Assembly (NCBI GenBank): GCA_900659855.1
Contig: CAACVI010000052.1
Span: 1 to 64,000, forward strand
DNA from: Candidatus Desulfarcum epimagneticum
GTDB taxonomy: Bacteria; Desulfobacterota; Desulfobacteria; Desulfobacterales; CR-1
Length of the DNA: 64,000 nt
Direction: 5' to 3'
The translations under genes were made by a program, and so were the position numbers. The notes under the pieces are model-generated. The model saw only the letters and a list, made by a program, of their open reading frames with translations. It made no database searches and was not told the DNA's origin. Below, in pieces: positions 1 to 64,000 of the stretch. Within the stretch, counting starts at the first letter, position 1. The number at the start of each line of letters is the position of its first letter.

Positions 1-187
1 TAAACACAATATTGAAAAGCCGCTGCATCACAGCGGATTTGCCGGTTTTCCTGCGGGAAATGATGGCTTTGCTCTTGGATATTTTCAGTTTGATTTTTTC
101 CGCCCAGGTCAGCAAAGAGTCCAGTTCCCGTTTTCTTCCTGTGAACAAAGCGGGATTGCCTATTTTTTCTTCCAGATAAATTCGCAT
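1..187 (-). CDS. DUF234-type AAA ATPase, 5' part only (runs off left edge)
   Basis: The first 62 codons of a minus-strand gene lie inside the window. It starts MRIYLEEKIGN with an AAAGGAAAA stretch just upstream. The segment SRRKTGKSAV is a P-loop (Walker A) placed about 45 residues in, as in the archaeal-type AAA ATPases that carry a restriction-endonuclease-like (DUF234) C-terminus. These proteins are common in Desulfobacterota; their job is unknown, though mobility or defence is often assumed. Immediately upstream on the same strand lies the C-terminal end of what looks like another copy of the same family, so this gene sits in a decayed tandem array. The family assignment rests on only 62 residues. 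Confidence 0.6.
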   Translation of the reverse strand, partial: MRIYLEEKIGNPALFTGRKRELDSLLTWAEKIKLKISKSKAIISRRKTGKSAVMQRLFNIVF

Positions 188-207
188 GGTATTTTCCTTT
201 GGAGCAT

Positions 208-650
208 TTATTCCAAAAACCGCTTGTCCGCGCTCCAGGCCATCGAGTTTGCGACAAAAAAATCAATGGCGGTTTTGTAAAAACCTGAGGCGGAAAAAAC
301 AAAAAGAAGGGTTTTGGAAATATTCTCCAGTTTTTTGACCTCCGAGGCTTTTGCGAAAAAAGCCTTGGCCTCTGTGAGCGTAAATTTCTTCTTCCTGTTT
401 TTCACTTCCCCGATAAGACAATACCCATCGTCGCCCGCTTGGGCGAACACATCCACCTGGAGATTTTTTTTATGAGCCGGGGAGGCGGTGTAAGACCACA
501 GGGTCGAATATTCGACAAACCTGAAATCATCGGGCGGATTCTTCATCATGGAGAGATACAGATCGTTTTGTCTGTATGCCCTCGGCCCACTGTCAAAATA
601 TTCCGGGAAAGTCGTCAGTGGCCCAGCTCCATGAACTGAGCCGTGATTTT
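208..650 (-). pseudogene. C-terminal remnant of a DUF234-type ATPase
   Basis: About 140 codons are open in one minus-strand frame and end with ...MAWSADKRFLE. The stretch VDVFAQAGDDGYCLIGEVKN followed by KKFTLTEAKAFFAK resembles the restriction-endonuclease-like C-terminal domain (D...E-x-K) of the family whose N-terminus starts 20 bp downstream at 187. No ATPase part and no credible start precede it: the frame runs back into the end of the LRR gene, whose stop is at 615. I read it as the tail of a deleted paralogue joined to the LRR gene end. The upstream limit is approximate. Confidence 0.55.
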
Positions 651-2135
651 TTTGGGGCCGTCCGCCCGGATGACCAGGGGATTGAGCCGGCTGGAGACGT
701 CTCCGGTCCATCTCAGGAAATAATGGCGGGGAGCGGGCCTTGCCGTGAGTGTGACCCGGGCGCCTCGCCGGTGGGCGCCGGCTCCGCTCACCGTTCCCCC
801 GTTCCGGGGTCTGGCGGTGGCGGATATGAGAAAACGGCTCCGGGGGGCTGAAAATTGGGCCGTGATTTGTTTGGGCTCGTCCACCTGGATTTTAAGGGGA
901 TTCTCCTTTCCGTAGGCGTCGCCGCTCCATCCGGCGAATGAGGCCCCGGGCCCGGGAACGGCCTTGAGGACGGCTTCGGAGTCCGGGAGATAGTGTCCCA
1001 CTCCCTCCACAGTCCCCATGCCCGGCGGGGCCGTCTGAACGATTAAGCGGTATAAGCCGGGCGCGACCGCCGGGGGAGACACGCGGCTTAAGACTTCACT
1101 TCGCTGCTTTCCCCACATGCGGCCCAGGGCGTGCGGGGGCGTCCGGGTCTGAACCGCGTAAAAAAAGCGTTCGGGAAATTCCAATGCGCCGCGGTCGATG
1201 ACATAAACGCCTGTGTTTTTGTCCGGCGTTTTTCCCACCGGAACATAGGGCCCTTCCGGCGCCACGGCGCGGACGATGAGGTGCTCCCCGCCGTCGGCCG
1301 TGTAGGGGATGAGGGGCCAGGTCAGGCGGATAGCGCCGTCCTGCCATGAAGCCGCGACCTCGGCCGGTGGCCGGGTCTGGGTCTTTTCCCATCCCGGGGC
1401 CAGGGAGGACAGGAAACGGGCGGTCTCCGGACGGCGCGCCTCCAGGCCGTTGTAGGCGACATTCAGCCATTTCAAACGGCTCAGTCGGGTCATCTCAGCC
1501 GGGAACTCCCCGGTCAGCCGGTTGGCCCACAGGTAAAGCGTCTCAAGATTCTCCAGGTTTCCCATCTCCGGGGGCAGGCTCCCCGAAAGACGGTTCACCG
1601 ATAAATCCAGGCGTTTTAAGGCGGCCGCTTTTCCCAGCTCCGCAGGGATGGGGCCGGTCAGTCGGTTCCCGGGGATATCCAGGCTTTCCAGACCCGCCAG
1701 ATTCCCGAGTTCCGGGGGGATGGGGCCTGTGAGACGGTTTTCGGACAGGCGCAGGTATTTCAGACGGGTCAGGCGCCCCAGCTCTTTGGGAATGGCTCCC
1801 GTCAGCCGGTTGCCCGACAGATCCAGTTCCTCAAGCCCGGCCAGGTTTCCCAGGTCCGGGGGGATGCGTCCCCAAATGCCCTGGTCGTGCGGGGTCAATT
1901 TCACCACATGGCCGTCCCGGCACGTCACCCCCCGGGTCCGGCATGGATCGGCTTTCAGGCCGGTTTCCCGGAAGAGCGTCGACAGGGCGCGGAGTTCGTT
2001 TTGGGGGATCGCGGGGGAGGGTTTGGGGGCGCTTTCTTCGCCGCGCGCGTTCGGCGCCGGTCCGGAAAGAGCCAGGGCCGCCAGCGCGGCCATCAGCGCC
2101 AGGGCGTTTTTAACTTTTTTTTTTGTCTGGGTCAT
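615..2135 (-). CDS. Secreted plant-type leucine-rich-repeat protein with two InlB-type repeats
   Basis: 506 aa. Residues 1-33 form a signal peptide (basic start, then a Leu/Ala-rich core). Next comes a plant LRR cap-like segment (DPCRTRGVTCRDGHVVKLTP), then about six 24-residue repeats of the LxxLxLSxNxLTGxIPxELGxL type around residues 90-235. A fibronectin-III-like stretch follows (about 255-345). Two C-terminal repeats end in KQITAQF and KKITAQF, typical of the divergent InlB B-repeat/Listeria-Bacteroides repeat family. Such modules act in adhesion or ligand binding outside the cell. It is divergent from the DUF697 operon at 2277. The stop overlaps a decayed ATPase fragment, so the native C-terminus may be altered. 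The function is inferred from domains only. Confidence 0.8.
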   Translation of the reverse strand: MTQTKKKVKNALALMAALAALALSGPAPNARGEESAPKPSPAIPQNELRALSTLFRETGLKADPCRTRGVTCRDGHVVKLTPHDQGIWGRIPPDLGNLAGLEELDLSGNRLTGAIPKELGRLTRLKYLRLSENRLTGPIPPELGNLAGLESLDIPGNRLTGPIPAELGKAAALKRLDLSVNRLSGSLPPEMGNLENLETLYLWANRLTGEFPAEMTRLSRLKWLNVAYNGLEARRPETARFLSSLAPGWEKTQTRPPAEVAASWQDGAIRLTWPLIPYTADGGEHLIVRAVAPEGPYVPVGKTPDKNTGVYVIDRGALEFPERFFYAVQTRTPPHALGRMWGKQRSEVLSRVSPPAVAPGLYRLIVQTAPPGMGTVEGVGHYLPDSEAVLKAVPGPGASFAGWSGDAYGKENPLKIQVDEPKQITAQFSAPRSRFLISATARPRNGGTVSGAGAHRRGARVTLTARPAPRHYFLRWTGDVSSRLNPLVIRADGPKKITAQFMELGH

Positions 2136-2171
2136 GGGGCCGCCGAAAATGAAAATGATTTTAAAAAAAAC

Positions 2172-2199
2172 TTGCTTTATTCGTGATATACTATAAAAT
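2172..2199 (+). promoter_or_regulatory. Candidate sigma-70 promoter for the 2277-10681 operon
   Basis: TTGCTT at 2172-2177 and TAAAAT at 2194-2199 are separated by 16 bp in an AT-rich patch within the divergent intergenic region, about 80 bp ahead of the first ATG. This is visual matching only. Confidence 0.35.
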
Positions 2200-2276
2200 A
2201 TTCAAAATGCGCAAGGATTTCTTAAGGTCTGTTTTCGGTCCGGACAAAAACCAGATTGTTTAAAGGGAGGCAAGCC

Positions 2277-2843
2277 ATGGAAAAAGAAAAAGAAAAAGTC
2301 GAAAAAGAAAAAAATGACGAGGTCAAAGAAGTCTCTAAGGAAGAAGTGGACAAGCTCATACGCCATCACATGTACAGCGCCTTCGGGATCGGCCTGATCC
2401 CTCTTCCGCTTCTGGATATGGCGGCTTTGACCGGGGTCCAGATCAACCTGGTCAGAAAACTGGCCAAAATGCATGGGGTCCCCTTTTCCAGAGACAAGGT
2501 CAAAAACATTCTGTCCTCCCTGGTGGCGGGGACCGCCTCCACGGCGGTGGGAGCGCGGGCGGCCAGCTATGCGAAGGTCATTCCCATCGTGGGATACAGC
2601 CTCGGCGCGGTTTCCGTGTCCGTCCTGGGGGCGGCGAGCGTTTACGCTGTCGGCAAAGTGTTTAACCAGCATTTCGCCTCGGGCGGGACGTTCTTAAGCT
2701 TTGATTCGGAAAAGGTGAAGGATTATTACTCCAAAATGTTCAAGAAAGGCAAGGAGACGGCGTCTGATATCAAGGCCAAGGTCGGCGGCAAAACAGCCGA
2801 TAAGGGAACGGCCGGGGACAAGGAAAAGGGAAAAGTGGCGTAA
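2277..2843 (+). CDS. DUF697-family protein
   Basis: 188 aa. I chose the ATG at 2277 because GGGAGG lies six bases upstream; a TTG seven codons earlier has no such site. The N-terminus is a highly charged Lys/Glu stretch. After it come hydrophobic segments typical of DUF697 (YcjF-like): GIGLIPLPLLDMAALTGVQ, a central Ala/Gly-rich region, and FASGGTFLSFDSEKVKDYY. The family is found beside GTPases and stress or envelope genes, and its biochemical role is unknown. It is the first gene of a tight operon (4 bp to the SPFH gene) that ends with a clear paralogue at 9612. The C-terminal tail is again lysine-rich. Confidence 0.8.
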   Translation: MEKEKEKVEKEKNDEVKEVSKEEVDKLIRHHMYSAFGIGLIPLPLLDMAALTGVQINLVRKLAKMHGVPFSRDKVKNILSSLVAGTASTAVGARAASYAKVIPIVGYSLGAVSVSVLGAASVYAVGKVFNQHFASGGTFLSFDSEKVKDYYSKMFKKGKETASDIKAKVGGKTADKGTAGDKEKGKVA

Positions 2844-2846
2844 AAC

Positions 2847-3809
2847 ATGTCCGGAAGCGAAGAAAAGGAAGGCGCCGGCGCGGAGAGGAGGGGAGTTTGG
2901 GGAAAAATATCCTCCCTGCCCGGAAGGTGGGGAGCGGGCCTGAGAAGGGGTCTCAAAAAGAACCTGGGACCTTTTATCATCGCGTGCCTTCTCCTTCTTC
3001 TCGCGACGGTGTACATGTTCAACCTGATCGTGTACAGCATCATGCCGGGAGAGGCCGGGGTGTTCTGGAGCCGTTTCACCGGGACCCGGGTGGATCATGT
3101 GTACGATGAGGGGATCAAGCTGGTTTTCCCCTGGAACAAGATTTATGTGTACAACATCCGGATCCAGGAGGTGTCCCCTGAGCTGCATGTGCTGACGAAA
3201 ACCGGTCTGAAGGTCAACCTGTACCTGTCCATCCGCTACGCCCCCAAACGCAAGCTTCTGGGAATGCTTCACCAGCGGGTGGGGCCCGATTATGTCAACA
3301 TCGTCATCATCCCCGAGATCGAGGCCGTGCTGCGTGAGATCATCGGAACCATGGACGCCGAGCAGATTTACACCACCGGCCGGGCGGTGATTGTGGAGGC
3401 CATCAACAAGGCCATTGAGCAGGTGGAGCAGCGCTACATCAATGTGGACGATGTGCTGATCAAAAAAATCGAGCTGCCGAAAAGCGTGGAAAAGACCATT
3501 CGCTTCAAAATTGAGCAGAAACACCTCATTGAGGCCCATGAGTTTATCGTGGAGAGGGAAAAAAAAGAGGCGGAGCGCAAAAGGATCGAAGGGCAGGGCA
3601 TCCGGGATCAGCTCAAGATCATCGCCTCGTCCGTTCCCGAAGGAGAGATACTCACGTGGAAGGGCATCCAGGCCACCCAGGAGATCGCCAAATCCAACAA
3701 CGCCAAGGTGATCATCATCGGCGGCGGCAAGGAAGGGCTGCCCATCATACTCAACGCGGATAACAGCTCGGATAATAACAAATCGGATCATAACGCGGAT
3801 ATTAAATAG
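2847..3809 (+). CDS. SPFH/band 7 (prohibitin-like) membrane protein
   Basis: 320 aa. A basic cytoplasmic leader of about 45 residues precedes one transmembrane helix (about 46-66, FIIACLLLLLATVYMF). The SPFH core follows (about 70-235), then a charged helical region EFIVEREKKEAERKRIEGQG typical of the coiled coil after band 7 domains. SPFH proteins oligomerise and organise membrane microdomains or chaperone membrane complexes. It starts 4 bp after the DUF697 gene and ends 5 bp before the double substrate-binding protein gene, so it is almost certainly co-transcribed. In this context it is a plausible scaffold for the channel-like receptor encoded downstream; that link is inference. Confidence 0.88.
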   Translation: MSGSEEKEGAGAERRGVWGKISSLPGRWGAGLRRGLKKNLGPFIIACLLLLLATVYMFNLIVYSIMPGEAGVFWSRFTGTRVDHVYDEGIKLVFPWNKIYVYNIRIQEVSPELHVLTKTGLKVNLYLSIRYAPKRKLLGMLHQRVGPDYVNIVIIPEIEAVLREIIGTMDAEQIYTTGRAVIVEAINKAIEQVEQRYINVDDVLIKKIELPKSVEKTIRFKIEQKHLIEAHEFIVEREKKEAERKRIEGQGIRDQLKIIASSVPEGEILTWKGIQATQEIAKSNNAKVIIIGGGKEGLPIILNADNSSDNNKSDHNADIK

Positions 3810-3814
3810 GGAAA

Positions 3815-6559
3815 ATGCCTTTTAGCGGACGGATGCGCAAACTTTGCCTTGTTCTGGCCCTGTTCTTCTTTTCGTTTTTTTTGTCCTGGGTTTCGTGTGA
3901 TTCCTACCAGGCCCTGTCCGATGAAAGGGCCGAAAAGGCCAGGGACCCGAACGGCGACATCGTCATCGGGGTGGTGGACTCATCCACCTCGCCCACGCTT
4001 TTTGTCCAGGGGGTGAGGCTGGCCGTTCACACGCTGAATGATCGCGGGGGGATTCTGGGAAGGCCCGTCAAGGCCCTTTTTTACGACGACGAAAACTCCC
4101 TGGAAAAAGGACGGGAAATCGCCCGGAAACTGGCCCAAAATTCCGAAGTCGTCGCGGTGGTGGGGCATCGCTCCTCGGATGTGGCTGTGCCGGTTTCGGT
4201 CACTTACGAAAAAACCGGCCTTCTTTTCATGTCCCACGGCGCTGCGGCGCCGGAGTTGACCCAGTACAACGGGGCCTTCACTTTTCGAAACATTCCTTCG
4301 GACGAGGCGGCCGGGCGCGAGCTGGCGGCCTTTGCCAAACGCGGCGGATACGAAAAAATCGCCATCGTGTTTGACCGCGACTCCCCGGCCAATCGTCTCA
4401 CGGAAATTTTTCACAAGGCGGCGGATGATGTCGGGATCGATATCGTGGCGGAAAAATCCTACTCAAGCTGGGAGACGGATTTCAGGGCCATGATCGCCGA
4501 TATCATGAAGGCGCACACGTTTGACTGCGTGTTCCTGGGCGGGATTTTTCCCGCCGCCGGCCTGATCATCCGGCAGATGAGGGAGATGGGCCTGGACGCG
4601 CCCGTTCTGGGAAGCGATTCCCTGGATTCATCTCAGCTTTGGGAAACCGCCGGAAAAGCGGCGGACGGAACCATTGTGTTCACCGTGTTTGATCCGAGCC
4701 TGTCCGAAACCCCCACCCGGAATTTTGTCAGGGCTTTTAAAGCCAGGTACGGGATTCCCCCGGACACCTGGGCCGCCCAGGGATACGACGCCGTCCAGTC
4801 CGTGGCCGCGGGCATTGAGAAGAGCGGATCGGCCGAGCCCCGGGTGGCGGCCAACGCCATCCGTTTTTCAGGAGACCGGAACGGGGTCGTCGGCCCGTAT
4901 CACCGGGACTGGGACGGGGGAATCTCAGGAAAGACCTTTTTCTTTAAAAAAGTGGAGAACGGGGAATTTAAATTCCTGGAGCGGGATTTGAATCGGAAAA
5001 TCAATTTCTTTGATGTTTCCGAAGAAACCACGTTACGACTGCCCATCCAAAGCGATTTCACCGTCATTGATCCGGGCCTGGCCCGGGATCGCGGCTCCGT
5101 TGAGATCATTGAGCAGCTTTTCGTCCCCCTTGTCGGCCTGGATCCCGCCACAAACGAGACCATTCCGGAGCTTGCCCGGGACTGGACCGTGTCCCCGGAC
5201 GGGAAAATTTTTACTTTCCGGATGCGGCCCGACGCGCTCTGGTCCGACGGAAAACCCCTGACGGCCCATGACGTTCAATGGACCCTCCGCCGTAATATTG
5301 ACCCCAAAACAGGCGCGCCCTATCCCCATTCGCTTTATGTTCTCAAAAACGCCCGCGCCATTCAGAAGGGATGGATTTCGGATGTCTCCAAAATCGGGGT
5401 CCGGGCCATTGACGATTTGACGGTGGAATTCAGCCTGGAAAAAGCGACGCCGCATTTTCCGGCCATGCTTTCTCTCCCGCCCTACCGCCCCCTGCCCCGC
5501 CAGGCCGTTGAAACCCACAAAGGCCGCTGGACCGACCCGGGGCATATTCAGGTCAGCGGCCCTTATCAATTGACGGCCCGGAAAAAGGGCCAGGTGACGA
5601 TTCTGCGGAAAAACCGAAAATATTACGACGCGGATTCGGTTTTAATACCCGGTATCCGGTATTATGTGACGCCGGAAGGCTCTGTGGGGCTTTCCATGTA
5701 CCAGGACGATCAGCTGGATGTCATGGGCGGCGACTATCTTCCGGTTCCGGTGGACGCCCTTTCCAGGATCAGGGCGAGCAGGGACCTGGCCGGCCAGTAT
5801 TCCAGAACGTCCGGCATGGGCGTTTACGCTTACGCGTTTAATGTGAAAAAAACCCCTGTGGACCGACCGTTGGTCCGAAAGGCCATCGCCGCCTGTGTGG
5901 ACCGCGACCTGCTGATCAACCTGGCGGCCAAAGGGGGGCATGCCCCGGCCCGGATGTTCACCCCGCCGGGTCTTTTGAGCAAAGAGGCCGCCGGAAAAAC
6001 CCCATGCGCTGAGTTCAACCCGGTGAATGGAAAAAAATGGCTGGCCCGGGCCGGCTATCCCGGGGGAAAGGGATTTCCGGAACTGACTCTTTTTCACGGC
6101 GCCTCTGAGCCGGACGCGAAAATCGCCAGGGCGCTCCAGGCGTCGTTGAAACATTATTTGAATATCCGCGTCCGTCTGGTTGAGAGGCCGTGGGGCGATG
6201 ACGCGAAGCCGACCCTGTCAAAAGATGTCCCCCATCTGTTTCAGCTTGAATGGAGGGCGGATTATCCCCGTCCCCAGGCGGCCCTTGAAGAATGCTTTGA
6301 TCCTGTGAATTCCTTCAATCCTTCCGGGTGGGTCCATCCGGGATTCGCCGATCTCCTGGAAAGGGCCGGGGAAGCGTCGGATCAAAGGGACATGGATGGG
6401 ATTCTGATTGAGGCGGAGACGATTTTATGCCGGAAAGAATGCGTGGCGGTCCCCATCTATTTCGAAACGGCCCATCACCTGGTGAATCCCAGGGTGGAGG
6501 GCTGGCGTCCCAGCCTCATGGGGGGGCAGCGCATACGGGACTGGAGTTTAAAAAAATGA
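3815..6559 (+). CDS. Fused double periplasmic binding protein (Peripla_BP_6 + SBP_bac_5)
   Basis: 914 aa. The N-terminus has a long hydrophobic signal ending LSWVSCDS; the Cys suggests a lipoprotein, although the lipobox is imperfect. Residues about 45-385 match the branched-chain amino acid/amide type-I binding fold (DIVIGVVDSSTSPTLF, GGILGRPVKALFYDDENS). Residues about 420-905 match family-5 oligopeptide/nickel-type binding proteins (PELARDWTVSPDGKIFTFRM, LWSDGKPLTAHDVQW). Each half is close to full family length, so this is a true fusion and not a fragment. No permease or ABC ATPase gene is nearby. A sensing or ligand-delivery role is therefore more likely than classical uptake (inference). 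Its first half is related to the N-terminal module of the next protein. Confidence 0.85.
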   Translation: MPFSGRMRKLCLVLALFFFSFFLSWVSCDSYQALSDERAEKARDPNGDIVIGVVDSSTSPTLFVQGVRLAVHTLNDRGGILGRPVKALFYDDENSLEKGREIARKLAQNSEVVAVVGHRSSDVAVPVSVTYEKTGLLFMSHGAAAPELTQYNGAFTFRNIPSDEAAGRELAAFAKRGGYEKIAIVFDRDSPANRLTEIFHKAADDVGIDIVAEKSYSSWETDFRAMIADIMKAHTFDCVFLGGIFPAAGLIIRQMREMGLDAPVLGSDSLDSSQLWETAGKAADGTIVFTVFDPSLSETPTRNFVRAFKARYGIPPDTWAAQGYDAVQSVAAGIEKSGSAEPRVAANAIRFSGDRNGVVGPYHRDWDGGISGKTFFFKKVENGEFKFLERDLNRKINFFDVSEETTLRLPIQSDFTVIDPGLARDRGSVEIIEQLFVPLVGLDPATNETIPELARDWTVSPDGKIFTFRMRPDALWSDGKPLTAHDVQWTLRRNIDPKTGAPYPHSLYVLKNARAIQKGWISDVSKIGVRAIDDLTVEFSLEKATPHFPAMLSLPPYRPLPRQAVETHKGRWTDPGHIQVSGPYQLTARKKGQVTILRKNRKYYDADSVLIPGIRYYVTPEGSVGLSMYQDDQLDVMGGDYLPVPVDALSRIRASRDLAGQYSRTSGMGVYAYAFNVKKTPVDRPLVRKAIAACVDRDLLINLAAKGGHAPARMFTPPGLLSKEAAGKTPCAEFNPVNGKKWLARAGYPGGKGFPELTLFHGASEPDAKIARALQASLKHYLNIRVRLVERPWGDDAKPTLSKDVPHLFQLEWRADYPRPQAALEECFDPVNSFNPSGWVHPGFADLLERAGEASDQRDMDGILIEAETILCRKECVAVPIYFETAHHLVNPRVEGWRPSLMGGQRIRDWSLKK

Positions 6560-6593
6560 CGGCGCCGCGAACCGCGCCGGAAACGCTTGGTTT

Positions 6594-8783
6594 ATGAAAA
6601 AAACAATCCTTTGGATATCATTGGCCGCCGTGTCGGCTGTTTTGGCTCTCGCTTTTTTATGGCCGCGTCTTTCCGGTTTTTGGGATCAGGAGGTCTATGT
6701 GGCCCTGGTGGGGGACATGAGCCCCGGCTATGAAATCGGGGAAGACACGGAAAACGCCGTTCGCCTCTGCCTGGATAAAGTCAACCGGGAGGGGGGAATC
6801 AACGGCAGAGAAATTAAACTCCTGGTGTTTGATGACAGGAACGATCCCAAACAGGCCGTCAAGACGGCGTCCCGAATAGCGGAGCGCGATGATATCCTGA
6901 TGGTCATCGGCCACGGATGGGCCCCGGCCTCGGCCGCGGCGGGAAAAATTTATAAGAAATACGGGATTCCCGCCATCACCGGGTCCTCCATGGCCCCGGA
7001 AGTCACCCGGCAAAGCGACTGGTATTTCAGCTCCATCTCCGATTCCGTGTTCACCGGGCGCTATCTGGCTGACTATGTCAAAAGAGCCCTGGGCCAGAGC
7101 GCGGTGTGTCTGGTTGTGGAGGATTCCCCCTATGGAAAGACTTTGTCCGGGGCTTTTGAAAAGGCGGCGAAAAGACTGGACCTGTCCGTCAAAAAAAGAT
7201 GGGAATACAGCCAAATGAGCGTTTCCCTGGACGAGGAATTTTCAAAAATCGCCTCCGAACTCAGGACCGTCCCGGACCCGGGGCTCATCTGCCTGATCGG
7301 CGCCATCGATCACACAGCTCAGATGATTTCGCTTTTGAAAAGCGGCGGAAAAAAATACACCATTTTGACCAGCGACCCTTTCACCCGGGATTCTTTTGGG
7401 TTTTTTCAAAAATTTCCCCGGGAAAAGGCCAGGCCGGGCTATTTTTCAGACGGTGTTTACGCCCTGGGGATTTTTTCCGAGCATATCGCCCATGAAAAGG
7501 CCCACGTGTTCATGAAAGACTACGTGGAGAAGTATGGCAGGAAAACCGGATGGGTCGGCGCCTATTACCATGACGCCGTGTCCGCGGCGGCGGAAGCCAT
7601 GAGGCGGGCGGAAATCCAGGGAAAAGGCCATATTCGAAGGGACCGAAGAGAGATCAAAAAGGCCCTGGAGAGCATGCACAGCGCCGAAACAGGCATAAAA
7701 GGCGTGATGGGGTCCGTCTATTTTGATCAGCACGGGGTGTCAAACAGGCCTTCCCAGGTGGGGTTCTACAAAAACAACAGGGCGCTTCCCGCCTTTATCC
7801 AGCGCCGCCTGCAAGACGGCGCGCCTTCTGAAGATGACGCGGTGGACAAAGCCCTTTCCGGCGAGATCATTTTCGTGGGGGACCGGGTGATGAACAAAAC
7901 CCGGGTGGTGTATTCGGGAATCGACATCAACGAGATTTCCGGCCCGGATCTCGGCGCGTCCGCCTTCCGGGCCGACTTTTACCTGTGGCTCCGCTATAAG
8001 GGGGATTTTAAGGAATGGTCCGATATTGTGTTTCCCAACGCCCTGAGTCTGGTCAAGCTGGGCGATCCCGAGATTCGCAGGGAGGAGGGCGGCGCGACCC
8101 GGGTCCGGTATCACATCAAAGCCGATTTCCGGGCGGATTCCGATTTCCGGAACTATCCCTTTGACCGCCAGGCCCTTAAAATCGCATTCAGGCATAAAAC
8201 CCTCACAAGGGACAGGCTGATTTACATCGCCGACACTTTGGGATTCCCGGACCCCCAAAGGGAGGACTACCCGGACGTGGTCGATATCAAAGGCCGGCAT
8301 GTGGAGAGCCGTTTTTTCGAGGAGCGCATTATCGAAAAACCGTCCGGGGAGGGCATGGGGGAAGATGTGGGAGACGCGGCTCTCTATTCCCAGTGCGAGG
8401 CCAAAATCCTTCTGGCCAAAGACCCCGCGGGGGTCGTGGTCCGGGTTTTTGTCCCCATGTTTTTTTTGCTGGCGGTTTTATACGCCGTCTATTTCATCGG
8501 GGCGGACAAGGCGCTTCTTCGCCTGGTCATTCCCCTTTTTGTGACGGCGGCGGCGGCTTTTTACCATGTCTGGATACTGCTTCACCTGGGAATCGACTAC
8601 GTCACGGATCTTGAATACGCCTATATGGGGATCTACGCCCTGGCGGCGCTGGGTGTGGCGGCGGTTCTGGCCGGCCGTTATTACCACGGGAAAAAGGACC
8701 TCCGAAAAGTCCGTTGGGTGTCATACGCCGGGATCATCGGGCATCCGACGCTGGCCGCGGCCCTTTTCTTTTGGCTGGTCTGA
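6594..8783 (+). CDS. Periplasmic-binding-protein / pentameric ligand-gated ion channel fusion
   Basis: 729 aa. Residues 1-25 are a signal or anchor. Residues about 33-405 are a type-I periplasmic binding domain (VYVALVGDMSPGYEIGEDTE, GGINGREIKLLVFDDRND). Residues about 430-610 resemble the beta-sandwich ligand-binding domain of Cys/Pro-loop channels: FRADFYLWLRYKG and, near 517-526, FRNYPFDRQALKI, equivalent to the conserved FPFDxQ loop. Four hydrophobic helices follow at about 614-636 (with the M1 proline), 643-663, 674-697 and 709-729. That is the M1-M4 pattern, and the M3 start YVTDLEYAYMGIYAL is family-like. The predicted product is a pentameric cation or anion channel with a Venus-flytrap ligand domain stacked outside. 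The ligand and ion selectivity cannot be read from the sequence. Confidence 0.82.
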   Translation: MKKTILWISLAAVSAVLALAFLWPRLSGFWDQEVYVALVGDMSPGYEIGEDTENAVRLCLDKVNREGGINGREIKLLVFDDRNDPKQAVKTASRIAERDDILMVIGHGWAPASAAAGKIYKKYGIPAITGSSMAPEVTRQSDWYFSSISDSVFTGRYLADYVKRALGQSAVCLVVEDSPYGKTLSGAFEKAAKRLDLSVKKRWEYSQMSVSLDEEFSKIASELRTVPDPGLICLIGAIDHTAQMISLLKSGGKKYTILTSDPFTRDSFGFFQKFPREKARPGYFSDGVYALGIFSEHIAHEKAHVFMKDYVEKYGRKTGWVGAYYHDAVSAAAEAMRRAEIQGKGHIRRDRREIKKALESMHSAETGIKGVMGSVYFDQHGVSNRPSQVGFYKNNRALPAFIQRRLQDGAPSEDDAVDKALSGEIIFVGDRVMNKTRVVYSGIDINEISGPDLGASAFRADFYLWLRYKGDFKEWSDIVFPNALSLVKLGDPEIRREEGGATRVRYHIKADFRADSDFRNYPFDRQALKIAFRHKTLTRDRLIYIADTLGFPDPQREDYPDVVDIKGRHVESRFFEERIIEKPSGEGMGEDVGDAALYSQCEAKILLAKDPAGVVVRVFVPMFFLLAVLYAVYFIGADKALLRLVIPLFVTAAAAFYHVWILLHLGIDYVTDLEYAYMGIYALAALGVAAVLAGRYYHGKKDLRKVRWVSYAGIIGHPTLAAALFFWLV

Positions 8784-8814
8784 TGGCCGGGAAGGGCTGA
8801 AAAAGGACGAAAAA

Positions 8815-9615
8815 ATGGAATGGAGCCGACAGGAAAGGCGTGATCTGACGATCGCCCGAAATCTCCTTGAAAGTGGCGGTTTCGCGGGGACCATGGGGAA
8901 CTGGTTCGCCGGCGTCATGGATAAAATTTCAGATCGCTTTCCCCAAAAGTGGCGGGAAATGATTTTGTTTTCCGCTGTTCTGGCCATCGAAAAATCATGG
9001 GAGTTCACGGTGGGCATGATGTCCGGCTCCCATGAGCCTTCCGAGTCCGAGCTGACGCATAAAATCCGCGCCACCATCTCCGGGGCCGCGGGAGGGGTGG
9101 CCATTCCCACTCTTCTCGCGGAAATTCCCGTGACCACCGTCATCATGCTCAGATCCGTGGCCGACATCGCCCGGGAAGAGGGGGAAGACTTCCGGGACAT
9201 CAACTCCGGAATCGCCTGTCTGGAAGTTTTTGCCCTGGGGGGAGAGAAGACCGGGGAGGATGCGGCTGAAACCGGGTATTACAGGACCCGGGACTTTTTG
9301 CAAAGACCTGTGGCGGAGTCGTCGGCTTACATCGCCCAGAAGGGGGCCATCGGGGTGGGGGCGCCGTTTCTGGCCCAGCTGGCGGCGAAAATCGCGGCGC
9401 GTTACCAGACCGCCATTTCGGCCCGCCTGGCGGCCGCGGTGGTTCCGGCGGCGGGCGCCATCTGCGGCGCGGCGGTTAATATTGTGTTCATCGATTATTT
9501 TCAGAAGAAAGCCCGGGGTCATTTTATCATGAGGCGACTGGAAAGAAAGCGCGGCCTTGAGCCGGTCAGACAGGCGTACCAGGAAATCGGGCCGCCGGAT
9601 ACGGAAGCCCCATGA
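8815..9615 (+). CDS. EcsC-family protein
   Basis: 266 aa. I use the ATG at 8815 preceded by AAGGA; the frame is open further upstream but only as overlap with the channel gene. The sequence shows the EcsC pattern: an N-terminal charged region, then ATISGAAGGVAIPTLLAEIP, Ala/Gly-rich hydrophobic helices and a C-terminal VNIVFIDYFQKKARGHF. EcsC proteins are membrane-associated and of unknown biochemistry; in Bacillus the gene lies beside an ABC exporter. The gene follows the channel gene by 31 bp and its stop overlaps the next start (ATGA), so the two are translationally coupled. The function in this operon is unknown. Confidence 0.8.
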   Translation: MEWSRQERRDLTIARNLLESGGFAGTMGNWFAGVMDKISDRFPQKWREMILFSAVLAIEKSWEFTVGMMSGSHEPSESELTHKIRATISGAAGGVAIPTLLAEIPVTTVIMLRSVADIAREEGEDFRDINSGIACLEVFALGGEKTGEDAAETGYYRTRDFLQRPVAESSAYIAQKGAIGVGAPFLAQLAAKIAARYQTAISARLAAAVVPAAGAICGAAVNIVFIDYFQKKARGHFIMRRLERKRGLEPVRQAYQEIGPPDTEAP

Positions 9616-10148
9616 CGCCTCTGGACGTTTCAGATGAAAAGGAACGGCGAAAGGAGCTGGATGATATCCTGAGGCGCCATGTCTGGGCGTCCATGGGCGC
9701 GGGCGTGATTCCCGCGCCGCTTGCGGACATCGCGGCCCTGGCCGCGATTCAGCTTGCCATGATCAAACGGATCGCGGGGTTGTATGAAGCGGATTATTTT
9801 AAAGAATCCGTGGAGAAAATCGCCTCGTCGCTTTTGGGGTACGCGCTTTTCGGAAGCATGGCCCCGGCGGCTTTGAGCGCTCTCAAGGCCATCCCCCTGG
9901 TGGGCCAGGCCATTGGGGCCATGGCCGCCCCGGCCTTCTGCGGCGGCTCCACTTACGCGACCGGTAAGGCCCTGATCATGCATTTTGAAAGCGGCGGGAC
10001 CCTTTTTTCCTTTGACCCTGAGAAAGTGAAGGGGCATTACAAAAAAATGTTTGAGGAAGGCAAACGGTTTGCCAGGGATCTTCAGCATGAGAAGGGAACG
10101 CCGGATACAGATATAATAGAGACGAAAGAGGAATTGAGCAAAAAATGA
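9612..10148 (+). CDS. DUF697-family protein (second copy)
   Basis: 178 aa. It is a paralogue of the protein at 2277: the ordered motifs GAGVIPAPLADIAALAAIQ, a central hydrophobic Ala/Gly region and HFESGGTLFSFDPEKVKGHY match segment by segment. It lacks the long Lys/Glu leader of the first copy. The start overlaps the EcsC stop by 4 bp and its end overlaps the LptE-like start by 4 bp. Two different DUF697 copies bracketing one operon suggest hetero-oligomers or roles on different partners (inference). Confidence 0.8.
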   Translation: MTPLDVSDEKERRKELDDILRRHVWASMGAGVIPAPLADIAALAAIQLAMIKRIAGLYEADYFKESVEKIASSLLGYALFGSMAPAALSALKAIPLVGQAIGAMAAPAFCGGSTYATGKALIMHFESGGTLFSFDPEKVKGHYKKMFEEGKRFARDLQHEKGTPDTDIIETKEELSKK

Positions 10149-10681
10149 AAAAAGAAAACGTCCTGTGGATATGGATACTGCCGGCGGTTTTTCTCGTCTT
10201 TTCATCATGCGGATACCGGTTTTCCGGATCCCGGGACATGGCTTTTGCGAAAAATCCGATCATCATTGAGGTGTTTGAGAACCGGACCATGGAAAACGGG
10301 GCCGGTTTTCTGGCGGCCAACCGTTTCATTGAGGTGTTTTCCCGGCGCGGCGCGGCCGCGGGAGGCGAAAAAGACGCCGGAGCGGCGGATGTGCTGTCCG
10401 GGGTGGTGGAGTCCATGTCCATTTCCACGATTTCGGAAAAAAGCCGCCATCAGCCGTCTGAAAGACGGCTCACCCTTGTTCTTTCACTCACATGGGTGGG
10501 AAAAGACGGAAAAATCCTGTGGCGGGGGAAAAAGATATCCGGGGACCGGGATTACCGGGTGGGCGCCGGGAAGCTGGAAACCGAGCAAAACCGGCGTCGG
10601 GCCGTTTCCGACCTGGCCGGTATCCTCGGGGAAAGGGCGTTTTATATGATGGCCCGGGAGAGCGGGCGGCGCGCCCCCTAA
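10145..10681 (+). CDS. lptE: LptE-like outer-membrane lipoprotein
   Basis: 178 aa. A lipoprotein signal ends FSSCGYRFSG; Cys-Gly-Tyr-Arg-Phe after the lipobox is the hallmark of LptE/RlpB, which plugs the LptD barrel during lipopolysaccharide export. The family mid-region is recognisable (PIIIEVFENRTMENGAGFLA, then ILWRGKKISGDRDYRVG). The start overlaps the DUF697 stop by 4 bp. Finding lptE next to rpsT is common in deltaproteobacteria, so this gene may belong to the ancestral chromosome with the unusual operon placed upstream of it. It overlaps the convergent rpsT end by 4 bp. Confidence 0.75.
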   Translation: MKKENVLWIWILPAVFLVFSSCGYRFSGSRDMAFAKNPIIIEVFENRTMENGAGFLAANRFIEVFSRRGAAAGGEKDAGAADVLSGVVESMSISTISEKSRHQPSERRLTLVLSLTWVGKDGKILWRGKKISGDRDYRVGAGKLETEQNRRRAVSDLAGILGERAFYMMARESGRRAP

Positions 10682-10947
10682 GCGTCGGCTTTTTTATTCA
10701 CCAGGACGGCCAGTCTGGATATTTTTCTGGACGCGGTCCGGGGATGAAACGCCCCTTTTTTCGCGGCCTTGTGGATGGCGGATTTCGCCAGATCCAGCTT
10801 TTTCGCAAGCGTTTCAGCGGGCTCGGATTCCATGGACAGCCGCAGGTCTTTGATGATGTGTTTGATCCGGGATTTTCCGGCTTTGTTTCTCAGTCTTTTT
10901 TTCTCATTCTGACGCGCGCGCTTTAGCGCGGATTTGTGATTGGCCAA
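10678..10947 (-). CDS. rpsT: 30S ribosomal protein S20, TTG start
   Basis: 89 aa, a normal S20 length. I start at the TTG at 10947: AAGGAG lies 9 bp upstream and the product then begins (M)ANHKSALKRARQNEKK, the canonical S20 N-terminus. The ATG at 10977 would add ten residues encoded inside a dispersed repeat and is unlikely. S20 binds 16S rRNA early in small-subunit assembly and is often autoregulated and started from a non-ATG codon in other bacteria. It is convergent with the LptE-like gene, overlapping by 4 bp. Confidence 0.95.
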   Translation of the reverse strand: MANHKSALKRARQNEKKRLRNKAGKSRIKHIIKDLRLSMESEPAETLAKKLDLAKSAIHKAAKKGAFHPRTASRKISRLAVLVNKKADA

Positions 10948-10967
10948 TGTCTTCGACTCCTTCAAGT

Positions 10968-11121
10968 TTGACGACATCGTAAAAAATCCGATCTACTGCG
11001 TTGCGGCGTTTTTTTGTTCGTTCGGCATACTATATGTATGGCCTCTCTCTCAAAAAACCACCACGCCTTGTATATCGAATTTTTACGATGCCGTCTGATC
11101 CATTTTTTACGAGTTTATCAA
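10968..11121. repeat. Palindromic MITE-like element, diverged copy
   Basis: It begins TTGACGACATCGTAAAAAAT and ends TTTTTACGAGTTTATCAA, the two imperfect inverted termini of the family. The central palindrome is degraded (cggcatactatatgtatggcc). It sits between rpsT and polA and fills most of that 271 bp gap. Confidence 0.8.
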
Positions 11122-11218
11122 GTTTAAATCATTAAAATCTCAATCCCGTAAAATACAAGAAAACACAGCTCCCTGTCAAGGGATAATTTTTTCTTTTTTT
11201 TCCGTCGGGGCCTCGCCC

Positions 11219-13903
11219 TCAATGGGCCTCGGACCAGTTTTTTCCGGAGCGGACATTCACCTCCAGGGGAACTTTCAAATCCCAGATGCTTTCCATGACG
11301 TCCGTCGCCAGTTTTTTCACCTCTTCCTCCTCCTCCAGGGGGCTTTCAAACAAAAGCTCGTCATGGACCGAAAGCAGCATGGCGGTTTTCAGGCCCCTTT
11401 GGGTCAGCTCCCGGTCCATGCGGATCATGGCGAGCTTGATGAGGTCCGCCGCCGTTCCCTGGATGGGGGTGTTCATGGCGGCCCGCTCGGCGAATTTTCG
11501 CATGCGGGCGTTGGGGCTGTCAATATCGGGAAGAAACCGGGCCCGGTTCATCAGGGTGAAGGTTTTTTTGGATTTTCGGGCCTCGGCGATGATCCGGTCG
11601 AAGTAGCGTTTGACACCCCGGCGCCGGTCAAAATAGCCCTGAATGTAGGCATCGGCCGTTTTCACCGGGATTCCCAGCTGCCGGGACAGCCCGAAGGCGC
11701 TGATTCCGTAAACGATTCCGAAGTTGATGGCCTTGGCCCGGCGCCGGATTTCGCCGCTGTCCACAGACGGGGGGGCCTTCAGGATTTCCCGGGCCGTCTG
11801 GGCGTGGATGTCCTCGCCGTTTAAAAAACTCTCCACCAGGGATTCATCTTCAGAACAGTGGGCCAGGATCCGAAGCTCAATCTGGGAATAATCGGCGGAT
11901 ATGAAGGTCATGCCGCGGTCCGGGATAAAGGCGGCGCGGATTTCCCGGCCCTCCTCGGTTCTGGCCGGAATGTTCTGGAGGTTGGGGTCCGAGCTGCTCA
12001 AACGTCCGGTGACGGTGACGGTCTGGTTGAAGGACGTGTGAATCCGTCCGGTTTCGGGATGAATGAGGCCGATGAGCGAGTCCGCGTAAGTGGATTTGAG
12101 TTTGGACAGGGCCCGGTGTCTGAGCGCCAGGCCGGGAAGCTCGTGATAGAGGGAAAGCTCGGCCAGCACATTGGCGTCCGTGGAATAGGCGGTTTTCTTC
12201 CGGGTTTTTTTCAGGACCGGAAGCTCCAGCTTTTCAAACAGAATATGGCCCAGCTGCTGGGAGGATTTGACGTTGAACTCTTCCCCGGCCAGCCCGTGTA
12301 TCTTTTCCTCCAGCGTCTCAAGGCGTTTTTGAAAGGAGGCGGACATGGCTTTGAGGCTTTTTTCGTCCACGCGGATTCCGGTCATCTCCATTTTTTTCAG
12401 CGTGGGGACCAGGGGCATCTCCACGTCTTCCATGAGCGCGTCCAGGCCGTTTTCCGAAAGCTTCGGCGTCAGCGTCCAGAAGGCGGACAGGGTGATGTCC
12501 GCGTCCTCGCAGGCGTATGGGACGGCCGTTTCCAGCTCCACTTCGGAAAAACAGCTTTTGCCCTTTTGGCCTTTTTTCTTGCCGATGGCCTCGTTATAGG
12601 TGATGGTTTTGTGATCCAGAAACTCAAGCGCGATGGCGTCCAGGCTGTGGGATCGTCTGGACGGGTTGAGAAGGTAGGAGGCCAGCATGGTGTCGAAAAA
12701 GACCCCGGCCGGCTCCACGCCCCGCCGGGCCAGAACCATCCAGTCGTACTTGATGTTCTGGCCGATTTTTTTGATCCCGGGGTCTTCCAGAACCGGTTTG
12801 AGCGTTTTTAACACATCCTCAAGGGAAAGCTGGGCCGGCGCCCCCTCGTAATCATGGCCGCACGGGATATAGAAGGCCTCGTCGGGCTCCATGGCAAAGG
12901 AAAACCCCACGATTTCGGCCCGCATGGGGTCTTTGGAGGTGGTCTCCGTGTCCATGGCGAACAGGTCGCAGGCGCTTAAACGCCCGGTCAGACGGGCCAG
13001 GGACTCCGGGTCCATGACGCTTTTGTATGTTTTGCCGGACAGGTCCGATTTTTGGGGAAACTCGTTTTGAAGCCGACGGAACTCCAGGCGTCTGAACAGA
13101 TCCCCCAGGGCCGACTTGTCGGGCCCGGAGAGCCGGAACGCCCCCGGGTCAAAGTCCATGTCCATATGGGTGTCGATTTCGGCCAGACGCCGGCTCAAAA
13201 AAACCTGGTCTTTGAATTTGACCAGGTTTTCATGCCTTTTTTTCTGGGTGACCTCATGGATTCGGTCGTACAGCCCCTCCAGGCTGCCGAAGGTCCGGAT
13301 CAGGGAGGAGGCGGTTTTGGGGCCGATGCCCGGCGCCCCGGGAATATTGTCCGCCGAATCCCCGGCGAGCCCCATGATGTCGATGACCTGCCCCGGGTCC
13401 GCCCCGAGGATTTTTCTCACCTCATCCACATCAATGGTTTTTTCCTTCATGGGGTCCCAGATTTCCACGGACTCGTTGACGAGCTGCATGAAATCCTTGT
13501 CCCCGGTGGCGATGATCACCGAAAATCCCGCCTTTTGGGCCAGCCGGGCGTAGGTCCCGATGAGATCGTCGGCCTCGAATCCCTGTTTCTCGATGGCCGG
13601 GATGCGAAAGCCCCGGGTCACCTCTTTGACATAGGGAATCTGGAGCGCCAGGTCTTCGGGCATGGCGCTTCGGTTGGCCTTGTAGTCCGGGTAGATGTCA
13701 TGGCGGAAGGTGGGGCCTTTGGCGTCGAAAAAAACGCCCATGTATTCGGGGGCCCGGTCCTCGATGAGTTTCATGAGCATCCGGGTGAAACCGAAAACGG
13801 CGTTGGTGGGAAGGCCGGAGGAATTGGAAAGAGCCCGCACGGCGTGGTAGGCCCGGTGGATATAGGCGCTTCCGTCGATCAGGTAAATGGTTTTTTCGGC
13901 CAT
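11219..13903 (-). CDS. polA: DNA polymerase I
   Basis: 894 aa, full length. The N-terminal 5'-3' exonuclease (LIDGSAYIHRAYHA, GLAGDSADNIPGAPGIGPKT) covers about residues 1-290. The 3'-5' proofreading domain has an intact DTE (FAMDTETTSKDP, about 318-325). The polymerase domain carries motif A SADYSQIELRIL, the O-helix RRRAKAINFGIVYG and motif C SVHDELLFE. It fills gaps in repair and removes Okazaki primers. The start overlaps the stop of the small upstream ORF (TGATG), so the pair is coupled. Confidence 0.97.
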   Translation of the reverse strand: MAEKTIYLIDGSAYIHRAYHAVRALSNSSGLPTNAVFGFTRMLMKLIEDRAPEYMGVFFDAKGPTFRHDIYPDYKANRSAMPEDLALQIPYVKEVTRGFRIPAIEKQGFEADDLIGTYARLAQKAGFSVIIATGDKDFMQLVNESVEIWDPMKEKTIDVDEVRKILGADPGQVIDIMGLAGDSADNIPGAPGIGPKTASSLIRTFGSLEGLYDRIHEVTQKKRHENLVKFKDQVFLSRRLAEIDTHMDMDFDPGAFRLSGPDKSALGDLFRRLEFRRLQNEFPQKSDLSGKTYKSVMDPESLARLTGRLSACDLFAMDTETTSKDPMRAEIVGFSFAMEPDEAFYIPCGHDYEGAPAQLSLEDVLKTLKPVLEDPGIKKIGQNIKYDWMVLARRGVEPAGVFFDTMLASYLLNPSRRSHSLDAIALEFLDHKTITYNEAIGKKKGQKGKSCFSEVELETAVPYACEDADITLSAFWTLTPKLSENGLDALMEDVEMPLVPTLKKMEMTGIRVDEKSLKAMSASFQKRLETLEEKIHGLAGEEFNVKSSQQLGHILFEKLELPVLKKTRKKTAYSTDANVLAELSLYHELPGLALRHRALSKLKSTYADSLIGLIHPETGRIHTSFNQTVTVTGRLSSSDPNLQNIPARTEEGREIRAAFIPDRGMTFISADYSQIELRILAHCSEDESLVESFLNGEDIHAQTAREILKAPPSVDSGEIRRRAKAINFGIVYGISAFGLSRQLGIPVKTADAYIQGYFDRRRGVKRYFDRIIAEARKSKKTFTLMNRARFLPDIDSPNARMRKFAERAAMNTPIQGTAADLIKLAMIRMDRELTQRGLKTAMLLSVHDELLFESPLEEEEEVKKLATDVMESIWDLKVPLEVNVRSGKNWSEAH

Positions 13904-14088
13904 CAGCCCGCGCCGTCCGCGCCGTCGTCGCTCCGGTCCCGGGCCGCGTCCTCAACCGTGTCTTTCACGGCGTTGTACACATTTTTAAACGCTTCGGGGA
14001 AACCCGCCGGGGAGATTCGCCCGGTTTCGATGAATTTCACCGCGATCTCCTTGGCTGTTCTTAAAACCTGCTCATCCACGGACGCCAT
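13903..14088 (-). CDS. Small conserved protein coupled to polA
   Basis: 61 aa, beginning MASVDEQVLRTAKEIAVKFI and ending in an Asp/Ala/Gly-rich tail. I recognise the pattern (KEIxVKFIExGRxSPxxFxExFKxVYxAVxxxV) as a small protein seen in deltaproteobacterial genomes, without a known function. It is predicted soluble and helical. Its TGA overlaps the polA start, so the two are likely co-expressed. Confidence 0.65.
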   Translation of the reverse strand: MASVDEQVLRTAKEIAVKFIETGRISPAGFPEAFKNVYNAVKDTVEDAARDRSDDGADGAG

Positions 14089-14109
14089 TGATTATGCCTT
14101 TTTTTGAAG

Positions 14110-14153
14110 TGTTTTTACGATGCCGTCTGACCCATTCTTTACGCGTTTATCAA
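14110..14153. repeat. Partial MITE-like element (one end)
   Basis: Only a TTTTTACGATGCCGTC-type end and TTTACGCGTTTATCAA are present, without the central palindrome. It lies between the MaoC-like gene and the small ORF upstream of polA. Confidence 0.7.
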
Positions 14154-14176
14154 TTTAGACAACATCCTTTTCCCGG

Positions 14177-15091
14177 TCAAGCAAAATCCGAGACCGCCGC
14201 GTATCCGCCGCTCACCGCCCTTTGGCCTTTTTCGTTGAGGATTTCAAAATGGACGCCTTTTGCCGCGCCTTTTGGGGAAGACTCCCCGGTTTTTTGAACC
14301 GCGATGGCCGATCCCGGCTCCACCATGGCCGTGAAGCGGCCGAACAGCTCCCTCAAGGCCCGGGGATCGCCATTCGCCTCGCGGTTGACGATTTCCCGGA
14401 CCCCCAGGGCCAGAAGGGCGGTTCCCTGGAGGATGACGCCCGGAAGGCCCACGCCCCTGGCGAATTTCGGGGAGGTGTGGATGGGAAACGAAATTCCCGA
14501 GCACCCGTCATAGAGGTGGGGCGCCCAGGTCGGGATGGGAATGTCGGCGCGCCAGGGGGTTTTTCCCGGCGCCGGGTCGGGGCTGAAAGAGGCTTGGAAA
14601 AAATCGGGAAGCGCCCCTTCGCCTTTTCCCGGGCCGTCGCATTCCACACCCCGCAGAACGCCGCCGATATGCTCGGTGAACACCGGGCGTTTTTCGGCGT
14701 CCGCCGCGTCCAGCCGAACCACGGCCCGGGCGCCGGAGCGTCCGGGAAGAATGGCGGCGATTTTCCCGGAAATGGACAGCTCGTCGCCGGGCCGGATCAG
14801 GCGGTGAAAAAGGATATGCTCCTCGTGGTGAACCAGAAACGCCAGGGCCTCGCGGGGGAAGCGGGCGCTTTTGACGCGCCCGGCCAGGCTCCCCGCCACC
14901 GGCCATGTGGCGGCGGCCGCGAACATGGGATGCGCCACGATCCCGTCCTGTTTTTCGTCATCGAAATAAAACGGGTTGTCGTCAAAAACGGCGGCGGCGT
15001 AGTTCATGGTTTCCCGCCACCCGGTTTTCATAAAAAAAGGCTCAAGAACGGCGCCGGCAAGATGGGGGTCAAGTTTCATGGCTTTGTCCAT
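14177..15091 (-). CDS. MaoC/hot-dog-fold dehydratase-like protein
   Basis: 304 aa when started at the ATG at 15091, which has AGGGG about 10 bases upstream; the frame is open 40 codons further but without support. It shows a double hot-dog layout: an N-terminal FAS1-type dehydratase half (about 1-150, with DELSISGKIAAILPGRSG) and a C-terminal MaoC half containing HTSPKFARGVGLPGVILQGT. Such proteins hydrate or dehydrate acyl-thioesters (beta-hydroxyacyl-CoA/enoyl-CoA). The substrate is unknown and no fatty-acid operon surrounds it. Confidence 0.7.
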   Translation of the reverse strand: MDKAMKLDPHLAGAVLEPFFMKTGWRETMNYAAAVFDDNPFYFDDEKQDGIVAHPMFAAAATWPVAGSLAGRVKSARFPREALAFLVHHEEHILFHRLIRPGDELSISGKIAAILPGRSGARAVVRLDAADAEKRPVFTEHIGGVLRGVECDGPGKGEGALPDFFQASFSPDPAPGKTPWRADIPIPTWAPHLYDGCSGISFPIHTSPKFARGVGLPGVILQGTALLALGVREIVNREANGDPRALRELFGRFTAMVEPGSAIAVQKTGESSPKGAAKGVHFEILNEKGQRAVSGGYAAVSDFA

Positions 15092-15209
15092 AGCACAAAA
15101 AGCCCCTGGGGTCAAAAAGGACGGTTGACCCGGCTTGGGGTTGTGTTGTATGTATGGGCATCTGTTCACCACCTTCCTGATTCTTATCCCAACGCGAGGG
15201 AGAGATAAC

Positions 15210-16364
15210 ATGACCAGAGCGTTTCATGGCGCCCCATTTGACGAAGCCACTTTGCTCAAACTCGATATTTTTCGAGGCTATATCAGAAGTTGGCTCCCGG
15301 TGTTTCTTTCAAAGCGAAGTTATCCAAATGTCAATATTTTTGATTTTTTTGCCGGTCCGGGCCGGGATATTAATGGCCAAAGCGGATATCCCCTGGTCAT
15401 CATTGACGAAGTAAGCCGGTATTTTCTTGATGAATCTTTTCAAAAAGCGCCGCAGGCATCTGTCACGTTATATTTTAATGACAGCGAATCGGAAAATATA
15501 CAACAGCTTAAAAACAATGTGGAAGATATTCTCAAAGATCGGGACCCGGGATACAATATCCGCTTTGAAAATGATGACTTTGAAACAGCCTTTTTCAAAG
15601 AACTCCCTTTTCTCAAGCGTTCGGACACAGCCAATCTCGTTATCCTGGATCAATTCGGTCTTAAGCAGATCAATGACAGGATATTTGACAAGCTGATTTC
15701 ATGTTCCGCCACAGATATCCTGTTCTTTATTTCCTCCAGTTATATCAAACGTTTTATCACGGAAGGATCCATCCGGAAGTATTTCCCTTTTTCGGAGGAT
15801 GAAATCAAAGAGATAAGCCCAAAAGACATACATCGATACATCTGCCGTGAATTTTATCGCAAGCGGATACCGAAGTCATTGGATTATTTCCTGTCTCCCT
15901 TTTCCATTCAAAAAGACCATTCGGCCAATATATACGGGTTGATTTTTGGAAGCGGCAAATTGCTGGGACTTCAAAAATTTCTTGAGGTATGCTGGAACAA
16001 AGATCAGGTGACCGGCGAGGCGAATTACAACATCGATAATGATTCAATCAGAACCGGCCAGCTTTCATTGTTTCCGGAAGACAATGTCATCAAAAAACAG
16101 GATCGATTTGAAAAGGATATGGTTCGGTATATCAAAGAAAAAAAGCCGACCAATAAAGACTTATACCGGTTTTGTCTTGAAAACGGGTTTCTTCCCCGAC
16201 ACGTGACAGAAATTTTGCGGGAACTTCAACAATCCAGTCACTTGGAAGTGAAAGACCCCGTGTCCAATGATGACGTCCGAAAGGGGGCGTTTTATATCAG
16301 TTGGGAAAATTATAAAAAACCCTATCCCCGCGCCCGGTTTTCATGGATGGAGGCTGACAAATGA
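15210..16364 (+). CDS. tcmP: Three-Cys-motif partner protein
   Basis: 384 aa from the ATG at 15210, behind GAGGGAGAG. It matches TcmP: FRGYIRSWLPVF, then NVNIFDFFAGPGRD, a methyltransferase-like glycine loop, and later ANLVILDQFGLKQ. The family is named for constant pairing with a three-cysteine-motif protein, and exactly such a gene follows, overlapping by 4 bp (ATGA). Biochemistry is unknown; an N-terminal Rossmann methyltransferase-like fold is suggested by the motif. The gene is clearly richer in A and T than the flanking genes, which supports acquisition by transfer. Confidence 0.85.
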   Translation: MTRAFHGAPFDEATLLKLDIFRGYIRSWLPVFLSKRSYPNVNIFDFFAGPGRDINGQSGYPLVIIDEVSRYFLDESFQKAPQASVTLYFNDSESENIQQLKNNVEDILKDRDPGYNIRFENDDFETAFFKELPFLKRSDTANLVILDQFGLKQINDRIFDKLISCSATDILFFISSSYIKRFITEGSIRKYFPFSEDEIKEISPKDIHRYICREFYRKRIPKSLDYFLSPFSIQKDHSANIYGLIFGSGKLLGLQKFLEVCWNKDQVTGEANYNIDNDSIRTGQLSLFPEDNVIKKQDRFEKDMVRYIKEKKPTNKDLYRFCLENGFLPRHVTEILRELQQSSHLEVKDPVSNDDVRKGAFYISWENYKKPYPRARFSWMEADK

Positions 16365-17077
16365 GCCGCAGCAAAATCGAGTGGACCCAGTCCACATGGA
16401 ACCCCGTGACAGGATGCGAAAAAATAAGCGAAGGCTGTCGCAACTGTTACGCCGAGCGTATGGCAAAACGGCTTCAGGCCATGGGACAGGAGAAATATCT
16501 AAACGGATTCCGTGTGACCTGCCATCCCCATGTTTTGGAAACCCCCCTTGGATGGAAAAAGCCGCGAACGGTTTTTGTTAATTCCATGAGCGATCTTTTT
16601 CACCAGGATGTCCCCGATGACTTCATTTTTGATATTTTTGATGTGATGAAAAGGGCCCATTGGCACAATTTCCAGGCGTTGACCAAGCGTTCCGAGCGCA
16701 TGGCCGAGTTAAGCGAACGCCTTGAAATTCCCCCCAATGTCTGGATGGGCGTCACTGTGGAGTCTGAAAGCTGCAAAAGCAGAATTGAGGACCTTAAAAG
16801 AGTCCCGGCGTCAGTCCGTTTTTTATCCATGGAGCCCCTTCTCGGCGGATTCCAAAAATTAAATCTCGACCATATTGACTGGATCATAGTCGGCGGCGAG
16901 TCAGGCCCCGGCTGCCGTCCCATGCGGGAAGAATGGGCGCTTAATATCAGGGAACAGTGCCGGGAAAACGGCGTGAGATTTTTTTTCAAACAATGGGGAG
17001 GGACCAACAAGAAAAAGGCGGGGCGGATTTTGGAAGGGCGGACGTGGGATTCGATGCCTGTTCCGGTTTTTGCATAG
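16361..17077 (+). CDS. Three-Cys-motif protein, phage Gp37/Gp68-like (DUF5131)
   Basis: 238 aa, full family length. The N-terminus has IEWTQSTWNPVTGC followed by EGCRNCYAERMA, giving the C-x6-C-x2-C triad typical of this radical-SAM-like family. FVNSMSDLFH, FLSMEPLLG and IIVGGESGPGCRPM are family signatures. These proteins occur in phages and genomic islands, often with TcmP; their reaction is unknown. The start overlaps the tcmP stop, so the two act as a pair. No integrase is visible nearby. Confidence 0.9.
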   Translation: MSRSKIEWTQSTWNPVTGCEKISEGCRNCYAERMAKRLQAMGQEKYLNGFRVTCHPHVLETPLGWKKPRTVFVNSMSDLFHQDVPDDFIFDIFDVMKRAHWHNFQALTKRSERMAELSERLEIPPNVWMGVTVESESCKSRIEDLKRVPASVRFLSMEPLLGGFQKLNLDHIDWIIVGGESGPGCRPMREEWALNIREQCRENGVRFFFKQWGGTNKKKAGRILEGRTWDSMPVPVFA

Positions 17078-17207
17078 TCGTTCATTATCCATGGAGAAAA
17101 AAAATATCTCATAACCGAGTGTTGAGCCTCATAGGCAAGAGTGGGCTTTGGATATATCGGTTTAGGATTTTCTCGATTCCCGAATGCCTTTAAAGGATAT
17201 AAAATCA

Positions 17208-18935
17208 ATGGAAGAAACGCTTAAAAACCCGACCCGGCCCCGCGCGGAGAAAAATTACCCCGCCAGTCCGGTGGGCATATCCGACTTTGAGCGGATTGTG
17301 GGGGAAGGGTATTATTACATCGATAAAACCCTTCTGGCCAGGGAGATATGGGAGGCGGGCCAGATCATTTTGATCACCCGCCCCCGGCGTTTCGGAAAAA
17401 CATTGAACATGGACATGCTTCGGTGTTTTTTTGAAAAAAGATCCAAAAGCCGGAGACATCTCTTTGAAAACCTGGAAATCGGTCAACACCCTGAATACAT
17501 GGCCCTCCAGGGAACCTTTCCCGTGATCTGGCTTTCTTTCAAAGACATTGAGGCCGGGGACTGGGAATCATGCTTCAAAGCCGTCAAGTGGCGCGTCCGG
17601 GAGGAATACAAAAGGCATGAGCCGGAGTTGTCCGGGGCGCTGGATGATTACTACCAAAAACAGTTCCGGTCCATTCTGGACGACACGGGGGACGAGGTCG
17701 ATTTCGAGTCCTCCATCCAGTGGCTGAGCAAATTTTTAAGCGACGTCTCGGGAAAAAGAGCGCTGGTTTTGATTGATGAGTATGACATTCCCATCCAGAC
17801 GGCTCAAAAAAACGGGTACTATGACCGGGCGGTTTCGTTTTTTCGGAATATGCTGGCAAGGGCGCTCAAGGACAATCCGTGCGTGGAGAAGGGGGTTTTG
17901 ACGGGCGTTTTAAGAATCGCCCGGGAGAGCCTGTTCAGCGGTCTCAACAATTTAGATGTCTTTTCCATTCTGGATGAAAAATTTTCAGACAAATTCGGCT
18001 TCACCGATTCGGAGGTGGACCGGACCCTGGCTTATTTCGGCCTTGGGGACCGGAAAGATACCGTGGAGAGATGGTATGACGGCTACAGCATGGCCGGAAC
18101 CCGGGTTTACAATCCCTGGTCCATCATTAATTTCCTGGAAAAACGCAAAACAAAGCCCTACTGGATCAATACCAGCGACAACGCGCTGGTTTACGATCTG
18201 ATCCAAAGAGCGGAGCCTGTGATTCAGCGGAAATGGGAGGCCCTTTTGTCCGGCAGGGCGATCAGGGGCGTCATTGATGAGAATATTGTGTTTTCAAATC
18301 TGCATGACAGCGTGGACGCCCTGTGGACGGTTCTTTTTTTCAGCGGGTACCTGACCGTTGAAAGCGCCGTGGACGAGTCTCTTCATGAATACCGTTTAAA
18401 ACTGCCCAATCTGGAAGTGAAAGAGTGTTTCAAATCAAGCGTCCAGAGATGGATCCGAAGCGCCGGGGGCGCCGACCATCTGGACCGGCTTCCGGAGGCT
18501 TTGGCGGACGGGGATGGGGAGACATTTCGAAAATCCCTTCAGAATCTGGCGGAAACCGTCCTCAGTTTCCACGACATGGGCGGCGACGAGCCGGAAAGGG
18601 TGTGGCATGTGTTTGTCCTGGGGATGCTGGTCCGCCTGGAGAAAACCCACCGTATCCGCTCCAACCGGGAGTCGGGGCTGGGCCGTTATGACATCATGCT
18701 CATCCCCAGGCGGCCGGAGGGGCCGGGCGTGGTTCTGGAATTCAAAAAGTTGAGAAAAAATGAAGAGCCGAAGCGGGCCCTTCAAAGAGCGTTTGAGCAG
18801 ATGGATGAAAAAAAATACGCCGCTGAACTGGATGATTTTAACGCGGGACGAAAAATCGCGTTCGCGGTGGCGGCGAGAGGCAAGAGAGTCTGGGTGGACA
18901 AAAGAGAGTGGGGCGGCGAGGCCGTTTGGGGATAA
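17208..18935 (+). CDS. AAA-ATPase-like protein with PD-(D/E)XK nuclease domain (DUF1703 type)
   Basis: 575 aa from the ATG at 17208, behind AAAGGA; an ATG 8 codons earlier lacks a ribosome site. The N-terminal half is the AAA-ATPase_like domain: GEGYYYIDKTLL, Walker A ITRPRRFGKTLNM, Walker B-type KRALVLIDEYDIP. The C-terminal half is a PD-(D/E)XK nuclease fold: GRYDIMLIP...VVLEFKKLRK supplies D-(x)n-E-x-K. The family is abundant in Bacteroidetes, clostridia and Desulfobacterota, with no settled function; mobility or defence is suspected. It lies directly after the TcmP pair and before a nitroreductase. Confidence 0.9.
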   Translation: MEETLKNPTRPRAEKNYPASPVGISDFERIVGEGYYYIDKTLLAREIWEAGQIILITRPRRFGKTLNMDMLRCFFEKRSKSRRHLFENLEIGQHPEYMALQGTFPVIWLSFKDIEAGDWESCFKAVKWRVREEYKRHEPELSGALDDYYQKQFRSILDDTGDEVDFESSIQWLSKFLSDVSGKRALVLIDEYDIPIQTAQKNGYYDRAVSFFRNMLARALKDNPCVEKGVLTGVLRIARESLFSGLNNLDVFSILDEKFSDKFGFTDSEVDRTLAYFGLGDRKDTVERWYDGYSMAGTRVYNPWSIINFLEKRKTKPYWINTSDNALVYDLIQRAEPVIQRKWEALLSGRAIRGVIDENIVFSNLHDSVDALWTVLFFSGYLTVESAVDESLHEYRLKLPNLEVKECFKSSVQRWIRSAGGADHLDRLPEALADGDGETFRKSLQNLAETVLSFHDMGGDEPERVWHVFVLGMLVRLEKTHRIRSNRESGLGRYDIMLIPRRPEGPGVVLEFKKLRKNEEPKRALQRAFEQMDEKKYAAELDDFNAGRKIAFAVAARGKRVWVDKREWGGEAVWG

Positions 18936-18991
18936 GCGGCGCTTTGGCGCGGACACAACGTTTCACAATAGAACCGAAAGGAGACCCAAGC

Positions 18992-19534
18992 ATGACGGAT
19001 TTGATGGAGATCATCAAGAAAAGACGAAGCATTCGCAAATACCAGGACAAGGACCTGCCCGAAGAGGCCCTGGGTCGGATTCTTGAGGCGGTTCAGTGGG
19101 CCCCCTCGTGGACCAATTCCCAGTGCTGGGAGGTGGTGGTGGTGAAGGACCCGGGCGTCAAGGAGAGACTCAAGGAGACCATCGTCCCGAAGAATCCGGC
19201 CACAAAAGCCATTGTGGACGCGCCTGTGGTGCTCGCCCTTTGCGGGGCGCTGAAAAAATCCGGGTATTACAACAATGCGGCGGCCACGAAATTTGGAGAC
19301 TGGTTCATGTTCGACCTGGGGCTGGCCTGCCAGAACATCTGCCTGACGGCCCAGGACCTGGGGCTGGGCACGGTCATTGTGGGGCTTTTGGATCACGACC
19401 GGGCCGGGGCTGTTTTAAACATGCCCGACGGCATGGAGCTGGCGGCGCTCATCCCGGTGGGATACCCGGCCAAGGACTCCAAGACCCCCAAACGCCGGGA
19501 TATCGACGAATTCACCCATTACGATTCGTTTTAG
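18992..19534 (+). CDS. Nitroreductase-family flavoprotein
   Basis: 180 aa from the ATG at 18992, behind AAAGGAG. The FMN-binding start is canonical: IIKKRRSIRKYQDKDLP and VQWAPSWTNSQCWEVVVVKD. The mid-region FMFDLGLACQNICLTAQDLG and the C-terminal IPVGYPA complete the short nitroreductase fold. Members transfer electrons from NAD(P)H to nitro compounds, quinones or flavins; the substrate cannot be told here. Its 3' end overlaps the convergent FmdE-like gene by 23 bp. Confidence 0.9.
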   Translation: MTDLMEIIKKRRSIRKYQDKDLPEEALGRILEAVQWAPSWTNSQCWEVVVVKDPGVKERLKETIVPKNPATKAIVDAPVVLALCGALKKSGYYNNAAATKFGDWFMFDLGLACQNICLTAQDLGLGTVIVGLLDHDRAGAVLNMPDGMELAALIPVGYPAKDSKTPKRRDIDEFTHYDSF

Positions 19535-20141
19535 CGCACGGCGCGCACACCATCCCCCGGCCCTCTTCCCGCGTCATGCGGCTTTCCATGGTCATTTCCC
19601 CGCACCGGGCGCAGGCTTTCGAAGGAGCCAGCTCGGCGTGGGGGGGAGGGGAAAAATCCACTTCCCGGGTGGAGAAGATATGGTCAAAAGGCTTGAGGGC
19701 CAGGTCACGGGCCTTCAGCTCTTTCTGACGCCTGAGTTCCTTTTCCCCGGCCGTTTTTTCCCGCGTGGCCTTTTCAAGCGTCCTGAATTCGTCCGGACGC
19801 TCCCCTTCATAGACGTAGCCGGTTTTTCTCGAAAACCGGAATCCCTTGCCGGCTGGGCGGCTGAAAATGGTGTAGGCGTTTTTCCCGTGGTCTTTGATGA
19901 TCAGGTTGCCTTTGCCCGGGGTGGTTCCCAAAATAATTTGCAGCGCGTCCACCGCGCATGATGCGTTTTCGGGCTCCGCCACGATTTCCTCGTCATGGGA
20001 GCGCGCCGCGCCCAGAAGTTTTCGGGCCTCTTTGGCCACCCGGTATCCGTAGATCAGGCCGGGGCACAGGTGGCCGTGAAATTCCACGCATGACAAAAGG
20101 TCCGGGGGCAGGTCCCGGGCCCCTGTTTTTGAATGTTTCAT
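19512..20141 (-). CDS. FmdE-family protein with C-terminal zinc ribbon
   Basis: 209 aa. The N-terminal FmdE domain (about 15-150) has the conserved FHGHLCPGLIYGYR motif and ENASCAVDALQIILG. A Lys/Glu-rich linker leads to a C-terminal zinc ribbon: CARCG, then CAPCA (two C-x2-C pairs). FmdE is named from the molybdenum formylmethanofuran dehydrogenase operon, but most bacterial copies are of unknown role, possibly metal or pterin handling. It is widespread in sulfate reducers. No formylmethanofuran dehydrogenase genes are nearby. Confidence 0.88.
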   Translation of the reverse strand: MKHSKTGARDLPPDLLSCVEFHGHLCPGLIYGYRVAKEARKLLGAARSHDEEIVAEPENASCAVDALQIILGTTPGKGNLIIKDHGKNAYTIFSRPAGKGFRFSRKTGYVYEGERPDEFRTLEKATREKTAGEKELRRQKELKARDLALKPFDHIFSTREVDFSPPPHAELAPSKACARCGEMTMESRMTREEGRGMVCAPCAKTNRNG

Positions 20142-20166
20142 GGCGGTTCTCCTTTTTCTTTTTAAC

Positions 20167-20404
20167 TTGATGGCGTCGTAAAAAATGCGTCGCAGCGCTT
20201 ATTTTTAATCGAGGCATACTACATGTATTGCCTCAATTAAAAATAACCACTACGCCTTGTATATCGAATTTTTTGACTTAGCCATCCCAAGCTTTTTTAC
20301 GAGTTTATCAATCTTGATTTGACGACATCGTAAAAATAAGCGCCACGCCTTGTATATCGAATTTTTACAATGCCGTCTGATTTATTTTTTACGAGTTTAT
20401 CTTG
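20167..20404. repeat. MITE-like element, one full copy plus a second partial copy
   Basis: The full unit 20167-20311 runs from TTGATGGCGTCGTAAAAAAT to TTTTTACGAGTTTATCAA around the palindrome TTTTTAATcGAGGCA / TGCCTCAATTAAAAA. A second unit at 20314-20404 keeps the ends and the CGCCACGCCTTGTATATCGA segment but lacks the palindrome. Together they fill the 368 bp gap between the FmdE-like and acyl-CoA synthetase genes. Confidence 0.9.
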
Positions 20405-20509
20405 ACTTCCCGCGCGTCTTGAAATAAATTATTCAGGTTGTCGGACAGGGTATTATATATCGAAAAAATAGCCGTAAATCAAGACATTGGTTTAAAAAAA
20501 GGAGGCGAC

Positions 20510-22300
20510 ATGGGGATGAAGGATTTTCAGAACATACACGCGTTTCTCAAAGACACGGTGGAGCGCAAGGGAGACGAAGACGCGTACCGCTGGTTTGTCA
20601 GTGACAGCGAAACCCAATCCACCACGTGGAACGGTTTTTACAGCCAGGTGAAGGACGCGGGAAAAAGCCTGATGGCCCTGGGCGTCAAAAAAGACGACAA
20701 GGTCAATATCCTGAGTTATTCCTGTTACAAATGGGTCATGTGCGACTTTGCCCTGACCTCAATCGCCTCCTGCGCGGTGGGCATTTACCATTCCAACCTA
20801 GCCCATGACTGCCGGTATATCATCGACCATTCGGACTCGGTGCTGGTGTTCGCCGAAGACAAAACCCAGCTGGATAAACTTTTTGAAATCCGTAAGGAAA
20901 TCCCCAAGGTCATGAAGGTCGTTTTGTTTAATGGCGATCACGACGACGACTGGGTCATTTCCTTTGATGAGTTTTTAAAGCTCGGAAAAGACGTGTCCGA
21001 TGAGGACTTTATGGCAAGGGCCAACAGCGCGGCGCCCGGCGACACGGCGGGAATTGTGTACACGTCCGGAACCACCGGGGTGCCCAAGGGCGCGGTTTTG
21101 ACCCATGACAACATTGTGTTCACGGCCCAGTCGGCCCTTGAATGCTTCTCCACCATGGAAGGCGACGAGACCTTTTTGTTTCTTCCCCTGGCCCATGTCT
21201 TCGCCCGGATCTGCGTTTACGCGGCCCTGGCTTCCGGCGCTCCCACCACCTTCGCCCGAAGCATCGACACGCTCATCGACGACATCAAGGTGGCCAAACC
21301 CCACTGGTTCGCCAGCGTTCCGAGAATTTATGAAAAAGTCTATTCAAAGGTGCTCAGCGGCGCCGAGTCCAAGGGCGGGCTGGCGTTGAAGATTTTCAAC
21401 TGGGCGTGTTCGGTGGGAGAGCAGGTGAGCGATCTCAAGCTGAAAAAAGAGCCGATCCCGGGCATGCTCAATTTCAAGTATGGGCTTGCCAACAAGCTGG
21501 TTTTCAGCAAGCTCCAGGACGCCCTGGGCGGAAACGTCCGCTGGTGCGCCAGCGGGGCGGCCCCCCTCAATGCGTCCATCGCCCAGTTTTTCCACGCGGC
21601 CGGGATTCTGATTCTGGAAGGCATCGGGATGACCGAAAACACCTCCTTCACCAACCTCAACCGGTATGACCATTACCGGTTCGGATGGGTGGGGCAGACC
21701 GGGCCCGGCGTCGAGCAGAAAATCGCCGAGGACGGAGAGATCCTTTACCGGGGCCGGAACGTGATGAAGGAGTACTATAAAATGCCCGAGGAGACCGCCG
21801 AGACTCTCATCGACGGCGGATGGCTGAGAACCGGCGATCTTGGGGAGATAGACGCCGATGGCTTCCTTCGGGTCACGGGACGGAAAAAGGACCTGATCAT
21901 CACCGCCGGTGGAAAGAACATCGCGCCGTCTGCCATCGAGGGGGTCCTGGGCACGTCGAAATACATCGCCAACGCCTGCGTGATCGGCGACCGGCGAAAA
22001 TACTTAACGGCCGTTGTGAATGTGGACATGGAAAATATCGTGGAATACGCCGAGACAAACGGAATCGATTTCAACGATCCCCTGGAGCTGATTGAAGACA
22101 GCCGGATCATTGAGATGGTGGAAAATGAGGTGGCGGACAAGAACCGGGAGTTCGCCTCTTTTGAGACCATCAAGAAGATCGCCATTGTCCCGGAGTTCAC
22201 CATTGAAAACGGCTTTCTGACCCCCACGCTCAAGCTGAAAAAGAATGTCATCGTGGAGGCGTACAATGACCGCATAGAAGCCCTGTACCCCAAAGACTGA
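20510..22300 (+). CDS. Long-chain acyl-CoA synthetase (AMP-forming)
   Basis: 596 aa from the ATG at 20510, behind AAAGGAGG. The adenylate-forming motifs are intact: the P-loop IVYTSGTTGVPKGA, GMTENTSFTNLN, GWLRTGDLGEIDADG and TGRKKDLIITAGGKNIAP (catalytic lysine region). Length and motif spacing fit FadD15-type long-chain fatty acid:CoA ligases. It activates fatty acids for degradation or lipid synthesis. The convergent TetR gene just downstream is a candidate regulator. A hairpin with a T-run follows the stop. Confidence 0.92.
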   Translation: MGMKDFQNIHAFLKDTVERKGDEDAYRWFVSDSETQSTTWNGFYSQVKDAGKSLMALGVKKDDKVNILSYSCYKWVMCDFALTSIASCAVGIYHSNLAHDCRYIIDHSDSVLVFAEDKTQLDKLFEIRKEIPKVMKVVLFNGDHDDDWVISFDEFLKLGKDVSDEDFMARANSAAPGDTAGIVYTSGTTGVPKGAVLTHDNIVFTAQSALECFSTMEGDETFLFLPLAHVFARICVYAALASGAPTTFARSIDTLIDDIKVAKPHWFASVPRIYEKVYSKVLSGAESKGGLALKIFNWACSVGEQVSDLKLKKEPIPGMLNFKYGLANKLVFSKLQDALGGNVRWCASGAAPLNASIAQFFHAAGILILEGIGMTENTSFTNLNRYDHYRFGWVGQTGPGVEQKIAEDGEILYRGRNVMKEYYKMPEETAETLIDGGWLRTGDLGEIDADGFLRVTGRKKDLIITAGGKNIAPSAIEGVLGTSKYIANACVIGDRRKYLTAVVNVDMENIVEYAETNGIDFNDPLELIEDSRIIEMVENEVADKNREFASFETIKKIAIVPEFTIENGFLTPTLKLKKNVIVEAYNDRIEALYPKD

Positions 22301-22343
22301 CGCAAAAATAAAGAGGAGCCGGCGTCGCGTGATATACACAAGG

Positions 22344-22388
22344 CGCGGTGGTTTAAGGAACAAAAAACCGCCGCGACGTATTTTTTTT
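22344..22388 (+). terminator. Rho-independent terminator after the acyl-CoA synthetase gene
   Basis: The stem CGCGGTGGTTT pairs (one G-T wobble) with AAACCGCCGCG at 22365-22375. A T-rich run TATTTTTTTT follows at 22379-22388. It lies about 45 bp past the stop codon. Confidence 0.7.
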
Positions 22389-22403
22389 ACGGTCTCGTCA
22401 AGT

Positions 22404-22564
22404 TTGATAAACTCGTAAAAAATCACGGGACAGCGTCGTAAAAAGTTCCATATGCTAAAATTTAAGCTACAAGGCGTGGCGCTTATTTTTAATTGAGGCA
22501 ATACATGTAGTATGCCTCAATTAAAAATTAAGCGCAGCGACGCATTTTTTTACGATGCTGTCAA
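22404..22564. repeat. MITE-like element ending at the tetR stop codon
   Basis: It is a full copy in the opposite orientation, from TTGATAAACTCGTAAAAAAT to TTTTTTTACGATGCTGTCAA, with the central palindrome TTTTTAATTGAGGCA / TGCCTCAATTAAAAA around atacatgtagta. The terminal TCAA at 22561-22564 contains the TGA stop of the minus-strand TetR gene. Confidence 0.9.
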
Positions 22565-23193
22565 GTCTGCTTGATCCCCATGGCGAACGTCTCAAAGGCG
22601 ATCTCAAGGGTTTCTTTGAGATAGTTCTTGTCCCGGTCAATGATGTTTTTGCTGGACTCCCAAAGGATCACACCGGAAAAAAGCGACCAGAAGATATCGG
22701 CGAGGGCCACAGGATGTTTGTCCTTGAATATTCCCTGTTCGATGCCTTCCTTGAAGACGGACGCGATGCCGGCCAGCGCCTTGCGGGACAGCTCCTTGAT
22801 GTCGGACATGAGCTGGGTGGAAAGATTCTTAAGCGTTTCGCTGGACTGGAGATGAAACATGTTGATGATGGTCATGGGGTCGAACTCATAGACATCAAAC
22901 ATGGCTTTCATCAGCGCCTCCAGCTTTTCCGCCGGCGCCAGATCTTTCTCCTTGTTGACATGCTCCACCCGGATGTTTAAGTACTGGAGTATCCGGATGG
23001 ACAAAGACGCGTACAGCTCTTCCTTGTTTTTGAAATACAGGTACAGGGTGCCGGGACTAAGCTCGGCTTCGGCGGCGATGTCTTCAATGGTGGCCTTGTT
23101 GAATCCTTTTTCGGAAAACACTTTTTTGGCCCCGATGATAATCTGCTGCCGGCGTCTCTCTTTTTCTCTTTGTTTTCTTTCTTGTATGCCCAT
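22561..23193 (-). CDS. TetR/AcrR-family transcriptional regulator
   Basis: 210 aa. The N-terminal helix-turn-helix (about 15-60) is typical: IIIGAKKVFSEKGFNKATI and AELSPGTLYLYFKNKEELY. The C-terminal helical ligand domain suggests FadR-like TetR repressors of fatty-acid genes (inference from the convergent acyl-CoA synthetase). The stop codon lies in the terminal bases of a dispersed repeat. It is divergent from a Usp gene across an AT-rich 144 bp region containing an imperfect inverted repeat. Confidence 0.92.
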   Translation of the reverse strand: MGIQERKQREKERRRQQIIIGAKKVFSEKGFNKATIEDIAAEAELSPGTLYLYFKNKEELYASLSIRILQYLNIRVEHVNKEKDLAPAEKLEALMKAMFDVYEFDPMTIINMFHLQSSETLKNLSTQLMSDIKELSRKALAGIASVFKEGIEQGIFKDKHPVALADIFWSLFSGVILWESSKNIIDRDKNYLKETLEIAFETFAMGIKQT

Positions 23194-23243
23194 ATGATTT
23201 TATCAATCCGTGTAAAGGGTGAATAAAAGTATTTTATGAATAT

Positions 23244-23270
23244 AATTTATTTCTATTTACGAAATATATT
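23244..23270. promoter_or_regulatory. Candidate operator in the tetR/usp divergent region
   Basis: AATTTATTTC and GAAATATATT form an imperfect inverted repeat (8 of 10 positions) around a 7 bp spacer, in a very AT-rich region between divergent genes. Position and symmetry suit a TetR operator or overlapping promoters. AT-richness makes chance symmetry easy. Confidence 0.3.
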
Positions 23271-23337
23271 AAATAATCAAAATTTAGTCAAGAAAAATAT
23301 TAAAAAAAATATTTAAGAAAAACCAGCGGGAGGAAAT

Positions 23338-23739
23338 ATGAAAATTCTGGCGGCTTATGACGGGGGCGGACCATCGGAAAAGGTTCTGGAAACGGCGATC
23401 GCTCATGCGAAGGCGTTTGACGCCGAAGTGGCGGTGGCCACATCCATGGAGACCGGCGATGAAAAAAACAGCGGCCGGATTAAAGAGGCGGAAAGACGTC
23501 TGGAATACGCCCGGAAAAAGCTGGAGTCGGCCGGGACGACATGCCGGACCCATCTTTTGATCCGGGGCCTGGAGCCCGGGGAAGACCTCGTCGGCTTTGC
23601 CGTTGAAAACGGCGTGGATGAAATTCTCATCGGCATCCGAAGCCGGTCCCGGGTCAGCAAGATTGTGTTCGGCTCCACGGCCCAATATATCATATTCCAC
23701 GCGGCATGCCCGGTGGTGACCGTCAAAGAGGGCGATTAG
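23338..23739 (+). CDS. Universal stress protein, single domain
   Basis: 133 aa, behind GGGAGG. It is a UspA fold: KILAAYDGGGPSEKVLETAI at the start and the nucleotide-binding end GIRSRSRVSKIVFGSTAQY (G-x-n-G-S/T pattern). Cytoplasmic Usp proteins bind ATP or AMP and support stress survival. It lies divergent from the TetR gene and convergent with pepA, so it is probably monocistronic. Confidence 0.9.
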   Translation: MKILAAYDGGGPSEKVLETAIAHAKAFDAEVAVATSMETGDEKNSGRIKEAERRLEYARKKLESAGTTCRTHLLIRGLEPGEDLVGFAVENGVDEILIGIRSRSRVSKIVFGSTAQYIIFHAACPVVTVKEGD

Positions 23740-23767
23740 GCCGTCTCTCTTCGCCTCCGCCGCCTCA

Positions 23768-25258
23768 TCATTCCCATTTCCCCTCCGCGACGTCGCAAAG
23801 CAGCCTCACGCCGAATCCCGTTCCCCCGGCTCCGCAATAGGGATGGCCTTTTTTTGCGGAGGCGGGGCCCGCGATGTCGATGTGGGCCCATCGCGCTTTT
23901 TTGACAAACGCGTTTAAAAACAGCGCGGCGGTGATCGCGCCGCCCCATTTGGACGAGCTGATGTTCTGTATGTCGGCGAGATCGCTTTTCAGCAGGTCTT
24001 TGTAAAACCCGGGCAGGGGCATTCGCCAGCATGGCTCATGGTTTTTCTCGCCGGCTTCCACGATGGCGTCGGCCAGGGCGTCGTCATGGGAAAAGACCCC
24101 GGCGATTTTTTCTCCCAGGGCCACGACGCAGGCGCCGGTGAGGGTGGCGATATCGATGATGACGTCGGGCGCGTATTCTTTTTCGGCCCAGGACATGGCG
24201 TCGATGAGAATCAGCCTTCCCTCGGCGTCTGTGTTGAGAATCTCCACGGTTTTTCCGGAAAAACTTTTCACGATATCCCCGGGCCGGGTCGCCTGGCCGG
24301 AAGGCATGTTTTCCACCAGGGGCAGGACGGCGGTCGCGTGGACCGGGGCGTCGAGTTCGGCCAGTGAGATCACGGCCGCCGCGGCGGCCGCGGCCCCGGA
24401 CATGTCGGTCTTCATGTCTTCCAGAGAGCCGGTGGGCTTGAGGTTGACGCCGCCCGAGTCAAAGGTCACGCCCTTTCCGATGAGCGCCACATGGCGCCGG
24501 GCCTTTTCATGCCGGTATTCCATGACCAGCATACGGGGCCCGCTCCGGCTTCCCTTCGCCACGGCCAGAAGCGCGTTCATTCCTCTCTCGGCCAGGCCCG
24601 TCCCGGTCAGCTCCGTCACCTTGATGTTTTTTCCCCGGGCCGCCCGGGCCATGATTTTGGCCAGCTCGGCCGGTTTTTTATCGTTGGAGGGCATGCTGAC
24701 CCATTCCCGGGCCAGAAGGGTCCCTTTGCACACGATCTCCGCCCTTTGGACGGCTTTTTTCATCGCCCCGGCGTTTTGGGGGGAGGCCGGAAGAAAGACG
24801 GACCCAAGGGGTTTTTTCTCTTTTTTCTCCTTGTAGCGATCAAAGATATGGTTGCCCAGAACAGCGCCCTGGGCCATGGCCGCGGCCATGTCGATGTCCG
24901 CGAGCCGGGCGTTTTCGGGGCCTGTCTTTTCAGGCGACGGCGCGGCCAGGGCCGCGTGATCCAGGCCCATTTCCACGCATTTCCGGACCGCTTTTCCGGA
25001 AAAAGCCCGAAGGTCTTCGCATGAGATATCGTCGGCCTTGCCCATGCCGATCAGAAGCGCCCTTTCAAACGGGCTTTCGTTCCCGGGATAAAGGATGATC
25101 TCTTCTTCTTTCTTTCCTGAAAATTCAGGCATTTTTTTGGCCCGCTCCGCCAGGGAGAGGATGATCGGGTCTTCATGGATGTCCCGGTCCTGGGAAATCG
25201 GCGCCGCCAGGGTCCGAATATTTTTTTCTTCCCCTTCCAGGGATATGATCTCAATCAA
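23768..25258 (-). CDS. pepA: Leucyl aminopeptidase (M17)
   Basis: 496 aa. The start is TTG at 25258 with AAAGGAG seven bases upstream; no nearer ATG fits. The M17 catalytic region is intact: GKGVTFDSGGVNLKP (metal-binding Lys/Asp) and the signature NTDAEGRLIL. The N-terminal macro-like domain covers about 1-165. It removes N-terminal residues from peptides using two metal ions as a hexamer. It lies 118 bp downstream of the radical SAM gene on the same strand. Confidence 0.95.
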   Translation of the reverse strand: MIEIISLEGEEKNIRTLAAPISQDRDIHEDPIILSLAERAKKMPEFSGKKEEEIILYPGNESPFERALLIGMGKADDISCEDLRAFSGKAVRKCVEMGLDHAALAAPSPEKTGPENARLADIDMAAAMAQGAVLGNHIFDRYKEKKEKKPLGSVFLPASPQNAGAMKKAVQRAEIVCKGTLLAREWVSMPSNDKKPAELAKIMARAARGKNIKVTELTGTGLAERGMNALLAVAKGSRSGPRMLVMEYRHEKARRHVALIGKGVTFDSGGVNLKPTGSLEDMKTDMSGAAAAAAAVISLAELDAPVHATAVLPLVENMPSGQATRPGDIVKSFSGKTVEILNTDAEGRLILIDAMSWAEKEYAPDVIIDIATLTGACVVALGEKIAGVFSHDDALADAIVEAGEKNHEPCWRMPLPGFYKDLLKSDLADIQNISSSKWGGAITAALFLNAFVKKARWAHIDIAGPASAKKGHPYCGAGGTGFGVRLLCDVAEGKWE

Positions 25259-25358
25259 TGTGGCTCTCCTTTCCGTTTCGGCCGTTTCGGCGATGGGTCG
25301 CCCCGATGGTCCGGGTTGGAACCATAGGCCAAAATTTTAAAAATATCAACAGTTTTTT

Positions 25359-25375
25359 GGCCCCGCTTCGGGGGC
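25359..25375. other. GC-rich hairpin next to the radical SAM stop codon
   Basis: GCCCC and GGGGC flank a six-base loop immediately 3' of the minus-strand stop at 25376. No T-run follows on the minus strand, so it may slow decay or transcription but is not a classical terminator. Confidence 0.4.
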
Positions 25376-26716
25376 TTAAGTCTTGCATCGGTTTTTCAGG
25401 CGCGTCAGGTCCTCCCACGAAAAATTTTCGGTCCGGCAGGGCAAAAGGGCGTTGTTGGAAAACACAGGGTCCGCCTCAAGATCGTACCGGGACGCTTTTT
25501 GGGCTTTTTCCCACATCCGGGTGCGGGGGATGGGGGAATAATAGGCGGGGATGGGGGTCGCGCCGGCGGCCTTGACCACTTCGATGGAGCGAAAAACCGA
25601 GTCCATGTCCAGACCGGGCATGCCGGCCAGGAGGTAAACCCCCGCCTGTTTCGCCTCAAACCCGGCTTTTTTCAGCGACGACACCGCCGAGACCAGCTCG
25701 GCGGACGATGTTTTGCCGTCGAATCTCCCCGGCCCGTCCCTTTCGGCCGTCTCAAATCCCAGGCGAAGCGTCTTAAAGCCGGCCCTGAACATGAGCGCGG
25801 CGATCTTGTCCGTGATTTCCCGGACATGCAGGGCGTTGGGGGTGTGGAAACGAAGGCCCGGGGTTTTTTGGATAATGGTTTCAAAAAGGGGCGCGGCGTG
25901 GGTCCCGGAGTCCGCCAGAAGGGCGTCGTCGTAAAAGACGAAGTCTTCGACTCCCCATGTCCGTCTCCAGAAGGCGATTTCGTCGACCACCGCCCCGGGG
26001 CTTTTGAAAAAACGCCGGGGATTTAAAATGCCCGAGGCGCAGTAGGGGCAGGAAAAGGGGCATCCCGAGGAGGTCCGGAGCGGGACATAGCCCACGGCGT
26101 TCTGGAGGTCGAAGGCGGGCCGGGGAAAGGCGTCGGGGTCGTCAAAATCAAACCGGGGAGAGACCGAAAAGCCGGTTTCCCGGCCGATGATTTCCAAAAG
26201 CGCTTTTTCCCCCTCCCCGGCGAAGACCCGGTCGGCGCCTGATTTTTCGACGGCGAACTCATGGAGCAGGGTGGCGAACACGCCCCCCAGCGCCGTGGGG
26301 ACGCCGGGAAATTTTTCCCGGACGGCGGAGATGGTCTCAAAAACCCCGGGATACCAGTAGGTCATCATGGAGGTGACCATGATCAGGTCGGGTCTGGGCA
26401 TCTCGTCCAAGTCCCGGGACAGCCATCTTTTTTTGATCCCGTAGCGGGAGAATGTCCGGGGAATGTTTTCAAGGCCCGGGGGTTTGGCGATGGGGGTTTT
26501 GAGATAGGGGCCCCGGCCGAAGCGGGCCCGGGGGTCGGACAGGGGGGCCCGCGCGTGAAACCGGTCCAGGCAGTCGATGTAAGAGACCTGAAACCCGTGA
26601 CGCCGGGCGATGGCCGCCAGGGAAAGAAGCCCCAGGGGCTTTGCCCAGAAATCGTAGGCGGCGAAGTCGTGTATCCAGGGATTGACGAAAAGAATATGGG
26701 GAACGTCTCGAATCAT
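25376..26716 (-). CDS. B12-binding-domain radical SAM protein
   Basis: 446 aa. The N-terminal third (HILFVNPWIHDFAAYDFW, ITALGGVFATLLHEF-like pattern) resembles a cobalamin-binding Rossmann domain. The radical SAM core has SSGCPFSCPYCAS (C-x3-C-x2-C, near residue 220), followed by FVFYDDALL and later LRLGFETAE. Such proteins catalyse methyl transfers or ring rearrangements on unknown substrates. It starts 23 bp after the siroheme decarboxylase gene and so probably shares its operon; a link to tetrapyrrole metabolism is inference. Confidence 0.85.
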   Translation of the reverse strand: MIRDVPHILFVNPWIHDFAAYDFWAKPLGLLSLAAIARRHGFQVSYIDCLDRFHARAPLSDPRARFGRGPYLKTPIAKPPGLENIPRTFSRYGIKKRWLSRDLDEMPRPDLIMVTSMMTYWYPGVFETISAVREKFPGVPTALGGVFATLLHEFAVEKSGADRVFAGEGEKALLEIIGRETGFSVSPRFDFDDPDAFPRPAFDLQNAVGYVPLRTSSGCPFSCPYCASGILNPRRFFKSPGAVVDEIAFWRRTWGVEDFVFYDDALLADSGTHAAPLFETIIQKTPGLRFHTPNALHVREITDKIAALMFRAGFKTLRLGFETAERDGPGRFDGKTSSAELVSAVSSLKKAGFEAKQAGVYLLAGMPGLDMDSVFRSIEVVKAAGATPIPAYYSPIPRTRMWEKAQKASRYDLEADPVFSNNALLPCRTENFSWEDLTRLKNRCKT

Positions 26717-26739
26717 GGAAGAGTTCCGGCCCGTTTCCC

Positions 26740-27234
26740 TTAAATCTCTTCAGGGGGCCGGACGGCGTCGGGGAAATAGATCATGGAGGTCTTTTTCAGC
26801 TCTTTTCGGCTGAAAAGGATCTGGTAATCGTCGGCCGAGGCGGCCCGGGACATTTTCTCGGCGGTTTTTTCGCAGTCGGCCTCGCTCCCGGCGTGGACCA
26901 TGGTGTACAGGTTGTAGGGCCACGACGGCGACGGATTCCGGCGGTAGCAGTGGGAAACCTCGGCGAAGGCGGCCATTTTTTCCCCGGCCTCCTCCACACG
27001 GTCCTCTTCAATCCGCCAGGCCACCATGGCGTTTGAGGAAAATCCCGACTTCTGGTGGCGGATGGTGGCCCCGAAGCGGCGGATCACGCCCCTTTGGCAA
27101 AGGCCGTTTAATGTTTCCAGGTAAAGGGCTTCCTCAATCCCCAGCCGGTCGGCCATTTTTTTGTACGGCCGGGAGGAGACGGGCATGTCGTCCTGGAGGG
27201 ACGCGATGATTTTTTTTTCCAGTTCGGTCAGCAT
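26740..27234 (-). CDS. Siroheme decarboxylase subunit (AhbA/AhbB, Lrp/AsnC family)
   Basis: 164 aa from the ATG at 27234. The N-terminal helix-turn-helix is Lrp-like (LTELEKKIIASLQDDMPV). The AhbA/B hallmarks are IRRFGATIRHQKSGFSSNAM and VSHCYRRNPSPSWPYNLYTM. In sulfate reducers the AhbAB enzyme decarboxylates siroheme to didecarboxysiroheme on the alternative heme pathway. AhbA and AhbB are close relatives and I cannot tell which this is. Only one is present here; the partner and ahbC/D must be elsewhere. It lies between a small membrane protein and a radical SAM gene. Confidence 0.85.
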   Translation of the reverse strand: MLTELEKKIIASLQDDMPVSSRPYKKMADRLGIEEALYLETLNGLCQRGVIRRFGATIRHQKSGFSSNAMVAWRIEEDRVEEAGEKMAAFAEVSHCYRRNPSPSWPYNLYTMVHAGSEADCEKTAEKMSRAASADDYQILFSRKELKKTSMIYFPDAVRPPEEI

Positions 27235-27256
27235 GATTCGTTTGGGTCCGATGGGG

Positions 27257-27460
27257 TCATTTCCCCCCCGAGATGAGCCACAGCGCCACCGGGATGGCGA
27301 TGACCGCGATGACCAGGATTCCGGGGAGAGACAGATAAGGGGAGCGGCGCCGGGCGCCCGGGGTCCGGGACTTTTTGACTTCGTCCAGGAAAAGATTTCC
27401 CAGCAAAACAGCTCCCAGGATGATCGCAAAAAGCTTGGCCACCATAACTATCGTTGACAC
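27257..27460 (-). CDS. Small two-helix membrane protein
   Basis: 67 aa. The start is GTG at 27460 with AGAGG six bases upstream. Two hydrophobic helices (about 6-24 and 46-64) flank a basic loop (KKSRTPGARRRSP). It lies 22 bp ahead of the siroheme decarboxylase gene on the same strand, so it is probably the first gene of that operon. I do not recognise a family. Confidence 0.55.
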   Translation of the reverse strand: MSTIVMVAKLFAIILGAVLLGNLFLDEVKKSRTPGARRRSPYLSLPGILVIAVIAIPVALWLISGGK

Positions 27461-27507
27461 GTTGAGCCTCTTCTACTATTTTTTAAAACGTGATTTGGTT
27501 TTTTAAA

Positions 27508-27700
27508 TCAGACAGCGCCGTAAAAAATTTATACGCTAAGATTTTTGATAAACCCGTAAAAAATTACAGGACAGCGTCGTAAAAAATTCGATATACAAGG
27601 CGTGGCGCTTAATTTTTAGTTAAGGCAATACATGTAGTATGCCTTAACTAAAAATTAAGCGTTACAACACAGTAGATCGGATTTTTTACGACGCTGTCAA
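27508..27700. repeat. MITE-like element with an extra left end
   Basis: The main unit runs from TTGATAAACCCGTAAAAAAT (27545) to TTTTTTACGACGCTGTCAA (27700) around the palindrome TTTTTAGTTAAGGCA / TGCCTTAACTAAAAA. In this copy both arms carry matching changes relative to the others. A second end-like piece (CAGCGCCGTAAAAAAT) precedes it. It fills most of the 335 bp gap before the SDR gene. Confidence 0.9.
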
Positions 27701-27795
27701 ACGTGTGCGTTTATATCCCAAAACATCCCGGTATGCAACCCCAATATCGGGGAATTTGTTTATCTTTCGTCAAAGAGGGGGTCAGGAGGCGTGTT

Positions 27796-28557
27796 ATGAG
27801 CGAAATGTCGTATGGTCTGGAGGGAAAAGTGGCGGTGGTCACCGGGGGAAGCCGGGGAATCGGTCTTGAGATCGCCCGGGCCCTGATGGCTGAAAAGGCC
27901 AGGGTGGCGATATGCGGAAGAAAACAGGAGGGGCTGGACGCCGCGGTTTCCGAGCTGGGCGAAAGTCCTGATCTTCTTTCCGCCGCGGCCCACATCGCCC
28001 GGGAGGACGACGTCAAAGCGCTGTTCGCCCGGGTCAAAGACGCCTTCGGCCGGGTGGACATTCTCATCAACAATGTGGGCATGAACATCATCACGGGCCT
28101 TTCCGACGCCGAGGTCTCCCTGTGGAACAAGATCATCGAGTCCAACCTCACCGGCGCGTTTCTGTGCGCCCGGGAGGCGGCCCGGCTCATGCGGGAGCAA
28201 AAACAGGGGAAAATCGTGGGCATCACGTCCCTGGCGGCGCGCCGCTCGGCCCCGGCCATGGGCATCTACGGCGTGGCCAAGGCCGGCATCGAGATGATGA
28301 CCCGGGTCATGGCCCAGGAGCTGGCGCCCTTCGGCGCCCAGGTGAACGCCGTGGCGCCGGCCATGGTCAAAACCGGTTTCAGCGCCCCGTTCTGGTCCAA
28401 CCCCGAGATCCATGACCAGATCGTCAAAACCATCCCCCTGGGCCGCGTCGCCGATCCCGCCGACATCGTGGGGCCGGTTCTGTTTCTTTGCTCCGCCGCG
28501 TCGGATTTCATCACCGGGCAGACGCTTCCTGTGGACGGAGGGGCCAGCGCCATATGA
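27796..28557 (+). CDS. Short-chain dehydrogenase/reductase
   Basis: 253 aa from the ATG at 27796, behind AGGAGG. The classical SDR motifs are present: VVTGGSRGIGLEIARAL (cofactor loop), INNVGMN, ITSLAARRS (catalytic Ser) and YGVAKAG (Tyr-x3-Lys). The C-terminus DFITGQTLPVDGG is family-typical. It is an NAD(P)-dependent oxidoreductase, resembling 3-oxoacyl-ACP reductase or dehydrogenases of alcohols and sugars; the substrate is unknown. Its stop overlaps the start of the EndoQ-UvrD gene by 4 bp. Confidence 0.92.
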   Translation: MSEMSYGLEGKVAVVTGGSRGIGLEIARALMAEKARVAICGRKQEGLDAAVSELGESPDLLSAAAHIAREDDVKALFARVKDAFGRVDILINNVGMNIITGLSDAEVSLWNKIIESNLTGAFLCAREAARLMREQKQGKIVGITSLAARRSAPAMGIYGVAKAGIEMMTRVMAQELAPFGAQVNAVAPAMVKTGFSAPFWSNPEIHDQIVKTIPLGRVADPADIVGPVLFLCSAASDFITGQTLPVDGGASAI

Positions 28558-31500
28558 GATTTATCGCGGATTTTCACGTCCATTCGAAGTTTTCCCGGGC
28601 CACCTCCAAAAACCTGGATCTGGAGAACCTGTACATCGCGGCCCGGATGAAGGGGATCGCGGTGGTGGGAACCGGGGACTTCACCTGCCCCCAGTGGATG
28701 GAGGAGATACGCGAAAAGCTTGAGCCCGCCGAGCCGGGCCTGTTTAAGCTGAAAGAAAGCCTTGAAAAGGCGTGCGACGCGCGCGTCCCGGCCTCGTGCC
28801 GGGGAAAGACGCGTTTTGTCCTGTCGGTTGAGATCAGCAATATCTACAAAAAAAACGGCGCGGTCCGCAAAAATCACAACCTGATCCTGGCGCCGGGAAC
28901 CCGGGAGGCCGAGGCGTTAAACGCCCGGCTGGATAAAATCGGCAACCTGCGTTCCGACGGCCGCCCCATACTGGGTCTGGACGCCCGGGACCTTCTGGAG
29001 ATCATGCTGGAGACCACGGACAGGGGATTTTTCATTCCGGCCCATGTGTGGACCCCGTGGTTTTCCCTGTTCGGGTCCAAGTCCGGGTTTGACTCCATCG
29101 AGGAGTGTTTCGGGGATTTGACCCCCCATATTTTCGCCCTGGAGACGGGCCTTTCCTCAGACCCTCCCATGAACTGGCGGGTGTCGGCGCTGGACGGGCT
29201 GACCCTGGTGTCCAACTCCGACGCCCATTCCCCCATGAAGCTGGGCCGGGAGGCCAATCTGTTTGACGCGGATCTGGATTACGACGATATCGTGTCCGCC
29301 ATGAAAACCGGGGACCCCGGCCGTTTCCTGGGCACTTTGGAGTTTTATCCCGAGGAGGGCAAATACCACCTGGACGGCCATCGGGCCTGCGGGGTCCGCC
29401 TGTCCCCGGATGAGACCCGAAAGCTGGGCGATGTGTGCCCCAGGTGCGGAAAGCCCCTGACCCTGGGAGTGCTTCGGCGGGTGGATGATCTGGCCGACCG
29501 GCCCTTGGGACAAACGCCCCGGAAACGCCATTCCTACCAATCCATCGTTCCGCTCACGGACATCCTGTCGGAAATATTTAAAGTCGGGCCGGGCTCCAAA
29601 AAGGTTCAGCGGGCCTACATGTCGGTATTAAGAAACCTGGGCCCCGAGCTGCCCATCCTGCATTCCCTTCCCCTGGACGCTTTGGCGGAATCCGGGATTT
29701 TGCCTCTCCGGGAGGCGGTTTCCAGGATGAGGGAGGGAAATATCCGGGTCCTGGGGGGCTATGACGGGGAGTTCGGGACGGTGGAGATTTTTAAACCCGG
29801 GGAAAGAGAGGCGCTGTTCGGCCAAAGGACCCTGTTTGAAATGGGGCCGCCCCCGAAATCCCCGGCCGCCTCCAAAAAGCCGGGCGCCTTGAAAAAACCG
29901 GCGGCCCCGCCCCCCAAAAAACCCCGGACCCCGAAGCCCGCGGACGCGCCCGAGCCGGTCTTCAACGCCCGGCAGAAGGCCATTGTCCGCGCCGCCCCGG
30001 GCCCCATGCGGGTCTCCGCCGGCCCCGGGACCGGCAAAACCCGGGCGCTGGCGGGCCGGATCGCCTATCTCATCAAAGAGAAAGGGGTGGCGCCCCAAAG
30101 CATTCTGGCGGTGACCTTCACCCAGAAGGCCGCCGCCGAGATGAAGGCGCGCATCGCCCGCATGATTCCCCATCTAAAGACGCCGCCCTGCGCGGCCACC
30201 TTCCATTCCTTTTGCCTCGATGTCCTTCAAAGCGCGGCGAAAGACGACGGGGACGGGCGCCGGTTTTCCATCATCGACGAAAGGGAGCGTCTTTCCCTGG
30301 TGGCGGACGCCGCCGCCATGGCCGCCGAAAAGGGGTTTGACGTGTCTTCCCGGGCGGACGAACTGGCCGACGGCGTCGCCCGGGCCAAGCAGGCCCTTTT
30401 GTTTCCCGAAAGCGATCTGCGAAACGCGGCGCGGGGAATGGACCCGGCGGAGCTTTTCGCGGTGTATCGCGCCTACCAGGACCTGCTTTCCTCCCAGCTT
30501 CTGTGGGACTATGAAGACCTTATTTTCGAAACCTGCCGGCTGTTTGAATCCCGCCCGGACGTCCGGGACGCCTGTGAAAAACGCTTCGCCCATATTCTGG
30601 TGGACGAATGCCAGGATCTGAATTTCGCCCAGTACCGGCTCATCCGGCTTCTGGCCCCGCCCGGGAAAAGCGTTTTTTTAATCGGCGATCCCGACCAGTC
30701 CATCTACGGTTTCCGGGGATCGAGCCCCGGCTATCTCAAACGGTTTTTAAAGGATTACCCCGAAGCCACCAGGGCCGGGCTTGACCGGAATTACCGCTCC
30801 ACGCCCACCATCCTGGACGCCGCGTTCAAGGTCATTGAGAAGCGCCGTTTCGACCCGTCGGCGCCGAAGGTGTGGTCCGATCTCGCCGGGGGGGCCCCTG
30901 TCGGGATCATCAGGACCCGGACCGAAAAGGCCGAGGCCGAGGCCATCGTGGCCGCCATCGAGCGGATGACCGGGGGGTCCGGTTTTTTCTCCCTGGACTC
31001 CGGACGGGCCGACGGCGCCGTTCCGGCCGGGAACCGGGGTTTTTCGGATTTCGCGGTTCTTTTCAGGACCGCGGCCCAGGGGCTGGAGATCAAAAAGGCG
31101 TTTGACCGCTCCGGAATGCCCTGCCGGCTTTTGAGCAAAAAAGACGCTTTTTTCAAAAAAGACCTGGCGCCTTTGATCTGTCTTTTCAAATGGGTCCACG
31201 ACTGCGCGCCGGTCCTGGACATGGAGGCGGTTTTTTCCAGGTCCAAATCGGGAGTGGGCGCCAAAACCGCCCGGGCGTTTAAAATGTGGCGTTATCAAAA
31301 GGGCCTTGGCCTTTCAGAGGCCATAAGACAGGCGGCCCGTCTTCCCCTTCCCGGGATGGGAAAGGCGGCCCAGTACAAACTGACGGCTTTTTTTCAAAGA
31401 ATCGAGGGCCTCAGACGGGAGATGTCCGGCCTTTCCATTTCAGACCGGCTCCATCGCCTGGCGGCGTTTTTAAAATGGGAGCCTTCCCTTGAAAGCGACC

Positions 31501-31976
31501 CCAAGACCCGGGAGGGCTTTGAGAGACTCATTGAGACCGCGCGGTCGGCGAACGGCTCTCCCCGGGATTTTCTCGATTCCCTGGCCCTTGAGACCGATTC
31601 GGATGTCTTTGACAAACGGGCCGAGGCCATATCGCTGATGACCATGCACGCCTCCAAGGGCCTTGAGTTTCCCGTGGTGTTCATCGCGGGCTGCGAGATG
31701 GGGCTGGCGCCCTTTGAAAGGGCCGGGGAAGACGAAGGCCCGGATGAGCGCCGGGACCGGCTGGACGAGGAAAGACGCCTTTTTTACGTGGCCATGACCC
31801 GGGCCGGGGAGGAGCTGTATCTGTCCCACGCTGAAAGAAGAATGATCCGCGGCCGCCTTGTTTCGGCGAAACGCTCGGGTTTTGTCTCGGAGATTGACGA
31901 GGGGCTCCGGCGGGACGTGGATGTGTTCGGGGACAAAAACAAAGCGCCCAGGCAGACGCAGTATCGCTTGTTTTGA
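28554..31976 (+). CDS. EndoQ-like PHP nuclease fused to UvrD/Rep-type helicase
   Basis: 1140 aa from the ATG at 28554, which overlaps the SDR stop; the frame is open 22 codons earlier only as overlap. Residues 1-420 match the PHP family of archaeal endonuclease Q: DFHVHSKFSRATS (metal-binding His), VVGTGDFTCP, FIPAHVWTPWFSLFGS, and a zinc-finger-like patch with Cys279, Cys295 and Cys298. A Pro/Lys/Ala-rich linker (about 430-470) leads to a full superfamily-1 helicase: Walker A AGPGTGKTRAL (about 489), VDECQD, IGDPDQSIYGFRG, DRNYRS, MTMHASKGLEFPVVF and YVAMTRA. EndoQ cuts 5' of deaminated bases. The fusion suggests nick-then-unwind repair. Confidence 0.88.
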   Translation: MRFIADFHVHSKFSRATSKNLDLENLYIAARMKGIAVVGTGDFTCPQWMEEIREKLEPAEPGLFKLKESLEKACDARVPASCRGKTRFVLSVEISNIYKKNGAVRKNHNLILAPGTREAEALNARLDKIGNLRSDGRPILGLDARDLLEIMLETTDRGFFIPAHVWTPWFSLFGSKSGFDSIEECFGDLTPHIFALETGLSSDPPMNWRVSALDGLTLVSNSDAHSPMKLGREANLFDADLDYDDIVSAMKTGDPGRFLGTLEFYPEEGKYHLDGHRACGVRLSPDETRKLGDVCPRCGKPLTLGVLRRVDDLADRPLGQTPRKRHSYQSIVPLTDILSEIFKVGPGSKKVQRAYMSVLRNLGPELPILHSLPLDALAESGILPLREAVSRMREGNIRVLGGYDGEFGTVEIFKPGEREALFGQRTLFEMGPPPKSPAASKKPGALKKPAAPPPKKPRTPKPADAPEPVFNARQKAIVRAAPGPMRVSAGPGTGKTRALAGRIAYLIKEKGVAPQSILAVTFTQKAAAEMKARIARMIPHLKTPPCAATFHSFCLDVLQSAAKDDGDGRRFSIIDERERLSLVADAAAMAAEKGFDVSSRADELADGVARAKQALLFPESDLRNAARGMDPAELFAVYRAYQDLLSSQLLWDYEDLIFETCRLFESRPDVRDACEKRFAHILVDECQDLNFAQYRLIRLLAPPGKSVFLIGDPDQSIYGFRGSSPGYLKRFLKDYPEATRAGLDRNYRSTPTILDAAFKVIEKRRFDPSAPKVWSDLAGGAPVGIIRTRTEKAEAEAIVAAIERMTGGSGFFSLDSGRADGAVPAGNRGFSDFAVLFRTAAQGLEIKKAFDRSGMPCRLLSKKDAFFKKDLAPLICLFKWVHDCAPVLDMEAVFSRSKSGVGAKTARAFKMWRYQKGLGLSEAIRQAARLPLPGMGKAAQYKLTAFFQRIEGLRREMSGLSISDRLHRLAAFLKWEPSLESDPKTREGFERLIETARSANGSPRDFLDSLALETDSDVFDKRAEAISLMTMHASKGLEFPVVFIAGCEMGLAPFERAGEDEGPDERRDRLDEERRLFYVAMTRAGEELYLSHAERRMIRGRLVSAKRSGFVSEIDEGLRRDVDVFGDKNKAPRQTQYRLF

Positions 31977-32037
31977 TCCGGGCGTTTTGCCGGGCCATTG
32001 ATATGGGCAAACCAGACAAACGCAAAGGAGAAAGGCC

Positions 32038-35000
32038 ATGATATTTAAACGCATTGTTTTTTGGGCGCTTCTGACGGTCTTTGTTTTTTCCTCCGTTTCG
32101 GGTCACGCCGCCCGGCGGGGGGTCAAAACGGCCGAAAACCCAGGGGCCTCGGAGCCCGCGGCGCTTTTGAACATTCCCGCCCGGATATTGGAGAAGGAAA
32201 TCAAGTCCCTGGCCCTGGGCAAAGGATCCGTGGTCAAAGAGATTTTCCGGCTGGATCTGGACCCCGTCCGGCGCCTGGCGGTCGTGGCCGGGATCATTGA
32301 GATTCCGGCGGGGATTTTGCGCGGCGGGAAGGGCGATTCCGGCGCCGGGGCCTCGCGACATGATTTCATGGCGGCCATCTCCTTTCCCTCGGCGAAGATG
32401 ACGGCCAGGACCCGGTATTTGAGGCTTCAAATTGTGGAATTGAAACTGGACGGCCACAGCCATCTCCAGGCGGCGAGGGTGGCCACGAACTTTTTGTCGG
32501 TTCTTTTGACCGAGACGGGCCTGGCCCGATACCTTCTTTACGAGGGAAAGGGCAGGGACGCGTCCGGCAAGGACTTAAAAGACCGGATTTCGGCCTTTAT
32601 TGAAAACAGGGGGCTGATTTTTCGAGAAGGCGCGGTCAGCGTGAAGCTGGACTTGAAGGCGTTTGGGGATTTGAGAAAATTCTCGCCGCTGGCGGATTTC
32701 CGTATGTGGCGCTTCGCCCCGGCGCTGTTCCGGGGACAGCCGGCCTTTCGCATTGAGGCCGGCGTGGGGAAACCCGGCAAAGCCTGGCTGGAGGAGGCCC
32801 GGAAAAAAACCGACCGGGACGCGGCGTTTTTAAAAAAGGCCCGCGAAAAGCAGTATCCGAAATACGCCGATATCGGGGCCTTTCAAAAGGACCTGGACGC
32901 CTTTATCGAGCGGCGCCGGTCCGTGATCGGTTTTCCCGAATCGCCTCCCGGGCCCCGGCGAAGGGACATGGAGACCTTCAGCGCCCGGATGGAGGCCCGG
33001 GCCCGATCCGAGCTGAGCGTTCGAAACCCGCTGTTCAAAGCCTGGCCGAAAAAGACCCATGACCGGGTTTTAAAGGAAGCCCGGAACGAGGCGGAGCGGT
33101 TTTACGATGATTTGAATCAAAGGATCAAGCTGGAGGCGGCCATCGCCCGGGGGGGGAGAGACGCCCCCGGTCTTCCCTTTGCGGAAAAGCTCGTGAGCCA
33201 GAGGGCCATCGACCAGGCGATCCGGTATTACCGGCATGTCAAGGTGGACGGGCAGAGCCTTTTTTCCTCCCTGGACGCGGTTCTGGCCCCCCATCTGCCG
33301 GGTTTTATCGTGAGGGGGGCCTTGAGCCTGGACATCGGTCGGATTCTGTCCATGGCCGCGAAGGGCCGGGACGTGGCGGAAAAACCGATCCGGGCCAGGG
33401 CCTTTGGCGGCTCTTCGGTTCCCTTTGAGGCGGCCCTGCGTCTCTGGATGAAAGACGGCAATGTGGCGAGCCTGGACGTGGCCTATGTCTCTCTTTTTTC
33501 GGGAAGCGACCGGATGGTTTTTTCAAACAAGCGGCGGCACGGGCATTTCCTGTTTGATTTCGCCCGCATGCTTTTGATGAAATCGGCGGCGTCCATGCTG
33601 GCGGACAAACCCCCCGGCGGCGAGCGGATGGACATCTCCTTTGACGCGGAGCATGGCAAGATCGACTTCGCCATCAATCCCCGGGTCCTGGTCAAAGAGA
33701 TCATGGGGGTTCGAAATGATATCCAGGCCTGGGATTTCGAGCCGGTGTACTTCAGGGAGATGGACCAGACTTTTTTAAAGATGGCGGCGGGCGACGGGGT
33801 CCGGACAAAGGACTATGTCCAAAGCCTGGTTTCAGGAAAATTCAAGGCGGACAGCGACGCCTTTTCCGGAACCGGGGGCGCCGAGGGCCCCCTGGACTTG
33901 CGGATCATTTTAAACATCCGGTCGGTTCAGAAAATCGCCAACCGGATACTGGAAAAAATTCATGAAAAGGAATCCCGAAAGGTTCGGGAGGCCGTTTTTC
34001 GAAAAACCCCGGGGACCCATTACCTGGTGGAAAAAATCAGTCTGGAGCCGGTTGAAAACCGCCTGCGGATGAGCGCGACGGCGTCCCGGGTCAAAATTTC
34101 AAAACGCTGGGTCATCAATCCGGCCAGATGGGTCAAAGGACCCTATTTCATTTCGGAAAAAAGAGCGTCGGTTTACGCCGATCTGGGGCTTTCGGCGGTT
34201 GTGGCCCGGGACGTCATGGAAGAATCGGCCCCGGGCCGCTTTGACTTGAGCCGGGAGCTTTTGAAACTGGAGATCACAGGCGCCGGGTTCGACATTGAAA
34301 ACCCCTCCCTGGCCCAAAACGTCATGGTGGGCCTTGTGGGAGATTTGGACCTGGACGGAAGCGCCCCATCGGGCATCATGAAGCGTTTTATTCTGAAAAA
34401 AATCGCGCCTTACTTAAACGCCGCCGGGGAAAACGAGGGCAAAACCGAAATCGCCGGGGTCCGGCTCAACCGTTTCGTGAAAATATTCACCCACACCGGG
34501 GATATTTACTTTCAGATCAACCCCCGGCTGGTCTCCCCGGCCTTTGATGTGGCGCTCATTTCCAACCGGACGCATAACGGCGTTCCCCTGGGGTTTTTCA
34601 TGGAGCCCTCCCGGGACCGGAAAGACGCCAGGCTGGTGTTTGACTTTAAAACCCGCGGCGCCATGCCCGAGGAGGACAAGGCCGCGCTTCTGGCCGTCGC
34701 CCGGATGGCGGATTCGCTTTTCAAACCCTATCTGGACGAAAAGAGCCCGGAGCGGCTTTTAAAAGAGTTGAAAAAATTGAAGCTGTTCGACCGGGCCTTT
34801 CACAGCGGCGATTTGGCGAAACTCAGCCTGTTTCACCGGATCAGGCGGATGATGGGCCTTTACTATCCCATCGCCCGGCTGACTTTGGCCTCCGGGGCCG
34901 AGCCGCCGCATGGAAGGGACGGGGATTTAAGGATCGGCGCCACAGGGATAGAGATCGTGTGTTTCCTGGAGGCGGCCGCCGCCCTTGAAAAAAACACGGC

Positions 35001-35256
35001 GGCGCTCATTGAGCGGGCAAAAAAGGCGGGGATCGCCCATGAGGTTCCCTATATGAAAGAATTCGGGGAGTTTAAAACGCTTCTGGCCGGGCGGATCATC
35101 GCCCCGCTCGCGGAAAAATACGAAAGGGACCATCGGCCGGTGAACCGCAGGATGCTCAAGCGCGGCGTCACCGACTGGAACCGCCATTATTACCCCGAGG
35201 CCGAGTTTTCGGCGCTGGTTTACGGGGGTATGGAAAAGGCGCGAAACAGGAAATAA
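32038..35256 (+). CDS. Large exported protein of unknown function
   Basis: 1072 aa, behind AAAGGAGAAAGGCC. Residues 1-25 are a signal peptide (FKRIVFWALLTVFVFSSVSG then HAA). I recognise no domain. The rest is a long mix of charged helices (about 245-375) and many short alternating strand-like segments. Two similar stretches, KIDFAINPRVLV (about 541) and DIYFQINPRLVS (about 823), hint at a duplicated domain. No further transmembrane segment is visible, so it is probably periplasmic or attached to the outer membrane. A lipid-transfer or AsmA-like role is only a guess. It follows the EndoQ-UvrD gene by 61 bp and is convergent with the metalloprotease gene. Confidence 0.75.
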   Translation: MIFKRIVFWALLTVFVFSSVSGHAARRGVKTAENPGASEPAALLNIPARILEKEIKSLALGKGSVVKEIFRLDLDPVRRLAVVAGIIEIPAGILRGGKGDSGAGASRHDFMAAISFPSAKMTARTRYLRLQIVELKLDGHSHLQAARVATNFLSVLLTETGLARYLLYEGKGRDASGKDLKDRISAFIENRGLIFREGAVSVKLDLKAFGDLRKFSPLADFRMWRFAPALFRGQPAFRIEAGVGKPGKAWLEEARKKTDRDAAFLKKAREKQYPKYADIGAFQKDLDAFIERRRSVIGFPESPPGPRRRDMETFSARMEARARSELSVRNPLFKAWPKKTHDRVLKEARNEAERFYDDLNQRIKLEAAIARGGRDAPGLPFAEKLVSQRAIDQAIRYYRHVKVDGQSLFSSLDAVLAPHLPGFIVRGALSLDIGRILSMAAKGRDVAEKPIRARAFGGSSVPFEAALRLWMKDGNVASLDVAYVSLFSGSDRMVFSNKRRHGHFLFDFARMLLMKSAASMLADKPPGGERMDISFDAEHGKIDFAINPRVLVKEIMGVRNDIQAWDFEPVYFREMDQTFLKMAAGDGVRTKDYVQSLVSGKFKADSDAFSGTGGAEGPLDLRIILNIRSVQKIANRILEKIHEKESRKVREAVFRKTPGTHYLVEKISLEPVENRLRMSATASRVKISKRWVINPARWVKGPYFISEKRASVYADLGLSAVVARDVMEESAPGRFDLSRELLKLEITGAGFDIENPSLAQNVMVGLVGDLDLDGSAPSGIMKRFILKKIAPYLNAAGENEGKTEIAGVRLNRFVKIFTHTGDIYFQINPRLVSPAFDVALISNRTHNGVPLGFFMEPSRDRKDARLVFDFKTRGAMPEEDKAALLAVARMADSLFKPYLDEKSPERLLKELKKLKLFDRAFHSGDLAKLSLFHRIRRMMGLYYPIARLTLASGAEPPHGRDGDLRIGATGIEIVCFLEAAAALEKNTAALIERAKKAGIAHEVPYMKEFGEFKTLLAGRIIAPLAEKYERDHRPVNRRMLKRGVTDWNRHYYPEAEFSALVYGGMEKARNRK

Positions 35257-35272
35257 CGGCGAATAACGCTGT

Positions 35273-36277
35273 TTAAGGAACCACGAATCGGTTGGTCATC
35301 CCGATTCTTTTCAACGGCCCGGCCCATCTCCGGATGGTCCGGGCCGCCGGGTCTCGTTTTTCCGGCTCCAGGGTCTGAAGCCATGACCGGATATCGATGA
35401 ACATTTTTTTCCCGTCCTCCCCTTTTCCCCCGGGCTCCCAGGGAGCCGCGAAATCAAACAGCCGCCAGACCGAATCCCCGGTTTGCCTCGCCAGGTCCCG
35501 GATCATCAGGTAGGACGCCGAGTAGGGCTCCCGGTCCTGTCTTTTGGAAAGCGTCCGCTGAAAAAAGCCCGTGTCCACGTCTTTCACCCGCCCCATATGC
35601 TCGGCGAAATAGTGGCACAGCCCCTCAATATGCCAGTCATAGACGTAGGGGTTGGTCATGTGGCAGATCTCGTGGCCGAGCTTGAAAAAAAACATGGGAT
35701 CATTTCGGGCGGGCGCCACATACACCACAAAGGAACCGGCGGCCGCGTCAAGGATTTCGCACAACTCGAACCCTTCGGTTTTGTGTATTTTTTCGGGCAT
35801 GGGCAAAATGGCGCCGGGGAATCTCATCTCCAGGATTTTTCGCCCCCGCTCCAGGGAGGCGGCGGCGGCGATGACCCGGTTGAGGCGTTCGATGATTTCA
35901 AACTGTTCCCTGGCGGGGGGGATTTTTTGAGGCGCCTTCGCCTGAGATTCATGGCGCAGGATGTCCCAGGATAAGATGTCGGCCCGGGACAGAAGGGCCG
36001 GCTCTTTTTTGATCGCGCTTTGCCGGATGTGGATTTTCCGGACCGGCAGGGCCGGCTTTCCCATCAGGCGTTCGGCCTCGGCCAGCATGTCGCGCGCCGT
36101 TGAAAGCGTGGCGGCGTCCTCCGCCGGCTCGTAATGCTGGTGCCAGATGATATTTTTGCCCCGGTTCCCCGCGCACGCCCCCAGGAAAAGGACCAGGAAC
36201 AGGCCCAGGCAAACGCTTAAATTGACCAGCGGGAACGGGATGGATTTTCGACTTCGCATGGGGGGATGGGACTTCAT
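35273..36277 (-). CDS. Putative zinc metalloprotease lipoprotein
   Basis: 334 aa. The lipoprotein signal ends LFLGACAGN. Near residue 200 the sequence FKLGHEICHMTNPY contains HExxH, followed 15-25 residues on by IEGLCHYFAEHM. A Glu at this spacing would be the third zinc ligand of a gluzincin-type peptidase. No close family is recognised. The upstream region is helical. It is convergent with the giant exported protein (16 bp between stops), so the two may share a periplasmic job, but this is position only. Confidence 0.6.
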   Translation of the reverse strand: MKSHPPMRSRKSIPFPLVNLSVCLGLFLVLFLGACAGNRGKNIIWHQHYEPAEDAATLSTARDMLAEAERLMGKPALPVRKIHIRQSAIKKEPALLSRADILSWDILRHESQAKAPQKIPPAREQFEIIERLNRVIAAAASLERGRKILEMRFPGAILPMPEKIHKTEGFELCEILDAAAGSFVVYVAPARNDPMFFFKLGHEICHMTNPYVYDWHIEGLCHYFAEHMGRVKDVDTGFFQRTLSKRQDREPYSASYLMIRDLARQTGDSVWRLFDFAAPWEPGGKGEDGKKMFIDIRSWLQTLEPEKRDPAARTIRRWAGPLKRIGMTNRFVVP

Positions 36278-36300
36278 TTCACGGAAAAAGTCAAGCGCTA

Positions 36301-36320
36301 TTTTTTTACGATGCCGTCAA
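36301..36320. repeat. Solo end of the MITE-like element
   Basis: TTTTTTTACGATGCCGTCAA, one terminal motif only, lies just upstream of the metalloprotease start. The rest of this 175 bp intergenic stretch shows nothing I can name. Confidence 0.6.
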
Positions 36321-36452
36321 GTTTGACATTTCAAAACAAAGGTTGTACATTGCAAAGCCAAGAGAGCATGATTGACCTGCCCTTGTCTTCGTTCTTTTCC
36401 GTATGTCCCCTTTTTCTTTTTTTTCCCATAACCCCAAAAGGAGGGAAGCGCC

Positions 36453-36815
36453 ATGACCACCCAGGACAGATGCTGCACCATCGCGCCTTATTTCAAAGTT
36501 CACGAAGGTCAACTGGACGTGTTTAAAAAGAACTGTGAGGAATTTATCAAAAAAACCGAAACCGAGCCGAAATGCCTGTACTACGGTTTCAGTTTTGACG
36601 GGGATCAGGTCCATTGCAGGGAAGGGTATGAGGACGCCGAAGGATTGCTGGCGCATCTGGACAATGTGGGCGCCCTGCTTGCCGAGGCGCTCAAGATCGC
36701 CGATCTCGTTCGACTGGAGGTTCACGGCCCGGAGCGGGAGCTGGCGAAACTCCGCGAGCCCCTTGCGGAGCTGAGCCCCCAGTATTTTGTTTTAGAGCAA
36801 GGTTTCCGACGATAA
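36453..36815 (+). CDS. Antibiotic-biosynthesis-monooxygenase (ABM)-like protein
   Basis: 120 aa, behind AAAGGAGG. The single alpha/beta dimeric-barrel domain has KVHEGQLDVFKKNCEEFIKK, CLYYGFSFDGDQVHCREGY and EGLLAHLDNVGALL, the ABM pattern. Relatives act as small quinol monooxygenases or heme degraders, but many are uncharacterised. It stands alone between two repeat copies. Confidence 0.75.
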   Translation: MTTQDRCCTIAPYFKVHEGQLDVFKKNCEEFIKKTETEPKCLYYGFSFDGDQVHCREGYEDAEGLLAHLDNVGALLAEALKIADLVRLEVHGPERELAKLREPLAELSPQYFVLEQGFRR

Positions 36816-36817
36816 GA

Positions 36818-37020
36818 TTGATGGCGTTGTAAAAAATCCGATCTACGGCGTTGCAGCGCTTATTTTTAATTGAGGCATACTACATGTATTGCCTCAATTA
36901 AAAATAACCACTACGCCTTGTGGCTTAAATTTTAGCATATGGAATTTTTAACTTAGCCATCCCAAGCTTTTTTACGAGTTTATCAAGATTGATGGCGTTG
37001 TAAAAAATCCGATCTGCCGC
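36818..37020. repeat. MITE-like element, full copy plus start of a second
   Basis: The full unit 36818-36986 begins TTGATGGCGTTGTAAAAAAT, carries the palindrome TTTTTAATTGAGGCA / TGCCTCAATTAAAAA, and ends TTTTTTACGAGTTTATCAA. A second copy starts at 36989 (again TTGATGGCGTTG) and breaks off after about 30 bp. It begins 2 bp after the ABM stop codon. Confidence 0.9.
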
Positions 37021-37088
37021 AGTGTGGTTTTTTGACGGCAGGGGCGGTCAAGAAGGAATATTTTTGTCGGAATGCCGGAGAAAATCCT

Positions 37089-37244
37089 ATGGAAGAGATG
37101 ATCTGTCACTGTTTCGGGCACACCGCGTCCGACATTCGGAAAGATGTCGGGCTCCACGGCAGGTCCACCATACTGGAGAAAATTTTGTCCGAAAAGAAGG
37201 CCGGCGCATGTCAATGCGCCGTCAAAAATCCAAGAGGCCGCTGA
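37089..37244 (+). CDS. Small [2Fe-2S]/CopZ-C-terminal-like protein
   Basis: 51 aa from the ATG at 37089 (GGAG upstream). MICHCFGHTASDIRKDV, HGRSTILEKILSE and ACQCAVKNPRGR match the small C-x-C...C-x-C domain found at the C-terminus of CopZ-type copper chaperones and in stand-alone (2Fe-2S)-binding proteins. The four Cys (CHC and CQC) would hold the cluster or metal. It may deliver electrons or copper; no copper exporter is nearby. The 224 bp to the next gene holds nothing clear. Confidence 0.7.
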   Translation: MEEMICHCFGHTASDIRKDVGLHGRSTILEKILSEKKAGACQCAVKNPRGR

Positions 37245-37468
37245 TGCGTGGGCGACGTTCGCCAGGTGGCGGACAATGCCCTGGAAAAGCGCGCCCTCCA
37301 ATAAAAGGCAATCCGCATCCGCTGGCCCCTTTTATTTTCTTCCCCGGCCGGAAGGATCCGCCGGGGACAGGCGAATCATGTTTGACCGGGAGCCGCTTTT
37401 CTCGCTTGGCCGGTCCCTTTTTAAGACTCCGGCCCAGGATATTCTGGAACGTATGGAGGCAAAAAATC

Positions 37469-38281
37469 GTGGCGCGTCGAAAGCTCAAAGACTGGTTTGA
37501 CAAAGATCTGGCCATGACGCTGGCTGAAAAAATTCAAAAGGTCTTTCCCGATTTTGACTCAAAGCGGTTTGTTCAAACCGTTGAGGACGGGGTGAGGGGC
37601 CTGGAGCTGAAAGCCAGGGTGGAGCGGATCGCGGACGCGCTTCGGGATGAGCTGCCAAAGGATTACCCCCGGGCGCTGGAGATTCTCACGGCGATTTTGG
37701 GGCCTGAAAATCTAAAGGAAACCGGCATGTTCACGGAGGGCTACTGGATCATGCCCATCGCGAAATATGTGGAGAAATATGGGATTCGTCATTACTCAAA
37801 GTCCATTGAGGCCATTGAGGAAATCACCAAAAGACACACCGGGGAATATTGCGTCCGGCCCTTTATTGAAAAATATCCGCAAAAGACCCTGGCGGTCATG
37901 AGATCCTGGTCGAAAAATGAAAACGTTCATGTGAGAAGATTGTCAAGCGAGGGCGCGCGCCCCCGTCTGCCATGGGCCGGGAAACTGGACGTGTTTGTCG
38001 CGGATCCGGCGCCGGTTCTTGAGATACTGGAGAATTTAAAAGACGATCCGTCCCGGTTTGTCCAAAAATCCGTGGCCAACGCCATGAACGATATTTTGAA
38101 AGACAATGAGCGCATTGGGATGGAGACCCTTAAAAGATGGTCCAGAGACGCGGGCCGGATCCGACGGTGGATCATCCGGCGCGCCCTTCGAAACCTGATC
38201 AAAAAAGGAAACGCCGAGGCCGTCGGCCTTCTTGAGGCCCTGGATGCCGGCGGCGCTCTGTCGCCGCGAAATCAGCGCTGA
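37469..38281 (+). CDS. DNA alkylation repair protein (AlkC/AlkD HEAT-repeat type)
   Basis: 270 aa. The start is GTG at 37469, with GGAGG nine bases upstream, giving (M)ARRKLKDWFDKDLAMTLAE, the usual family N-terminus; the frame open further upstream has no support. The HEAT-like repeats include YWIMPIAKYVEKYG, VHVRRLSSEGARPRLPW and SRFVQKSVANAMNDILKD, close to the AlkC subgroup. These glycosylases remove 3-methyladenine and similar cationic lesions without base flipping. It is apparently monocistronic. Confidence 0.85.
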   Translation: MARRKLKDWFDKDLAMTLAEKIQKVFPDFDSKRFVQTVEDGVRGLELKARVERIADALRDELPKDYPRALEILTAILGPENLKETGMFTEGYWIMPIAKYVEKYGIRHYSKSIEAIEEITKRHTGEYCVRPFIEKYPQKTLAVMRSWSKNENVHVRRLSSEGARPRLPWAGKLDVFVADPAPVLEILENLKDDPSRFVQKSVANAMNDILKDNERIGMETLKRWSRDAGRIRRWIIRRALRNLIKKGNAEAVGLLEALDAGGALSPRNQR

Positions 38282-38391
38282 CCCATCAGAAACAGCCACC
38301 TCTCTGAATTTTGACTCGCCCATGACCTTTTGGAACTGAAACGTTTCCCCCGCGCGTGCAAGAAGAAATTTTGGCGCCGTCCATTCTTTTT

Positions 38392-38420
38392 TTGACATTT
38401 TTTTCTTATTTTCCTTATTT
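38392..38420 (+). promoter_or_regulatory. Candidate sigma-70 promoter
   Basis: TTGACA at 38392-38397 and TTATTT at 38415-38420 have a 17 bp spacer, in the 336 bp AT-rich gap before the lipoprotein gene. Two further ribosome-site-like AAAGGAGG stretches near 38530-38555 precede no convincing start. I see nothing else in this gap. Confidence 0.4.
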
Positions 38421-38617
38421 TTACCATCAAACTCCTTGATAAAATTCATAAAATTGAAGATGATGCCAGTCATCTTGGAATTTAAAAAATTGAATCCCTC
38501 AAAAAAAATCTGTTTCAGAAAATAAAGAAAGGAGGAAATCATTCAAAGGAGGCAAACAAGGGGTTGTCAAAAAACGCGAATCATGCCAGGACAATGAGAT
38601 GGAAAGGAGAATTTAAA

Positions 38618-39010
38618 ATGAAAAGAATGGGGTATGTTTTTTTGATTATGTTGATCTGCTGCGCCTTCATCGGATGCGCCAGCGGCGGAAACAAAGCGTT
38701 GAAATTTGAAAATCAGTCTTCCATTGGTCAGAAAATCAAAAGGGGCGTGACCACCCAGCCCCAGATCAGGGCCATGTTCGGGGACCCCATCAGGACCAAT
38801 TTCACGGACAGCGGCAACATCATCTGGCATTACGAGTTTTTCAAGACAAGGCTGAAGGCGACCAGTTATATTCCCGTGGTGGGTTTATTTGATTCCGGGA
38901 AAAAAGGCAAAAAGAAGGAGCTGGTGGTGTTCTTCGACAAAAAGGGAACCGTGCGGAATTATTCCATGTCCTCGTCGGATGTGGAGACGTTCGAGGGTTT
39001 GATTCAATAG
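38618..39010 (+). CDS. BamE/SmpA-like small lipoprotein
   Basis: 130 aa from the ATG at 38618, behind GGAAAGGAG; a TTG 18 codons earlier would bury the signal peptide. The signal ends CCAFIGCASGG, a clear lipobox. The mature part has GQKIKRGVTTQPQIRAMFGD, SGNIIWHYEFFKT and ELVVFFDKKGTVRNYS, the pattern of the BamE/OmlA fold (beta-hairpins after a GxTxxQVxxxxGxP motif). It may belong to outer-membrane assembly or be a looser relative. It stands alone. Confidence 0.75.
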   Translation: MKRMGYVFLIMLICCAFIGCASGGNKALKFENQSSIGQKIKRGVTTQPQIRAMFGDPIRTNFTDSGNIIWHYEFFKTRLKATSYIPVVGLFDSGKKGKKKELVVFFDKKGTVRNYSMSSSDVETFEGLIQ

Positions 39011-39036
39011 CCTTTCCCCGAATTCCATGCCGCGCC

Positions 39037-39083
39037 GGCCGGCGTCGCGGGGTCTGTTCGCTAGGCTCCCCGACCCGCCGGCC
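39037..39083. other. Long GC-rich inverted repeat upstream of pyrF
   Basis: GGCCGGCG (39037) pairs with CGCCGGCC (ending 39083). Inside, after a 3x3 internal loop, CGGGG pairs with CCCCG around a 15-base loop. No T-run follows. It could be a transcript-end structure for the lipoprotein gene or a leader element of pyrF. Confidence 0.5.
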
Positions 39084-39231
39084 CCTTTCATTCCCCGGTC
39101 CGGAACCGGCCCGAAGTTCATTTGACAGACTTCATTTGAGCGTTTGCAAGTCGGCCCCATTTGTGTTAATCTTCCCTTCGACATTTTCACACGGACAGGC
39201 CCGATTGGCGAGGGCGTTTAAGGAGTTTTTC

Positions 39232-39939
39232 ATGAGGCAGGCAAAGGATTTCATCGTGTTTCCCCTGGATGTCCCTTCAAAGGACGAGGCGCTGAGGCTC
39301 GCCGGGCTTTTAAAAGGCAGGGTGGGCATGTTCAAGGTGGGGCTGGAGCTTTTTATCCAGGAAGGCCCGGGCATTGTGGAGGCGGTCCGCTCGGCGGGCG
39401 GGGCGAAAATTTTCCTGGATTTGAAACTGCACGACATCCCGGAGACGGTGTTCAAGGCCATGGGGCGCGTGGCCGCCCTGGGGGCGGATTTCGCCACCGT
39501 TCATTTCGGCGAGTCCCGCCGGATGGCAAAGGCCGCCGTGAGGGGCGCCGATGGCCGCGTGGGGGTGCTGGGGGTGACCGCGCTCACCAGTGTTTCGGAC
39601 GAAGACCTGCGGGCGGCCGGGCTTCCGGACGCCTCGGCCCTGGTCCTGGAAAGGGCGGGGGAGTTTCACAAGGCCGGGTGCGCGGGGGTGGTATGCTCGG
39701 CCCTGGAGGTGAAAAAGGTGAAGGAAGCGTTTGGAAAAGGCTTTCAGGCGGTGACCCCGGGCATTCGGCCCGGGTGGGAGGGCGTGAGCCGGGGGGACCA
39801 GAAACGGGTGGCCACGCCCTTTGACGCGGTCCGGGACGGCTCGGATCACCTGGTGATCGGCCGACCCATACGCGACGCCCGGGACCCCGGCCGCGCGGCC
39901 GACCGGGTCGCGGAGGAAATCGGGCGGGCGTTGGGGTAA
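39232..39939 (+). CDS. pyrF: Orotidine-5'-phosphate decarboxylase
   Basis: 235 aa from the ATG at 39232, with AAGGAG six bases upstream. The catalytic signature FLDLKLHDIPETV (Asp-Lys...Asp) is intact. PLDVPSKDEALRLAG starts the barrel, and DHLVIGRPIRDARDPG forms the phosphate-binding end. It makes UMP from OMP, the last step of pyrimidine synthesis. It is monocistronic, with a repeat remnant 11 bp after the stop. Confidence 0.96.
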   Translation: MRQAKDFIVFPLDVPSKDEALRLAGLLKGRVGMFKVGLELFIQEGPGIVEAVRSAGGAKIFLDLKLHDIPETVFKAMGRVAALGADFATVHFGESRRMAKAAVRGADGRVGVLGVTALTSVSDEDLRAAGLPDASALVLERAGEFHKAGCAGVVCSALEVKKVKEAFGKGFQAVTPGIRPGWEGVSRGDQKRVATPFDAVRDGSDHLVIGRPIRDARDPGRAADRVAEEIGRALG

Positions 39940-39950
39940 GGGCTCGCCCA

Positions 39951-40021
39951 AAAATAACCACTACGCCTTGTATATCGAATTTTTTACGACGCTGTCCCGT
40001 GATTTTTTACGGGTTTATCAA
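39951..40021. repeat. MITE-like element, right part only
   Basis: It starts inside the family at AAAAATAACCACTACGCCTTG and ends ATTTTTTACGGGTTTATCAA; the left half with one palindrome arm is missing. Confidence 0.8.
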
Positions 40022-40049
40022 AATTGTAAACTGATTTTTGAGCGAACCC

Positions 40050-40086
40050 TAAAAAAAAATCGCCTCCTTAAAAAAAGGAGGCGATT
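40050..40086 (-). terminator. Rho-independent terminator after lysC
   Basis: AATCGCCTCC (40058-40067) pairs perfectly with GGAGGCGATT (40077-40086). Read on the minus strand, a run of T follows (complement of the A-run at 40051-40057). It is about 100 bp past the lysC stop. Confidence 0.85.
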
Positions 40087-40163
40087 CGATACGCGATCAC
40101 ACAAAGGACCACGATGGCGGCGAGCAGCGCAAAGACCGACTGCTCCCGGTTAAAAAACCGCAT
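40068..40163 (-). CDS. Possible 31-aa single-helix membrane microprotein
   Basis: ATG at 40163 behind AAAAGGGAC gives a 31-residue product: MRFFNREQ, then a hydrophobic helix SVFALLAAIVVLCVIAYRIA, then SFF. It lies between lysC and its terminator and stops within the terminator loop. The composition suits a real small membrane protein, but at this length chance cannot be excluded. Confidence 0.35.
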   Translation of the reverse strand: MRFFNREQSVFALLAAIVVLCVIAYRIASFF

Positions 40164-40187
40164 GTCCCTTTTGTTGGGGCTCCGCCA

Positions 40188-41414
40188 TCATTCTTCGTCC
40201 AGATCAAACGCCGAGTGAAGAATGCGAACCGCAAGCTCCACGTATTTTTCCTCAATGACGCAGGAAATCCGGATTTCGGACGTGCTGATCATCAGGATAT
40301 TGATGTTTTCTTTGGCCAGCGCGTTGAACACATTGGCCGCCACCCCGGAATTTTCCTTCATCCCGATGCCGATCACCGACACCTTGGCGATGTTTTTGTC
40401 GTAGAAAATATCCTTGGCGTTGATTTCCCGGACCACTTTTTTGCCCATTTCCAGGGCCTGATCAAAATTTTCAGTGGAAACCGTAAAGGTGAGATCCGTC
40501 GCCTCCCCGGCCCGGGTATTCTGGATGATCATATCCACCGAGATGGACTTGTCCGCCAGCTCCGAGAATATTTTTCCCGCCATTCCGGGCTCGTCGGGAA
40601 CCCCTTCCAGAGTGATCCGAACCTCATCCCGGCTGTGGGTGATGGCGGACACCGAAAGTTTTTCCATTTCGGGGTTCGTGGATTCGCTTACAACCATGGT
40701 TCCTTCCTCCTCAGAAAATGATGATCGGACATGAACGGGGACGTTATATTTTTTTGCGAAAGCGACGGAACGGATTTGCAGAATCTTGGCCCCAAGACTT
40801 GACATGTTGAGCATCTCGTCATACGAGATGGAACTGAGTTTTTTCGCCCTCCGGCATATATTGGGGTCGGCGGTGTAAATTCCATTTACGTCCGTGTAAA
40901 TTTCGCACATATCGGCGTTGAGCGCTGAGGCGATGGCCACAGCCGATGTGTCCGAGCCTCCGCGTCCCAGGGTGGTGATGTCCCCTTCGGGGTTGATGCC
41001 CTGGAAGCCGGCCACCACGACGATGTTGCGTTCTTTCAAAAGCGCCTCAATGCGCCGGGTGTCGATGGACATGATCCGGGCGTTGCCGTGGTCGCCGTCT
41101 GTCTGTATCCCGGCCTGAAATCCCAAAAGCGAGCATGCCTTGTATCCCATGGAAGCCAGCACCATGGCCAGAAGGGCCACAGTCTTCTGCTCGCCGGTGG
41201 ACACCAGCGCGTCGCGCTCTCTTTTGGCCGATCTCCATGTGGCGGCCTCTCTGGCCATGTCCAGAAGTTTGTCTGTGTCTCCCGCCATGGCGGACAGCAC
41301 CACCACCACATCGTGGCCCTGCTTATAGGTTTTCAGGACGCGCTCAGCGACATGGGTGATCCGCTGGATGTCCGCCACTGATGTGCCGCCGTATTTTTGA
41401 ACAAAAAGAGCCAT
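40188..41414 (-). CDS. lysC: Aspartate kinase
   Basis: 408 aa. The N-terminal kinase domain begins VQKYGGTSVADIQRI and has TLGRGGSDTSAVAIA. Two C-terminal ACT regulatory domains follow (about 265-400), with VRITLEGVPDEPGMAGKIF and VSVIGIGMKENSGVAANVF. It phosphorylates aspartate, the entry step to lysine, threonine and methionine. The ACT pair suggests feedback control by lysine and/or threonine. A strong terminator lies downstream. Confidence 0.97.
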   Translation of the reverse strand: MALFVQKYGGTSVADIQRITHVAERVLKTYKQGHDVVVVLSAMAGDTDKLLDMAREAATWRSAKRERDALVSTGEQKTVALLAMVLASMGYKACSLLGFQAGIQTDGDHGNARIMSIDTRRIEALLKERNIVVVAGFQGINPEGDITTLGRGGSDTSAVAIASALNADMCEIYTDVNGIYTADPNICRRAKKLSSISYDEMLNMSSLGAKILQIRSVAFAKKYNVPVHVRSSFSEEEGTMVVSESTNPEMEKLSVSAITHSRDEVRITLEGVPDEPGMAGKIFSELADKSISVDMIIQNTRAGEATDLTFTVSTENFDQALEMGKKVVREINAKDIFYDKNIAKVSVIGIGMKENSGVAANVFNALAKENINILMISTSEIRISCVIEEKYVELAVRILHSAFDLDEE

Positions 41415-41521
41415 TGTTACCTCGTTATGATTGTAGATTGCCTGGAGCCGGGCCTTTCAGTTTTGATGGATTTCGCCCGACCCGGGAAAACCCGACCCGG
41501 AAAAAAGGGGACGGAAACGCG

Positions 41522-42013
41522 CTAAACGCCTTTCGCATATTGGGTTAGACTTTGTAACAGATTTTTCCAACCCTGTCCATTAAAAAAAAAAATAAAACGA
41601 CGGGATTTTTCACCCGTGATTTTGATCCGCGCGTCCAGATGACAGGCGAGGGGAAAATCCCCCAGCCGTTCGGGCCATTCCACGGCGGTTACCCCGTTTT
41701 TTTCGATTTTTTCATAAAAACCGATTAATTCCAGCTCAAACGGGTCTGAGACCCGGTAGAGGTCCGAGTGAAAAAACGGCCGGTCTCCGGGGTATTCGTT
41801 GATGATGGCGTAGGTGGGGCTGGTGATATAACAGTCTTTTGGAACGCCGAGGCCCAGGGCCATCCCCTGGGCGAAACGGGTTTTCCCGGCGCCCATTTCC
41901 CCGCTTAAGGTCACCACCGAGCCCGGTGGGGCCAGGGCGCCGACCCGCGCCCCGAGTCTTCGGGTCTCATCCGGGGCATGGGTGTCAATGGACAGCGTGT
42001 CACGTGGGGGCAT
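41522..42013 (-). CDS. tsaE: tRNA threonylcarbamoyladenosine biosynthesis ATPase TsaE
   Basis: 163 aa from the ATG at 42013, with AAAGGA six bases upstream; an ATG 15 codons earlier would overlap nnr. Walker A SGEMGAGKTRFAQGMA is typical, as are TSPTYAIINEYPG and FHSDLYRV. It works with TsaB and TsaD on t6A37 of tRNAs reading ANN codons. It is 10 bp after nnr, the usual operon partner. Confidence 0.93.
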   Translation of the reverse strand: MPPRDTLSIDTHAPDETRRLGARVGALAPPGSVVTLSGEMGAGKTRFAQGMALGLGVPKDCYITSPTYAIINEYPGDRPFFHSDLYRVSDPFELELIGFYEKIEKNGVTAVEWPERLGDFPLACHLDARIKITGEKSRRFIFFFNGQGWKNLLQSLTQYAKGV

Positions 42014-42023
42014 GGCGATTCCT

Positions 42024-43625
42024 TTAACGGCGCTTTTGAAAAACGCGCCGGTTTTCACGGCGGCGGCCGCGCGGGTGAAGCAGGGCGTCGAGGCGGCCCG
42101 GGATCTCCTCCATCACCTCCCCGGCCAGAAAGCCGAAGGCCCCCTTTTTTTCCGCCAGGCGGTCGGCCGCGTCGCCGTGGATGTAAACCGCCGCCGCGGC
42201 CGCGTCCCCGGGCGAAAGGCCCTGGGAAAGCAGGCCGGCCAAGACGCCGGTCAACACATCTCCCATGCCCCCCGAGGCCATCCCCGGGTTTCCGGTGGGA
42301 TTGATCAGCGCCCGGCCGTTCGGGCCGGCCACAATGGTTTTCGCGCCTTTTAAAACCACATGGGCGCCCGTATCGGCCGCCAGGGCCCGGGCGTGTCCCA
42401 GGCGGTCGTTCTGGACGTCCGCGGTCGTGGATTGGATCAGGCGCGCCATCTCACCGGGATGGGGGGTGAGGATCACCGGCCCGGCGCTTTGTCTCAAAAT
42501 GGATACGTCGCCGGCCAGGCAGTTGAGGGCGTCGGCGTCGATGACCATGGGAATGGGGCATTCGGCCGCCAGGCGGCGGACCAGTCGGCGGACGCCTGGG
42601 TCCGCGCCCAGGCCCGGGCCCATGGCCAGGACATTTTTTTCCAAAAGAAGCGCTTTGATTTCGTCAAAGGCGGCCATGCCCAGGCGGCCGTTTTCGGATT
42701 CGGGAAGGGGATGGGTCATGGTTTCCATGGAAAGGGTTTCCAAAACGCCGCTCACTCCCCGGGGAGCGGCGATGGTCACCAGCCCGGCCCCGGCCCGCAT
42801 GGCGGACACGCCGGTCATGGCGGCGGCCCCGGTTTTGCCGGGGGAGCCGGCCAGCGCCAGGACATGGCCGTTGTCCCCTTTGTGAATGTCGGCGCCTTTG
42901 GGGGAGAAAAACGACCGGATACGCGCCGGGTCGGTCAGGCGCGTGTCGGGTTTCACCAGGGCGGCGATATGACGGGGGATGCCGATGTCCACCACCTCCA
43001 GTTTTCCGCAGAAATCGGCGCCCGGCCAAAGAATATGCCCGATTTTGGGAAAGGCGAATGTGGCCGTGGCCCGGGCCCGGACGCACGCGCCCCTTGGCCG
43101 GCCGGTGTCGGAATCCAGCCCCGAGGGAATGTCCACTGAAAACACGGGCCTTTTCAGGGAGTTGACAAAGGCGATGGCCTCCTCAAACAGCCCCCGGACA
43201 TCGGACGAAAGCCCGGTTCCCAGCATGGCGTCGATGAAAACCGTGTGGCGGCCGAGGCGGTCTTTCACCGAGGCGAACGCCGCCGGGTCGGGAGCTTCTA
43301 AAACCTCCACTCCCAGGGGCTCCAGAAGGGCCAGGTTGTCCGCCGCCTCTCCTTTCACGCGTTTTTTTTCAGAAAGAAGACACACAGATGTCTCCACCCC
43401 CCATTCATGGAGGAGGCGGGCGATGACAAAGCCGTCGCCCCCGTTGTTTCCCCTTCCGGCCAGAACCCCGGCGCTGTTTTCACGCGCGGGTTTGGGGAAA
43501 CGCTCCATGAACGCCCGGGCGGCGCCCCGGCCGGCGGTCTCCATGAGAACCCTCCCGGGGATTCCAAAGGACTCAATGGTCAATCGATCCATTTCGCGCA
43601 TCTGCGCGGCGGTGACAATTCGCAT
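42024..43625 (-). CDS. nnr: Bifunctional NAD(P)H-hydrate epimerase/dehydratase
   Basis: 533 aa, full length. The N-terminal epimerase (YjeF_N, about 1-215) has LAGRGNNGGDGFVIARLL. The C-terminal ADP- or ATP-dependent dehydratase (about 235-520) has KGDNGHVLALAGSPGKTGA and the signature NPGMASGGMGDVLTGVLAG. It repairs damaged nicotinamide cofactors. It heads the nnr-tsaE pair. The start lies about 15 bp from a repeat element. Confidence 0.95.
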   Translation of the reverse strand: MRIVTAAQMREMDRLTIESFGIPGRVLMETAGRGAARAFMERFPKPARENSAGVLAGRGNNGGDGFVIARLLHEWGVETSVCLLSEKKRVKGEAADNLALLEPLGVEVLEAPDPAAFASVKDRLGRHTVFIDAMLGTGLSSDVRGLFEEAIAFVNSLKRPVFSVDIPSGLDSDTGRPRGACVRARATATFAFPKIGHILWPGADFCGKLEVVDIGIPRHIAALVKPDTRLTDPARIRSFFSPKGADIHKGDNGHVLALAGSPGKTGAAAMTGVSAMRAGAGLVTIAAPRGVSGVLETLSMETMTHPLPESENGRLGMAAFDEIKALLLEKNVLAMGPGLGADPGVRRLVRRLAAECPIPMVIDADALNCLAGDVSILRQSAGPVILTPHPGEMARLIQSTTADVQNDRLGHARALAADTGAHVVLKGAKTIVAGPNGRALINPTGNPGMASGGMGDVLTGVLAGLLSQGLSPGDAAAAAVYIHGDAADRLAEKKGAFGFLAGEVMEEIPGRLDALLHPRGRRRENRRVFQKRR

Positions 43626-43640
43626 GTGATTTTCTCCGGT

Positions 43641-43824
43641 AGATCGGATTTTTTACGACGCCGTCAAAGTTGATAACCTCTTAAAAACGCTTGGGATGGC
43701 TAAGTTAAAAATGCGATATACAAGGCGTGGCGCTTATTTTTAATTGAGGCAATACATGGTAGTATGCCTCAATTCAAAATAAGCGCCGCAACGCAGTAGA
43801 TCGGATTTTTTACGACGCCATCAA
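43641..43824. repeat. MITE-like element ending at the pdxJ stop codon
   Basis: The full unit 43670-43824 runs from TTGATAACCTCTTAAAAACG to TTTTTTACGACGCCATCAA, with the palindrome TTTTTAATTGAGGCA / TGCCTCAATTCAAAA. An extra end (GATTTTTTACGACGCCGTCAA) precedes it at 43646-43666. The final TCAA contains the TGA stop of minus-strand pdxJ. Confidence 0.9.
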
Positions 43825-44531
43825 AGTCGGTCGATCAACGCCAGCATATCCCGAACCGCCCGATCCATTCCCACCAGACTGGCCCGGGACACAATGCTGT
43901 GCCCGATGCTGAATTCGTGTATGCCCATGCCCCGGAAGGCCATGACGGTCTCATACCCGATGCCGTGCCCGGCGTTGGCCACAAGGCCCATGCCGACGGC
44001 GAACTCGGCGGCCCGGGCGATTTTTTCCAGCTCCCGGTCCGCCGACTCCCGGGTCTGGGCGTCGCAGAAAGCGCCGGTGTGGATTTCCACCATCTCGGCC
44101 CCGGCCTCCCCGGCGGCCTTGATCCGGGAGACGTCGGGATCGATGAAGACGCAGGTTTTGATCCCCGCCTTTTTCAGGGCCGCCAGCTCGTCCGAGACGT
44201 TATGGGCGATCACATCCAGCCCCCCTTCGGTGGTGATCTCCTCGTCTTTTTCCGGCACCAGGGTGACGGCGTCGGGCTGGATGTCCACCGCGATTTCAAG
44301 CATTTCAGGGGTGGCGGCCATCTCCAGGGTCAGGCGGGTCTGGACGGTTTGCCTTAAAATCCTCACATCCCGGTCCTGGATGTGGCGCCGGTCTCCCCGG
44401 AGGTGGACCACGACGCCGTTCGCCCCGGCCAGCTCGGCCAGCGCGGCCGCCGCTGCCGGCTCGGGATAGGAAACGCCCCGGGCCTGCCTCAGGGTCGCGA
44501 TGTGATCGACATTCACTGCCAATTCCGGCAT
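43821..44531 (-). CDS. pdxJ: Pyridoxine 5'-phosphate synthase
   Basis: 236 aa. VNVDHIATLRQARGVSYPEP opens the barrel. VVHLRGDRRHIQDRDVRIL and the C-terminal FSIGHSIVSRASLVGM are family hallmarks. It condenses 1-deoxyxylulose 5-phosphate with an aminoacetone phosphate to give pyridoxine phosphate. It is the last gene of phoH-ybeY-pdxJ; its stop codon lies in the end of a dispersed repeat. Confidence 0.96.
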   Translation of the reverse strand: MPELAVNVDHIATLRQARGVSYPEPAAAAALAELAGANGVVVHLRGDRRHIQDRDVRILRQTVQTRLTLEMAATPEMLEIAVDIQPDAVTLVPEKDEEITTEGGLDVIAHNVSDELAALKKAGIKTCVFIDPDVSRIKAAGEAGAEMVEIHTGAFCDAQTRESADRELEKIARAAEFAVGMGLVANAGHGIGYETVMAFRGMGIHEFSIGHSIVSRASLVGMDRAVRDMLALIDRL

Positions 44532-44550
44532 GGCTGCCTCCTTTCTTGAT

Positions 44551-44984
44551 TTAAAGGTTCAAAAGGGTTGAAAGCTCCCGGGCTTTGCGATCCATTTTTT
44601 CGTCCATCGTCCGGGATTTTTCATGGTCGTATCCGAAAAGATGCAAAACCCCGTGGATCAAAAGCTCAAAGAAACGCGTTTCAAAGCCCGCCCCGGAGCT
44701 GTCGCCCTCCCTCTCCGCCGTGTCCGCCGAAATGGCCACGTCGCCCAGGAGATCCGGGGAAATTTCGGAAAACTTTCCCTCTTGCATGGGAAAGGCGATG
44801 ACGTTGGTCGGGCCCTTCCGGCCCAGGTAACGCCTGTTTAAATCCGTCATTTTTTCATCGTCCACAATCAGGATGGACAGCTCGGCCTCCGGGCGCTCCA
44901 GGGCGTTTAAGATGGCGACGGCTTTTTCCTCCACACGGGCCGGGTCGATTTTCAGGCGCGTCTGGTCGTTTCGGATCAAAATGG

Positions 44985-44988
<4 letters not shown>
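44551..44988 (-). CDS. ybeY: Endoribonuclease YbeY
   Basis: 145 aa. The zinc site HGVLHLFGYDHE (H-x3-H-x5-H) is intact, preceded by TNVIAFPMQEG. It processes the 3' end of 16S rRNA and takes part in ribosome quality control. The start overlaps the phoH stop (ATGA), the standard phoH-ybeY arrangement. Confidence 0.95.
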
Positions 44989-45986
<998 letters not shown>

Positions 45987-46123
45987 CCGGCGTATATACC
46001 ATGACCGGCGGCGCCATTGCAATCTCGTTTTTTTGGTGGGAGGGGGGACGCCCGATTTTTTCCAATGGTTTTGCCCCATCTTCTTACATCAGTTGGGCGC
46101 GAAGGGTCAACTGAAAATCCATC

Positions 46124-46152
46124 TTGTGAAGGGGGGCGGTCTGTGATATAAA
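46124..46152 (+). promoter_or_regulatory. Candidate promoter of the small antitoxin-like gene
   Basis: TTGTGA at 46124-46129 and TATAAA at 46147-46152 are 17 bp apart, ending about 52 bp ahead of the ATG at 46205. Confidence 0.45.
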
Positions 46153-46204
46153 ATTTAAAAATTTTTTTTGATGAAAATCGTCGCAAAAAAACAAAGCGAG
46201 GCGG

Positions 46205-46408
46205 ATGATGACACATTTAAACAAACTTCGCCCTCAATATATCACGGATATGGAGGGAAGAAAAATTTCCGTTTCGCTGTTTGTGGAAGAGTTCCAAAAT
46301 CTTCTGGAAGACATACAGTATCTGGCCATTATCGCTGAAAGGCGGGAGGAGCCCATGAAGTCTCACAAAGACTTCATGGCGGAGTTGAAAAAAGATGGCT
46401 TTATTTGA
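46205..46408 (+). CDS. Orphan RelB/Phd-like antitoxin
   Basis: 67 aa. LRPQYITDMEGRKISVSLFV, EFQNLLEDIQYLAIIAERRE and HKDFMAELKKDGFI match a small antitoxin type common in Desulfobacterota (ITD..GKKVSVxLPxxEYExLLEDLEDLA...). These normally precede a RelE toxin with a short overlap. Here the expected toxin start overlaps the antitoxin end but stops after ten codons (see 46395), so the antitoxin is now alone. Confidence 0.65.
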   Translation: MMTHLNKLRPQYITDMEGRKISVSLFVEEFQNLLEDIQYLAIIAERREEPMKSHKDFMAELKKDGFI

Positions 46409-46427
46409 AATACAGTGGAAGACATGA
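46395..46427 (+). pseudogene. Truncated RelE-type toxin start
   Basis: The ATG at 46395 overlaps the antitoxin stop in the +1 frame, as in intact pairs. The ten codons MALFEIQWKT resemble the opening strand of RelE toxins (MxYxIEWKxSAxKEL), but TGA follows and the downstream sequence shows no continuation in any frame that I can see. Confidence 0.45.
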
Positions 46428-46496
46428 GCCCCAAAGGGCTTGACAAAAATTCGCCCATTGAATCAATTTGCTGGACTTTCGATTTGGACGTCTTTT

Positions 46497-46769
46497 TCAC
46501 CAAGGGGCTGTTTCAGATTCTTTCATTTTCTCCGTTAGCCACAGATGAATCAGTGTTTCCGGCAGAATGCCTCTTTTATGTGAAGATTTTGTGATCCGTT
46601 CGTAAAGCTCCGGATCAATCGCGATTCGGCGTCTTTTCGGCGCTCTTATCTTAAACTCAGCGCTCTTGGTTTCATCCCAATAATCGGCCAAGCTATGATT
46701 GTCCCAGAATTCCCTGATTTCTTCCAGAGTGGTCGCTTTTGAGAGGCTCGTTTTATTATTCATCATCAT
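46497..46769 (-). CDS. CopG/BrnA-like antitoxin
   Basis: 90 aa. It begins MMMNNKTSLSKATTLEEIRE, followed by FWDNHSLADYWDETKSAEF and a ribbon-helix-helix-like C-terminus RRIAIDPELYERITKSSHKR...PETLIHLWLTEKM, the layout of CopG-type antitoxins that bind their own operator. The ATG shares its A with the TAA of the upstream gene, so the two are translationally coupled. Toxin-first order matches BrnT-BrnA loci, but the upstream product is not BrnT-like. Confidence 0.75.
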   Translation of the reverse strand: MMMNNKTSLSKATTLEEIREFWDNHSLADYWDETKSAEFKIRAPKRRRIAIDPELYERITKSSHKRGILPETLIHLWLTEKMKESETAPW

Positions 46770-47234
46770 TATTCCTGCCGATCCAGAACAGTGGTCGCTT
46801 TTCTCAACGCCCGCTTTACTTTTTTGACAGCGTCATAAAGACCGTCCAGGTCGCCGGGGTCGGACACCGCGAGGCGGGCGAATTCAACCCCCGCTTTTGC
46901 CAGACTGAACGCCGGGGTATGGATCGCCGGCTGCCCGGCGCTTCCGCGTAATTTTTTGACTTTGGCGGCGATTTCATCTAACTCCGGCTTCCAGTCTTTG
47001 CGGGGTTTGTCCGTTGATGTTTTTTGGTATTTTTTTCGGCCTTTTTCAATTCTGACGATAATGCGGTTGTTTTGTTTGGCCCGCATATAGATTTCTTTTA
47101 AGTCTTTTTTGATTCCCCCCCCCAAAGTAAATGTGGTGTATGCCGAAAAAACCGTCATAAACAATTTTTCCTTCCAAATGGGCGTGATAGACTTCCTGGC
47201 TCAGTCTTGATTTTGTAAGCGGTTTTTTTGTCAC
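46769..47234 (-). pseudogene. Putative toxin gene split by a G9 tract frameshift
   Basis: A GTG start at 47234 (overlapping the mrp-type gene stop by 4 bp) opens MTKKPLTKSRLSQEVYHAH... up to YFGGG. There a run of nine G (minus strand, near 47118-47126) changes frame. With eight G the product would continue GIKKDLKEIYMRAKQ...KKVKRALRKATTVLDRQE for about 155 aa, using the second frame that ends at 46769. I do not recognise the family. Position directly before and coupled to a CopG-type antitoxin suggests a toxin. It may be phase variable, decayed, or a sequencing error. Confidence 0.55.
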
Positions 47235-48991
47235 CCGATAAACATAAAAAGCGCCCCCAGCGCCCCCAGGAGGACCAGCGCGGCCATGACCGGCATGCCG
47301 GCGGGGGTCAGGGTCGCGGTGTCGTGAAAATTTTTTCCAGGGTCGTCTTTTTCGCCGGTCAAAAGCGAGAGCAGGCGGGTCATGGGCCTTTTGAAAAGCC
47401 CGGCCGCCTTTTGGGGAACGCGGAGAATGAATATTTTTTCCAGCGAGCCCGCGATTCCTGAGGACACGGCGGTGGCGGCGCCCACGACCAGCGCGGCTCC
47501 CTTTCGGTAGAACCAGTCGGTGTCCAGGTTGACGGCGCGGATTTCAGAGGGATAATACCCCGATTTTAAAAGGAGGTAAAAGGCGAATATTCCAAACATC
47601 AACAGCTGAAGCTGCGCCACCACATGGGAGGATGTGTAGGGGACATAATCCACCGGGTAGGGCAGGATGTGGTACAGGAATTGGGGGAACACGCCGATGA
47701 ACACGCACAGGAAGGCGGCGATTCCCATGGCGATCATCATATTCAGCGGGGGCTCCTTGGCCCGGATTCCGGAGTCGTGGCCGAAAAAAGTGAAAAACGG
47801 CACTTTTATTCCGGCATGGGCGATGACCCCCGCCGAGGCGAACTGGAGCATGAGCCAGATGAGGGTCAGGTGGTTGTTTCCGGCGGCGCTGATGATCATG
47901 GATTTGCTCACGAAACCGCTGAAGAGGGGAAAGGCGGAAATAGATGCGGCCCCGATCACGCAAAAGAGACAGGTGACGGGCATGGTTTTGTGCAGCCCTC
48001 CGATGTCTGTGCATTTGATTTTGCCCGTCATATGCAAAACGGACCCCGCCGCCATGAAAAGCAGGGCCTTGTAAAGAATGTGGCAGAAGGCGTGGGAAAC
48101 GGCGCCGTTGATGGCCAGTTGGGTTCCGATGCCGATGCCGCACATCATAAAACCCACCTGGTTCATCAGGCTGTAAGAAAGAACGCGCCGGATGTCGTTT
48201 TCGATCTCCGCGTAAAAAACCGGGAGGATGGTCATGACGGCGCCCAGCCAGATCAAAATTTCGGCCCCGGGAAACATTCTGGCCATGACGTAAACGGCGC
48301 TCTTGGTGGTGAAGGCGCTTAAGAAAACCGCCCCGGTCACGGTGGATTCCGGGTAGGCGTCCTTCAGCCAGGGATGTATGGGGGGAATGGCGGCGTTCAC
48401 CGCTATCCCGATGAAAATAAGCCAGGCGGACATGCCGCTTAAGTCCATATAGGCAAACTGGATGGATCCGGTTTCATGGATGCGCGTCAGTATGCCCGCG
48501 AGCAGGCAAAGGCCCCCGAAAATGTGGACCAGGATATACCGGAAGGCGGCCTTCCGGGCCGGATCGGTTCGAGACGCCAGAACCAGGAAAGTGGACGAAA
48601 TCGCCATGATTTCCCAGAAAATGTAAAGGGTGAGGAAATCTCCGGCAAATGTCACCCCCAGGGCCGACCCGGCGTAGCACAGACCGGCCACATGCTGGAG
48701 CTTGTCGTTCACTTTCATCGAAAAGATGACGGCGATGAATGAGATGAGGGTGAAGATCAGTCCGAACACCCGGCTCAGGCGGTCGATTCGCCCCGGAACA
48801 AGGTCGTAACCGAGAAAGGACACATTCCAGTGGGCGCCTTCCGGTATCTGCGCGATGATCATAAAGGAAAGCGCGGGAATAAGAAGCATAAAGGCCGACC
48901 TGGCCTTTCCCCTGAGCAGGGGCGTGAGCATGGCGCCGGCGATGAATATGAGGGCCGGCGGAAATCCTTGATGAAACAGCGTGTCATTCAT
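47231..48991 (-). CDS. Mrp-type antiporter large subunit (third MrpD/NuoL-like)
   Basis: 586 aa with about 14-16 hydrophobic helices. The proton-conducting core is recognisable: HPWLKDAYPESTVTGAVFL and TKSAVYVMARMF (conserved Lys region), FYAEIENDIRRVLSYSLMNQ. The C-terminal extension of about 100 residues includes a charged loop before a last helix (AALVLLGALGALFMFIG). It would translocate H+ or exchange cations. It overlaps the upstream 81-aa gene by 8 bp and is the last mrp gene of the cluster. Confidence 0.88.
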   Translation of the reverse strand: MNDTLFHQGFPPALIFIAGAMLTPLLRGKARSAFMLLIPALSFMIIAQIPEGAHWNVSFLGYDLVPGRIDRLSRVFGLIFTLISFIAVIFSMKVNDKLQHVAGLCYAGSALGVTFAGDFLTLYIFWEIMAISSTFLVLASRTDPARKAAFRYILVHIFGGLCLLAGILTRIHETGSIQFAYMDLSGMSAWLIFIGIAVNAAIPPIHPWLKDAYPESTVTGAVFLSAFTTKSAVYVMARMFPGAEILIWLGAVMTILPVFYAEIENDIRRVLSYSLMNQVGFMMCGIGIGTQLAINGAVSHAFCHILYKALLFMAAGSVLHMTGKIKCTDIGGLHKTMPVTCLFCVIGAASISAFPLFSGFVSKSMIISAAGNNHLTLIWLMLQFASAGVIAHAGIKVPFFTFFGHDSGIRAKEPPLNMMIAMGIAAFLCVFIGVFPQFLYHILPYPVDYVPYTSSHVVAQLQLLMFGIFAFYLLLKSGYYPSEIRAVNLDTDWFYRKGAALVVGAATAVSSGIAGSLEKIFILRVPQKAAGLFKRPMTRLLSLLTGEKDDPGKNFHDTATLTPAGMPVMAALVLLGALGALFMFIG

Positions 48992-49229
48992 AATAATCTT
49001 CGTCCCGTTTAAGGAAAAAACGCAGGGCCTTTGAGGTGAATATGACCAGGGCGCAAGCCGCGAATCCGTAAACCGCGAAAAAACCGAACGCGCCCTCGAA
49101 GGGGAAGTGGGGATGCTTATGGATGAAAAGCTCGGCGATCAGAAGAGCCGCGAGGACGGCGAACATGGCCCGGATGACTCTTTGGACGTTTCGGGGGTTG
49201 TCAAACAGTTTGATTTCTTTTTTCATCAT
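48984..49229 (-). CDS. Small membrane protein in mrp-type cluster
   Basis: 81 aa. A basic start (KKEIKLFDNPRNVQRVIRA) precedes two hydrophobic helices (about 22-37 and 48-68), ending RFFLKRDEDYYE. No family is recognised. It lies between two antiporter genes with an 8 bp overlap downstream, so it is probably an accessory subunit. Confidence 0.65.
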   Translation of the reverse strand: MMKKEIKLFDNPRNVQRVIRAMFAVLAALLIAELFIHKHPHFPFEGAFGFFAVYGFAACALVIFTSKALRFFLKRDEDYYE

Positions 49230-49257
49230 GCTTCCTAAATCCGCAAGTCGTTAGAAT

Positions 49258-49383
49258 TCAAATAAAAACGAAGGCCAGATACACCATCGCCGACCAGAAC
49301 ACAATATGGAAAACGGTTTTAAAGCCGGGCTCCGCCTCATAGACGACTTCGTCGTGAGAACTCCCGTTGTCTTTTGGATTCAT
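49258..49383 (-). CDS. 41-aa membrane protein in mrp-type cluster
   Basis: MNPKDNGSSHDEVVYEAEPG, then one hydrophobic helix (FKTVFHIVFWSAMVYLAFVF). GGATAACC, a weak ribosome site, precedes the ATG. It lies 4 bp after the second large subunit gene and 28 bp before the 81-aa gene, on the same strand. The clean charged-then-hydrophobic layout and the operon spacing support a real small subunit. Confidence 0.6.
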   Translation of the reverse strand: MNPKDNGSSHDEVVYEAEPGFKTVFHIVFWSAMVYLAFVFI

Positions 49384-49387
49384 GTGG

Positions 49388-50863
49388 TTATCCTCCTGTC
49401 AGCGCCCGCGCCGCCATCCTGGCAAGGGAAAGGAAAAAGCCGGGGCTGATAAAAAGCAGAAAAGAGACGCATGCCGTCAGGACAGGCGGCGCCAGGGTCA
49501 AAAAGGGCGCCTCGCTGATTTTCGCGTCTGCGAACGCGGGGCTTTTTTCAAAAAAGGCCTGGTACACAATGGGCAGAAAATAGGCCGCGTTGAGCATGGA
49601 GCTGGTCAGAAGAACCACGAGAACCGGAAAATTTCCGGACTCCACGCATCCCATGGCCAGGTTCCATTTGCTTAAAAAGCCCCCGAAGGGGGGAAGGCCG
49701 ATGACGCTTAAGGACCCGAAGAAAAAGGCGGTCATGGTGACCGGCATTTTTTTCCCGATGCCCTTCATCTCGCTGATATTTTTAATCCCTGTGTTCACCA
49801 GAATGGCCCCGGCGCAGAAAAACAGGGTGATTTTTCCAAAGGCGTGCATGACGATGTGAACCATGCCCCCGGCGACGCCGCTTGCGGTCAAAAGCCCGCC
49901 GGCCAGGACAATGTAGGACAGCTGGCCCACGGTGGAATAGGCCAGCCGGGCTTTCAGGTTGTCCTGTTTAAGCGCGAAGACCGAGGCCACGATGATGGTG
50001 ACCGAAGCCAGCCACAGAAGAATCGTGTCCAGGAAAAACTCCCGCATCACATCGGGCCCGAAGACATACAGGCAGACCCTCAGAAGCGAAAAGACCCCCA
50101 CCTTGACCACGGCCACTGCGTGGAGCAGGGAGCTGACCGGCGTGGGGGCCACCATGGCCGAGGGAAGCCAGGAGTGGACGGGCATGATCCCGGCCTTTCC
50201 GATCCCGAAGACGAAAAGAAGAAACATCAGGATCGCAAGCGGCGCGGACAGCGCGCCGGAAAGAATTCCGTCCGGCGAAAAGTCCAGGGTCCCGGTCAGC
50301 GTGTAAGTCAAAATCATGGCGGGCAGGAAAAAGGCGATGGAGCCGCCCATGAGGTAGGTCAGGTACTTCCGGCCCGAGGATTTGGACTCGGGGTTCTGAT
50401 GGTGGGTGACCAGGGGATAGGTGGACAGGGAAAGCAGCTCGTAAAACATGTACAGGGTCAGAAGGTTCCCGGAAAAGGCCACCCCGATCGCCGATGAAAG
50501 CGCCAGGGCGAAAAAGGCGTAAAATCGTGTCTGGGAATGCTCGTCCAGGGAACGCATGTACCCGATGGAATAAACAGTGGTCACGATCCACAGGGAGGAG
50601 GCCACCAGGGCGAAAAGAAGCCCGAAGGGGTCCACCCGGAATGTCAGCCCGACGCCCGGGAGAAGGTCCACGACGTGAAAAACCAGGATTTTTCCCGCCA
50701 GCGCGTCGGGGATCATGGAGAGCACAATGCCCAGCTTGACAAAGGCGATGGCGAAGATGATCGATTCCCGAAGGTTCGGCCGTTTTCCGGCCAGCGCGAT
50801 GAACAGGGCGCCGGCCAGGGAGACGGCCACCGCGAACAATGGTTTACAGGTCAGAATTTCCAT
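49388..50863 (-). CDS. Mrp-type antiporter large subunit (second MrpD/NuoL-like)
   Basis: 491 aa with about 14 helices. The core motif HSWLPSAMVAPTPVSSLLHA followed by VAVVKVGVFSLLR carries the channel His/Lys residues of complex-I-like antiporters, and ARLAYSTVGQLSYIVL is also typical. It is related to the MrpA N-terminal, MrpD and NuoL/M/N group; the exact type cannot be settled by eye. It lies 25 bp from the previous large subunit gene. Confidence 0.88.
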   Translation of the reverse strand: MEILTCKPLFAVAVSLAGALFIALAGKRPNLRESIIFAIAFVKLGIVLSMIPDALAGKILVFHVVDLLPGVGLTFRVDPFGLLFALVASSLWIVTTVYSIGYMRSLDEHSQTRFYAFFALALSSAIGVAFSGNLLTLYMFYELLSLSTYPLVTHHQNPESKSSGRKYLTYLMGGSIAFFLPAMILTYTLTGTLDFSPDGILSGALSAPLAILMFLLFVFGIGKAGIMPVHSWLPSAMVAPTPVSSLLHAVAVVKVGVFSLLRVCLYVFGPDVMREFFLDTILLWLASVTIIVASVFALKQDNLKARLAYSTVGQLSYIVLAGGLLTASGVAGGMVHIVMHAFGKITLFFCAGAILVNTGIKNISEMKGIGKKMPVTMTAFFFGSLSVIGLPPFGGFLSKWNLAMGCVESGNFPVLVVLLTSSMLNAAYFLPIVYQAFFEKSPAFADAKISEAPFLTLAPPVLTACVSFLLFISPGFFLSLARMAARALTGG

Positions 50864-50888
50864 ATGGTTTTGCTTTTCAACGGCGTCC

Positions 50889-52382
50889 TTACAGCGCCGG
50901 GATCGCCAGGTTGATGATGTGTTCCATGATCGGCTGGTTAAAAAGGCCGATGAGCGCGATGGCGGCCGCCGCCGCGATCAGGGGAATGAGCATGCTCGCG
51001 GGCGCCTCGCTGATGACGGAGGCGCCATGCCCGGGGTCGTGATGATGGGATTCGTCCGGGCTTTGGAACGAGTATCCGATTTCAAAAATTCTGAAAAACA
51101 CAATCACGTTGACCAGGCTGGAAAAAAGAAGCGCCGCGACAAAGCCCCACGCGCCTTCGGCGATGGCCCCGCTGATCAAAAGCCACTTGCTGAAAAATCC
51201 GCACGTGGGCGGAACGCCGATGATGGACAGGGCGGCGATGGCGAACCCGGCCATGGTGACGGGCATTTTTTTAAACAGATCCTTAAAATCCGACAGGGAG
51301 CGCCCCTGGGTCTTGAATGTCACGATTCCGGCCACGAAAAAAAGCGCCAGGGTCATGACGGCGTCGTTGAGGATGTGCAGAACCACGCCCTTTAAAGCCG
51401 TCGGGTTCGCCAGGCCGACGCCCCCGGCCATGTACCCGACTTCGGCCACGATGATATAGCACAGCATGCGTCTGTAGTCGGTCTGGGACAGCGCCTTGAA
51501 GGCCCCCGCGACAATGGCGATGGTCCCGGCCCACAGCAGGATGTCGGTTCCCGCCAGCATGGCGATGGAAAAGGACGGGTCAAACACGTCAAAGACCACC
51601 CGCAGCATGACATACACGGACACCTTGGTCATCAGGGGGGCGATGAGCGCGGCCGAGGCGGACGGGGCGCTGGAATAGGCGTCGGGGAGCCATGTGTGAA
51701 GGGGGAAAAGCCCCATTTTGACGGCGATGCCCACGATGAGAAAAGCGAACGCCGTCAGGACGGTTCTGGAGTCGTGGAGCGCGGGCAGAATCCGGGCGAT
51801 GTCCGCCATGTTCAGGGAGCCGGTTACCATGTAGAGGTATCCCACCCCCAGAAGGTAAAAGCAGGCCCCGATGGTCCCCAGGATGATATACCGGAACGTG
51901 GCCACGCAGGCGCCGTCCTCCCCGGCGGCGATCAGGGCGTAGCCGGTGATGGAGGTGATCTCTAAAAAGACATACAGGTTGAACATGTCGCCGGTGATGA
52001 CGATTCCGGTGAGGCCGGTGGTCTGGAGCAGGAAAAGGGAGTAAAACCAGGTCTCTTTTCCGGCCAGCTCGCGCCGGACCGTTTCTTTGGAAAACACGGC
52101 GGCCAGAAAGGCCGTCCCGGAGACAATGGCCAGCATCAGGGCGTTTAAGGGATCGATGACGCATTCAATGCCCCACGGGGGCCGCCAGTTTCCCACGTAG
52201 TAGTGGATGGGGCCCGAAGTCGTGGCCTGGAGCAGGAGCATGGCCGAAAAAATCCCGGACACGGCCAGCGCCGGAAGGGTCAGGGCGTAGGGCCATTTTT
52301 CGTTAAAGAGCCCGGCCACAGGCGCGATGACGGCCGCGATAAGCGGGATGACAAGGACTAAAATGGGGGCCTGGTCCATCAT
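50889..52382 (-). CDS. Mrp-type antiporter large subunit (first MrpD-like)
   Basis: 497 aa with about 14 helices. The conserved elements are MGLFPLHTWLPDAYSSAPSA, LMTKVSVYVMLRVV and TDYRRMLCYIIVAEVGYMAGG, with FSKETVRRELAGKETWFYSL in the N-terminal part. It is closest in feel to MrpD. The start overlaps the stop of the MnhC-type gene by 4 bp, as in canonical mrp operons (C then D). Confidence 0.9.
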   Translation of the reverse strand: MMDQAPILVLVIPLIAAVIAPVAGLFNEKWPYALTLPALAVSGIFSAMLLLQATTSGPIHYYVGNWRPPWGIECVIDPLNALMLAIVSGTAFLAAVFSKETVRRELAGKETWFYSLFLLQTTGLTGIVITGDMFNLYVFLEITSITGYALIAAGEDGACVATFRYIILGTIGACFYLLGVGYLYMVTGSLNMADIARILPALHDSRTVLTAFAFLIVGIAVKMGLFPLHTWLPDAYSSAPSASAALIAPLMTKVSVYVMLRVVFDVFDPSFSIAMLAGTDILLWAGTIAIVAGAFKALSQTDYRRMLCYIIVAEVGYMAGGVGLANPTALKGVVLHILNDAVMTLALFFVAGIVTFKTQGRSLSDFKDLFKKMPVTMAGFAIAALSIIGVPPTCGFFSKWLLISGAIAEGAWGFVAALLFSSLVNVIVFFRIFEIGYSFQSPDESHHHDPGHGASVISEAPASMLIPLIAAAAAIALIGLFNQPIMEHIINLAIPAL

Positions 52383-52765
52383 TTCAGGGCCTCGAATATT
52401 TCGTCTTCCTCAACCGTGCCGAAACGCCGGTAAATTTTGATCAAAACGGCCAGCGCCACCCCTAGGGTGGCCACCATGACCACGATGGCGGTGAGCATGA
52501 GCACATGGGGAAGGGGGTTCAAGTAAGCGGCGGCGTCGATGACGGCGTCGTGGCCATGGGGCCCGTGATGCGCCACAATGGGAAGGGTGGCCCCCCCTTT
52601 TTTGGAGGAAATGGAGACGTAAAACAGGATGATGGCTGTTTGAAAAATGTTGAGGCCGATGATCTTTTTCACCAGGTTCCGCTTGGCCATAATGGCGTAA
52701 AATCCCGTCATCATGAGCAGAATGTAGAACCAGTAGTTGTATTTTCCGATGATGAACTCGAGCAT
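52379..52765 (-). CDS. mnhC: Mrp antiporter subunit C (NuoK-like)
   Basis: 128 aa with three helices. YNYWFYILLMMTGFYAIMAK, KIIGLNIFQTAIILFYVSIS and PLPHVLMLTAIVVMVATLGV match the MrpC/NuoK fold, including the helix-2 Asn/Gln area. A His-rich loop (HHGPHGHD) between helices 2 and 3 is unusual and could bind metal. It is coupled to the following large subunit. Confidence 0.92.
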   Translation of the reverse strand: MLEFIIGKYNYWFYILLMMTGFYAIMAKRNLVKKIIGLNIFQTAIILFYVSISSKKGGATLPIVAHHGPHGHDAVIDAAAYLNPLPHVLMLTAIVVMVATLGVALAVLIKIYRRFGTVEEDEIFEALK

Positions 52766-52774
52766 GCCGATCCT

Positions 52775-53056
52775 TTAACTGTGTTTTTTTCGCCGTCTCT
52801 TCAAAAGAAACACGCAGGCCACGCCCGCCGAGAATATCACGGCGGTCTCTCCCATGGTGTCGTATCCCCTGTAGTCGCCCAGCACCGCCGTCACGATGTT
52901 CGGCGTGGCGGTTTCCTCGACGGCCTTTTCAATGTAGCGGGGGGAGACATGAACGCTCGCCGGCGAATTCGGGTCCCCCCACCCGGGCATGTCCAGCGTT
53001 CCGTAAACCAGGACGGCCCCTGTGGCCAGGGCCGCGATGAAAGCCGGGATTTTCAA
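52775..53056 (-). CDS. MbhE-type subunit (C-terminal MrpA piece), TTG start
   Basis: 93 aa. I start at the TTG at 53056, with AAGGAG nine bases upstream and a 4 bp overlap with the previous stop; the open frame further upstream only shadows that gene. IPAFIAALATGAVLVYGTLD, SPRYIEKAVEETATPNIVTA and YRGYDTMGETAVIFSAGVAC match the hydrogenase-subunit E/MrpA C-terminal domain. In this cluster MrpA is thus split. Confidence 0.85.
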   Translation of the reverse strand: MKIPAFIAALATGAVLVYGTLDMPGWGDPNSPASVHVSPRYIEKAVEETATPNIVTAVLGDYRGYDTMGETAVIFSAGVACVFLLKRRRKKHS

Positions 53057-53298
53057 TCTTTTGATCTCCTTGTGGTTTTGCTCAACGCCGCGATCATCAG
53101 GATGGTCCCGATGCCGGCGCTCACGGACGCCTCGGTGAACGCCACGTCCACGGCGCCCATCTGCGCCCATATGAGGCACATGAAAAAGCTGTACGCGCTC
53201 AGCGCCATGACGGCGCTCAAAAGGTCCTTGACGGTGATGGCTGTGACGGCGCAGATCAGGGTGAGAATCAGAAGCGCGATGTCAAAGGCTGGTATCAT
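53053..53298 (-). CDS. MbhD-type (DUF4040) subunit
   Basis: 81 aa with three helices. FDIALLILTLICAVTAITVK, SAVMALSAYSFFMCLIWAQM and AFTEASVSAGIGTILMIAAL match the DUF4040/MbhD domain, equivalent to a C-terminal segment of MrpA and to NuoJ-type helices; the Glu in AFTEASVS is the conserved charged position. It overlaps both neighbours. Confidence 0.9.
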   Translation of the reverse strand: MIPAFDIALLILTLICAVTAITVKDLLSAVMALSAYSFFMCLIWAQMGAVDVAFTEASVSAGIGTILMIAALSKTTRRSKD

Positions 53299-53608
53299 TT
53301 TGATCCTCCTCGCTCACGATGAGGGGCTCTCCGCATCTTAAGCCCGCCCGGGACAGGGCGTGGGTGGCGGTGGGCTGGGCCAGAAACATGAAAACCGCGA
53401 TGAACAGTATTTTAACGCTGGTCAGGCTCAGTCCCTCGTAGAGGCTGAATCCGATTAAAAAAAGCAGAACCGCCAGGGTGTCCCCCTTTCCCGTGGCGTG
53501 AAGCCGGCTGAAAAAATCGGGGAACCGGAGCAGACCGATGGTGGCGGTGAGAAAGAAAAACAGCCCCCCGGTCATAAAGACAACGGCGGCGATTTTGGCG
53601 ATGGTCAT
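53282..53608 (-). CDS. mnhG: Mrp antiporter subunit G
   Basis: 108 aa with three helices. LFFFLTATIGLLRFPDFFSR and HATGKGDTLAVLLFLIGFSL are MnhG signatures. It overlaps the MnhF stop by 4 bp and the DUF4040 start by 17 bp, the usual F-G order. Confidence 0.93.
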   Translation of the reverse strand: MTIAKIAAVVFMTGGLFFFLTATIGLLRFPDFFSRLHATGKGDTLAVLLFLIGFSLYEGLSLTSVKILFIAVFMFLAQPTATHALSRAGLRCGEPLIVSEEDQNDTSL

Positions 53609-53874
53609 GATGGTTTGCTCTCCGTTTCAAGGTATTTGGCCACGGCCAGGGTCCCGATGAAGTTGAGCAGGGCGTACACCATGCTGATGTCGATGAACAT
53701 CTCCACCCGCTCATACACAAAACCGATGATCAGAAGGATGATGAGGGTTTTGTTGCCGATGGCGGAGATGGCGGCGGCCCGGTTGAACACCCCGGGGCCG
53801 AAGGCCACCCGGTACAGGGCCAGGAAAACCAGGAAAAATAAAATCATTCCCGCGATGTGGAAAAAAACAGTCAT
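53605..53874 (-). CDS. mnhF: Mrp antiporter subunit F
   Basis: 89 aa with three helices. ALYRVAFGPGVFNRAAAISA is the MnhF signature, followed by MFIDISMVYALLNFIGTLAV. It is needed for assembly and activity of Mrp complexes, and lies 21 bp after the MnhB-type gene. Confidence 0.93.
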   Translation of the reverse strand: MTVFFHIAGMILFFLVFLALYRVAFGPGVFNRAAAISAIGNKTLIILLIIGFVYERVEMFIDISMVYALLNFIGTLAVAKYLETESKPS

Positions 53875-53895
53875 TCAAACCTCAAAGAAATAAAG

Positions 53896-54378
53896 TCAGG
53901 CCCCGTCGTCGTGGATGCTTTTTGGGTACGGGGTCATGTCTTTCCCGGCCGTGGCGATGTTGTAAAAAATGGAATACATGACCGCCATGACCGCGAGTCC
54001 CACCCCTATTTCCACCCCCAGGATTCCAAGGGAGCGGGCCTGGGCCGGGGATACGTTCAAAAGGGGCGCCAGCTGATGGTAATCGAGAAAGTTCCCGGAC
54101 AGCGCCAGGCAAAGCGTCCCGATGCCCACATAGATGAATATGCCCGAGCTGCTCAGAAGCGCCGTCATTTTTTCAGACAGCTGTTTGCGCGTGTCCGCAA
54201 GCCCCCGGGTGATGAGCATAAGCGCCAGGCAGGCCGCCAGGATGACTCCGCCCTGGAACCCCCCGCCGGGGCTGTGGTGGCCGTGCATGATCACGTAAAG
54301 CGCGTAGATCTGGATAAAAGGGGTGAAGACCCGGGCGATGGCCCGGACGATGATGTCTTTTTTGGGTTCCGTCATCAT
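53896..54378 (-). CDS. mnhB: Mrp antiporter subunit B
   Basis: 160 aa with four helices. IYALYVIMHGHHSPGGGFQG is the hallmark of MnhB, followed by VILAACLALMLITRG. The N-terminus is soluble (MMTEPKKDIIVRAIARVFTP). The start overlaps the MnhE stop by 4 bp. Confidence 0.93.
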   Translation of the reverse strand: MMTEPKKDIIVRAIARVFTPFIQIYALYVIMHGHHSPGGGFQGGVILAACLALMLITRGLADTRKQLSEKMTALLSSSGIFIYVGIGTLCLALSGNFLDYHQLAPLLNVSPAQARSLGILGVEIGVGLAVMAVMYSIFYNIATAGKDMTPYPKSIHDDGA

Positions 54379-55091
54379 TTTCTGAGTTCTCCGAATATGG
54401 GGGCCACATCCAGAACATCCTGCACATACATGTGGTCGGCCTCCATGTACACGTGGGCCACCCGGTCCTCCATCTCCCCGGCGTCGAGGTCCCGGGCCAC
54501 TTTTTCATTGAGCGCGTGGATCATAAACTCCCCGTCCCGGATGTCCATGGTGATGGTGCCCGGGGTCAGGGTGATGGAGTTGGCCAGGGTGATCCATGAG
54601 ATATCGCTTTCCAGCTTGGTTTTGAATGTGACAATGCGCGGCGTGATGCGTTTTTTGCTGGAAAAAACGGCCGCCGCCACATGGATATTGGAAATCGCGA
54701 TCTGGCCCAGCAGCCAGACCGCGTACATCACGAATCGTTTCGCGATCACGCGCATGTCTCCCACCCTGGTGTTGGCGAACAGCAGATCGTGGGAGAAAAA
54801 GGCCACGAAGGCGGCGCACACAAGGCCCAGGGAAAGATGGAAAAGATCATACTTTCCTGAAAGAACGAGCCAGAAGGCGAAAAGGATGAGAAACGTGGCC
54901 ACGAAGTTTCCGAAAACCGATTTGGATTTTTGCGCCCCCTCTAAAATGTCGCGGATATTTCTCTCTTCCACGGAACGGGTTTCCGAGGTCAGTTTGACCG
55001 CCGTGTCCAGAAGGCCCACCGCCTTTTTGTTGGCTTTCTCCATGATGGAGAAGGAGGTGTCCATGGCTTCGATCAGAAGGGTGATTTCCAC
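54375..55091 (-). CDS. mnhE: Mrp antiporter subunit E with N-terminal extension
   Basis: 238 aa from a GTG at 55091. The C-terminal about 165 residues are MnhE: FLILFAFWLVLSGKYDLFHL, VWLLGQIAISNIHVA, ANSITLTPGTITMDI. The first about 70 residues (a soluble helical region with KKAVGLLDTAVKLTSETRSV) are additional relative to standard MnhE, which is about 160 aa. It is the first mrp gene, 28 bp after a Usp-like gene. Confidence 0.9.
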   Translation of the reverse strand: MEITLLIEAMDTSFSIMEKANKKAVGLLDTAVKLTSETRSVEERNIRDILEGAQKSKSVFGNFVATFLILFAFWLVLSGKYDLFHLSLGLVCAAFVAFFSHDLLFANTRVGDMRVIAKRFVMYAVWLLGQIAISNIHVAAAVFSSKKRITPRIVTFKTKLESDISWITLANSITLTPGTITMDIRDGEFMIHALNEKVARDLDAGEMEDRVAHVYMEADHMYVQDVLDVAPIFGELRK

Positions 55092-55119
55092 TGATATTCC
55101 ATCCTTTTGGGCCGCCTGT

Positions 55120-55887
55120 TCAGAAAATCCAGACTGGCGAATCCGAGTTTTCCACTGTTTTGCAAAGGTCGTTTTTGATAAACAGGTCTTTCACCGGGGT
55201 TTTGCGGGCCCGCCCGCCCATGAAGATGATGGTGCCCCTGTAATCCCGGCCCGCCGTCAATATTTCCTCATCCAGTTTCCCGGCGTAGATATGGGCCTCC
55301 GCGTCGATATTCTCGTTCAGGCACAGCCGGCGGGTCTCGGCGAGTCTTTGTTTGATTTTTCTCAAGTCCTGGATGGTCAGTTTGCGTTCCACCACGTTGA
55401 TGATTTCCAGCTGCCTCACGATCTTTTTTAAATCAATCAGCCGCCTGAAGGCTTTCCGGGAAGGCTCGGCCCAGTTGACGGCGAATATCACGTGGGAAAA
55501 GAAATCCAGATCCCCCCAGTTTGTTTCGGCGACTTTGTTTTTGATGAAAAGGACGGGGATGTGGGAGCGGTTGATGAGTTTTCGGATCAGGGCTCGGCCC
55601 CGGGAGTCCACAGGATTTTCCCCGAGATTGACCATCAGAAGCGAAACATCCTCATCGCGGGCCGTCCGGAGTATTTTTTCGCAGGAAAACCCCCGGTCCT
55701 GAATTTTTTTCGGCCCGATCCCGGCTTTTTCCAGATCGTCTTTCCATCGCTCATAGGGTCCGGCCTGGGGGAACAGGGCCTCGGACAGCCCGAACCCCGA
55801 CAGGCGGGACACATGACGGGCCAGGTCAAAGGGCTTGAACGGATGTTTTTTTGAATCAAATGTGTACAGAAGTCGCTTTATTTTCAT
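55120..55887 (-). CDS. Tandem universal-stress-protein-like protein
   Basis: 255 aa. Two Usp-like halves are present: the N-terminal (about 1-115) is degenerate (IKRLLYTFDSKKHPFKPF), and the C-terminal (about 125-255) ends IIFMGGRARKTPVKDLFIKN, a Usp nucleotide loop with changed glycines. It may bind no nucleotide, or bind it weakly. It sits between another Usp gene and mnhE and is likely a cytoplasmic regulator of the antiporter (inference). Confidence 0.75.
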   Translation of the reverse strand: MKIKRLLYTFDSKKHPFKPFDLARHVSRLSGFGLSEALFPQAGPYERWKDDLEKAGIGPKKIQDRGFSCEKILRTARDEDVSLLMVNLGENPVDSRGRALIRKLINRSHIPVLFIKNKVAETNWGDLDFFSHVIFAVNWAEPSRKAFRRLIDLKKIVRQLEIINVVERKLTIQDLRKIKQRLAETRRLCLNENIDAEAHIYAGKLDEEILTAGRDYRGTIIFMGGRARKTPVKDLFIKNDLCKTVENSDSPVWIF

Positions 55888-55927
55888 TTTGCCACGGTGA
55901 GAGTCATAAGAAGGGGCCTTCGCGGCG

Positions 55928-56812
55928 TCAGGCCGGAAGCACCAGGGTGGGCAGAACGGACTCCGACGCCAGTTTCCCGGACACGCTCCCCACCCATTTT
56001 TCCGTCCATTCGCCCTTTCCCGACGAGCCGGCGATGATCATGGTGGCCCGGCATTCCCGGGCCGCCTTTTCAATTTCGGGGACGGTGTCGCCGATGAAAA
56101 TATGGGGCAAGGCCTTGATGCCCCGCTCTTCAAACCGATCGCAAAGCTCCTCCAGTTTCCGCCTGAAATCCTTGCGGATCTTCTGCGCCCCGCACACGGA
56201 GTCTCCCTTGATTTCCCGGGGGCTCGCCACATGGATGATATTCAGCTCCTGGATGGCGTCTTTGAATTCCGTGAGGGTGTCCAGGATTTTTTCAATACGG
56301 GAGGAGGGCCAGTCCACCGCCAGAATGGGCTTTTTGAAGGGCCTTCCGTAGGTGTCGCCTTTTTCCGTTTTGTACTTGAAGACCAGGAGGGGCGTTTTGG
56401 CTCTCCGGATGATTTCGTTGACTTCAGAGCCCGAGTAAAGCCGCTCCAGGCGGTTTTTTTGCAGATGGCCCATGACGATGAGGTCGATGCCCTCTTTTTC
56501 AACCGCGCTCACCACCTGTTTCACCAGGCTGCCCACCACGATGTAAACCCCGACCTCCAAGCCCTCTTCAAAGAGATATTCCGCCCACTCGATGAAGCGG
56601 ATATTGGCGATTTCCCTCAGACGGATTTCCTCGCTTTTCCCGTACCCCGAGCCCCTTCTCATGGCCACCCGGGTTCTTTCAATGACGTTTAAAAACACCA
56701 CATGGTCAAAGGAGGACTTCCTGAGATCTTTTAAGGAACGCAGGGCGTCGAACCACAGTTTTTCAAAATCCGTCACGAAGAGCAGTTTTTTGGTTTCCAA
56801 AATTTTCTCCAT
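55928..56812 (-). CDS. Tandem-domain universal stress protein
   Basis: 294 aa. The first Usp domain (about 1-150) ends VMGHLQKNRLERLYSGSEVN, the second (about 155-294) ends IIAGSSGKGEWTEKWVGSVS; both keep G-x2-G-x(8-9)-G-S/G-S type ATP loops. It heads the gene series usp-usp-mrp, with 40 bp to the next gene. It is probably energy or stress responsive. Confidence 0.85.
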   Translation of the reverse strand: MEKILETKKLLFVTDFEKLWFDALRSLKDLRKSSFDHVVFLNVIERTRVAMRRGSGYGKSEEIRLREIANIRFIEWAEYLFEEGLEVGVYIVVGSLVKQVVSAVEKEGIDLIVMGHLQKNRLERLYSGSEVNEIIRRAKTPLLVFKYKTEKGDTYGRPFKKPILAVDWPSSRIEKILDTLTEFKDAIQELNIIHVASPREIKGDSVCGAQKIRKDFRRKLEELCDRFEERGIKALPHIFIGDTVPEIEKAARECRATMIIAGSSGKGEWTEKWVGSVSGKLASESVLPTLVLPA

Positions 56813-56868
56813 ATTGTTTCATAATCGGACGGTTGATGTCATCTGGATTTTTTGGATTCTTTAAAGGC

Positions 56869-57020
56869 GGATGGCGTCGTAAAAAATCCGATCTACGTCG
56901 TTGCGGCGCTTATTTTTAATTGAGGCATACTACATGTATTGCCTCAATTAAAAATAAGCGCCACGCCTTGTATATCGAATTTTAACTTAGCCATCCCAAG
57001 CTTTTTTACGAGTTTATCAA
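56869..57020. repeat. MITE-like element overlapping a response-regulator stop codon
   Basis: This is the cleanest copy: ATGGCGTCGTAAAAAATCCG at the left, palindrome TTATTTTTAATTGAGGCA / TGCCTCAATTAAAAATAA around tactacatgtat, and TTTTTTACGAGTTTATCAA at the right. The TCAA at 57017-57020 contains the TGA stop of the minus-strand REC gene. Confidence 0.92.
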
Positions 57021-57418
57021 AGGCTCGCTTTCAGCAATTTTTCAATGGCTTCGGCCAGCTCCCAGGGCTCGGTCGGTTTTTCGAGGTAAATGTCGGGCTC
57101 CGGGACATTCTCGTCGCCGAATTCGGTGAGCGCCTCCTGGGACCGGATAAATGTCCGGCGGGCGATCCCCGACAGGATGATGACCGGGATGTCCTTTAAG
57201 GACTCGTCGGTTTTCAGCTCCCGGTACATCTTGATTCCGCTTTGTTTGGGCATCAGCACATCCAGGACCACCAGGTCGGGCCGGCTCTTTTTGACCAGGG
57301 CCATGGCCTCCTCGCCGTTTTCCGCCGCCACCGGATGATACCCGTTTTGTTTCACGACTTCTATGTTGAACATGCGAACATCAGGGTCGTCATCCACGAT
57401 CATGACATTTTTGGCCAT
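57017..57418 (-). CDS. Single-domain response regulator
   Basis: 133 aa. The receiver domain is complete: VMIVDDDPDVRMF (acidic pocket), LVVLDVLMPKQSG (phosphoacceptor Asp near 53), VIILSGIAR (switch Thr/Ser) and the C-terminal EKPTEPWEL (Lys). There is no output domain, so it acts by protein contact or as a phosphate shuttle. It lies 36 bp after the REC-PAS-kinase gene. Its stop is supplied by the end of a repeat. Confidence 0.92.
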   Translation of the reverse strand: MAKNVMIVDDDPDVRMFNIEVVKQNGYHPVAAENGEEAMALVKKSRPDLVVLDVLMPKQSGIKMYRELKTDESLKDIPVIILSGIARRTFIRSQEALTEFGDENVPEPDIYLEKPTEPWELAEAIEKLLKASL

Positions 57419-57454
57419 TTTGCCTCCTCCCCGTTTTGTCTTCTATGGGCGTTA

Positions 57455-58966
57455 TCATGTTTTGCCGCAGGCGTTCTCAAACTTTTGATAAGGGATCGTG
57501 ACGGTGAAAGTGGAGCCTTCTCCCAGGGTCGAGTCCACCCGGATGTCTCCATAATGCTCTTCCACCAGTTTTCTTGTGACCAACAGGCCCAGGCCGGTCC
57601 CCTGGGAGCCTTTTGTGCTGAAAAATGAGGTGAAAAGCCTTTTTTTGACCTCGTCATCCATTCCCGCGCCATTGTCTTTCACAATGAAACCGACGCGATC
57701 CCCTTTTTGCCGGACCGTCCGGATCTCCACCCGGCGTTTTTTGCCCGGGGTTTCGTCGGACGCGCACGCGTCCACGGCGTTTGAAACCAGGTTCATGATG
57801 GCCCGTCGAATGGATTTTTCGTCCATGCGAACTTCGCCGATGGACGGGTCCGGGCGGGCGATGACTTCAATGCCGTTTTCAGCGGCCATGTAGGACATGG
57901 TTTCGCTCACATCCAGGATCATCTCATTGGGGCGGCATGTCTCATAGTCAGGATCCCGGTCTTTGGCGTAGGACAAAAGATCCATGACCAGATCCGACAT
58001 CCGGGCGATATTGCGCGTCACCATTTTCCATGCGGAATGTATCTTATTTATATCTTTTTTGTCAAGGCCGATGTCCATCATATAGCTGCCGCCGCTGAAA
58101 CCGTGGAGAATGTTTTTGACGCAGTGCGCCAGGCCGGCCACCGTCTGGCCCACGGCCGCGAGTTTTTCAGACTTTAAAAGCTCCCGCTCCAGCTTTTTGA
58201 TTTCCCGGATGTCCTGGAAAAAGGCCACGACGCCGATGACCTCCCGGCCCGGGCGAAGGATTTTCCCCGACGCTTTCACCGGCGCCTTCGTCCCGTCCCC
58301 GGCGGTGATCTCGGTTTCGGTCCACGGCAGGTCTCTTTCTTCCGCAAACGCCTTCTGAAGCTCGGGGGGGTAGAGCTTTTCAGAATCCCGGGTCCGGATG
58401 ATGTCCCGGCGCGGGATTCCGAAAATATCCTCGGCCGCCGGATTGAACGTGATGATCCGGCCGTCCACATTGGTCGCCACGATGCCGTCGTGGGAGCTTT
58501 GAATGAGCGCGGACTGGAAATTGGATTTTCGCTTGATCTCCTCGGTGGCCGCGCGGATCATGTTTTCCAGATCGTGGGTGTGGGCGGCGAGTTTTTTTTT
58601 GATCTCCATCTTTTCGGCGGCCCTCCGGATGGCCACCGAAAGGGCCTTGTCCCGGATGGGCTTGTTTAAAAAGTCCGAGGCGCCGTATTTAAGGGCGTCG
58701 ATTGCCATGTCGATATCCCCGTGGCCGGTGATGATGATGACCTCGGCGTCCCGGTTGAGGGCCTTGATCCCTTTTAAAACGTCCAGGCCGTCCATCCCGG
58801 GCATTTTCACATCCGTGATCACAATGTCCGGCTTTTCTTCCCGAAAGACATCCAGCCCTTCTTCTCCCCCGAGGGCCTGGACGATCTCGTGACCGTCGGC
58901 GGCCAGGGACATGGACAGCGTCCGGACAATGGCGGGCTCGTCGTCTATGATCAAAATTTTTTCCAT
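57455..58966 (-). CDS. Hybrid REC-PAS-histidine kinase
   Basis: 503 aa. N-terminal receiver: ILIIDDEPAIVRTLSM and IVITDVKMPGMDG (Asp52). PAS domain about 150-260 (SSHDGIVATNVDGRIITFNP, FFQDIREIKKLERE). H-box VGQTVAGLAHCVKNILHG with the His near 285. ATPase domain with MNLVSNAVDACASD, VKDNGAGMDDEV and SQGTGLGLLVTRKL. The REC-first order suggests it is itself a target of the upstream kinase. No DNA-binding domain is present. Confidence 0.92.
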   Translation of the reverse strand: MEKILIIDDEPAIVRTLSMSLAADGHEIVQALGGEEGLDVFREEKPDIVITDVKMPGMDGLDVLKGIKALNRDAEVIIITGHGDIDMAIDALKYGASDFLNKPIRDKALSVAIRRAAEKMEIKKKLAAHTHDLENMIRAATEEIKRKSNFQSALIQSSHDGIVATNVDGRIITFNPAAEDIFGIPRRDIIRTRDSEKLYPPELQKAFAEERDLPWTETEITAGDGTKAPVKASGKILRPGREVIGVVAFFQDIREIKKLERELLKSEKLAAVGQTVAGLAHCVKNILHGFSGGSYMMDIGLDKKDINKIHSAWKMVTRNIARMSDLVMDLLSYAKDRDPDYETCRPNEMILDVSETMSYMAAENGIEVIARPDPSIGEVRMDEKSIRRAIMNLVSNAVDACASDETPGKKRRVEIRTVRQKGDRVGFIVKDNGAGMDDEVKKRLFTSFFSTKGSQGTGLGLLVTRKLVEEHYGDIRVDSTLGEGSTFTVTIPYQKFENACGKT

Positions 58967-58981
58967 TTCGTTTCTTTCGCG

Positions 58982-61513
58982 TCAGGAAGAGGACTCAGGG
59001 AACGTGAGGATAAAAGTCGTGCCTTCCCCGGGTTTGCTGTCCACGATCATTCTGCCGTCATAGTCCCGGATGATCCGGTCGCTGATGCCGATTCCCAGCC
59101 CGGTGCCCTCGTCGGGGTTTTTGGTGGTGAAAAAAGGCTCGTAAATTTTATGGATGTTTTTTTCAGGTATCCCGACGCCGTTGTCGGACACCTCCACGAT
59201 CACCTGGTCTTTGACGGAAAAGGAGTTGATGGAAATGGTTTTTTCCCAGTCCCCGGGGCCCATGTCCGCCTCTTTCTCATTGATGGCGTCCATGGAATTT
59301 TTCACCAGGTTTAAAAAGACCTGCTCCAGACGGTTGTGCTCCGCCATGATGAGGGGAAGATCGGGCTGGAGATTGAGGTTGACATGGATCCGGTTGGATT
59401 TGAGTTTGTGGCCGATGAGTTTGAACACGTCCTGAATGGGGCGGTTGATGTCCGTCGGGGTTCGAATTCCCTCGGACTGCCGGGAGAAACCCCGCATGTG
59501 TGTGATGATGGCCGCCGCCCGCTGCACGTTTTCCCCGATGTCCCCGGCCACGGTCTCAAGCTGGTCCCGGTCCGGATCGCCGTTTTTTTTAAGGAGTTTT
59601 AAAAGCAGATCCGAGCATATCTGGATGACATTCAGCGGCTGGTTCAGCTCATGGGCCAGGCCCGCGGCCATGGTTCCCAGGATGGACATTTTGCCGGCCT
59701 GGATCAGGTCGTTTTCATTTTTCACGATCTCGGTGACGTCCGTGGTGGCGGCGATGAGGGCGTCTTCGCCCTGGTATTTGGAGCGCGAGACGTGGATATT
59801 GACAAACACCGGCTCTTCGTTTTTTTTGTAATGCCTTTTTTTGCTGAACACCACCGGCCGGTTTTCCCCGGCTTTTTCAAGGCCGGCCAGGACCTCCTCG
59901 TCCCGCTCGTCCGATTTATGTTTGGAGCCCAGATCCAGAAAGGACATGCCCGCCAGCTCGTCTTTGGAATAGCCGTAGAATTCCTCGGCCCGTCTGTTGC
60001 TGTCCAGAATGGCGAAGGAGTCCCGGGACATGATGAAAATGTGGCTGGGGTCGTTGTCGAAAAGGGACCGGTATTTCTCCTCGGATTTGATGTACTGGTG
60101 GTAGATCCGGGAGTTTTCAATGGCCACGCCCAGCCGGTTGCCGATGAGGTCGAGCATGTTCTTTCGCTTGTCCGAAAAAAAATCCGGGGTTTTGCTCCCC
60201 ACCCGGATCACCCCGAGCTTCCGGTTGTTTTTGGAGGTGATGGGGATCCACGCCATGGAGAAAATTCCCAAATGGACGAACGGGACGATGTCATCGGACC
60301 ATGCGCCCGAAAGATCCCCGTGGATCATGACCTTGCCGGTGGAAAGGGTTTTTTTCATGATCCCCAGATCGGGGGAAAAACCCTCTTCGCCGGGTTTTGA
60401 GCACTTGCCGTAGGCGTATTTCAGACGCAGGATCCCGTCGTCGTCCCGCAGAAAAACGCACGCGGTCTCGGCGGGAAGCAGCTCCATGATGTTTTTGGCG
60501 GCGGCGTTGATCCGGGAGTCCAGGTCCAGCGACGTGTCCAGGGCCGTGTAGATGGAGTAAAGAGCGGCGATGTCCGTGTAATGGCGCTCTTTTTCCTCCT
60601 CGGTCTCTTTGTAGTCCGTCCGGTCCCACAGGGTCTCCACCGCGCCGGTGATGTTCCCGTCCGGGTCTTTGATGGGCGCGGCCGTGAAAAAACACCACCT
60701 GCCGCCGGGCAGGAGACTTGGGAAAAATTCCTCGGCCTCATAGGAGCCCTCGATCATTCTGGATTTTTTTAAAGATTCCCCGTATAAATTCCGTATGGTT
60801 TTTTCGTCGGGCGGGTCCAGGATGATATCGGCCATGGTCATCCTTTTTTTTCCCCAGAAGGGCTCCGACTGTCTCCGGGTTCCCACCATGTCCCGGGCCG
60901 ACTTCCCGGACAGCCGCTCCAGCGCTTTGTTCCAGTGGGTGATGACGTGGTCCTTGTTGATGACGAATGTGGGGGCCGTGCTGCCGTTGAGTATCTGGGA
61001 GAGCTGTCTTTTGCTCGTGATGAGTCTTTTTTTGATGTTCCGGGAGTACTTGTGCCGGCTCTCAATGATTTTTTTGAAGGAATCCGCGAAAACCAGGAAT
61101 TCTTCCAGGGCTTCCGGCGGCTCCCCCCGGCGCTCCATTTGGTTCGCCAGGGCGATTTTTTTCTTTTCCACCTGGAGGCTGTCGAAAAGAAGCGCGGCGG
61201 TGAAACGGTCTATGAAAGTCAGACCGTTGGGTTTTTCCCGCATGAGGCGCTCGGGAAGATCGTCGTCCGCCGTGACTTCCACCACAAACTCCAGGCCGTC
61301 CAGGGCCAGGATGTCGGCTTGTCTCGTCGTGGTGAAGATTCGGCGCTCCCGTGCGAGGCGCGCCCCGGGCGCGTCCTCCTTGAGATCGGCCACCCCCAGG
61401 ATTTTGAAGTCCCGGTCCCTGAAAAGGGGGTCGGTCATCACGGACAGGATGTCCCGGCAGAATTTCCCCCCTCCGATGAAGGCGATGGTCGCCCCGGCGA
61501 GTGTGTCGAGCAT
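58982..61513 (-). CDS. Rossmann-PAS-GAF-PAS histidine kinase
   Basis: 843 aa, no transmembrane segment. Residues 1-130 look like a nucleotide-binding Rossmann domain (GATIAFIGGGKFCRDILSVM, ILGVADLKEDAPGARLARER). PAS at about 170-290 (APTFVINKDHVITHWNKALE), GAF at about 305-470, PAS at about 480-600. Kinase core: H-box MAAGLAHELNQPLNVI, N-box VFLNLVKNSMDAI, and EVSDNGVGIPE, FFTTKNPDEGTGLGIGIS. The HELNQPLN box is DctB/NtrB-like. A cytoplasmic redox or nucleotide sensor is likely. It lies 34 bp after the antiporter gene and 15 bp before the REC-PAS-kinase. Confidence 0.9.
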   Translation of the reverse strand: MLDTLAGATIAFIGGGKFCRDILSVMTDPLFRDRDFKILGVADLKEDAPGARLARERRIFTTTRQADILALDGLEFVVEVTADDDLPERLMREKPNGLTFIDRFTAALLFDSLQVEKKKIALANQMERRGEPPEALEEFLVFADSFKKIIESRHKYSRNIKKRLITSKRQLSQILNGSTAPTFVINKDHVITHWNKALERLSGKSARDMVGTRRQSEPFWGKKRMTMADIILDPPDEKTIRNLYGESLKKSRMIEGSYEAEEFFPSLLPGGRWCFFTAAPIKDPDGNITGAVETLWDRTDYKETEEEKERHYTDIAALYSIYTALDTSLDLDSRINAAAKNIMELLPAETACVFLRDDDGILRLKYAYGKCSKPGEEGFSPDLGIMKKTLSTGKVMIHGDLSGAWSDDIVPFVHLGIFSMAWIPITSKNNRKLGVIRVGSKTPDFFSDKRKNMLDLIGNRLGVAIENSRIYHQYIKSEEKYRSLFDNDPSHIFIMSRDSFAILDSNRRAEEFYGYSKDELAGMSFLDLGSKHKSDERDEEVLAGLEKAGENRPVVFSKKRHYKKNEEPVFVNIHVSRSKYQGEDALIAATTDVTEIVKNENDLIQAGKMSILGTMAAGLAHELNQPLNVIQICSDLLLKLLKKNGDPDRDQLETVAGDIGENVQRAAAIITHMRGFSRQSEGIRTPTDINRPIQDVFKLIGHKLKSNRIHVNLNLQPDLPLIMAEHNRLEQVFLNLVKNSMDAINEKEADMGPGDWEKTISINSFSVKDQVIVEVSDNGVGIPEKNIHKIYEPFFTTKNPDEGTGLGIGISDRIIRDYDGRMIVDSKPGEGTTFILTFPESSS

Positions 61514-61547
61514 GTCTGTTTTTTTCTCCTTGAAAGACGGCGGGCCG

Positions 61548-62993
61548 TTAAAAGAAAATAAAGGTCGCGGCCGTGAATGTCGGGATCAGGAACAAAAGCG
61601 AATATTTCAGGATGTAGCCGAAGAAGCTGGGCATGGGAATTCCGGCCTCCTCGGCGATGGAGCGCACCATAAAGTTCGGGGCGTTCCCGATGTAGCTGCA
61701 CGCCCCGAAAAAAACGGCGCCGGCGGAAATGGCCTTCAGAAATATTTCGTTTTCCCGGATCAGCGCCGCCACGGCCTGGGGCTCGGGCATGCCCGGGTAA
61801 AAACTCCCCAGGGCCGTGTTGAAAAAAGTCAGGTACGTCGGCGCGTTGTCGAGAAAACTGGAAAGGACCCCCGTGATCCAGAAATAATGGGCCGGCTCGC
61901 TCACGCCGGCCACCAGAAACGCCAGCGCCCCTTCGGAGCCGGCCTTTAAAATCAAAAGGCATGGAATCATGGTGATGAAAATCCCCACGAAAAGGCAGGC
62001 CACCTCCACAATGGGAAACCAGGTGAAATTGTTGTCCTCCCGGATTTTCATGGGGGTGAAAAACAAAGACAGGACGCCCATTAATATCAGGATGAAGTCC
62101 CTTGTCCAGTCCTGGATCGCCCGGTGAACCCCCATCGTGCTCACATCCCCCCACTCCACGATGCCGCTTAACAGAACCGCGCCGATGACGCCGGCCAGGA
62201 AAATAAAATTGTAGGTTCCCTCAAGCCCCAGGGGCTCTTTGGCCTCGTCTTCCGGGACGGTCGCGCCCTCTTTTTTGTAGTGCCAGGAGTCCAGGAAAAA
62301 ATACACCACGATGAGAATGACGGACACAAACAGCATGTGGGGAAAGATATTGAAGGTCCAGAAAAAATTCACCCCGTGGAGAAAACCCAGGAACAGGGGC
62401 GGGTCCCCCAGGGGAGTCAGGGACCCCCCGATGTTGGCCACCAGGAATATGAAAAACACGATCATGAAGGTTTTGTTTTTGCGGTAATCGTTGGCCCGCA
62501 TGAAGGGGCGGATCAAAAGCATGGCCGCGCCCGTGGTGCCCATCCATGAGGCCAGGGCGGCCCCGATGATCAGGATCATCGTGTTGACCATGGGGGTTCC
62601 CCTCAGTTTGCCCCGAAGGAGAATTCCGCCGGAAACCGTGTAAAGGGACCACAGGAGAATGATAAACGGCAGGTAATCGGCCACCAGAATGTGGAGAATT
62701 TCATACAGCGCCTGGCCTTTGAACGCGACGAGAAACGGGATGGCCAGGGTCGCGGCCCAGAATCCGGAGATTTTTCCGAAATGATGGTGCCAGAAATCCG
62801 GGGCCGCCAGGGGCAGAAGGGCGATGGACAAAAGCATGCAGGCGAAGGGAACGCATGTCCACAGGGGAAGGGTTTTTCCCAGGTCCGCATGCCCGCCGCC
62901 GGAGGCGGCCAGGGAGGCCGAAAGGGGGGCTGTCAGGACAAACAGCAGGGTGAGGGTGAATAATAACAGGCTCCGCCTTTTTTTTGGATTCAT
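61548..62993 (-). CDS. NhaD-type sodium:proton antiporter
   Basis: 481 aa. I use the second ATG (62993), six bases after AAGGAGG; the first ATG touches the ribosome site. A cleavable-looking N-terminal signal (LLLFTLTLLFVLTAPLSASL) is followed by 11-13 helices of the ion-transporter superfamily: SWMGTTGAAMLLIRPFMRAN, ANIGGSLTPLGDPPLFLGFL, SSFLDNAPTYLTFFN and CSYIGNAPNFMVRSIAEEAG. These re-entrant Asn/Pro motifs fit NhaD. It is the first gene of an operon with two kinases and a receiver protein. Confidence 0.9.
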   Translation of the reverse strand: MNPKKRRSLLLFTLTLLFVLTAPLSASLAASGGGHADLGKTLPLWTCVPFACMLLSIALLPLAAPDFWHHHFGKISGFWAATLAIPFLVAFKGQALYEILHILVADYLPFIILLWSLYTVSGGILLRGKLRGTPMVNTMILIIGAALASWMGTTGAAMLLIRPFMRANDYRKNKTFMIVFFIFLVANIGGSLTPLGDPPLFLGFLHGVNFFWTFNIFPHMLFVSVILIVVYFFLDSWHYKKEGATVPEDEAKEPLGLEGTYNFIFLAGVIGAVLLSGIVEWGDVSTMGVHRAIQDWTRDFILILMGVLSLFFTPMKIREDNNFTWFPIVEVACLFVGIFITMIPCLLILKAGSEGALAFLVAGVSEPAHYFWITGVLSSFLDNAPTYLTFFNTALGSFYPGMPEPQAVAALIRENEIFLKAISAGAVFFGACSYIGNAPNFMVRSIAEEAGIPMPSFFGYILKYSLLFLIPTFTAATFIFF

Positions 62994-63148
62994 CGCCATC
63001 CTCCTTATTGTAAAAAAGCCTCCTTAAGATAGACGCTTTCTATGGCTTTCGGGCGCCGGGCGATCCGGGACCGGGCGTTTTTCATTCCATGATTTAATTT
63101 GATCCGCGCTGTGTTGTCAAGTCAATGGGCGTTTTCCGTCGTTTTTTA

Positions 63149-63182
63149 TTTGACGCCGTCCGGTATTTTTTACGGGTTTGTC
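63149..63182. repeat. Solo ends of the MITE-like element
   Basis: TTGACGCCGTC...TATTTTTTACGGGTTTGTC, both ends without a centre, lies in the 195 bp gap between the antiporter and ComM-like genes. The rest of that gap shows nothing clear. Confidence 0.65.
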
Positions 63183-63188
63183 TTTATT

Positions 63189-64000
63189 TCACGCCGCTCG
63201 TTTTCCCCTGTCCAGACCCCGGTACTGAACCGCTTCGGCGATATGGGCGGGCAGGACGCGCTTTTCCCCGTCCAGGTCGGCGATGGTGCGGCTGATTTTC
63301 AAAATCCGGGTGTAGGCCCGGGCCGAAAGGCCCAGTTTTTCCATGGCGGCCTCAAGCAGATTTAAAGACGCGCCGTTGATTTCGCAGTGGCGTCTGATGT
63401 GGCGGCTGGCCATCTGGGCGTTGCAGTGGATGCCGGGGCTTTGGGCGAATCTTTCGGACTGAACGCGCCGGGCCGCGGTCACCCGCTTTCGGATTTCGGC
63501 CGAGGTCTCCCCGGCGGGCTCGCCGGCCAGGTCCCGGTAGTCCACCGCCGGGGCCTCTAAATGGATGTCCAGGCGGTCCAGCAGGGGGCCCGAGATTTTG
63601 GAGCGGTATCGCTGAATCCGGCGCGCCGAGCACCGGCACTCATGCCGGGGGTCTGAGTAAAAACCGCACGGACACGGGTTCATGGCCGCCAGCAGCATGA
63701 AGGCCGCCGGGTACGTGACCGTGGAGGCGGCGCGGGCGATGGTCACCCGCAGGTCCTCAAGGGGCTGGCGCAGAACCTCCAGCGCGTTTTTTTTAAATTC
63801 GGGAAGCTCGTCTAAAAAAAGCGTCCCGTTGTGGGCCAGGCTCACTTCCCCGGGGCGCGGGTTCTGGCCGCCCCCGATGAGCCCGGCGTCGGATATGGTG
63901 TGGTGGGGGGAGCGGAAAGGCCGCTGTCTGACCAGGGCCTGTCCCCTTTCCAGGAGTCCGGCCACGGAAAAAACCCGGGTGGTCTCAAGGGCCTCGTCAA
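63189..64000 (-). CDS. ComM/YifB-family Mg-chelatase-like AAA ATPase, C-terminal part
   Basis: The last 270 or so codons are in the window, with the 5' part beyond the right edge. [19 protein letters not shown], Walker [26 protein letters not shown] with four Cys, and the C-terminal domain ([34 protein letters not shown]) are diagnostic. ComM is a hexameric branch-migration helicase used in natural transformation, and YifB is found widely in non-competent bacteria as well. It is complete at its 3' end. Confidence 0.95.

Follow-up and report, generated by a model that had tools for sequence, protein, structure and literature searches.

How does a pentameric ligand-gated ion channel (pLGIC) operate when a Venus-flytrap domain stands in front of its extracellular part, and which proteins work with it? 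The question is raised by one gene in the 64,000-nucleotide stretch of Candidatus Desulfarcum epimagneticum DNA analysed here (the window). The fusion itself has been known since 2004. Amino-terminal type-I periplasmic binding (PBP-I) domains were described on bacterial pLGICs of Magnetospirillum and Bradyrhizobium, and PBP-II genes were noted in conserved neighbourhoods of some bacterial channels, as far as the available text goes (Tasneem et al. 2004, PMC549065). The original prediction was right that such fusions had been noted before. DeCLIC is described, in the accessible part of a later paper, as the only pLGIC with a partly characterised N-terminal domain (PMC12664993). In this study, we report the conserved gene cassette in which the channel gene lies. 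The cassette points to co-expressed proteins and to a possible ligand class (peptides, amino acids).

Results

The reading frame of the gene runs from ATG to stop without an internal stop and encodes 729 aa (Table 1). The original prediction had placed a flytrap, a beta-sandwich with the motif FRNYPFDRQ and four helices in this single chain, and the intact frame, Pfam, a sequence profile and a structure model all agreed with it. The flytrap scored 125 bits on Peripla_BP_6, a model whose cut-off is 31.7, and its nearest solved structures are LivJ-like (branched-chain) amino-acid binding proteins. The segment FRADFYLWLRYKG occupies residues 458-470. Pfam detected no MS_channel domain in the 729-aa protein, and the piece following the flytrap matched no Pfam family at E 0.1, Neur_chan_LBD and Neur_chan_memb included. 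The Neur_chan_memb gathering score was passed by six relatives (L046, L080, L094, L011, L092 and L096).

Table 1. Positions in the window of the channel gene, its parts and the neighbouring genes of the run.
Feature	Position	Strand	Evidence
DUF697 protein, first gene of the run	2256..2843	+	Pfam; likewise upstream of SPFH in L107
SPFH / Band_7 (stomatin-HflK-like) protein	2847..3809	+	Band_7 E 2.6e-23
Partner: PBP-I + SBP_bac_5 (OppA-like) double binding protein, 914 aa	3815..6559	+	Pfam
PBP-I / pLGIC subunit, 729 aa	6594..8783	+	ORF, Pfam, profile, AlphaFold2 model, Foldseek, VIA-align
N-terminal hydrophobic segment, putative signal peptide or uncleaved anchor	6594..6683	+	sequence reading alone, no predictor
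Type-I periplasmic binding (Venus flytrap) domain, residues 34-382	6693..7739	+	Peripla_BP_6 E 7.2e-36
pLGIC extracellular beta-sandwich, about residues 425-610	7866..8423	+	profile, model, Foldseek
Pro-loop FRNYPFDRQ, residues 518-526, proline P522	8145..8171	+	alignment
M1-M4 helices, residues 611-728; M2 pore helix 637-664	8424..8777	+	profile, model, alignment
EcsC-family protein	8815..9615	+	EcsC E 8.8e-20; scanned from 8803, first in-frame ATG 8815
Second DUF697 protein	9612..10148	+	Pfam
LptE-like protein, last gene of the run	10145..10681	+	LptE E 7.3e-07, over cut-off

Searched as a single sequence, the channel half reached GLIC weakly (E 0.04). A profile of 17 sequences, comprising the window and 16 of the 21 four-TM relatives from genomes of the order, aligned from the Pro-loop to M4 with ELIC entries (E 4e-15 to 1e-12) and with GLIC (E about 1e-10), and matched a chimeric construct carrying ELIC extracellular sequence at E 1e-16. 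ELIC and GLIC are two of the three channels with which the original prediction had proposed a comparison, and these E-values make the pLGIC match far better than chance. The AlphaFold2 model of residues 400-729, built on 50 sequences, had a mean pLDDT of 86.6 and consisted of a beta-sandwich followed by four helices (M1 611-634, M2 637-664, M3 667-699, M4 703-728). Foldseek aligned it with GABA-A receptors, GLIC and GluCl at E 1e-16 to 5e-15, with a probability of 1.00 in the 50 matches listed; the TM-scores to single pLGIC chains among them were moderate (0.53-0.62). VIA-align gave Z 18.8-19.6 over 271-280 residues to GluCl, the glycine receptor, GABA-A, the nicotinic receptor and GLIC. The predicted fold, on which the original prediction had staked its claim, matches pLGIC structures.

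Profile and predicted fold identify the window protein as a pLGIC subunit that carries a flytrap at its N-terminus. Its sandwich and four helices are homologous to those of known Pro-loop (ART-LGIC) members, and the type-I binding domain stands N-terminal to the LBD and four TM segments in one chain, as in the PBP-I/ART-LGIC fusions. The Pro-loop proline P522 was kept in 50/50 channel-type sequences. One of the two patterns used for retrieval contained PF, which favours this count, but 21/21 other channel-type rows also carried the proline in a set assembled pattern-free. This proline is called the sole absolutely conserved residue of the motif in the family, in the part of that report available (PMC4795631).

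When the whole 729-aa protein was used as a single sequence to scan genome contigs, no relative was retrieved. The channel half detected one copy of the gene in the source genome and a match in 11 of the 57 other genomes of the order (12/58 with the source genome). In a drawn sample of the phylum, 24/395 genomes, the source genome included, had a channel match at E 1e-10. Of the 28 other channel matches in the sample, 21 lay in open frames that, at 344-431 aa, leave no room for a flytrap. Named genomes scanned with sequence patterns yielded 66 loci, four of which (L071, L095, L097, L102) were dropped as partial, broken in frame or cut by a contig end. The 62 classed loci fell into three groups: sandwich plus four TM segments (42), four TM segments with SBP_bac_1 following M4 (7), and MscS pore (13); Pfam confirmed SBP_bac_1 in 7/7 and MS_channel_2nd with cNMP_binding in 13/13. 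Three of the 42 (L098, L100 and L101, the last scanned from its first Met) had no recognised flytrap. Record titles named Desulfobacterales, other deltaproteobacteria, Thiotrichaceae, cyanobacteria, Chloroflexota, Verrucomicrobia and others.

The seven SBP_bac_1 fusions (L046, L061, L068, L080, L092, L094, L096; about 1200-1300 aa, L092 cut at its 5' end) tie channel and PBP-II together a second time. One channel-type relative (L027) continues into cadherin repeats, has a weak Peripla_BP_4-like start below the cut-off and ends at a contig end. Nine matches on Azospirillum plasmids (H1-H9) covered 69-73% of the query, that is, PBP-I and part of the sandwich; the gene of H2 is annotated as an ABC transporter substrate-binding protein.

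The channel gene belongs to a run of seven genes on one strand (2256-10681). Four of the junctions are gaps (3, 5, 34 and about 31 bases), and at the other two the genes overlap by 4 bases. A promoter/terminator scan around the run gave no useful boundary. The best NCBIfam model for the partner gene was OppA PRK15104 (E 2.5e-50, below that model's cut-off), and its SBP_bac_5 half supplies the PBP-II partner seen near some known channels. Genes for SPFH, PBP-I/SBP_bac_5 and channel follow one another in this order at 10 further loci, spread over 8 other genomes (L103-L110, L037, L040). The context of the gene, called uncharacterised in the original prediction, is therefore a conserved cassette. 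Seventeen stretches were compared and 10 had the full order; L048 is the same locus as L106, the L039 stretch ends before the SPFH position, and five others (L042, L053, L059, L063, L111) have a partner with the SBP_bac_5 half only, downstream in L059, and no SPFH gene within the stretch. At the ten loci, identity to the window was 51-71% for SPFH and 44-53% for the two halves of the partner; for the sandwich and TM part it was 29-36% at the cassette loci whose stretch includes that part, so the channel seems to be the fastest-evolving member.

Partner and channel also occur together. With the 15 best first-look candidates scored per genome, a full-length partner was found in five of the 57 genomes of the order (G006, G011, G018, G032, G039), and a channel match running to M4 was found in the same five. 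The chance of this coincidence is 2.4e-7 under independence, kinship being ignored. These genomes hold 13 full-length partner copies, one split over two frames; 12/13 share a contig with a channel-half match, and on one contig bearing a partner copy (G039:C352) there is a sandwich match only. In the flanks, which reached up to 6 kb and were often shortened by contig ends, a window-like SBP_bac_5 gene was present at 16/49 four-TM loci versus 0/13 MscS-type loci. Because such a gene is missing from the flanks of the other 33/49 four-TM loci, and SPFH from the stretches of the five SBP_bac_5-only loci, we consider that the cassette belongs to one branch and not to all channels of this type.

Two tandem channel genes are present in 6/10 cassette stretches, those of L105 and L106 ending inside the first channel gene. 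Tandem paralogues were seen in L103, L104, L107-L110, L039 and L048, and there is one copy in the source genome. They could mean that heteromeric channels are formed in the relatives. Two DUF697 proteins and one EcsC protein flank the SPFH and channel genes in the window, and DUF697 lies near SPFH in L071. Beside the cassette, 615-2135 on the minus strand encodes leucine-rich repeats and two Flg_new_2 (InlB-B-repeat-like) stretches. A literature search returned no description of an SPFH/channel cassette among its best matches, of which the 2004 study of Tasneem et al. and the DeCLIC papers were the pertinent ones; preprints and much subscription literature lay outside its coverage, which makes this weak evidence of absence. 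The cassette is the part of the system for which we found no description.

In the 13 MscS-type loci, PBP-I and a pLGIC-type sandwich are followed by MS_channel and cNMP_binding domains. PBP-I was identified by Pfam on two whole proteins (L087, L013) and by alignment in all 13. In the set found without sequence patterns, 7/7 MscS-type members (L013, L015-L018, L024, L033) carried MS_channel_2nd and 4/7 had a cNMP match. Altogether, the combination of PBP-I, sandwich and MscS was seen in L013, L015-L018, L024, L033, L076, L077, L081-L083, L086-L091, L093 and L099; L015, L017 and L033 gave no cNMP match, and the others carry a C-terminal cNMP-binding domain. L024 and L093 are the same gene reached twice, and L014 was left out of the MscS count since its contig ends before the pore and it gave no Pfam match.

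A tree built from 63 sandwiches placed all 13 MscS-type rows on one side of a branch with support 98/93, requiring one change of pore type, and left L098, L100 and L101 outside this branch. The tree favours a single replacement of the pLGIC pore by an MscS pore, but its direction is not proven because the tree is unrooted, its base is poorly split and its outer rows are long-branched. The Pro-loop proline was found in 1/13 MscS-type rows, and in 2/7 in the pattern-free MscS-type rows (L099, L015 and L033; in L013 it stands one position earlier). Present in all channel-type rows and in few MscS-type rows, the proline goes with the pLGIC pore. MscS-type sandwiches matched the window's channel half by tblastn with E-values of 3e-15 to 6e-25, for which candidate stretches alone served as the search space. 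An MscS-type model was of low confidence (pLDDT 73, pTM 0.41); its top structure matches were MscS channels (E 2e-13), and GLIC came further down (E 8e-10, rmsd 19). The tie of these sandwiches to pLGICs thus comes from the tblastn matches and the weaker model.

Aligned with its relatives, M2 of the window protein reads L-2', L-1', R0', V2', P4', F6', A9', F13', V16' and L20', in prime numbering assigned by alignment. The original prediction saw no charged ring in M2. This holds at -2' and -1', both Leu; at 0' there is an Arg, common to 28/50 channel-type sequences. Since R0' is present and no acid lies near -1', the pore would more probably be anion-selective or weakly selective than cation-selective. 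Positions 2' and 6' are more apolar than in most relatives, and the common 9' Leu (27/50) and 23' Pro (35/50) are missing.

In LivJ, S79 and T102 presumably form the Ser/Thr pair that binds amino acids. This pair sets LivJ-like amino-acid binding proteins apart from the window protein, which has Ala110 and Met133 at the aligned positions. Among 59 relatives (L098, L100 and L101 left out), 44 have Ser/Thr at both positions, and both are missing only in L045, L077 and L096. Having lost both contacts, the flytrap may bind a ligand other than an alpha-amino acid.

Discussion

We propose, with a probability of roughly 0.6, that the window protein is a subunit of an inner-membrane pentameric Pro-loop channel whose gate would be controlled by its extra periplasmic flytrap domain, together with an OppA-like co-receptor and an SPFH scaffold. 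A small molecule would close the PBP-I domain, and the movement would be passed to the pLGIC beta-sandwich below and, via the Pro-loop and the M2-M3 loop, would open the M2 pore. The 914-aa partner might act as a second receptor that captures peptide or amino-acid ligands and either docks on the channel or hands the ligand over to it. The SPFH protein might keep this assembly together in one patch of the membrane. In animals, stomatins are partners of some ion channels.

The side result of this analysis that surprised us most is the group of relatives with an MscS pore. PBP-I and the pLGIC sandwich might constitute a self-standing gating module for two unrelated pores, carried by a pLGIC pore and, after one swap, by a heptameric MscS pore with a cytoplasmic cyclic-nucleotide domain; in the sulfate-reducer branch, the pLGIC version would be a fixed three-part device with a double-flytrap co-receptor and a stomatin-like scaffold. 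We hold this view tentatively, at somewhat less than even odds. When the profile was built from nothing but the 13 MscS-type sandwiches, it found no solved structure at E 1, which counts against the module swap, as do the low confidence of the MscS-type model and the proline kept in some MscS-type rows. If the module reading is true, MscS channels with the sandwich would be ligand-gated, and a sensor moved between pLGIC and MscS pores would make it possible to test directly which elements such a module needs. Desulfonema magnum is a named genome that offers both the cassette (L103) and an MscS-type relative (L087). The best matches of a literature search held no description of a PBP-I/sandwich/MscS fusion, which is weak evidence of absence since preprints and much subscription literature were outside its coverage.

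The pairing of PBP-I and sandwich also bears on where the agonist acts. It might bind the pLGIC beta-sandwich, with PBP-I only concentrating or delivering it, or only modulating gating like the N-terminal domain of DeCLIC. A concentrating or delivering role was proposed by Tasneem et al., in the portion of their paper available (2004, PMC549065). However, MscS pores bear the two domains together, as would be expected of a coupled sensor module rather than of an optional concentrator, and we regard an agonist site on the sandwich, with PBP-I in either of these lesser roles, as unlikely.

It is also conceivable that the pLGIC fold was kept while conduction was lost, the protein serving as a receptor scaffold, signal relay or non-conducting subunit with its output through the SPFH, EcsC or DUF697 proteins. 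The peculiarities of M2 (apolar at 2' and 6', no 9' Leu, no 23' Pro) suggest that conduction could be poor or lost. Apolar residues at 13', 16' and 20', Pro at 4' and the missing pocket Ser/Thr point the same way, as do the long end branch of the window row in the sandwich tree (1.16 against a median of 0.42) and its single copy where relatives often have two tandem paralogues. However, the window differs at only 6/36 strongly conserved channel columns, tied 11th to 13th of 50 rows, so the gene has not decayed; it retains the Pro-loop, R0' and H15', and its ORF is intact. A non-conducting role is improbable in our judgement, and a conducting channel under flytrap control is the reading that we retain.

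A chemotaxis role, in which ion flux through the channel steers motility, was suggested for bacterial pLGICs in 2004 (PMC549065, in the text available), but is disfavoured for the source organism and in our view very remote, because its 99.7% complete genome gave no CheW or Flagellin_N match at E 0.001, whereas 7 and 4 of 14 named control genomes did; the motility search covered CheW and Flagellin_N. A defence system was also considered and rejected, PADLOC giving only marginal PDC-S29 matches (EcsC, DUF697). The same goes for an ordinary binding protein of an ABC transporter, since the eight proteins scanned included neither a permease nor an ATPase.

Among known systems, ELIC and GLIC share homology and fold of the LBD and TMD with the window protein but have no N-terminal flytrap. 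They have an acidic M2 residue near -1'/-2', where the window protein has Leu. The MscS-type relatives resemble bCNG channels, which are MscS-type channels with a cyclic-nucleotide domain; relatives of the sensor half of the window protein are fused to such a pore, whereas the window protein itself has a pLGIC pore. The fusions of Tasneem et al. share the amino-terminal PBP-I domain before a sandwich and four helices, with PBP-II genes nearby, but in the window the partner is itself a fusion of PBP-I with an OppA-like half and is preceded by an SPFH gene, as far as the available text allows the comparison (PMC549065); the words stomatin, SPFH, band 7, mechanosensitive and MscS are absent from its main text. 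DeCLIC, a pLGIC likewise of deltaproteobacterial origin, also has an additional periplasmic part at its N-terminus, but that part consists of two jelly-roll lobes according to the accessible sections (PMC9897478, PMC12664993), in contrast to Peripla_BP_6 here. The ionotropic glutamate receptors also bear a flytrap at the channel N-terminus and may be alike in working, by analogy, although they have another pore and a second, split flytrap around it, as described in the part of the 2004 paper available (PMC549065).
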